IMG/VR virus record: IMGVR_UViG_3300044655_001242
Span: 1 to 26,503 of that record
Source: a virus
Direction: 5' to 3' (one strand)
Length of the DNA: 26,503 nt
Of this stretch, positions 1 through 26,503 are shown piece by piece. Both the position numbers and the translations under genes were made by a program. How positions within the stretch are numbered: the stretch's first letter is position 1; every line of letters begins with the position of its first letter. The notes under the pieces are model-generated. The model was not told where the DNA came from, did no database searches, and saw only the letters and a list, made by a program, of their open reading frames with translations.

Positions 1-182
1 TATGAATTAACTGTATCATTATATTGTTTACTCCACGAATATTCAGTATCGCATGGAAATCCAGGACATTGAAAATTACATCCAAAAACACGAGCCCATA
101 CGCTAGGTACACCTGCATATTTACCCTCACCTTGAATAGAATAAAAAGGTTTTTCACCTAGTTTATATCTTTTTTCACTCAT
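1..182 (-). CDS. queE: QueE-like 7-carboxy-7-deazaguanine synthase, N-terminal part
   Basis: I translated this from the minus strand. It begins with ATG at 182 behind a good Shine-Dalgarno (GGAG, about 6 nt upstream) and runs off the left edge after about 60 residues. The N-terminus carries the QueE signature S-I-Q-G-E-G followed by [10 protein letters not shown], then the radical-SAM cysteine region [15 protein letters not shown]. QueE is a radical SAM enzyme that converts 6-carboxytetrahydropterin to 7-carboxy-7-deazaguanine, the substrate of QueC. The neighbouring queC and amidotransferase genes on the other strand support this reading. Oddity: the visible cysteine spacing is C-x3-C-x4-C rather than the usual C-x3-C-x2-C. 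The C-terminal part is outside the window, so completeness cannot be judged. Confidence 0.85.
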
Positions 183-211
183 TGCTATCTCCGTAAAGCT
201 TAGAAATAATT

Positions 212-240
212 AGTATAATACATTTCCAGGTAAAAATCAA
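212..240 (-). promoter_or_regulatory. Sigma70-like promoter for queE
   Basis: On the minus strand TTGATT (235-240) is followed after exactly 17 nt by TATACT (212-217). This is a good host-type promoter about 30 nt upstream of the queE start. The -35 box directly follows the stop codon of the upstream hypothetical gene. Confidence 0.55.
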
Positions 241-537
241 TTACGTGATTGGTGTTTTATCAGGTGTAAATTTCCATGAATCGTCACGAGCACCTTTTAA
301 TGTAGCTGTGTTTAATTGCTTAACAGCGTATATGCAATGATCTAAGTATTGCTTGTACGGTTTCTTCATCATATTAGATGGTACATCAACACCGTTTTCT
401 CTATATGTTTGATGTACTAAATCAATAGCTCGCTCAACAGGTACCGCTGGGTCCATTGCTTTCTTTTTGATATCTTTCATTATTTTTTGACTAACTAGAT
501 ATTCAATCTTGTATTCAAAAAGATCTTGTAATTTCAT
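241..537 (-). CDS. Hypothetical small protein (98 aa)
   Basis: I do not recognise this protein. The frame is open up to 636, but the internal ATG at 537 is the better start: it has AAGG about 7 nt upstream, gives a protein beginning M-K-L-Q-D-L-F-E-Y-K, and avoids running the gene through the inverted-repeat element at 568-660. The product is a soluble, charged, mainly helical-looking 98-residue protein with no signal peptide or membrane segment. It lies upstream of queE on the same strand, 58 nt away, and divergent from queC. The repeat element just upstream is the likely control region; a near copy precedes the gp15-like gene at 20963. A role in modification, virion or regulation cannot be told from the sequence. 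Confidence 0.6.
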   Translation of the reverse strand: MKLQDLFEYKIEYLVSQKIMKDIKKKAMDPAVPVERAIDLVHQTYRENGVDVPSNMMKKPYKQYLDHCIYAVKQLNTATLKGARDDSWKFTPDKTPIT

Positions 538-567
538 ATTATACCTTAGTGTGGATATGTATGTTCC

Positions 568-660
568 CTTTGTTCTCCTTAGGGAGATACAATGGTAGCT
601 AACTTTTAATATCTTGTTATGTGTATATAGTGTCATTTGTTCTCCCTAAGGAGAACAAGG
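568..660 (-). repeat. Inverted-repeat regulatory element, copy 1
   Basis: A palindrome at 637-658 (TTGTTCTCC, CTAA, GGAGAACAA) and an imperfect palindrome at 570-592 lie in opposite orientation with centres 67 bp apart. On the minus strand ATGACA (631-636), a 17-nt spacer and GATATT (608-613) resemble a sigma70 promoter placed between the two arms, pointing at the small gene starting at 537. An element of identical length (82 bp), arm spacing and core layout occurs at 20827-20908 on the plus strand. The outer arms can also pair with each other (TTAGGGAGA with TCTCCCTAA). Operator-flanked promoter or structured leader RNA are both possible. Confidence 0.7.
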
Positions 661-689
661 ATAATAATACATAGGATATCTAATATTTA

Positions 690-718
690 TTGAAATAATT
701 CAATTTCTAATATATAAT
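690..718 (+). promoter_or_regulatory. Sigma70-like promoter for queC operon
   Basis: TTGAAA (690-695), a 17-nt spacer and a perfect TATAAT (713-718) form a near-consensus host promoter, with the queC start codon 32 nt downstream. It points to early, host-polymerase transcription of queC, the amidotransferase and the two small Cys-rich genes as one unit. Confidence 0.65.
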
Positions 719-749
719 ACCTATTGTATTTTAACTACGGGGTAATTAT

Positions 750-1460
750 ATGAACGGTTTAGATGACGATATCAAGAAAGTAGCTATTTCATTATCAGGT
801 GGATTAGATAGTACGACATTATTGTATATGTTAGCAAACAAATATGGCAATGATAATGTTTATGCTATTTCATTTTACTATCAACAAAAACAAAGCATTG
901 AATTAGACTTAGCGAAAAAATCATGTGAAAAATTAGGTGTATCTCATAAGACAGTAGATATATCATTTTTAGGTGATATCGCACGTAAGGTTAGTACAAA
1001 TATTAGTGGTGCAGATATTGAAATGCCAACGATTGTTGATATTTTAGGTAATCCGCAACCTGTAACTTACGTTCCATTTAGAAACCTATTATTCTCGTCT
1101 ATGTTATTATCATTTGCAGAAGCAAATGAATGTGATGCAATTGCATTAGGTCTAAATTCAAATGATCAATATAACTATTGGGATACAACTCCTGAATTTG
1201 TTGAACGTTTATCTAGTATTGTTGAATTAAACAGAATGCATGGTATTAAGATTGTAACGCCATTAGTTAGTTTAAACAAAACAGAAGAGCTTAAACTTGG
1301 TTTAGAGTTAGGTTGCGATTATTCTAATACGATTACATGTTATGATCCAGTTGACGGTAAATCATGTGGTACATGTCCATCATGTGCAGAAAGAATAAGA
1401 GCATTTAAAAACATAGGTCAAAAAGATCCTATTGAATATTTGATTGATATTAATTGGTAA
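750..1460 (+). CDS. queC: QueC, 7-cyano-7-deazaguanine (preQ0) synthase
   Basis: A 236-residue protein of normal QueC length. QueC converts 7-carboxy-7-deazaguanine to preQ0 with ATP and ammonia. Visible marks are the N-terminal PP-loop S-G-G-L-D-S-T (residues 16-22), the internal segment Y-V-P-F-R-N, and the C-terminal zinc site C197, C206, C209, C212 (C-x8-C-G-T-C-x2-C) followed by R-I-R-A-F. The start ATG has CGGGG upstream and a near-consensus promoter at 690-718. The gene leads a plus-strand operon and is followed after 6 nt by a class II glutamine amidotransferase. In phages, preQ0 and its derivatives are inserted into DNA as guanine replacements that block restriction. Here that role is inferred from context, since the inserting transglycosylase (DpdA) is not in the window. 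Confidence 0.95.
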   Translation: MNGLDDDIKKVAISLSGGLDSTTLLYMLANKYGNDNVYAISFYYQQKQSIELDLAKKSCEKLGVSHKTVDISFLGDIARKVSTNISGADIEMPTIVDILGNPQPVTYVPFRNLLFSSMLLSFAEANECDAIALGLNSNDQYNYWDTTPEFVERLSSIVELNRMHGIKIVTPLVSLNKTEELKLGLELGCDYSNTITCYDPVDGKSCGTCPSCAERIRAFKNIGQKDPIEYLIDINW

Positions 1461-1466
1461 ATTATT

Positions 1467-2081
1467 ATGTGTTCTATTGTTGGTAGCTATTCAAAAGCAA
1501 AATTCCTTGAATTGATCAAACTCAATACATATCGTGGTGCATTTAGTCATTCATTGACTATTATTAAGCGAGATGGATATAATATTGTAAAAGATTTTGG
1601 TCCATTTAATGAAGACTTATTAAACACGGAATATTACGAAGAGGGGGATTATCTATTAGGTCATTGTCAAGCGCCAACGAACGGATTAGTAAAAGAATAC
1701 GACCGAATTCACCCATATCAAGGTAAACTAATATTATTGCATAATGGTATTATTAAGGATGCTGAAGTCGGTCGTATTAATTCTGAGTTGAATAGTGAGT
1801 ATGTGTGGGATACACAAGCGTTAGCTGAATATATTCAAGATGATTTTATGAAGTTATCAGACATTGAAGGATCATTTGCGTGTGTTTGCATTAAAAATAA
1901 TGAATTATTTGTGTTTAGAAATGCAATATCTCCATTGTATATGGATAGTGAATCTAATCTTAGCTCTACAAAATTTGCAGGGTCAGAGATGATTTTAAAT
2001 AATTCTATATACAAGTTACATAATAAAACGTTCGGTGTGGTCGAAACGTTTAATAACACGCATAACCCTTACTATTTTTAA
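1467..2081 (+). CDS. Class II glutamine amidotransferase (Gat of a split Gat-QueC)
   Basis: A 204-residue Ntn-type glutaminase domain. Cys2 directly follows the initiator Met and would be the N-terminal nucleophile, which fixes the start at this ATG. Other family motifs are T-Y-R-G (residues 21-24), G-H-C-Q-A-P-T (65-71), H-P (82-83), H-N-G (92-94), D-T-Q-A-L (115-119) and G-S-F-A. It begins 6 nt after the queC stop with no strong ribosome-binding site, suggesting translational coupling. Known biology: in some archaea a fused Gat-QueC makes archaeosine from preQ0 sites, and phages such as 9g carry Gat with queuosine-type genes and have deoxyarchaeosine in their DNA. By inference this enzyme supplies ammonia for turning a preQ0 or carboxy-deazaguanine base into an amidine or amide. 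Substrate and product are not proven. Confidence 0.8.
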   Translation: MCSIVGSYSKAKFLELIKLNTYRGAFSHSLTIIKRDGYNIVKDFGPFNEDLLNTEYYEEGDYLLGHCQAPTNGLVKEYDRIHPYQGKLILLHNGIIKDAEVGRINSELNSEYVWDTQALAEYIQDDFMKLSDIEGSFACVCIKNNELFVFRNAISPLYMDSESNLSSTKFAGSEMILNNSIYKLHNKTFGVVETFNNTHNPYYF

Positions 2082-2090
2082 GGATATTAA

Positions 2091-2366
2091 ATGGCAGAAC
2101 AAATTGAGAATAACGTATTAGATGAATGTGACATTGCTTCTGTATTTGAAGAGAATGACCGTAGCATCGGTATAGCAAAGATCGTTGGTAATTTTCCTAG
2201 AAATCGGAATATTGATGAAATATTGATTGATGGGTTGGAATGTGATATCTGTAGTTCAATAATTCCAATTGAGCGGCAGCGAGTAGTATTAACAATGAAA
2301 GAAACCTGCGATTACTGTGCAGGTTGTCAAGAAATATTAGATAAAAAGGATCGATTATATGCTTAG
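2091..2366 (+). CDS. TraR/DksA-like C4 zinc-finger protein
   Basis: A 91-residue protein, acidic at the N-terminus, ending in a four-cysteine zinc finger: C51-x2-C54, 18 residues, C73-x2-C76. The intervening I-I-P-I-E-R-Q-R is typical of the TraR/DksA finger (C-x-x-C-G-x-x-I-P-x-x-R). An extra Cys lies at 79. Such proteins bind in the secondary channel of RNA polymerase and shift promoter choice, and short TraR-type versions are common in phages. The long DksA coiled coil with its acidic tip is not obvious, so polymerase binding is an inference. TAAGGA precedes the start. Its end overlaps the next gene by 8 nt, and it lies 9 nt after the amidotransferase in the same transcription unit. Confidence 0.7.
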   Translation: MAEQIENNVLDECDIASVFEENDRSIGIAKIVGNFPRNRNIDEILIDGLECDICSSIIPIERQRVVLTMKETCDYCAGCQEILDKKDRLYA

Positions 2367-2835
2367 TTGTGGAGTTTGTAACAGTTTGTTACTAACAGTT
2401 GAATCAAAATGTTATGATAATTTTTGGATTTATACAGATAAAGGTAATTCTGAATTATTAGCTTATGTACCTGAAAATAGTGGTTTAAGCTACGATGGTA
2501 CAACGTTATCGTTTTCGTTTTGTTCATCGTGTGGTAAAATAGGAGGTTCTGCTCCTATTGATATTAAGGTCGTAAATACAGCATTAGATCCAATACCACG
2601 TAAATCTATTGGTGATGCAATTAGTAACATCTACGCTAATTCATTATTAGGAAATACACGTGCATGTATTGAAGATATGAATTGGGTATCAATTCGAATA
2701 TCACCTGTTGAATTTGAAGCATTAACTCAAGCTTATAACGTATATCTTGATTTTAGAAAGAATAAGCAAGAATACCCTGAGTATACAAATTTAATGACGG
2801 ATTTAAAAGAGAAATACATACAACAGTATGGATAA
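2359..2835 (+). CDS. Hypothetical protein with two CxxC motifs
   Basis: This 158-residue protein is not recognised. It starts with M-L-S-C-G-V-C, and a second pair, C-S-S-C-G-K, lies near residue 55. The two pairs could together bind one zinc ion, as in a split zinc ribbon. The rest is a beta-rich first half and a helical C-terminal half without membrane segments. The start overlaps the end of the preceding zinc-finger gene by 8 nt and has AAAAAGGA upstream, so translation is probably coupled. It is the last gene of the queC operon and is followed at once by a strong terminator. A nucleic-acid-binding or regulatory role would fit the cysteines but is not shown. Confidence 0.75.
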   Translation: MLSCGVCNSLLLTVESKCYDNFWIYTDKGNSELLAYVPENSGLSYDGTTLSFSFCSSCGKIGGSAPIDIKVVNTALDPIPRKSIGDAISNIYANSLLGNTRACIEDMNWVSIRISPVEFEALTQAYNVYLDFRKNKQEYPEYTNLMTDLKEKYIQQYG

Positions 2836-2838
2836 ACA

Positions 2839-2866
2839 AAAAAAAGCCTCGAAAGAGGCTTTTTTT
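2839..2866. terminator. Bidirectional intrinsic terminator
   Basis: The stem is GCCTC with GAGGC and a GAAA tetraloop, flanked by seven or more A on the left and seven T on the right, so it works on both strands. It lies between the convergent ends of the queC operon (2835) and the fibre operon (2871). Confidence 0.9.
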
Positions 2867-2870
2867 ATAA

Positions 2871-5315
2871 TTATACAGTATACTTAATAATAACGACACC
2901 CTTAGCGCCTGCGCCGCCTACACCTGGCCCTGTACCTTTACCGCGGATAGCTGCTCCACCACCTCCTGCACCGTAACTTGTACCGGGGTTACCGTTAACA
3001 GTTACGCTGGTACCTCCTAATTTACCCGGCTTGCCACCACCGTCATACATCCCAGCTGCGTACGGTATCGGTGAATCACCGCCGTTACCACCTGTAGCTG
3101 TAGCTCCACCATTATCAATAGAACTACCACCATTACCTCCGTTAATACCACCTGGGCTACCACCCAGTCCACCCACGTTACCTTCTCTATTAGTACGTGA
3201 TGCTGGAGCTAAACCACCAGCTGCTAACATTGTAGTTCCTGCAACTGTTTTATATACAGTTTTTGCACCGTTTTTATATATTCTTGTACCACCCCCACCA
3301 CCAGCTGATAACCCCGTGGTACGATCGGTATTACCATATACTCCCCCACTACCACCCAATCCAATTTTAATTGTTAGAACATCGCCAGCAACAAAATCAC
3401 TTGTTAAACTTGGAGTAATAATTTTATATGCACCTGAACCACCTCCGGCCCCACCACCATTCCAGTTATCATTAACGTAACCTTCACCCCCACCAGCTCC
3501 ACCACCAACGATATGGAAGGTTAATGTTTTAATATCTGTCGGAACTGTCCAAGTACTATCGGTTGTAATTATCACAGTTTCTGAATCTACTTTATTACCT
3601 GATGGCGCTTTACCTAAAGCAAAAATAACAGGTGCAAGTAAAGGGTTAGCTTTATCTTTAGTTACAGGTATCGATAATGTAACATGCGCATGGGTAACTA
3701 TCGTACTGTCAGAAAAAATAGATGTTAATGGAGGAACTTTAAGTGTTTTATATTCGCCGTTAGCATTAACATCAGTCGTGGTTGCTTTAGTCGTTGATGT
3801 AACTAATGGTGTGACATTAGTAGAAACCGAATTAAAAAATACCGTTTCGAATGGTAATTCAAATTTATATTTGCAAGTAATGTCTGTACCTGCCACTGTT
3901 AAAAAAGCATACTCATCAGTAGATTTATAAAACGAGCCCCAGTCACTGAACACTTTTGCAGGTGCAATATCAGTTGTTGCATATATTGGTCTACCAACAA
4001 TCCATTGTAGCAATACGTCGTTTGGTAGTTGTAAATAGCCTCGGGAAAAATAACCAGTTGCTGGTGTGCCAGCTAAATCGTTTTGTTTCATTGAACCAAA
4101 AATATCAACCCAGCCGTAGGTATTAAGGTTAGTGATAGTTAAAAACTGACCAACCATACCATTAACCCAACCCATAGCAGTACCATCAGATGTTAATACA
4201 CCTGGCGCTAATGTTGGTAAACCACTTGCATTACTCCCTCCACCCCCGCCTGTACCCCAAACTGGCGGTAAATTAGGACCTTGCGATTTTAATACATCGC
4301 CAGCAGCTCCCGGCGAACCTGTACTATCTTTAACTTCACCAGCTAATGTAAGTTTATTGAATTTTTTATCGCTTTTAACTTCTTGTACAACTGTCGATGG
4401 TTGTAAAAACAAATAACTATCATCTAAATTTAACCAATAAGCTCTATCAGCAGATGGGTCAGATGCGATAACATTAAACCCTGTTTTTTCAGGTGGTATA
4501 GGTAAATTTGTCTTACAAATATATTCAGGTGTAATATCCATAAAAGCAACATCTTTACCGTTTGGTGTAACTAATACGGTTTTTGGTTTTTTATTTGGCC
4601 AAGAAACCCCACCATTTTGAATAGCTGTATCAACATATTTTTTATTTGTAGCGTCTGTTTGTTGAGTAGGGTCTTTAGGTACTGTTAATGTACCGGTTAC
4701 AGTCAAATCACCACCAACACTTAAACTACCCAATTTACCATCAATTGTTGTTGTACCAGCAGGTAATTTTAATGGTACATATTTACTGGTAATAGACGTC
4801 AACCTACTTGACAAATAACTCAAAGTTACAACTTCGTTACCAGATGAAGGTGCTTTATTTGAAAAGATACCTCTATCAACTACTAACTTACCTTTTATAT
4901 GTATATCACCATCAATTGTAGCTAAACCTGACGGTACACGAACATTGCTCTGTAAAATTGATTCAGAGAAAAAATCAGAACTGTATAGTAATTTTTGAAG
5001 TGTTTCTGTATCAACAACATCAATCCATTTATACCCACCACCTTGTGCTTTTTTGCATATTTTTAAATTAGATACAGATGAATTATCGTACCATAATTGA
5101 CCTTCAATTGATACAGCAGGTGGCATGGAATCGCTATGATTTTCAAGCATATGAACAAGGTTTGTCCACATTTCTTGACCATAATCAGAATAACCTTTAC
5201 CTAGTAATGTTAAAGATGTATGTTGACCATTAATTGCGCCTGGTCCATCATAACGGAACGGATCAATTGAAAATGGCGGTTTGGTATTATCAGTAAAATG
5301 TATTGTATATGTCAT
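2871..5315 (-). CDS. Tail fibre / adhesin with glycine-rich tip (fibre paralog 6)
   Basis: The last and longest of six paralogous fibre-type proteins (814 aa). I take the ATG at 5315, which overlaps the preceding stop as ATGA. The frame extends to a TTG at 5348, but only the shorter start matches its paralogs. The N-terminal domain (about residues 1-110) has the shared pattern S-L-T-L-L-G-K, then W-T-N-L-V-H-M-L-E-N, then G-Q-L-W-Y-D and K-W-I-D-V. The middle has fibre-like segments with N-K-K-Y-V-D. Residues about 601-814 are very glycine-rich with many GGG runs, ending in G-A-K-G-V-V-I-I-K-Y. Glycine-rich tips of this kind form receptor-binding surfaces in phage adhesins such as S16 gp38. 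A role as distal receptor-binding fibre is inferred. The terminator follows directly. Confidence 0.85.
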   Translation of the reverse strand: MTYTIHFTDNTKPPFSIDPFRYDGPGAINGQHTSLTLLGKGYSDYGQEMWTNLVHMLENHSDSMPPAVSIEGQLWYDNSSVSNLKICKKAQGGGYKWIDVVDTETLQKLLYSSDFFSESILQSNVRVPSGLATIDGDIHIKGKLVVDRGIFSNKAPSSGNEVVTLSYLSSRLTSITSKYVPLKLPAGTTTIDGKLGSLSVGGDLTVTGTLTVPKDPTQQTDATNKKYVDTAIQNGGVSWPNKKPKTVLVTPNGKDVAFMDITPEYICKTNLPIPPEKTGFNVIASDPSADRAYWLNLDDSYLFLQPSTVVQEVKSDKKFNKLTLAGEVKDSTGSPGAAGDVLKSQGPNLPPVWGTGGGGGSNASGLPTLAPGVLTSDGTAMGWVNGMVGQFLTITNLNTYGWVDIFGSMKQNDLAGTPATGYFSRGYLQLPNDVLLQWIVGRPIYATTDIAPAKVFSDWGSFYKSTDEYAFLTVAGTDITCKYKFELPFETVFFNSVSTNVTPLVTSTTKATTTDVNANGEYKTLKVPPLTSIFSDSTIVTHAHVTLSIPVTKDKANPLLAPVIFALGKAPSGNKVDSETVIITTDSTWTVPTDIKTLTFHIVGGGAGGGEGYVNDNWNGGGAGGGSGAYKIITPSLTSDFVAGDVLTIKIGLGGSGGVYGNTDRTTGLSAGGGGGTRIYKNGAKTVYKTVAGTTMLAAGGLAPASRTNREGNVGGLGGSPGGINGGNGGSSIDNGGATATGGNGGDSPIPYAAGMYDGGGKPGKLGGTSVTVNGNPGTSYGAGGGGAAIRGKGTGPGVGGAGAKGVVIIKYTV
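2874..3515 (-). other. Glycine-rich adhesin-like domain
   Basis: The last 214 codons of the fibre gene. Many short polyglycine runs alternate with Ser, Thr, Asn and hydrophobic residues, and the domain closes with V-V-I-I-K-Y. This composition matches glycine-rich distal adhesin domains in which polyglycine II helices stack and loops contact the receptor. The antisense strand shows a proline-rich open frame here, which is only the complement of the GGN codons. Confidence 0.7.
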
Positions 5316-6070
5316 AGTGGTGATGATAAGATAAGTCCAACCAAACAAAATTGTAATTCACCTGCGATGGGTAACCCACCATCAAGATCACGGATTATAA
5401 ATGAATCAGTAGTTTTATTACTAACGGTATAGTGATGACCACGAGGGTAATCATCTACACTAGTGTACGTAGAGTTTTTTGAATTTACCGTGATAATAAC
5501 TGAGTAATTAGTATTTTTCATAACAACAGGTAAGTCTATTGTCACCTTATCGTTTGTAAGTTGATTTTTAGCTACAACTCCGTTCAACGTAATAAACCCG
5601 CTAAAATCCATTATGTTATATTGATATGTACTATTTTTAGAGGTAAATTTAATACCCGTATTTGCATCTACGTACGCTTTTGTAGCAAATTGTGTATCTT
5701 CAGTTATTGGATCGGTTAATAATAAATCATACGGTAATGTACCACCTGTACGTTTTAATATTTTTGAAAGGTCAACAGTAGTACGAGGTATAATATTTTC
5801 CCATACAGGTTGATCCGTTATTTTACCGGTATTAATTTTTAACGATGTTGATGACGTATCATACCATAATTGACCTTCTACAGCATGGTTAGGAGGTGTG
5901 CTATTAGCATAATGCTCCATATACTGTAACAAATTTGTCCATAATACAGTACCATAATTTAATGTATTACGACCAAACATTGTTATAGGTGTTTGAGTAT
6001 TATACCCATCATCATTTACATATATTGATGGTTTAGAACGATTGGTAAATTTTACATTATATATTGTCAT
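5312..6070 (-). CDS. Short tail-fibre-type protein (fibre paralog 5)
   Basis: A 252-residue protein from the ATG at 6070, which overlaps the previous stop as ATGA; an upstream in-frame start at 6094 would lengthen it without paralog support. The N-terminal shared domain reads I-T-M-F-G-R-N, W-T-N-L-L-Q-Y-M-E-H, V-E-G-Q-L-W-Y-D-T-S and W-E-N-I. A short linker then has T-G-G-T-L with F-A-T-K-A-Y-V-D-A, a pattern common at trimeric fibre repeats. The C-terminal 100 residues are a beta-rich domain similar in layout to those of the next two paralogs (N-Y-S-V-I-I, then T-V-S-N-K-T-T-D-S-F-I-I). It is co-transcribed with its paralogs and probably forms a trimer or a fibre segment on the virion. Exact position is unknown. 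Confidence 0.8.
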   Translation of the reverse strand: MTIYNVKFTNRSKPSIYVNDDGYNTQTPITMFGRNTLNYGTVLWTNLLQYMEHYANSTPPNHAVEGQLWYDTSSTSLKINTGKITDQPVWENIIPRTTVDLSKILKRTGGTLPYDLLLTDPITEDTQFATKAYVDANTGIKFTSKNSTYQYNIMDFSGFITLNGVVAKNQLTNDKVTIDLPVVMKNTNYSVIITVNSKNSTYTSVDDYPRGHHYTVSNKTTDSFIIRDLDGGLPIAGELQFCLVGLILSSPL

Positions 6071-6729
6071 ATTGAAAAGCCTGTAATAACACACGCAATA
6101 GAATCAAAAACACCAGAAACGGATATTTTAAAACTCGTGGTTGTTTTATCGTAAACGGTACAGTAAACCGCATCTGTGACATTGGTTGTAGTATTAACTG
6201 TACATAAAACAGCATATTTTGTATTAGCCATTTCAACGGGTAGTGATATAGGTAACGATGCATTAGTAACAATAGTTTGAGCTATTACATATGAGTTTTC
6301 GTTTTGAATATAGGGGAATGAACCACCATTAAAGGTTGGTGTATATACTTTTGATTCAACATATTTTCTATTAGCAATAGCTGTATTTGTCGATGGTGTA
6401 CTAACAGCTAAATTACCATTTACGATATCACCCGTTTTCTTAATGAAGTTAGTAGTATCAGCAGTAGAAGGTGTTATGTTAACCCACGACGAATTAGAAT
6501 ATAATTTTAACTGCTGGTTAAAATTATCATACCATAATTGACCTGCTAACGGTTCATTAGGTTTATAAGGACCACTAAAATTTTCTAATAAATGTACAAT
6601 GTTAGACCAAAATGTCTCATCATACTCATTAAAGTTTCTACCTGATAATGACAATGAAGTACTAACATCGACCGAATTTGAGTCGACTAATATCGATTTA
6701 CCGCTAGATGTATATGCTATATAATTCAC
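6067..6729 (-). CDS. Short tail-fibre-type protein (fibre paralog 4)
   Basis: I place the start at a GTG at 6729, which overlaps the stop of the upstream gene as GTGA. This matches the overlap pattern of the adjoining paralogs and gives an N-terminus aligned with them (M-N-Y-I-A-Y-T-S-S-G-K-S). A TTG at 6753 is possible but less likely. The protein has 220 residues. The shared N-terminal domain contains S-L-S-L-S-G-R-N, W-S-N-I-V-H-L-L-E-N-F, A-G-Q-L-W-Y-D and S-W-V-N-I. The linker has K-K-T-G-D-I-V-N-G-N-L with A-N-R-K-Y-V-E. The C-terminal beta domain contains M-A-N-T-K-Y-A-V and Y-D-K-T-T-T-S-F-K-I. It is a likely fibre or fibre-adaptor component of the virion. Confidence 0.78.
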   Translation of the reverse strand: MNYIAYTSSGKSILVDSNSVDVSTSLSLSGRNFNEYDETFWSNIVHLLENFSGPYKPNEPLAGQLWYDNFNQQLKLYSNSSWVNITPSTADTTNFIKKTGDIVNGNLAVSTPSTNTAIANRKYVESKVYTPTFNGGSFPYIQNENSYVIAQTIVTNASLPISLPVEMANTKYAVLCTVNTTTNVTDAVYCTVYDKTTTSFKISVSGVFDSIACVITGFSI

Positions 6730-7406
6730 AGTGCTATACCAACTACCATCCAATTATCACTATTTGAGGTAAAGCCTTTTGTTGTTTTATTTGTTACTCT
6801 AAAATGTTGATATGAATTATTATTAGTTATAACAGCACTATAATTAATATCAGCCATTTCAAATGGAAGAACAACATTACCTGAACCGATACCTTGAATA
6901 ATAGCAAATTTATTTGGATACATTACCCAACTTTTATTGTTTGCTGAACCAGTAGTAATACCGCCTTTCCAACTATCAACAAACTTCTTTGTACAAGCAA
7001 ATGTATCATTTCGGTTAGGTCCGGTGTATACCGTAGTAGTTTGTTCCGCAATACCTAATTTTAAATTTGAAGCGGTTGCTGATTTTGATATATCAATAAA
7101 CGATGATAAATCAACAGCTGTAGAATTAGTTATTGGTAGCCATTTTGGTGTTGTACCTGTTACCACACAAACATTTAACTCTTTGTTAGAGCTATTATAC
7201 CATAACTGACCTTCAATTGGTTTATCAGGTGGTGTAGGATTAGAAAAATTTTCTAATAAATGTAGTAGGTTTTCCCAAAAATATTCACCAAACACCGAAA
7301 CATTAGGACCAAACAACGTTAACGATGTTTCGTTGTTAGGTCCATTATCATCAATAACAAGTGTTTTTGTTTTTGATAGATCTGATAGAACGATTGAGTA
7401 ACTCAT
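6726..7406 (-). CDS. Short tail-fibre-type protein (fibre paralog 3)
   Basis: A 226-residue protein starting at ATG 7406, immediately after the stop of the upstream paralog. The shared N-terminal domain has S-L-T-L-F-G-P-N, W-E-N-L-L-H-L-L-E-N-F, I-E-G-Q-L-W-Y-N and K-W-L-P-I. Its short middle has C-T-K-K-F-V-D-S-W in place of the usual K-x-Y-V-D. The C-terminal domain includes L-P-F-E-M-A-D-I-N-Y-S-A-V-I and V-T-N-K-T-T-K-G-F, close in pattern to the two following paralogs. Gene tandem duplication followed by divergence is the simplest explanation. Virion location and receptor role are inferred only. Confidence 0.8.
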   Translation of the reverse strand: MSYSIVLSDLSKTKTLVIDDNGPNNETSLTLFGPNVSVFGEYFWENLLHLLENFSNPTPPDKPIEGQLWYNSSNKELNVCVVTGTTPKWLPITNSTAVDLSSFIDISKSATASNLKLGIAEQTTTVYTGPNRNDTFACTKKFVDSWKGGITTGSANNKSWVMYPNKFAIIQGIGSGNVVLPFEMADINYSAVITNNNSYQHFRVTNKTTKGFTSNSDNWMVVGIAL

Positions 7407-8840
7407 TTATCTACCAATTGCTATAAAGTTATATGATAAAGTTTTTGCAACATAATCTAAATCAATACCGTTTGGTACAAACACACATATTTTAAAACCT
7501 GTCTGAGTTTTACCATATACAGAGAATGATAATGGCCATGATGTTTGATTTGTTTTATTAGTTTTTGTAGTACCATAAAACGTTCTTGACTTTGGATATG
7601 GTGCAGCAGTTGCACCTGATGCAGGAATATCTTCTGTAACAGTAACAGAATAATGTGTATTAGAAAATGATACGGTTTGTGGAAATGTTACAACCGCGTT
7701 AAACCAGGTTGTTGAATTAGTATTAGCATTACCGGTTGCTGTTTCAGTTTGTACTATATTACCTGTACCATGACCATAAACCATTATCGTACCATCAGGC
7801 AATTTTGTATTAGAGATTTTAATGGTATCGCTTAATGACATAGGTGATACTTTACCTAATTGGTCATCAACGTATTGTTTAGTTACAGCTGATAAAGCAC
7901 TGGTAGATGCTGTTGTTGCAGGTAATATTAAATCACCTGTCATTGTATCGCCAGTTTTTGCAACTAAACTTGTTGGGTTTACAGCTGTAGTAATAGCTTG
8001 ATTTAAAAAATTAACCACGTTGGTAGAGTTTAAAATACTAGCGCTACCAGACAATATAGATGTAAGGAATTTCTTCGATACAGCTTCATTATCAGTTACA
8101 CTACTATCAGAATACAACATACTACGCAGTAACAATGGTTTAGTCATTGTACGTTTAGCTGAATCTGAACTATTACGGTCAAGATATGGATTAGCAGTAC
8201 CGTCAGCTGTACCTAAAACTTCAAGTACAGATTTAGCTGTAACACCAGAAGTAGAAGCTGGTTTAAATAAATTTAACTGATCTGTTACGTATTTTGCTAC
8301 TTTGTTATCAACATAAAATCTAGATGCAGCAAAGAATCTGTTATCAGTTGTAGTAGGATTTGGATCGTAAATTGCGCCGTTAAGCGTATAGTTGCTAACT
8401 GCATCATTTAACGTTAGGTTACCAGTGATAGTGTAATCACCGAGTGTACTAACATAACCTTGTAATATATTTTTAACTGTAGCTAATGTTGGAATACTAT
8501 CATTCGATAATGAACTTGTTGATGCATCAAAACCAAAATTAGGAATAATATTAACCCATTTAAGTGTACCAGCTGCATCTGATGTACGCAAATTTAACGA
8601 TTTATCAGAAGCTTTATACCATAATTGTCCTTCAGTTGGGTGCGATGGTTCAGCTGTCCAAGAACAAAAGTTCTCCATTAAATGAACCATATTTTCCCAC
8701 AAATGTTCACCGTATTGTAATGACCCGTATCCGTGCAAAACTAACGAGGTCGAGGTATCGGTTTGATTTGGTAAAATCGATATGTCTGTTTTCCCTGTAC
8801 CAGCACTATCAGAGAAATTAATTTTATATGTTGTATCCAC
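7407..8840 (-). CDS. Tail-fibre-type protein (fibre paralog 2)
   Basis: A 477-residue protein. The start is GTG at 8840 with AGAGGA 5 nt upstream, and the N-terminus M-D-T-T-Y-K-I-N-F-S-D aligns with the paralogs. The shared domain has S-L-V-L-H-G-Y-G, W-E-N-M-V-H-L-M-E-N-F, T-E-G-Q-L-W-Y-K and K-W-V-N-I. The long middle contains several fibre linker repeats; the clearest reads T-G-D-T-M-T-G-D-L-I-L followed by T-K-Q-Y-V-D-D. An S-A-x-F-Y-V-D-N-K segment and K-K-F-L-T may be further copies. The C-terminus is a beta-rich domain with S-N-T-H-Y-S-V-T-V. These linker repeats are widespread in phage fibres and probably build a trimeric shaft. Confidence 0.85.
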   Translation of the reverse strand: MDTTYKINFSDSAGTGKTDISILPNQTDTSTSLVLHGYGSLQYGEHLWENMVHLMENFCSWTAEPSHPTEGQLWYKASDKSLNLRTSDAAGTLKWVNIIPNFGFDASTSSLSNDSIPTLATVKNILQGYVSTLGDYTITGNLTLNDAVSNYTLNGAIYDPNPTTTDNRFFAASRFYVDNKVAKYVTDQLNLFKPASTSGVTAKSVLEVLGTADGTANPYLDRNSSDSAKRTMTKPLLLRSMLYSDSSVTDNEAVSKKFLTSILSGSASILNSTNVVNFLNQAITTAVNPTSLVAKTGDTMTGDLILPATTASTSALSAVTKQYVDDQLGKVSPMSLSDTIKISNTKLPDGTIMVYGHGTGNIVQTETATGNANTNSTTWFNAVVTFPQTVSFSNTHYSVTVTEDIPASGATAAPYPKSRTFYGTTKTNKTNQTSWPLSFSVYGKTQTGFKICVFVPNGIDLDYVAKTLSYNFIAIGR

Positions 8841-8849
8841 GTGTATCCT

Positions 8850-9827
8850 CTATTGTTTACGTCCGATAACGGAGTATTTAAAACTGTAAACGTCTATTAA
8901 ACTATTTATAGCATCATCATCGAATATTAATCCAACAGTAGCTTGTAGTGTAAAACCGTTATCAGTTAATTTAATAGCTTTAGCGGGGTACGTTGCTAGA
9001 TTATCACCCAAATACCCGTTATATGCAGGGTCTGGATGTTTTAAGGTGCATGTTGCATTTACAGAATAGTTTGGCTGATTATTAGCATCTAACGAATAAG
9101 GTCTAACACCATCAGGAAATTCCACTGCAACTGTAAAAATATTACCATAACTAACACCACTTGTATAAAGTATTGGTGTCTGCTTAATGAGGTTCCCACC
9201 CCCGATAACACCTTCTAAGATAGCTAAATTACCTAATATCGCATATGTTTGTTCGTTTAAACTACCTGCAGTAGAAGATGTACCATTTAAAATCGGTCCA
9301 AGTGCTTGTAACGCTGAGTTAACAAACGAATCAACATACCCTCTGGATACAGCTTGATTACGGTTATCGTCTGTGGTAGCAACTAAAGATCCATCTTCGT
9401 TGTATTCTTCTGGCGCCAGGTTTAAAACACCTGTCATTGTACCACCAGTAATACTTAGCTTATCATTAAGTAATTTTAATGACTCAGGATCCAATTGCAT
9501 TTTTGGACTTTTACTGGTGGGATTATTAACAAATAAATCAAACCATTGGTAGTCGGTTGCTGAGGTCGAATAAATCTTGATCGTTTTTTCGACGGGGTTA
9601 TACCACAGTTGACCCTCAGTAGGGTTCCGTGGTTTGATAGGAGAACAAAAATGCTCCATGATATGAACCATATTAGACCACATACTCTCAGCATAATTGC
9701 TTGAGCCTGGTCCGTGCAACACTAATGTCGTGGTTGACGCATCAAATGTTGCAGGCGATATCGTTATGGTTTTTTTCTTGGGAACACTGCTATCCGAAAA
9801 ATGAATTTTGAACGATGTTGCGGACAT
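8850..9827 (-). CDS. Tail-fibre-type protein (fibre paralog 1)
   Basis: The first gene of the six-member fibre operon, 325 residues, starting at ATG 9827 just downstream of a late promoter at 9859-9866. The shared N-terminal domain has T-L-V-L-H-G-P-G, W-S-N-M-V-H-I-M-E-H-F, T-E-G-Q-L-W-Y-N and Y-Q-W-F-D-L. The middle holds the fibre linker T-G-G-T-M-T-G-V-L-N-L followed by A-V-S-R-G-Y-V-D-S. The last 110 residues are a beta-rich domain of unknown fold. The shared domain may be the virion-attachment end, with the variable C-terminal part exposed. That is inference from fibre architecture in general. Confidence 0.85.
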   Translation of the reverse strand: MSATSFKIHFSDSSVPKKKTITISPATFDASTTTLVLHGPGSSNYAESMWSNMVHIMEHFCSPIKPRNPTEGQLWYNPVEKTIKIYSTSATDYQWFDLFVNNPTSKSPKMQLDPESLKLLNDKLSITGGTMTGVLNLAPEEYNEDGSLVATTDDNRNQAVSRGYVDSFVNSALQALGPILNGTSSTAGSLNEQTYAILGNLAILEGVIGGGNLIKQTPILYTSGVSYGNIFTVAVEFPDGVRPYSLDANNQPNYSVNATCTLKHPDPAYNGYLGDNLATYPAKAIKLTDNGFTLQATVGLIFDDDAINSLIDVYSFKYSVIGRKQ

Positions 9828-9858
9828 TTATTACACTCATAAAAATGTGAATACATCG

Positions 9859-9866
9859 TATTTATG
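9859..9866 (-). promoter_or_regulatory. T4-type late promoter for the fibre operon
   Basis: The minus strand reads CATAAATA, one base off the T4 late consensus TATAAATA. It lies in the 58-nt gap upstream of the first fibre gene, about 32 nt from its ATG. The same octamer heads the tail tube and sheath genes, supporting a shared late sigma factor. Confidence 0.65.
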
Positions 9867-9885
9867 TATAACAATGTTTACCAAA

Positions 9886-11469
9886 TTATGTAAATGATGA
9901 CACTAAAGGTGATCCAATCAAATTAATAGGTTGTTCAATATTAATATAGAAACTATCAACGTGATCTTGAGTAGCACGAGGACTAGCTTGTTGGTAAACA
10001 GTAATATCGATAGATTGCCCAATTTGAGGTAATGGTGGAATACCATACATTGTTCCTAATTTTTGATCAATATGCAGCCAAGATAAATTTAGTTTACTAT
10101 TTGATGTGAAATAGTACGGTTCGTTTACACCTTTATTAATAGAAATAGAATTGTTGTACCCAGCTTTCCATATTGTATCTTGAACATCTACCAATTTATT
10201 ACGAGATACTATAATATCCATGAAATCTGTAGCAATAGCACTACCTATGGCACCCTTAATAGATAAATGAGCTGTTGTTTCAGTATTAGGCGTTTTACCT
10301 GTTAATAGCTTAGTAGATGGGTTGTACTTAGCCCAAGATGGTAAACCACTAATAGATTGAGTTATAGTTTGATATTTACTCTGAGGTGTAAATATATTTG
10401 TTAGTTGTACTGAAAAGGTCTCATTTAACCCAAACGTTAAATCAGGTTTAGGTGTTACTGCTATTTGTGTGTATTTTTCCGTTACTGTGTATGGTGTATT
10501 AGGTGTACTAACAACGCCTGTCGGTATCGGTGGTTTAATTGTATTAGGTATAGCAGGTTTACTAACTACAATTGAGCTAGACGAAGTAGGAACTTTCAAT
10601 GAATATATAAACACATCAGCTGGTGTAGCTAAATCATACACATCTTCCGATGATAATAAATGTTCAGGTAATATTTTTACAATATTGCCAGTTTTATTAG
10701 TTGAATTTACAGCTACATTCACTACTTTAGCGGTTTCATTACTACCAGATGTAACAACTGCAACAGTATCGGTTAATAAATCAGGTGAAGTCATCATAAT
10801 AACATCACCGGGATTCAACAATGTTTTCCAATCACCGAACGGTTTATTCCCGTTATATTTTAATTGCCAGTTACCGTTCGAAATTGCATCATATGAATGA
10901 CCAATACTACTAATAGGTAATGATGTACCTATTTGAGCAGCCATAGATTGCACTAAATCCCAAGGTTGTCTGACATCCCAGGTTTTACCTACATATGATT
11001 TTGCAACACTTATTAAATTATTAACTGATGTATCATACACACTACCAGTAAAAATAGCAGAACTGTACTCAACTGGTGTTATCTTGTTTGTTAACAGATT
11101 AATACTACTAATTACATTATCTGAGTAATAACTTGGATCAATAGCGTTTACAGTGGCTGCGGTAATAACATTCAAAGCTCCAGTTGTGCCAGAGGTTTTA
11201 AATGTAATCTTACTTAAATCACCATGCTTAGAGTTAGTGTAAACGCCATTTTTTGATTCAAAGATTATTGTTTTACTTAATGTATTTGGATAAAATTTGG
11301 TATATGGTACTGCTTTGTTATTAGCTAATAATGTACCACTAGGTGCACCACTTTGACTACCATATACATTTAAAACAATATATTTCGTTGCGTTTGATAA
11401 ATCAAATAGGTCAACAACTTTTATTGTTTGAGATTTACTCGATACTAATGATTGCGTTTTAAGATCCAT
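9886..11469 (-). CDS. Virion-type protein with degenerate NlpC/P60-like and Ig-like segments
   Basis: A 527-residue protein starting at ATG 11469 with GGGAGG 8 nt upstream. Residues about 150-265 look like an NlpC/P60 or CHAP-type fold: A-K-S-Y-V-G-K-T-W, a helix with W-D-L-V-Q-S-M-A-A-Q-I-G-T-S-L-P, then L-N-P-G-D-V-I-M-M and V-A-V-V-T-S-G. No cysteine stands where the nucleophile is expected, so it is probably inactive as a peptidase and may be structural or binding. Residues about 365-395 (S-G-L-P-S-W-A-K-Y-N, then L-T-G-K-T-P) match the putative Ig-like (He_PIG) pattern. It sits between the terminase and the fibre genes, and a surface or baseplate role is likely. No signal peptide is present. 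Confidence 0.65.
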   Translation of the reverse strand: MDLKTQSLVSSKSQTIKVVDLFDLSNATKYIVLNVYGSQSGAPSGTLLANNKAVPYTKFYPNTLSKTIIFESKNGVYTNSKHGDLSKITFKTSGTTGALNVITAATVNAIDPSYYSDNVISSINLLTNKITPVEYSSAIFTGSVYDTSVNNLISVAKSYVGKTWDVRQPWDLVQSMAAQIGTSLPISSIGHSYDAISNGNWQLKYNGNKPFGDWKTLLNPGDVIMMTSPDLLTDTVAVVTSGSNETAKVVNVAVNSTNKTGNIVKILPEHLLSSEDVYDLATPADVFIYSLKVPTSSSSIVVSKPAIPNTIKPPIPTGVVSTPNTPYTVTEKYTQIAVTPKPDLTFGLNETFSVQLTNIFTPQSKYQTITQSISGLPSWAKYNPSTKLLTGKTPNTETTAHLSIKGAIGSAIATDFMDIIVSRNKLVDVQDTIWKAGYNNSISINKGVNEPYYFTSNSKLNLSWLHIDQKLGTMYGIPPLPQIGQSIDITVYQQASPRATQDHVDSFYINIEQPINLIGSPLVSSFT

Positions 11470-11493
11470 AATAAAACCTCCCAGTTTTATTAT

Positions 11494-11522
11494 AGTATAA
11501 TAAACTTTATCAATTAAATCAA
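11494..11522 (-). promoter_or_regulatory. Sigma70-like promoter upstream of the 527-aa gene
   Basis: TTGATT (11517-11522), a 17-nt spacer and TATACT (11494-11499) on the minus strand use the same two hexamers as the queE promoter. The gap is AT-rich, and an overlapping TATAAT is also present, so the exact -10 box is uncertain. Confidence 0.4.
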
Positions 11523-11526
11523 CCGG

Positions 11527-12648
11527 TTACCACCCATCAGGAAAGAACTGATCAAAATTAACATCCATCCCACCGTTATTACCAAACACAGGAGGTGGAG
11601 GCATATAATCATCGTAGTCTTCATCAAAGAAATCGCTATCTTCTTTATGTTGAAATACAACATCATACGCGCGTTCTTCATATTGTACAAGTTCTTGTAG
11701 CATACGTACTAAAATAAGATGAGCTGCGATAGTATCATCATTACTACCGCTACGTGCAGCAAACGTTCCATTACGTCTAACAAAATTTTTCATCTCTGAA
11801 ATAACGACAGGTGATCTAATTTTTATTTTACCGGATTCAAAAATTTGTTTAAACAACAAACATACATTTGTTTTATTTTTACCGGTAAAGAACCCAATTC
11901 TTCGTTTACCAGGTTCAGAAATAAGATCACCAAACTCAACAGGATTCTCGTCTGATTCATACATGCTAATCAAACCTTCACCAATGCCATTATTTTCAAA
12001 ACTCCAATAACAATTTTCTGCACCACCAGCTTGTACAGTACGTAGCAAGTGTTTAAAAGTATTATAAACTAATGGTGTTGATGTTGTATTAGACCTAAAC
12101 TGAGCAATTTGTTCTAATTCTGGAAAACTATACAATAATATGACAGTATAATCAGATCCTGTGCCAGTTGATGGGTCAATTGCAATAGCGTAACTTTTAC
12201 CTGGTGTTATTTTATCAAACCAAGTTATTTCTCTTGCATCAGGTTCTGCTTTTGTATCACAATAATAATTAGTAATCAATGTAGAGCTAAACAATAATGG
12301 GTCAGATGAAATAAATTTACAATTGTGAGATAGAATATCATTAGCATAAAACGTATGAGATTCTGTTTCAACAACATCATAAACATCTTCCGTACCACCA
12401 TCTGTGATACTAACAATAGTTTTATTTGATTTACCACGTAGAGTTAAACCGACAGACACATCTTTTATTTGTATTTCGGTGTTGTCGGATGTGAATAAAA
12501 TATGACTATCTGTACCACTAATTGATGTACCATCATCAAATGTTAAAATTTTAACAGGTTTTGTACCCATTAATGCAACACCTGCAAATGATTCCCAGCC
12601 GTTAGGAGTTTTTATTTTAAAGTTGTTTATGTTTTTATGTAGCATCAT
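11527..12648 (-). CDS. Intein C-fragment fused to large terminase C-terminal half
   Basis: A 373-residue protein starting at ATG 12648 (AAGGA 8 nt upstream), overlapping the end of the HNH gene by 14 nt. Residues 1-109 are an intein C-fragment: block B with T46-D-S-H49, block F with V-Y-D-V-V, H98-T-F and Y-A-N-D-I-L, then S-H108-N109, followed by Cys110 as the +1 extein residue. Residues 110-373 are the nuclease half of a T4 gp17-type terminase: A-I-D158-P-S in the RNase H-like core, S-F-E218-N-N, and a terminal acidic pair N-D304-D305-T. These fit the three catalytic acidic positions of gp17 (D401, E458, D542). The tail is acidic with D-Y-M-P-P-P-P. Trans-splicing to the gene at 13518 would restore the packaging motor. 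Alone it lacks the ATPase. Confidence 0.93.
   Translation of the reverse strand: MMLHKNINNFKIKTPNGWESFAGVALMGTKPVKILTFDDGTSISGTDSHILFTSDNTEIQIKDVSVGLTLRGKSNKTIVSITDGGTEDVYDVVETESHTFYANDILSHNCKFISSDPLLFSSTLITNYYCDTKAEPDAREITWFDKITPGKSYAIAIDPSTGTGSDYTVILLYSFPELEQIAQFRSNTTSTPLVYNTFKHLLRTVQAGGAENCYWSFENNGIGEGLISMYESDENPVEFGDLISEPGKRRIGFFTGKNKTNVCLLFKQIFESGKIKIRSPVVISEMKNFVRRNGTFAARSGSNDDTIAAHLILVRMLQELVQYEERAYDVVFQHKEDSDFFDEDYDDYMPPPPVFGNNGGMDVNFDQFFPDGW
12322..12648 (-). other. Split intein C-fragment (109 aa)
   Basis: This fragment carries block B, F and G motifs, whereas most split inteins keep block B on the N-fragment. The break therefore lies between blocks A and B, as in the atypically split TerL intein AceL-TerL. 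All residues expected for splicing are present: block B Thr and His, block F His, penultimate His, terminal Asn and +1 Cys. No endonuclease domain is embedded. Confidence 0.9.
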
Positions 12649-13540
12649 ATTTGTTTCCTTTAGATATGTTTTCTCTCCATGTCAACATTTGTAAGTTATC
12701 AACATCTGCAATTATTGTAGGTAAAATACCATTGATAAACCCATAGTGAATTGGAATTATATGATCTAAATGGTACCCATCGCCGCCTGTAGTACGATGG
12801 TAACCATTAGGGTTGATACGGTCTTTATTTTGTCGGTAATTACGGTTTGTAAGCTTCCAAACAATACTTTTATATTTGTACCAGTCAGATCTATCATCTG
12901 GGTGTACACATTTACCTTGAGACCATAATTTTATAGATCGTTGTAACCAAGTATCATCGGTAGCGTAATCATTCATCCATTTACCACCTAATGATTCACG
13001 TACACGTGTTAAAAATTGTTTTTTTCGTTCAACGGTCCAATTTAATTTTGTGTTTGACGCTTTCGATGGATTACTAAACGTTGGATCCCCGTACTTTTCC
13101 ATGCAAGTATGTCTACGCTTGGTAACAGCTTTCATGTAGGTTCCATTTTCGACGCACTGATCTCGTGATTTCTTACGTTTTTGTTTGTTAACCTCACGAT
13201 TAGTCTCTAAGGTCTGGTGCAACTTAACACGTTTGTTTTCCCAATATTCAACTGGTTTAGCATTTACAGTCGCTGATATTATTTTACCTCTGCAAACTTT
13301 ATTACCGCATGATGTACCAAAAGACATTGTAGTAGAAACAAATTTATTGATTTCACCACATGAGCAATATTGAATAAAGTCCGGGTAGCACGAAATAAAA
13401 AAATCACGATAACTATGAAATCCGTTATGTGTTAAATGACGTAAAAACGTACCATTAGCTCTACAGTATGTTTCACCATTCAAAGGAGATACAACATATT
13501 TTTGTGATAACATTTCACTAGTTTCTTTGTAACATTTCAT
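12635..13540 (-). CDS. Free-standing HNH homing endonuclease within the split terL
   Basis: A 301-residue protein lying between the two terminase halves, overlapping the upstream one by 23 nt and the downstream one by 14 nt. An N-terminal zinc-binding region has C59-x-C61 and C78-x4-C83. Around residues 143-160 is a C-M-E-K-Y-G-D-P-T-F-S-N-P-S-K segment seen in phage homing endonucleases. The C-terminus has the HNH site: Y-H257-L-D-H260-I-I-P, D-N282-L-Q-M-L and R-E-N291-I-S-K-G-N-K. Known biology: in fractured genes with split inteins, a separate endonuclease cuts intein-less alleles and spreads the cassette; those first described carried a different endonuclease family. Mobility here is inferred. 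An alternative start at Met10 (13513) is possible, since no strong ribosome-binding site precedes the first ATG. Confidence 0.88.
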   Translation of the reverse strand: MKCYKETSEMLSQKYVVSPLNGETYCRANGTFLRHLTHNGFHSYRDFFISCYPDFIQYCSCGEINKFVSTTMSFGTSCGNKVCRGKIISATVNAKPVEYWENKRVKLHQTLETNREVNKQKRKKSRDQCVENGTYMKAVTKRRHTCMEKYGDPTFSNPSKASNTKLNWTVERKKQFLTRVRESLGGKWMNDYATDDTWLQRSIKLWSQGKCVHPDDRSDWYKYKSIVWKLTNRNYRQNKDRINPNGYHRTTGGDGYHLDHIIPIHYGFINGILPTIIADVDNLQMLTWRENISKGNKYDAT

Positions 13541-14396
13541 ATAAATCTTTAATAGGTATTTTTACAATTTCGTTATCGTTAATTAGAACTTCAACTAGAC
13601 TATCACCACGCAAACATTCATATTCTTGTTCCCATTTTTGAAGTCCTACCTTACCAATCTCTTGCTGTTTAAATGATTCATCTCTACCTGGTACTGTATC
13701 CCATTGTACAAAGAATGGAATAAACCCATTATTATTGAGGTTAGCACCTCTCCACAACTCAGCAAATTTATTATCATCGCCGTTTGGTGTGCTAGCAATG
13801 ATACAGCTACCACCAGTCGATAATGTAGGTGAAATAGAGGTCCAAAATTCTTCTGCTATAGATGGTTCAACAAACGCAAATTCGTCTGCAAAAAGTAAGG
13901 ATACAGACATACCCCGACCACTTTGCTCTGTTGTTGATTCTGATACAATTCGGTTTTTATTAGCAAATTCAATTTCTAATTTATTCCAGTTATTTGGGTT
14001 AATTGCAGGTTTAATCCAATCTGGTAAATTCTCATACATAAACACAATACGTTTAACCATATCTTTAGCACTTTTAGCTTTATTAGATATAATTAAAATT
14101 TCTTTATGTGAATTAAAGCATGCGTACCATAATAAAAAACCGCATGATGTTTGAGACTTACCTACTTGTCGACTAGCACAGACAATTGTTGATCTATTAT
14201 TGTGAAATGAGTCAACTAACTCACGTTGAAAATCGTATAATTTAAAACCAACCATACCTCTTGTAGGGTGGGTAATTTTACAATACGTCTCAATAAAATA
14301 TACTGGATCTTGAATACATTTTAACAATTCTAAAGCTTGTTCGGGTGTATACTCTTCCGGTGGACCCGGCATCTTTAATCTGGAGTTCTTAGCCAT
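13518..14396 (-). CDS. Large terminase N-terminal half (ATPase) fused to intein N-fragment
   Basis: A 292-residue protein. Residues 1-260 are the ATPase half of a T4 gp17-type large terminase, which pumps DNA into the prohead: F-K-L-Y-D-F-Q-R-E-L (adenine-binding Q region), Walker A A-S-R-Q-V-G-K80-S, Walker B S-L-L-F-A-D171-E172-F, and coupling motif A-S-T-P-N-G (201-206). At Cys261, just after the conserved W-E-Q-E-Y-E, the sequence switches to an intein N-fragment and stops after 32 residues. The nuclease half is in a separate gene 0.9 kb downstream. The start overlaps the small terminase gene by 8 nt, so translation is coupled. Joined to the other half at E260-Cys110 the product would be about 524 residues, reasonable against 610 in T4. 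Confidence 0.95.
   Translation of the reverse strand: MAKNSRLKMPGPPEEYTPEQALELLKCIQDPVYFIETYCKITHPTRGMVGFKLYDFQRELVDSFHNNRSTIVCASRQVGKSQTSCGFLLWYACFNSHKEILIISNKAKSAKDMVKRIVFMYENLPDWIKPAINPNNWNKLEIEFANKNRIVSESTTEQSGRGMSVSLLFADEFAFVEPSIAEEFWTSISPTLSTGGSCIIASTPNGDDNKFAELWRGANLNNNGFIPFFVQWDTVPGRDESFKQQEIGKVGLQKWEQEYECLRGDSLVEVLINDNEIVKIPIKDLYEMLQRN
13521..13616 (-). other. Split intein N-fragment (32 aa)
   Basis: Block A motif C-L-R-G-D-S-L-V with the catalytic Cys1, followed by a beta strand and I-K-D-L-Y-E-M-L, then a stop codon. The N-fragment of the AceL-TerL intein is similarly short, about 25 residues, and ends in a like helix. Fewer than 40 residues is unusual, since most natural split inteins have an N-fragment near 90-100 residues. 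Confidence 0.9.
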
Positions 14397-14814
14397 CTAA
14401 TGACTTACCTTGTAACATTTTAATAAGATCTTCACGGTCCATTATTAAATTATTATTTGTTACGTTTGTAGCAGAAGTGGGTTTAGAAGTTAGCTTATCT
14501 TTTTTATGTTTAAGTTCAGCTTTCTCTTTAACAGCGTCTAATGCAGTTGATAGAAATTTAGCAGCAGCTTCTAAATTCTTACCGTACATTCCAGGATTTT
14601 CACCTCTTTGAGATGACATTACTTGATCTGTAAATGCTGCGAAAGCAGCTGTATAGATTGTTTGATATTGTGCTTCTATTTCGTGTTCTTTTTCATCGTA
14701 TGACTCATAAACTACCATACCATTATCATCAAATGACGGTCTGTCTATTAATGTAGTACCGGGTTCAATATCAAACATACCTTCAAATGGATGTTCTATA
14801 AATTCCTTTGACAT
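14389..14814 (-). CDS. Small terminase subunit (T4 gp16-like)
   Basis: A 141-residue protein (T4 gp16 has 164). Its layout fits the T4 family: an acidic N-terminal region, a central helical pair (about residues 45-105, E-A-Q-Y-Q-T-I-Y to K-A-E-L-K-H-K-K) that would form the ring, and a C-terminal tail with T-N-V-T-N-N-N-L-I-M and a final helix. It regulates the large terminase ATPase and nuclease and recognises DNA for packaging. It lies directly upstream of, and overlaps by 8 nt, the large terminase N-half, as in the T4 order 16-17. AGAGGA precedes the ATG by 6 nt and a perfect late promoter lies at 14848-14855. Identification rests on layout and position more than on strong motifs. Confidence 0.8.
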   Translation of the reverse strand: MSKEFIEHPFEGMFDIEPGTTLIDRPSFDDNGMVVYESYDEKEHEIEAQYQTIYTAAFAAFTDQVMSSQRGENPGMYGKNLEAAAKFLSTALDAVKEKAELKHKKDKLTSKPTSATNVTNNNLIMDREDLIKMLQGKSLDG

Positions 14815-14847
14815 TATAAATCCTCTATATATGTAAATATAAGAAAA

Positions 14848-14855
14848 TATTTATA
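14848..14855 (-). promoter_or_regulatory. T4 late promoter for the terminase operon
   Basis: The minus strand reads TATAAATA, the exact T4 late promoter -10 box, 33 nt upstream of the small terminase ATG. The surrounding 130-nt gap (14815-14944) is very AT-rich and shows no other gene. Confidence 0.75.
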
Positions 14856-14944
14856 TCAAGATTCTTTAAGTAATTTAGTAATAAACACTAAGTTTAAGTA
14901 TATATCTATACTATAATCACAAAAAGTGCGGATCTATAAGGGGA

Positions 14945-15418
14945 TCACTTGGATTTATTGGGTTTACGTTTTGCAGGTTTTTTATCTCCCCACAAAGTTT
15001 TTTCAGTAACTAATCGAAAGGTTATACCATATTGATTGCAGAACTGCTGGCAGGCATTCCATTTTGCTACATTAACAGCAAACTGAACATCTTCATACAA
15101 TTTATTTTTAGCTGATTTAGCTCTAGAGAATTTAGTTTGTTTTTCAGGTTTTACTTCGATGATCTCTTTTTGTAAGAACCCATCTTTATTAACATATTCG
15201 ATATAATAATCAGGGTAGTACTTATGCATTCTACCATCTGTTGGTTTAATATAAGGTATTGCAATACCTTCAGAAGACCATTTTATTATATTAACATTAT
15301 TGTCAAAGAAGCTATGTACAGATAACTCCCAAGAGGACATATATCGGATTTTATTTACATCACCGATATATTTTTCTGGATGCTTAGGGTTATAAAAACC
15401 TTGTGTAAATCTAGCCAT
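14945..15418 (-). CDS. Head completion protein (T4 gp4-like, TnsA-type nuclease fold)
   Basis: A 157-residue protein, close to T4 gp4 (150 aa). I use the ATG at 15418, one base after the upstream stop, because the frame upstream begins only at a TTG. Family marks are K-Y-I-G-D-V-N-K-I-R-Y-M-S-S-W-E near the N-terminus, W-S-S-E-G-I-A-I-P-Y, then Y-Y-P-D-Y-Y-I-E-Y and I-I-E-V-K-P-E-K, and late on W-N-A-C-Q-Q-F with F-R-L-V-T-E. The P-D...E-x-K arrangement is that of TnsA-like PD-(D/E)xK nucleases. In T4, gp4 acts late in head maturation so that tails can join. A lysine-rich tail closes the protein. It shares a minus-strand unit with tube genes rather than with gp2/gp53 as in T4. Confidence 0.88.
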   Translation of the reverse strand: MARFTQGFYNPKHPEKYIGDVNKIRYMSSWELSVHSFFDNNVNIIKWSSEGIAIPYIKPTDGRMHKYYPDYYIEYVNKDGFLQKEIIEVKPEKQTKFSRAKSAKNKLYEDVQFAVNVAKWNACQQFCNQYGITFRLVTEKTLWGDKKPAKRKPNKSK

Positions 15419-15419
15419 A

Positions 15420-16916
15420 TCATGACTCAAATTTAGGAGTTAAAGATCTTGCTATTTCGTCAGGATTTGTACCAGGAATAATAGGACCATCTGCTAAAGG
15501 TAATTTTATAGGGTCTTTATTGACGATATTTAAGTTATTGATTTCTTTTTGGAAATCAAAAGGTGTATCAGCAACTGTATTTAACTGATCTGTAGATAAT
15601 TTACCTACAGTAGGTATTGAACCATCTTGCCCGTCTTTTATTTCTTGAGGACCATTAATTGAAAAATTATCAGCAGGGTCTTGAACATTTGGACCTGATT
15701 CATTAGTAACTAATAAATTAGTATACTTTTTATCATATCCTGCACCAGCTGATGTCAATACTTGTGGGTTAGCAGCAGCAAGTTCTGATAGACCTAATAC
15801 ATTAGTAGGAATTTCAGGAGTAACACCTGTATTAACATACCAGTTATCATATACAATGGACACTTTAATTGAACATAACTCACCGTTATCCATATTCCAA
15901 TCTTCCATCTCAACAGTTGTTATTTTAGGATTATTGAACGTATAGATATCCATCGTTCTATTACCATTAAAAATATCAAATATCTTAATTGACTGGATAA
16001 TGTTATAGCTACTGGTTGTTGTATGCAATCCATACGAACTATTAGCATTACTAAAGTCCATACCATTTTCTTCAAACCCCATTGAATGCTCTTGATTAAA
16101 AATAGGGCAAACACGACGTAAATAAGAAACAATAAAATTCATTGATTCGTTTTTAATATCGTTATGTAATTCAAAGGTAATAGGGTCAAATTTAGAACGT
16201 TTAGGTACTTGTGAAAAGAAGTTATAAAAATTAACTTCTTCATACTCAATTGATGTTTTTGGTTTTTCAAACTGTTTAATCAAAAAAGTACAAGTATTAG
16301 GAACATCTTGTTGATACTCACCATACATTGTTATTTGAGCAATGAATGTATACTTTATCTTTGGTTGATAAGCTATAAGATCATGAGCATAATAATTAGG
16401 ACTTGTTATAGTACTAATATTATCTGTGTTTTCACTGTTTTTAGATGTGCTGCTTTTATTAGCGCCCTGTTGTGCTAAAGCTTCAGCTGTTGTCGTAGGT
16501 GATGAAGTGCTAGATAACGCATTAGTTACAACAGTATTAGATGGTCCTAAAATTTGACCAGCAGCTTGATCGTAAAGTGTATTAAAAGCACTAGCGATAT
16601 CAGCATAAGGTGATGGGTTTGTACCACCTACTAAATTACCGTCGTATGATTTAAATTCACCAACATTAAAATCACGTAATGTACCATTTGCTATATTATT
16701 AACAATGGTAGAAGCAGCGTTTAACGATGTTGGGTTGGATTTAATACCTAAATTAGATAATAAACTTTCTCCGTCCATCGATAATGTGGACTGCGTTATA
16801 GGGTTTGTAGCAGATACTAAAGGGTAAGAACCGCCGATAGTATCTGACACAATGCTGTTAATGCGGCTAGATACCGCATTACCATCTGAAACATTAAGTG
16901 CTTTAAAAGTACTCAT
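15420..16916 (-). CDS. Tail-tube-like baseplate protein (gp54/gp48-type, tentative)
   Basis: A 498-residue protein. Residues 1 to about 180 are rich in Ser, Thr, Asn and Ala and of low complexity. Residues about 185-390 look like a tail-tube fold: P-K-I-K-Y-T-F-I-A-Q-I, then F-L-I-K-Q-F-E-K-P-K-T, Y-E-E-V-N-F-Y-N-F, F-E-L-H-N-D and V-S-I-V-Y-D-N-W-Y. The pattern (paired strands, then E-K-P then V-N-F-Y-N) resembles tube-initiator or tube-like proteins of T4-type marine phages. The last 110 residues are an extended tail. It sits between the head-completion gene and the true tail tube, 10 nt downstream of the latter. Baseplate tube initiator or a tube-terminating protein are both possible. Confidence 0.6.
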   Translation of the reverse strand: MSTFKALNVSDGNAVSSRINSIVSDTIGGSYPLVSATNPITQSTLSMDGESLLSNLGIKSNPTSLNAASTIVNNIANGTLRDFNVGEFKSYDGNLVGGTNPSPYADIASAFNTLYDQAAGQILGPSNTVVTNALSSTSSPTTTAEALAQQGANKSSTSKNSENTDNISTITSPNYYAHDLIAYQPKIKYTFIAQITMYGEYQQDVPNTCTFLIKQFEKPKTSIEYEEVNFYNFFSQVPKRSKFDPITFELHNDIKNESMNFIVSYLRRVCPIFNQEHSMGFEENGMDFSNANSSYGLHTTTSSYNIIQSIKIFDIFNGNRTMDIYTFNNPKITTVEMEDWNMDNGELCSIKVSIVYDNWYVNTGVTPEIPTNVLGLSELAAANPQVLTSAGAGYDKKYTNLLVTNESGPNVQDPADNFSINGPQEIKDGQDGSIPTVGKLSTDQLNTVADTPFDFQKEINNLNIVNKDPIKLPLADGPIIPGTNPDEIARSLTPKFES

Positions 16917-16926
16917 ATTGTACTAA

Positions 16927-17571
16927 TTAGAAACCACCAATAGCAGTACCATAATTGGTATTTTCAACAATTTGATAAGCGTGGTCATATCTCATTGAAA
17001 TATCAATAGTCACTTGATCGCCAGCGCTGTAATCAACGTCACCGTAATTAACTGATTTAAACCAGCAACCTTGTAAAACCCAAGTTTCAAGGATTTTATC
17101 ACCACCATCTAACATAGCTAATTCACAAGCGAATTTATATTCACTAGCTACAGCAGCTGGTTGTAAGAAGTTAGGGTTGCTTTGAATTGCTCCACCAATT
17201 GTACCGTTCATACCGCCAACTAACAATTGTTGTTTTTCAATTTGGTTTTGAAGTTGCAATGAAGCACGACTATTAACGTCATCTTCTAACGTAATACTAA
17301 TCGGTTCCCAAGAATGCTTTGCTGCAACATAAGCAATTGAGTTATAGCGTTGGATTGTATTATCTTCCCAAGATAAGTTTGGGCGAGACATTTTAACAAC
17401 CTGCATTGTTACCGCATTTGCAGTACCAACATTTGTGATTCCAACAGCTGGGTTAGGTAAGATACGATTGCCGCCTAAGCCGGTAAATGTAGCTTTCCAT
17501 CTATTTTTATGCTTTGGGTGATAAATGCCTTGGTTGGCAATATCAATACCCATATCATGTATAGTAGCCAT
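16927..17571 (-). CDS. Tail tube protein (T4 gp19-like)
   Basis: A 214-residue protein, slightly longer than T4 gp19 (163 aa). It has the tube pattern N-R-W-K-A-T-F near the N-terminus, V-V-K-M-S-R-P-N-L-S-W-E (strand leading to the conserved R-P), H-S-W-E-P-I-S-I-T-L-E-D-D, L-Q-N-Q-I, then W-V-L-Q-G-C-W-F-K-S-V-N-Y-G-D-V-D-Y and I-D-I-S-M-R-Y-D-H-A. The ring-forming protein would line the tail channel. Start is ATG 17571; AGGAG lies 12 nt upstream, a rather long spacing. Its late promoter (17609-17616) is back-to-back with that of the sheath gene, so tube and sheath are transcribed divergently from one 100-bp control region. Confidence 0.93.
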   Translation of the reverse strand: MATIHDMGIDIANQGIYHPKHKNRWKATFTGLGGNRILPNPAVGITNVGTANAVTMQVVKMSRPNLSWEDNTIQRYNSIAYVAAKHSWEPISITLEDDVNSRASLQLQNQIEKQQLLVGGMNGTIGGAIQSNPNFLQPAAVASEYKFACELAMLDGGDKILETWVLQGCWFKSVNYGDVDYSAGDQVTIDISMRYDHAYQIVENTNYGTAIGGF

Positions 17572-17608
17572 TTTAGTAAGTTACTCCTAAATTGTATTTG
17601 ATATCAGG

Positions 17609-17616
17609 TATTTATG
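17609..17616 (-). promoter_or_regulatory. Late promoter for tail tube operon
   Basis: The minus strand reads CATAAATA, with ACC following as in other late sites. It is 38 nt upstream of the tube ATG and forms a divergent pair with the plus-strand site at 17625. Confidence 0.65.
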
Positions 17617-17624
17617 GTTATTTG

Positions 17625-17632
17625 CATAAATA
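17625..17632 (+). promoter_or_regulatory. Late promoter for tail sheath
   Basis: The plus strand reads CATAAATA, 42 nt upstream of the chosen sheath ATG at 17674. Because it lies downstream of the in-frame ATG at 17614, it also argues against that earlier start. Confidence 0.65.
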
Positions 17633-17673
17633 CAATATCTCACAGAATTGACGTCGAATTAGGAGTTTATAAT

Positions 17674-20600
17674 ATGGCATTACTTAGCCCAGGCGTACAA
17701 GTCACAGTAACTGACAAATCGATATATTTGCCAGCTGCTGAGACTACCGTACCCTTATTTTTCATTGCTACAAAATACGGAAAACTGCTTCCCAATTCAA
17801 ATACGGTCGCACAAGGTACAATTGAAGCGGGTGTACCTAGATTAATTACATCACTACGTGATAGTATTGAATCATACGGTATCCCAGTTTTTTACCGTGA
17901 TGTATATGATCAACCACACCATGGTGATTGCCGTAACGAATACGGGTTGTTAGCTTTAAACCAATTTTTAAAATTGGGTAACCGCGCTTATGTTATTCGT
18001 GCGGACATCGATTTAGATGATAATATTGAAAGTTTACAAGATAAATGGGGTTTAGCAACAGATCGCGTTGTAAATTCAGCTGCAGCGATGTTCAGTGCTT
18101 ACCTTGCGAGCGTTGATGATATTATCTCTGATTCAGTAACAACATTGGGTGGGTTTGTTGAACCACCAGCAATTCCACCAAATGCAACAACTGCACAAAT
18201 TCTTGCACTTACAGATGCATATTATGCAAATGTAACCCGTGCGCACGACGAAAATGTAAAATTAGCACATATCGTTAAAGCAGCTACAGTTGAACTCATC
18301 AAAGAAACAAGTACATTTGGTAATAAATTTCCAAATTCAACAATGTACAACATTTCAGATATTTTGGCTGGAAACTACGTTAACGTTGAAACTGAAATTG
18401 TTCAAAATGATGTTGGTGGTAAAACACACACAGTTTATGTGTATGAACCATATACAGAAAACACTGACCCAGTAGTAACTGGTAAAGATTCATACTACAA
18501 CTTATTGGTATCTAGCGGTGCAAGAAAAGTATTAGCTCAAGCGCCAACAGCAGCATCATTAATTAACCCATTACCAATTGAACCAGATTTATCTCAACTA
18601 TTTGTTGGTATCACTGGTAAATTACAACGTGCATTGATTGATCAAAACACATTGATTGGTGGTACAGTTGTTAAGTATGATGCTCCAACATTGGCAGCTA
18701 AATTTACAACATTACCAACTGATATTACATTCCAAACAACAGGGTCTGATAACTTTGTTATTACCGGTAATATCACAGGTATTGTACCTCAAGTTGATGC
18801 TGTTACGAAAGCGGTAATTTCATACAAATGCCGTACTGATTTCACAATTGCAGGTAATGTATTAAAAACAATTGCTGGTGCGACACCAGTAATTTATAAA
18901 GGTACAATTGCTGGTAAAGCTAGTGGTTATATCAATTACGTACCAGCTAGTGGTTCAGGTGCATCAGCTGTAGCTAGTACAGCTAAATTGATGAACAATG
19001 TTATTTTTGATTTAACATTATCTGTATCTGGTGTATCAACAGCGGTATCGTATACATTAGAAGCAACAGCTGATTTTGATCATATTTTTGTACCTATTAC
19101 ATCAGGTGCAATGACATATACGATCGACCCTGCAGCATTGACTAACTTTACGTTTGCGCCAGCATTACCTACCGGGGTAACATTAAATAATACACTTACA
19201 AGTAAATGTATCATTACTGGTAAAATCATTAAAGCTGTTCCATACTTAGATACCAATAGCAACACGTTGTATCATTTGCATACACGTTTTGAATTAGCTG
19301 GTAATGTAACTCAAGTGGTAGGTACAACAACCACCACTGGTACATTAAACAGTACAGGTTATAGTTATGCGATTGTTAATTATGATCCAGTTACTAAAAC
19401 GTGTACGTTAGAATCAACATTTGATATTGATGCATCATTAGTATTAGGTACAGCAACAGGTGTAGCACAAAAAATTACAGTTACACCATCGGTTGCAAAC
19501 CCTGTAACATTATTACATACGGTTAACGCTGCTGATACAGTGGTATTAGGTACACCAGCTGTATCAATCAATGTAGCAAACAAATCAAAAGTTGGATACA
19601 CAGCTGTTAACCCATTGGGTGGTATTGATCTTAACTTGTTTAAAGCTATTGTACGTGAAGGTTGTGAAGAATACTTAAAAACTTACAGCTGGTACAACAG
19701 TACACATCCAAAAGGTAAAGCAGTAACAACATCAACTGCAGATGCTGTACGTAGACAAGGTATTGTGTTAAAATTGAGTCAAATCATTAAAGCTAACACA
19801 ACTGTTAACTATAACATCTCAAGTGATTTTGATGACGTTAGTGATATTACATCAGAAGCGTATGAATTTAATACAATTTTATGCCCTGGTTTCCCAGAGC
19901 TTGCTGATGAAATGTTAGAATTAGCAGATCGCGTAAAACAAGAAGCATTTGTTATTGCTGATACACCATATTGGATGTCACCTCGTGATGTTATTCAATG
20001 GGGACGTTCAGTAGATGAAAGCACAGTTGTTTCAGCTGCTGCTAACATCAGATCTGACAATGGTGGTAAAATTGCTTACTACTACCCACATGGGTTAGTT
20101 GCTAACCTTGATGGTTATGATGTATTCTGCGCAGCATCTGGTCTTGCATTAGCAGCATTTGCTTATACAGATAAAAACGGTAACATTTGGGATGCACCTG
20201 CTGGTCCAAATAGAGGTGTTGTTTCAAGCTACCTTGGCGTTACACGCGTAGGTTATGTTACTCAAGCAAATTTAGGTACATCATCAGCACAATTTAATCG
20301 TGTAAGATTAAATGACGGTATGCGTGATAGCTTATACAGCTTGTGCAACATTAACCCAATTCAAGATTCAATCCAAAATGGTATTGCAATCTGGGGACAA
20401 AAAACACGTGTAAGTGTTAACTTTAACTCAGCGTTAGATCGTATTAATGTTTCTCGTATGGTTATGCACATCCGTCGTATGGTCAGAAAAATGTTAGTAC
20501 AATATTTGATGCAACCAAACGTTGCTGTTACACGTAAAAATGTTACATCGTTAGTTGTTGGTTTCTTAAACAACATTCGTGTTAACAACGGTTTATACGA

Positions 20601-20754
20601 TTTTGCGGTATTATGTGATGAAAGCAATAACACAGCTGATCGTATTGATCGTAACGAGTTGTATGTTGAAATTGCGTTGAAACCAGTTAAAACAATTGAA
20701 TTTATCTATGTACCAATGTCGTTGGTAAAAACAGGTGATTCAATTACTAGTTAA
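17674..20754 (+). CDS. Contractile tail sheath protein (T4 gp18-like) with large insert
   Basis: A 1026-residue sheath protein, far longer than T4 gp18 (659). I start at ATG 17674 (TTAGGAG upstream), giving M-A-L-L-S-P-G-V, the usual sheath N-terminus; an in-frame ATG at 17614 lies before the promoter. The C-terminal part (about 650-1026) is the conserved contractile core: A-P-A-G-P-N-R-G-V, I-A-I-W-G-Q-K-T-R, L-D-R-I-N-V-S-R-M, V-L-C-D-E-S-N-N-T and a strand with I-E-F-I-Y-V-P. Between residues about 335 and 645 is an inserted beta-rich region with an internal duplication, probably exposed on the tail surface. The sheath contracts to drive the tube into the host. It is followed by a terminator-like hairpin and the gp15-like gene. 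Confidence 0.95.
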   Translation: MALLSPGVQVTVTDKSIYLPAAETTVPLFFIATKYGKLLPNSNTVAQGTIEAGVPRLITSLRDSIESYGIPVFYRDVYDQPHHGDCRNEYGLLALNQFLKLGNRAYVIRADIDLDDNIESLQDKWGLATDRVVNSAAAMFSAYLASVDDIISDSVTTLGGFVEPPAIPPNATTAQILALTDAYYANVTRAHDENVKLAHIVKAATVELIKETSTFGNKFPNSTMYNISDILAGNYVNVETEIVQNDVGGKTHTVYVYEPYTENTDPVVTGKDSYYNLLVSSGARKVLAQAPTAASLINPLPIEPDLSQLFVGITGKLQRALIDQNTLIGGTVVKYDAPTLAAKFTTLPTDITFQTTGSDNFVITGNITGIVPQVDAVTKAVISYKCRTDFTIAGNVLKTIAGATPVIYKGTIAGKASGYINYVPASGSGASAVASTAKLMNNVIFDLTLSVSGVSTAVSYTLEATADFDHIFVPITSGAMTYTIDPAALTNFTFAPALPTGVTLNNTLTSKCIITGKIIKAVPYLDTNSNTLYHLHTRFELAGNVTQVVGTTTTTGTLNSTGYSYAIVNYDPVTKTCTLESTFDIDASLVLGTATGVAQKITVTPSVANPVTLLHTVNAADTVVLGTPAVSINVANKSKVGYTAVNPLGGIDLNLFKAIVREGCEEYLKTYSWYNSTHPKGKAVTTSTADAVRRQGIVLKLSQIIKANTTVNYNISSDFDDVSDITSEAYEFNTILCPGFPELADEMLELADRVKQEAFVIADTPYWMSPRDVIQWGRSVDESTVVSAAANIRSDNGGKIAYYYPHGLVANLDGYDVFCAASGLALAAFAYTDKNGNIWDAPAGPNRGVVSSYLGVTRVGYVTQANLGTSSAQFNRVRLNDGMRDSLYSLCNINPIQDSIQNGIAIWGQKTRVSVNFNSALDRINVSRMVMHIRRMVRKMLVQYLMQPNVAVTRKNVTSLVVGFLNNIRVNNGLYDFAVLCDESNNTADRIDRNELYVEIALKPVKTIEFIYVPMSLVKTGDSITS
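18703..19443 (+). repeat. Duplicated beta domain in the sheath insert
   Basis: Residues about 344-450 and 492-590 of the sheath resemble each other: F-T-T-L-P-T-D-I-T-F against F-A-P-A-L-P-T-G-V-T-L, then I-T-G-N-I against I-T-G-K-I, V-P-Q-V-D against V-P-Y-L-D, and T-D-F-T-I-A-G-N-V against T-R-F-E-L-A-G-N-V. The copies have diverged, so the duplication is not recent. Confidence 0.75.
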
Positions 20755-20763
20755 TTGATCAAC

Positions 20764-20790
20764 AGGGAAAGAGCTTAACGGCTCTTTCCT
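20764..20790 (+). terminator. Terminator-like hairpin after sheath gene
   Basis: GGAAAGAGC (20766-20774) pairs perfectly with GCTCTTTCC (20781-20789) around a 6-nt loop, 11 nt after the sheath stop. There is no clear U tract after it, so it could be a weak terminator or a processing and stabilising hairpin. Confidence 0.55.
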
Positions 20791-20820
20791 ACCGTTTGAC
20801 CGACCGTATAAGAGATCATT

Positions 20821-20908
20821 GGAGAATTAGGGAGATCAAATGACATTGTTTTTATATACATAGATATAAAAAATATCTTATCAAATGATCTCCCTAAGGA
20901 GAACAAAG
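20821..20908 (+). repeat. Inverted-repeat regulatory element, copy 2
   Basis: Copy 2 of the 82-bp element found at 568-649, here on the plus strand upstream of the gp15-like gene. TTAGGGAGATCA (20827-20838) and TGATCTCCCTAA (20886-20897) are perfectly complementary over 12 bp, with centres 67 bp apart exactly as in copy 1. A core of ATGACA (20840-20845), 17 nt and GATATA (20863-20868) matches the copy 1 layout. The 3-prime arm continues into GGAGAACAAAG, identical in both copies. The outer 5-prime palindrome of copy 1 is not kept here. Confidence 0.7.
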
Positions 20909-20929
20909 AATTTGCATAAGATCTTATAT

Positions 20930-20937
20930 GATAAATA
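20930..20937 (+). promoter_or_regulatory. Possible late promoter for gp15-like gene
   Basis: GATAAATA differs from the T4 late consensus at one base and lies 25 nt upstream of the ATG. It is less certain than the other late sites because it starts with G and leaves a short leader. Confidence 0.45.
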
Positions 20938-20962
20938 AATGATCATAAGAATGAGGTGATAT

Positions 20963-21694
20963 ATGGCATATTTTTGTCAACAGCAATTTAAAAAACACAT
21001 AGTTCAATTTATGGAAATATTCCGTGGATTGGAAGTTATGACAGGTATTAACGCGTCAGGTGGTATAGAAACAATATCTGTACCAATTATGTACGGTTCA
21101 ATAGACCGTGTAGCTGGTTCAATATTAGCAAAAAACACACAAAACAATCCATTACGGTTACCAGTGATGTCAGCTAATATGTCTGCATTAGATTTGAGTA
21201 CAGATAAATTTAAAGGTATTGATACTGAAAAGATGATGGCGTATACACCATTAGGTGGTGTATTTCCAAATGATACAGTAACTGTTAGTCAAATAATGGC
21301 AATACCATTTAATTTGACAATGGAATTGCATATTTTTTCAAACAACAACGATGTAAGATGGCAAATTTTAGAACAGATATTAGTTCTATTTAACCCTAGT
21401 GTACAGATACAAACAAGTGATGCTAAATTCGATGGTAGTAAAATAACTAAAGTTGATTTAACTAGCATTACAAACAGTGAAAACTTACCATTAGGTGGTG
21501 ATAGAAGAATAATAACTGATACATTAACATTTAATGTAACGATATATTTGGTAGCACCGTCGAAAATACGTGATGACCGTATTAAAGATATTCAAATACG
21601 TGTAGCAAAAGTAACAGACGTTACAGCGTTAGCAGAATTAGCAGATTCAGAATTCCAAATAGAGAATATCAACGTAATGGAAACATTGATATAA
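20963..21694 (+). CDS. Proximal tail sheath stabilisation protein (T4 gp15-like)
   Basis: A 243-residue protein matching the T4 gp15 family (272 aa). The shared layout is M-A-Y-F followed by F-K-K-H-I-V-Q-F-M-E-I-F near the N-terminus, I-S-V-P-I-M-Y-G-S-I-D-R, L-P-V-M-S-A-N-M-S-A-L-D-L, then I-P-F-N-L-T-M-E-L-H-I-F-S-N-N-N-D, Q-I-L-E-Q-I-L-V-L-F-N-P, and D-T-L-T-F-N-V-T-I-Y-L. In T4, gp15 caps the sheath and tube at the head-proximal end and joins the tail to the neck. GAGGTG lies 5 nt before the ATG. The upstream 208-nt gap holds a hairpin, the copy 2 repeat element and a possible late promoter. It follows the sheath gene on the same strand, fitting their partnership. Confidence 0.9.
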   Translation: MAYFCQQQFKKHIVQFMEIFRGLEVMTGINASGGIETISVPIMYGSIDRVAGSILAKNTQNNPLRLPVMSANMSALDLSTDKFKGIDTEKMMAYTPLGGVFPNDTVTVSQIMAIPFNLTMELHIFSNNNDVRWQILEQILVLFNPSVQIQTSDAKFDGSKITKVDLTSITNSENLPLGGDRRIITDTLTFNVTIYLVAPSKIRDDRIKDIQIRVAKVTDVTALAELADSEFQIENINVMETLI

Positions 21695-21700
21695 CGGTAA

Positions 21701-21723
21701 GATAGTGCACTAAGTGCACTATC
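21701..21723. terminator. Bidirectional terminator between gp15-like and gp14-like genes
   Basis: GATAGTGCAC (21701-21710) pairs with GTGCACTATC (21714-21723) around TAA, followed by CTTTT on the plus strand. The stop codon of the convergent neck gene lies inside the stem. Confidence 0.7.
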
Positions 21724-23224
21724 CTTTTAATTTGCTAACATCAACATTACCTTTAATATGCTCTTCTAATGTTGGTTTTTTAGAATTAGCAGCAAATCTT
21801 AAATCAGTTTCCAAATATATCCAACGAGATTTTAAAATTGAATATTGATATAATCTCGGTGGAATTGGATCAGCTACTTTGCTATAAGTTAACCGATGAT
21901 AATCTTTATCTTTTGGTTTTTCAGGGAACGTATCACCTTCAGTATAAGGTAACCCGTTAGGTGGCATAGCATCTTCAAACGGATAACGTTTTGGGTTTGT
22001 ATTCAGATGGCTATAATCAACACCATGTTTTTTACCTTTATTGATAATTTCAGGTGGTATCTCATACGAATCATTAAGACTTGCACCAACTTCAGGTACT
22101 AATGTATTAGATTCAGCACGTATAGCTCTATCAGCTTGAATAGCAGTTGTATCAAAACCATTTGTTAACGTATCAAAGAAATCGTTGTTCAATTGACCAA
22201 CGATATCTCTTGTTTCTTGACTTGCGAACATCGGTTGAGCAGTAACTGTATATAAAGTTGGTTGCCAGTTTGGTGTATATCCACTTGCAGTCCACGTTAC
22301 ATCTGTTACTTCAAGATATTTTTTAACAGGGTTTAAATCTGGGTCAAATTGTATTTCAGCGAGTACATCTAAAATATCACCAACAACAATAGGACGTTTA
22401 ATTTTCTGTAGAGTTAAATTAAAACCAAATTTAAACGTAAATTTATCGTTTATATTGATACCAAATTGTGAAAAGTCTGTTGATATATCTGTTTGGTCAT
22501 AATAAGCTTTAACAGGTATTGGATCAACAGAATAATTTCTATCTCTATTTTCAATGAAGATATAATCTTGAACATTATCTAATTGAGTTCTATTAAATTC
22601 AGAAAAAGCTAATTTTTTAATAGCCCATAAACCCTCACCTACGTATGAAGTAGGAACCAATCTCCAATACCTAGCGGGGTAACTCGCTTTTATTCCCAGC
22701 CAATGCTCAGCACTATCATTTGGAAGTGATAATAATGAAACACCTTTCCAATCTGTACCGTTATTTGAATTTTCAACTCTTACGGTTAATACTCGATTTT
22801 GCTCTAACAGTCCTTGTTGAACAAGAATTGAGCGAATGTGGTATTTGACTTCGGTTGAGATTGCATATTTGTTTTGTCCGTTAGGTAATCTAATAGGACC
22901 AAAATCATAGCCAATAAAGGTGTTAGGGTCACGAGATCCACAATGTTTAATTGAATGCCATTCATACTCATTATTCTCACTAATGTTAGTTACGGGAAAT
23001 TCAGGGTACTGTCCATTGCAAATAGGTGTTCCTTCCAATTGCGACAAAGTTTTTTGTTCGTGAACACCCAACAGTTTATGAACATTCACAACACAGCCAC
23101 CGATGTTTAAATTCTCGGTAACATAATCGTTCATCAACCGATTCGATAAAGGTTCATCCCATAACTGGAATGCACCATTGTTAAGGTTTTCTGGAGGTAC
23201 TACTCGATTAGGGTTATAAGCCAT
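21719..23224 (-). CDS. Neck protein, T4 gp14-like, with discoidin-like domain
   Basis: A 501-residue protein, about twice the length of T4 gp14 (256). Residues about 75-210 look like an F5/8 type C (discoidin) beta-sandwich: Y-D-F-G-P-I, L-T-V-R-V-E-N-S-N-N-G-T-D-W-K-G-V, then A-R-Y-W-R-L-V and W-A-I-K-K-L-A-F. Such domains usually bind sugars or lipids. Residues about 245-350 fit the gp14-like core: F-T-F-K-F-G-F-N, V-V-G-D-I-L-D-V, K-Y-L-E-V-T-D-V-T-W and Q-E-T-R-D-I-V-G. The C-terminal 130 residues are proline-rich and extended. Neighbours (gp15-like downstream, gp13-like upstream) repeat the T4 13-14-15 order, which supports the assignment. No strong ribosome-binding site is seen. Confidence 0.7.
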   Translation of the reverse strand: MAYNPNRVVPPENLNNGAFQLWDEPLSNRLMNDYVTENLNIGGCVVNVHKLLGVHEQKTLSQLEGTPICNGQYPEFPVTNISENNEYEWHSIKHCGSRDPNTFIGYDFGPIRLPNGQNKYAISTEVKYHIRSILVQQGLLEQNRVLTVRVENSNNGTDWKGVSLLSLPNDSAEHWLGIKASYPARYWRLVPTSYVGEGLWAIKKLAFSEFNRTQLDNVQDYIFIENRDRNYSVDPIPVKAYYDQTDISTDFSQFGININDKFTFKFGFNLTLQKIKRPIVVGDILDVLAEIQFDPDLNPVKKYLEVTDVTWTASGYTPNWQPTLYTVTAQPMFASQETRDIVGQLNNDFFDTLTNGFDTTAIQADRAIRAESNTLVPEVGASLNDSYEIPPEIINKGKKHGVDYSHLNTNPKRYPFEDAMPPNGLPYTEGDTFPEKPKDKDYHRLTYSKVADPIPPRLYQYSILKSRWIYLETDLRFAANSKKPTLEEHIKGNVDVSKLKG

Positions 23225-23234
23225 ATTATTAATT

Positions 23235-23711
23235 TTATTCTGTAGTTAAATGCTTTTCCATGATGTAGTCAGTATCTTCTTCTCCAACGATATCAAAACC
23301 TAGTTTGAGATACATATTAATAGCAACTGTATTAGATTTATGTACGTAACATTGTAGGGTGTAATATCCATGAGAAGAAGCGTATGATAGTAAACTATCC
23401 ATAAGCTTTCCTCCAATTCCAACACCGTTAAAAGATTTTAGAATTCCAATGCCAAATAAACCTACGTTAGGTGATTGTTCTTTCATAGCACAATAACCAA
23501 TTACGTTACCTAAATTTTTGCAGATTTTGTAGTAATTATTACCAGATGTAAATACAGAAATCATATTATATTCACGGGATAAATCTGGAGGTGGTGGCAT
23601 AAAATCAATATTCTCATTATATAATACTGATTTTAATTTTACCAACTGTTCAGCGTCATCTCGTGTCGGTGTAACAAATGATATGTTAGAATGAATCTCA
23701 AACAATTTCAT
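23235..23711 (-). CDS. GNAT-family N-acetyltransferase
   Basis: A 158-residue single-domain GNAT enzyme transferring acetyl from acetyl-CoA to an amine. The acetyl-CoA loop is in F-G-I-G-I-L-K-S-F-N-G-V-G-I-G-G-K-L (residues about 87-103). The C-terminal half has N127-T-V-A-I-N-M-Y-L-K-L-G-F, typical of RimI-like members, and ends with Y-I-M-E-K. A proline run, F-M-P-P-P-P-D, lies at 37-43. It lies between the two neck genes, 7 nt after one and 10 nt before the other, so it is expressed late with virion genes. The substrate is unknown: a virion protein, host protein or small molecule are possible. No T4 counterpart sits at this place, so it is probably a later insertion. Confidence 0.88.
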   Translation of the reverse strand: MKLFEIHSNISFVTPTRDDAEQLVKLKSVLYNENIDFMPPPPDLSREYNMISVFTSGNNYYKICKNLGNVIGYCAMKEQSPNVGLFGIGILKSFNGVGIGGKLMDSLLSYASSHGYYTLQCYVHKSNTVAINMYLKLGFDIVGEEDTDYIMEKHLTTE

Positions 23712-23718
23712 TTTTATA

Positions 23719-26503
23719 CTAGCCCCAAACTAATGTACTTTCTAACCCAATATTTTCAGGTTCATTAGCAATGAAGTTATCAATTTCATAATGACATCTT
23801 TCAAACAACGCATCAGCACGTGCTTGCATATCACCAGCATTCAATGTTACACTACCGCCAGCACCTGGTACAGATCCATATTTACCACGAATGTTAGCTA
23901 ACATATGGCAAGCTTCAGCACTTGCCCAATTTAAAATCCATTTACTTGTCATGCGATCTGTAAACAATTCTTGTTCTGTACGTTCAATTGTACAATCAAC
24001 TAATACACGTTCTGGTACACCAATATTTTGATAAAAATCTAATCTTCTACTACGTTCGTTAAATCTATGTACTAAACGCACAGCAAATAAAATTTCCATC
24101 GTTTCAATATATTGTGAGATAATATGATAAGATGTTAAATCCATTTGTGCACTAGGAGCGTACAACCATTGTAAAAATTGCTGTGCGTAGATACCGTTAC
24201 CAGCGCTAGCACTCATAAACGAACTATTGCGTCTATAAACAGCTTGAATATCAACGATTCTATTTAACCCAACGGTACCATCAGTTAAGAAGTATTGTTG
24301 TTTATTAGGTTCAAGATCTAAGAAAAATACAGCTCTTTCATACGCACTAGATGACATTTTTCTAAATGATGTCAACGCCATATCTATACATAAATCAACT
24401 TGCGCTTTATCTAACTCAATTTGTATAGATGGGTAACCCAAATACATCAATATATTATTAGCCATTGCGCGACGTTCATCAGGTGTACCGTCAGTACCTA
24501 CACCAACTTGCTTGTATAACGGTACAGTAGAAACATGGTCCGTACCAATTATATGTTGATCAAATTGTCCAATAGGTGATGTAAACGTGAATATGTTAGG
24601 GTTGTTATTATCATATTCATAGATAACAAATTTTGATTTACTACCTAATGTTGTACTTGAAAATTTAATATTACCATCAATTAATTCAGCAATAGCTTTA
24701 GGTTTTACATCAATCCAATCAGAACCGTCCCATTTACGCATATCGTTCATATCGTACCACAATGTACCGACATCTGGTGCAACACTAATAGGTGAATACA
24801 TTAATGGTACCCAATTTGTACCGTTCCACATCGATAACAAGTCTACACTAGTATCAAACCAGAATTGACCAATGGTTAAAGTTGTAAATGTTGAGGTTAA
24901 TGTAGTAATAACATCAAGTTGAATCCAAACTGAACCATCCCATTCATAGAAATTAGTACCATCGTACCAATGCGTACCAATGTTTAAAGTTGGTTGTGTT
25001 GTTTGGTTAATATACCGATTGATATCTACCCATTGACTACCATCCCATTGTTTAAGAACGGTACCATTAAGCCAAAATTCATTAGTTTTAACAGAACTTA
25101 AATTAGGGTCAGTAGCACTTGTTAAAACATTTGTTACTACAACCCAATCAATATTAGTTTCATCCCAAGTATACAGATCAGTACCATCATTCCAATACCA
25201 ATCTCCCGGTTTTAAAACATCAAATGGGACGTTAATAATAGAAGCAGGTATTACACTCCAAATACTATTAGCTGATTGTCTAAATTGGTTATCAGATGGT
25301 TTATACCAAGTAGCTGCTAAATTGGTTGGTTCGGTTTCTGAAATAACAACGACAATATCAGTCCAAATACCATCTACTAACTGAGAGATTCGATTATTAT
25401 GATACCAGTAATAGCCATTATAGTAGGTAATAGGATCAACAGTTGATGTAAAGACATTTAATTTATTCCATTTTCTTTTGTATTTGTAATAATCAGTTCC
25501 ATCGAACCATATATCTTTACAGGTAGATGTCGTACAAAGACTTGGATCTTTGTTTGATATGTATGTTTTAAATTTAGTCCAACTATAGCCACTCCAAGTA
25601 TGTGTTAAAGTTGTATCTGGATCATACCAAACATCACCACAAACTAATTGGTCAATTGAATGAGCAAATTTATAAAGATCAATAGATGTCCACGACGTTC
25701 CATCCCACTGCCATAACACATCGTTATTATACCAATATGTACCATTTGGTATGAAATCAGGTGCTGTATCACCAAAATAGCATTCTAACGGAATTGGACG
25801 TGAACCATCCCATTTCGCTAATTGGTTATCAATAACAGTGTAGCTATTTGTATTAGGTGGACGATTAATGATAAACGGGTTACTCAACATCGCTAATCTT
25901 AAATTAAACTGATCAATAAGATCAGCGTAATCAAGAGCAGGTGGTATTGTCATAGTATACAAGGTGCCATCGATATCAACCTTTAGTGTTGTATCGTCTG
26001 TTAACCCTGTATTATCAGTAGGTAAAACACCTAATTTAACAATATGGTAACCAGCTGTATCTAATGATAGGTTTTTTGTTTCGTATGGTACAGAATAACT
26101 AAAAATAGCTGGTCCATATCTACGAACATTATCAGATGCAAAAGCTGCTACGTAATAATTTGTATTCGGTAATAAGTCAGTTATTTGAACTGAATTTGTT
26201 CTTTTATCGTTATATAATGCAGCGACAACTAGACCTGTGTCTAGTTTGTCACCAACATGTTTATTAGCATCGACGGTATTGTCAGCTTGATAGAATTTAC
26301 TACTAACTGGCTTATATTCTATTGGTTTTGTATCAACAACCAATAGCATACCGTCATACTCTTCAGGTAAGAATGTGTCAGAATTAATATTCTTAGGTAT
26401 GGACCAACTAATAGTACCTATTGATCCTGTAACAGATAATTCCACCGAGATTGTATTACCTTCACGTACAATCGCATTTGGTGAATCTTTATGTGGTCCA
26501 TAA
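23719..26503 (-). CDS. Neck protein, T4 gp13-like C-terminus fused to W-Y-D repeats (5-prime partial)
   Basis: The frame is open through the right edge; the first in-frame start codon, a GTG at 26445, has no ribosome-binding site, so the true start is probably outside. Numbering from that GTG, residues 1-120 look like a fibronectin type III segment (L-L-P-N-T-N-Y-Y-V-A-A-F). Residues 237-580 hold about ten repeats of the form G-x-x-W-Y-D...W-D-G-S-x-W. Residues about 655-905 match T4 gp13: N-N-I-L-M-Y-L-G-Y-P-S-I-Q-I-E-L, A-L-T-S-F-R, A-V-F-F-L-D-L-E-P-N-K-Q-Q-Y-F-L and a long C-terminal helix with A-E-A-C-H-M-L-A. T4 gp13 (309 aa) seals the filled head with gp14. The added N-terminal part probably projects from the neck, perhaps like whiskers or side fibres. 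Confidence 0.82.
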   Translation of the reverse strand, partial: YGPHKDSPNAIVREGNTISVELSVTGSIGTISWSIPKNINSDTFLPEEYDGMLLVVDTKPIEYKPVSSKFYQADNTVDANKHVGDKLDTGLVVAALYNDKRTNSVQITDLLPNTNYYVAAFASDNVRRYGPAIFSYSVPYETKNLSLDTAGYHIVKLGVLPTDNTGLTDDTTLKVDIDGTLYTMTIPPALDYADLIDQFNLRLAMLSNPFIINRPPNTNSYTVIDNQLAKWDGSRPIPLECYFGDTAPDFIPNGTYWYNNDVLWQWDGTSWTSIDLYKFAHSIDQLVCGDVWYDPDTTLTHTWSGYSWTKFKTYISNKDPSLCTTSTCKDIWFDGTDYYKYKRKWNKLNVFTSTVDPITYYNGYYWYHNNRISQLVDGIWTDIVVVISETEPTNLAATWYKPSDNQFRQSANSIWSVIPASIINVPFDVLKPGDWYWNDGTDLYTWDETNIDWVVVTNVLTSATDPNLSSVKTNEFWLNGTVLKQWDGSQWVDINRYINQTTQPTLNIGTHWYDGTNFYEWDGSVWIQLDVITTLTSTFTTLTIGQFWFDTSVDLLSMWNGTNWVPLMYSPISVAPDVGTLWYDMNDMRKWDGSDWIDVKPKAIAELIDGNIKFSSTTLGSKSKFVIYEYDNNNPNIFTFTSPIGQFDQHIIGTDHVSTVPLYKQVGVGTDGTPDERRAMANNILMYLGYPSIQIELDKAQVDLCIDMALTSFRKMSSSAYERAVFFLDLEPNKQQYFLTDGTVGLNRIVDIQAVYRRNSSFMSASAGNGIYAQQFLQWLYAPSAQMDLTSYHIISQYIETMEILFAVRLVHRFNERSRRLDFYQNIGVPERVLVDCTIERTEQELFTDRMTSKWILNWASAEACHMLANIRGKYGSVPGAGGSVTLNAGDMQARADALFERCHYEIDNFIANEPENIGLESTLVWG
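24706..25737 (-). repeat. About ten tandem W-Y-D / W-D-G-S-x-W protein repeats
   Basis: Each unit of about 30-45 residues has an aromatic core (for example G-T-H-W-Y-D-G-T-N-F-Y-E-W-D-G-S-V-W) followed by a short strand and a variable linker often containing D-P or E-P. DNA copies have diverged and show no exact tandem repeat, so the array is old. The unit resembles the G-Q-L-W-Y-D...W-V-N-I segment of the six fibre paralogs in this window. Confidence 0.85.

What the first reader, a model, noticed from the sequence alone, without database searches (positions are those of the whole stretch)
11527..14396. Fractured large terminase with an atypically split intein that looks fully active
The ATPase half ends in a 32-residue intein N-fragment (block A only) and the nuclease half starts with a 109-residue C-fragment that includes block B. 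The break between blocks A and B is rare; the known case I can name is the AceL-TerL intein, also from a phage terminase. All expected splicing residues are visible: Cys1, block B T-x-x-H, block F His, His-Asn and +1 Cys. Neither half can package alone, so the phage should depend on trans-splicing. A complete genomic context is given here.
Basis: partly seen in the sequence, partly recalled or inferred. Interest (0 to 1): 0.85.

Follow-up and report, generated by a model that had tools for sequence, protein, structure and literature searches.

The report
Split-intein phage packaging gene with homing nuclease
A phage's DNA-packaging enzyme is encoded in two separate pieces that probably glue themselves together as proteins, with a probable self-spreading DNA-cutting gene wedged between them; this is a well-preserved new example of a known arrangement, made more useful by a close relative in which the two pieces are still one.

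Summary
On the minus strand, a T4-gp17-type terminase is broken into TerL-N (260 aa) + IntN (32 aa) and IntC (109 aa) + TerL-C (264 aa), with every class 1 splicing residue present. The joined exteins align without a gap at the junction to an intein-free relative (55.5% identity).

The unit is a "fractured gene" with a probable homing endonuclease.

IntN and IntC match the solved consensus of the AceL/GOS TerL family (CatN/CatC) best: a new member of a known kind. The A/B break is not rare at this site: of 54 dereplicated loci, 45 are split and 9 contiguous. The gap holds GIY-YIG, HNH, EDxHD-like, DUF7487 or no nuclease.

New points: (1) the closest relative (L003) carries the same intein unbroken, and its only disordered loop is where the window is split; (2) IntC is under purifying selection (dN/dS 0.12); (3) a second strain has ~13% diverged TerL-N but near-identical IntN and nuclease start, suggesting recent transfer. 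Splicing and cleavage are untested.

The parts
13617..14396 (-). TerL N-extein (residues 1-260): ATPase half of a T4-gp17-type large terminase, Walker A SRQVGKS, Walker B LLFADE, STPNG motif
   Evidence: Pfam Terminase_6N 2.3e-17; PHROG 5989 8e-53; T4 gp17 9.1e-48 with the joined exteins
13521..13616 (-). IntN, 32 residues (block A and N2-like helix), starts with Cys1; stop codon 13518-13520
   Evidence: Best PDB match 6dsl_A CatN, E 0.002, next (unrelated) chain 0.86
12635..13540 (-). Intervening ORF, 301 aa: Cys-rich N-terminal region, C-terminal HNH/endonuclease VII-like domain; probable homing endonuclease. Overlaps the IntN ORF by 23 nt and the IntC ORF by 14 nt
   Evidence: PHROG 5104 2.5e-16 (unknown function) and PHROG 1035 endonuclease VII 8.6e-5; conserved DH...N...N motif; nearest full-length homologue is a free-standing gene next to a portal-like gene in another phage (L095)
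12668..12766 (-). HNH-like catalytic motif of the intervening ORF (D259-H260, N282, N291)
   Evidence: Invariant in 6 aligned sequences; Pfam HNH only 0.25
12322..12648 (-). IntC, 109 residues, blocks B to G, block B TDSH, block F His, ends SHN; own ATG with a Shine-Dalgarno-like AAAGGA at 12656-12661
   Evidence: Best PDB match 6dsl_B CatC 2e-8; Pfam Intein_splicing 1.5e-4, below its cut-off; dN/dS 0.12 against L003; upstream sequence
11530..12321 (-). TerL C-extein (264 residues) beginning with Cys+1: RNase H-like nuclease half; stop 11527-11529
   Evidence: Pfam Terminase_6C 2.2e-9; aligned without a gap at the junction with intein-free L020
13428..13642 (-). Block of near identity (1 mismatch in 215 nt) with strain L018, whose TerL-N is otherwise about 13% different; it begins 26 nt outside the intein and runs to the contig end inside the nuclease ORF

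Best explanation
A fractured terminase gene with an AceL/Cat-type atypical split intein and a free-standing HNH-like homing endonuclease in the break. Inferred mechanism: the three overlapping ORFs are translated from one transcript; the 32-aa IntN at the end of the ATPase half docks into the large, nearly complete IntC at the start of the nuclease half; Cys1 and Cys+1 carry the acyl transfer, His-Asn cyclisation releases the intein, and a 524-aa terminase results. The 301-aa nuclease is inferred to cut terL alleles that lack the element, at or near the insertion site, so that recombination copies IntN + nuclease + IntC as one unit; trans-splicing keeps the essential gene functional. Shown by sequence: gene structure, catalytic residues, exact extein joint, family membership, purifying selection on IntC, near-identity of the 5' part of the element between diverged strains. 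Inferred: co-transcription, splicing, cleavage, homing.
For: Intact ORFs with conserved splicing residues. The joined exteins match intein-free L020 (QEYE|CEFISSDPLLFSS) over 521 aligned residues at 55.5%, with no gap at the junction, and T4 gp17 at 9.1e-48. IntN and IntC each hit the Cat (AceL/GOS consensus) pair first in the PDB. Against L003, IntC has dN/dS 0.12 with the same dS (1.05) as the C-extein (1.06), so it has been kept by selection and probably inherited with its host gene. The contiguous L003 intein is predicted with mean pLDDT 91.2, and its only segment under 50 (residues 33-40) is where the window is broken; top fold match VidaL, TM 0.83. The same split site and a similar layout occur in seven phage genome records: PX29, Va1, 92A1, PSTRCR_127, EniLVp02, VP-1 and 1.244.A; six of these records name a bacterial host, so phages of this kind evidently multiply. 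Nuclease ORF. Transfer signature.
Against: No splicing, cleavage or expression data. The nuclease assignment rests on PHROG matches and a motif; Pfam HNH is only 0.25, and the full-length model is poor (pLDDT 48.5, no fold hit). IntN evolves faster than the rest (dN/dS 0.43 over 29 codons). The near-identity block is cut by the contig end (its last 127 nt look like the assembler's overlap), and one other comparable block lies elsewhere in the same 7 kb alignment, so ordinary recombination is not excluded.
Confidence: 0.88

Rival explanations
1. Genes in pieces: the terminase works as two separate polypeptides without splicing, as reported for the ribonucleotide reductase split by a homing endonuclease (cited in PMC10448857).
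For: ATPase and nuclease are distinct domains and the break lies between them.
Against: All splicing residues are kept and IntC is under purifying selection; the extein joint is exact; contiguous versions exist at the same site.
Confidence: 0.05
2. Decaying element: split intein remnants in a terminase gene that no longer makes a working enzyme.
For: Metagenomic fragment without functional data; IntN is diverged from L003.
Against: Open frames, conserved catalytic residues, same arrangement in independent assemblies and in phage genome records.
Confidence: 0.03
3. RNA-level removal: the middle ORF sits in a self-splicing intron, so no protein splicing is needed.
For: Terminase introns exist in phages (PMC10448857 describes one in ICP1).
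Against: No Rfam match in the window; removing the gap as RNA would still leave the intein coding sequence; each half has its own start and stop and overlaps the nuclease ORF.
Confidence: 0.02
4. The two halves do trans-splice, but the middle ORF is not the homing nuclease of this element: it is a chance passenger or a nuclease that helps packaging.
For: Weak Pfam support; HNH proteins can act with terminases (discussed in PMC10448857).
Against: The same slot holds several unrelated nuclease families in relatives, and the nearest full-length relative of the ORF is free-standing near structural genes.
Confidence: 0.15

Closest known systems
AceL-TerL / GOS-TerL / Cat atypical split inteins (review PMC11766414; PDB 6dsl)
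   Same: Terminase large subunit, short IntN (25, 37 and 30 aa there; 32 here), long IntC (104 in Cat; 109 here); best PDB match for both fragments
   Different: A distinct, deeply branching sequence (24-35% identity to other IntC of this site apart from L003); here the flanking genes, the nuclease ORF and a contiguous sister are visible
Fractured genes with split inteins and an intervening homing endonuclease (Dassa et al. 2009, cited in PMC11766414; the paper is not held, so details are from my own knowledge)
   Same: Two gene halves with a split intein and an endonuclease ORF between them
   Different: The nuclease here is HNH/endonuclease VII-like, not of the EDxHD (Vsr-like) family described there
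Aeromonas phage PX29 gp17A/17B (GU396103)
   Same: Same TerL site, IntN of 33 aa; the record notes a putative N-intein and C-intein
   Different: GIY-YIG nuclease fused to IntC instead of a free-standing HNH-like ORF
AceL NrdHF split class 3 intein (PMC7891396)
   Same: Fractured phage gene with split intein and an intervening putative homing endonuclease (GIY-YIG)
   Different: Ribonucleotide reductase, class 3 chemistry, canonical split site (98 + 48 aa)
L003, IMGVR_UViG_3300042505_000794
   Same: Same intein at the same site in a close relative (exteins 88-94%, IntC 80% amino-acid identity)
   Different: Contiguous 142-aa intein, no nuclease; carries a second, split intein at Walker B

Membership tests
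AceL/GOS/Cat atypical TerL split inteins | Inserted in a gp17-type terminase between ATPase and nuclease, at QEYE/C | tested here: met
   Junction aligned with intein-free L020 and T4 gp17
AceL/GOS/Cat atypical TerL split inteins | Short IntN (25-37 aa) and long IntC (about 104 aa), broken between blocks A and B | tested here: met
   32 + 109 aa; lengths of known members from PMC11766414
AceL/GOS/Cat atypical TerL split inteins | Sequence homology of both fragments to the family | tested here: met
   6dsl_A 0.002 and 6dsl_B 2e-8, each the top hit
AceL/GOS/Cat atypical TerL split inteins | Class 1 catalytic residues (Cys1, TxxH, block F His, HN, Cys+1) | tested here: met
   Sequence and alignment A1
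AceL/GOS/Cat atypical TerL split inteins | Protein trans-splicing activity | not testable with these tools
   Needs co-expression
Fractured gene with split intein and homing endonuclease | Endonuclease ORF between the two split-intein gene halves | tested here: met
   ORF 12635-13540, PHROG 1035 endonuclease VII 8.6e-5, DH..N..N motif; assignment probable, Pfam weak
Fractured gene with split intein and homing endonuclease | Endonuclease of the EDxHD (Vsr-like) family, as in the original description (not required for the general arrangement) | tested here: not met
   No MTES_1575 or DUF559 match for this ORF, unlike L009, L122 and L171
Fractured gene with split intein and homing endonuclease | Element spreads between alleles (homing) | tested here: inconclusive
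   1 mismatch in 215 nt at the element against about 13% in TerL-N, but another such block exists and the contig ends there

The most novel reading that the evidence does not exclude
The A/B break of this terminase intein is a reversible cis/trans junction that serves as a docking slot for unrelated homing nucleases: the halves separate when a nuclease gene enters the flexible loop, nucleases are swapped or lost, and the halves sometimes fuse again. The window and its sister L003 would be one recent instance of such a change.
Probability: 0.5. Interest if true: 0.65.

Novelty: new member of a known kind. Interest (0 to 1): 0.45.

Why it matters
Atypically split inteins are valued for protein labelling because their IntN is so short, yet few have been studied. 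This gives another natural 32 + 109 pair, a contiguous sister with 80% identical IntC (a natural cis/trans pair to compare), and evidence that hundreds of relatives exist in phage contigs. It also shows how one essential phage gene can be invaded at several sites by elements with different nucleases, which makes the origin of split inteins directly testable.

Tried and rejected
RNA intron: the Rfam scan at gathering thresholds found nothing. The Pfam NPC1 match of the middle ORF (7.6e-4, below its cut-off) was rejected as chance; PHROG and motif evidence point to a nuclease. Structure of the middle ORF: model too poor for a fold search. Direction of change between window (split) and L003 (contiguous): the tree joins them with full support, but their outgroup is an unresolved polytomy, so split-to-cis or cis-to-split cannot be decided; the junction of L003 shows no clear nuclease relic. 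More members of the window/L003 clade: a further scan found only loci already known. Papers by Dassa 2009, Stevens 2018 and Bachmann 2015 are not held. A search with a second alignment failed for lack of a conserved stretch. Taking L018 as proof of homing was rejected because of the second near-identical block and the contig end.

Full report
What is there. The minus strand carries three overlapping ORFs: 13518-14396 (292 aa), 12635-13540 (301 aa) and 11527-12648 (373 aa). The outer two are the ATPase and nuclease halves of a T4-gp17-type large terminase (Terminase_6N 2.3e-17, Terminase_6C 2.2e-9; PHROG 5989 8e-53). The first ends in a 32-residue intein N-fragment, the last begins with a 109-residue C-fragment. 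Removing both gives a 524-residue protein that aligns with an intein-free relative (L020, 289 of 521 aligned residues identical) with no gap at the junction, QEYE|CKFISSDPLLFSS against QEYE|CEFISSDPLLFSS, and with T4 gp17 at 9.1e-48. The arrangement recurs in two other assemblies at 99.6-99.9% nucleotide identity, so it is not an assembly error.

Splicing residues. Cys1, block B TDSH, block F His, His-Asn and Cys+1 are present; I12, T14, G17, H49, H108, N109, C110 and F112 of the C-fragment are invariant across ten sequences from this terminase site. Membership in that family is therefore tested and met on all features that sequence can test.

The missed gene. The 301-aa ORF fills the break and overlaps both neighbours. 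Its C-terminal part matches PHROG 5104 (2.5e-16, unknown function) and, over a longer stretch, PHROG 1035, endonuclease VII (8.6e-5); D259-H260, N282 and N291 are invariant in six aligned sequences. Its nearest full-length relative is a free-standing gene next to a portal-like gene in another phage, among other nuclease-like ORFs (L095; the names of the neighbours are my reading of the translations). I read it as a homing endonuclease; Pfam support is weak (HNH 0.25) and its model is poor, so this is probable, not shown.

A close relative is unbroken. L003 (IMGVR_UViG_3300042505_000794) shares 88-94% of extein residues and 80% of IntC, but has the intein as one 142-residue chain without a nuclease. 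Synonymous divergence is alike in IntC (1.05) and the C-extein (1.06), so the intein was probably inherited with the gene since the two lineages parted; dN/dS of IntC is 0.12, of IntN 0.43 over 29 codons. AlphaFold2 gives the L003 intein a mean pLDDT of 91.2, and the only segment below 50 is residues 33-40, between the helix that ends IntN in the window and the strand that starts IntC. The top fold match is VidaL, TM 0.83, which to my own knowledge is also an atypical split intein. The break therefore lies in a flexible loop.

How common it is. Scanning IMG/VR with the C-fragment alignment found at least 335 relatives. Of 54 dereplicated loci at the window's site, 45 are split and 9 contiguous; of the split ones 33 carry a nuclease-sized insert, 9 do not, and 3 are cut by contig ends. 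IntN is about 27-44 residues in 37 of the 42 readable cases (one value of 21 is a measuring artefact of mine). The insert is GIY-YIG, HNH_3, EDxHD-like (MTES_1575/DUF559), DUF7487 or unassigned, and is free-standing, fused to IntC, fused to IntN or absent. Seven phage genome records share this split site. On the IntC tree the contiguous state needs seven changes, at least four of them forced by well-supported branches, and the window is sister to L003 with 100/100 support. L179 and L183 have identical IntC proteins, yet L183 lacks about 566 nt with the nuclease ORF. Changes between split and contiguous, and gain or loss of a nuclease, have thus happened repeatedly; their direction is unresolved. 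The loci were fetched by a conserved C-terminal motif and are not a random sample.

Sign of transfer. Strain L018, from the same sample as a contig identical to the window (L016), differs by about 13% over TerL-N and about 18% over 7 kb, yet has one mismatch in 215 nt from 26 nt outside the intein to the contig end inside the nuclease ORF. This is the least diverged 215-nt stretch of the alignment, but a second one, almost as low, lies at window + 17538-17753, and the final 127 nt look like the assembler's overlap. It suggests recent transfer of the element and does not prove homing.

Verdict. An intact, selected, probably functional member of the AceL/Cat TerL split-intein family in a fractured gene with a probable HNH-like homing endonuclease. 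It is ordinary for this family and site; its value lies in the natural cis/trans pair with L003.

Noticed in passing
L155 375-6246 (IMGVR_UViG_3300022187_001873); similarly L121 3651-9022: Terminase apparently encoded in four pieces with three split inteins and nuclease-like ORFs in the gaps; two inner pieces of L155 run IntC-extein-IntN, one with an extein of only about 11 residues. Three trans-splicing reactions would be needed for one enzyme.
   Followed up: partly
L003 3520-5628: Second split intein at Walker B (LLF|C...N|CDEF) with a 396-aa ORF in the gap; the empty window allele has Ala where L003 has the +1 Cys.
   Followed up: partly
L004 4745-6792; L098 330-2078; L011 1846-4062: Inteins at Walker A (GK|C...N|T), split in L004 (about 40-aa IntN, no nuclease, genes overlapping) and contiguous in L011.
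   Followed up: partly
L179 4378-4943 versus L183 2130-2139: Same IntC protein with and without the HNH ORF; the difference is a clean indel of about 566 nt.
   Followed up: partly
window 17538-17753: Second stretch of near identity with strain L018 (2 mismatches in 215 nt) around the starts of two divergent genes.
   Followed up: no
window 750-2081: A PP-loop (ExsB/QueC-like) protein followed by a glutamine amidotransferase-like protein at one end of the fragment, read from the translations only.
   Followed up: no
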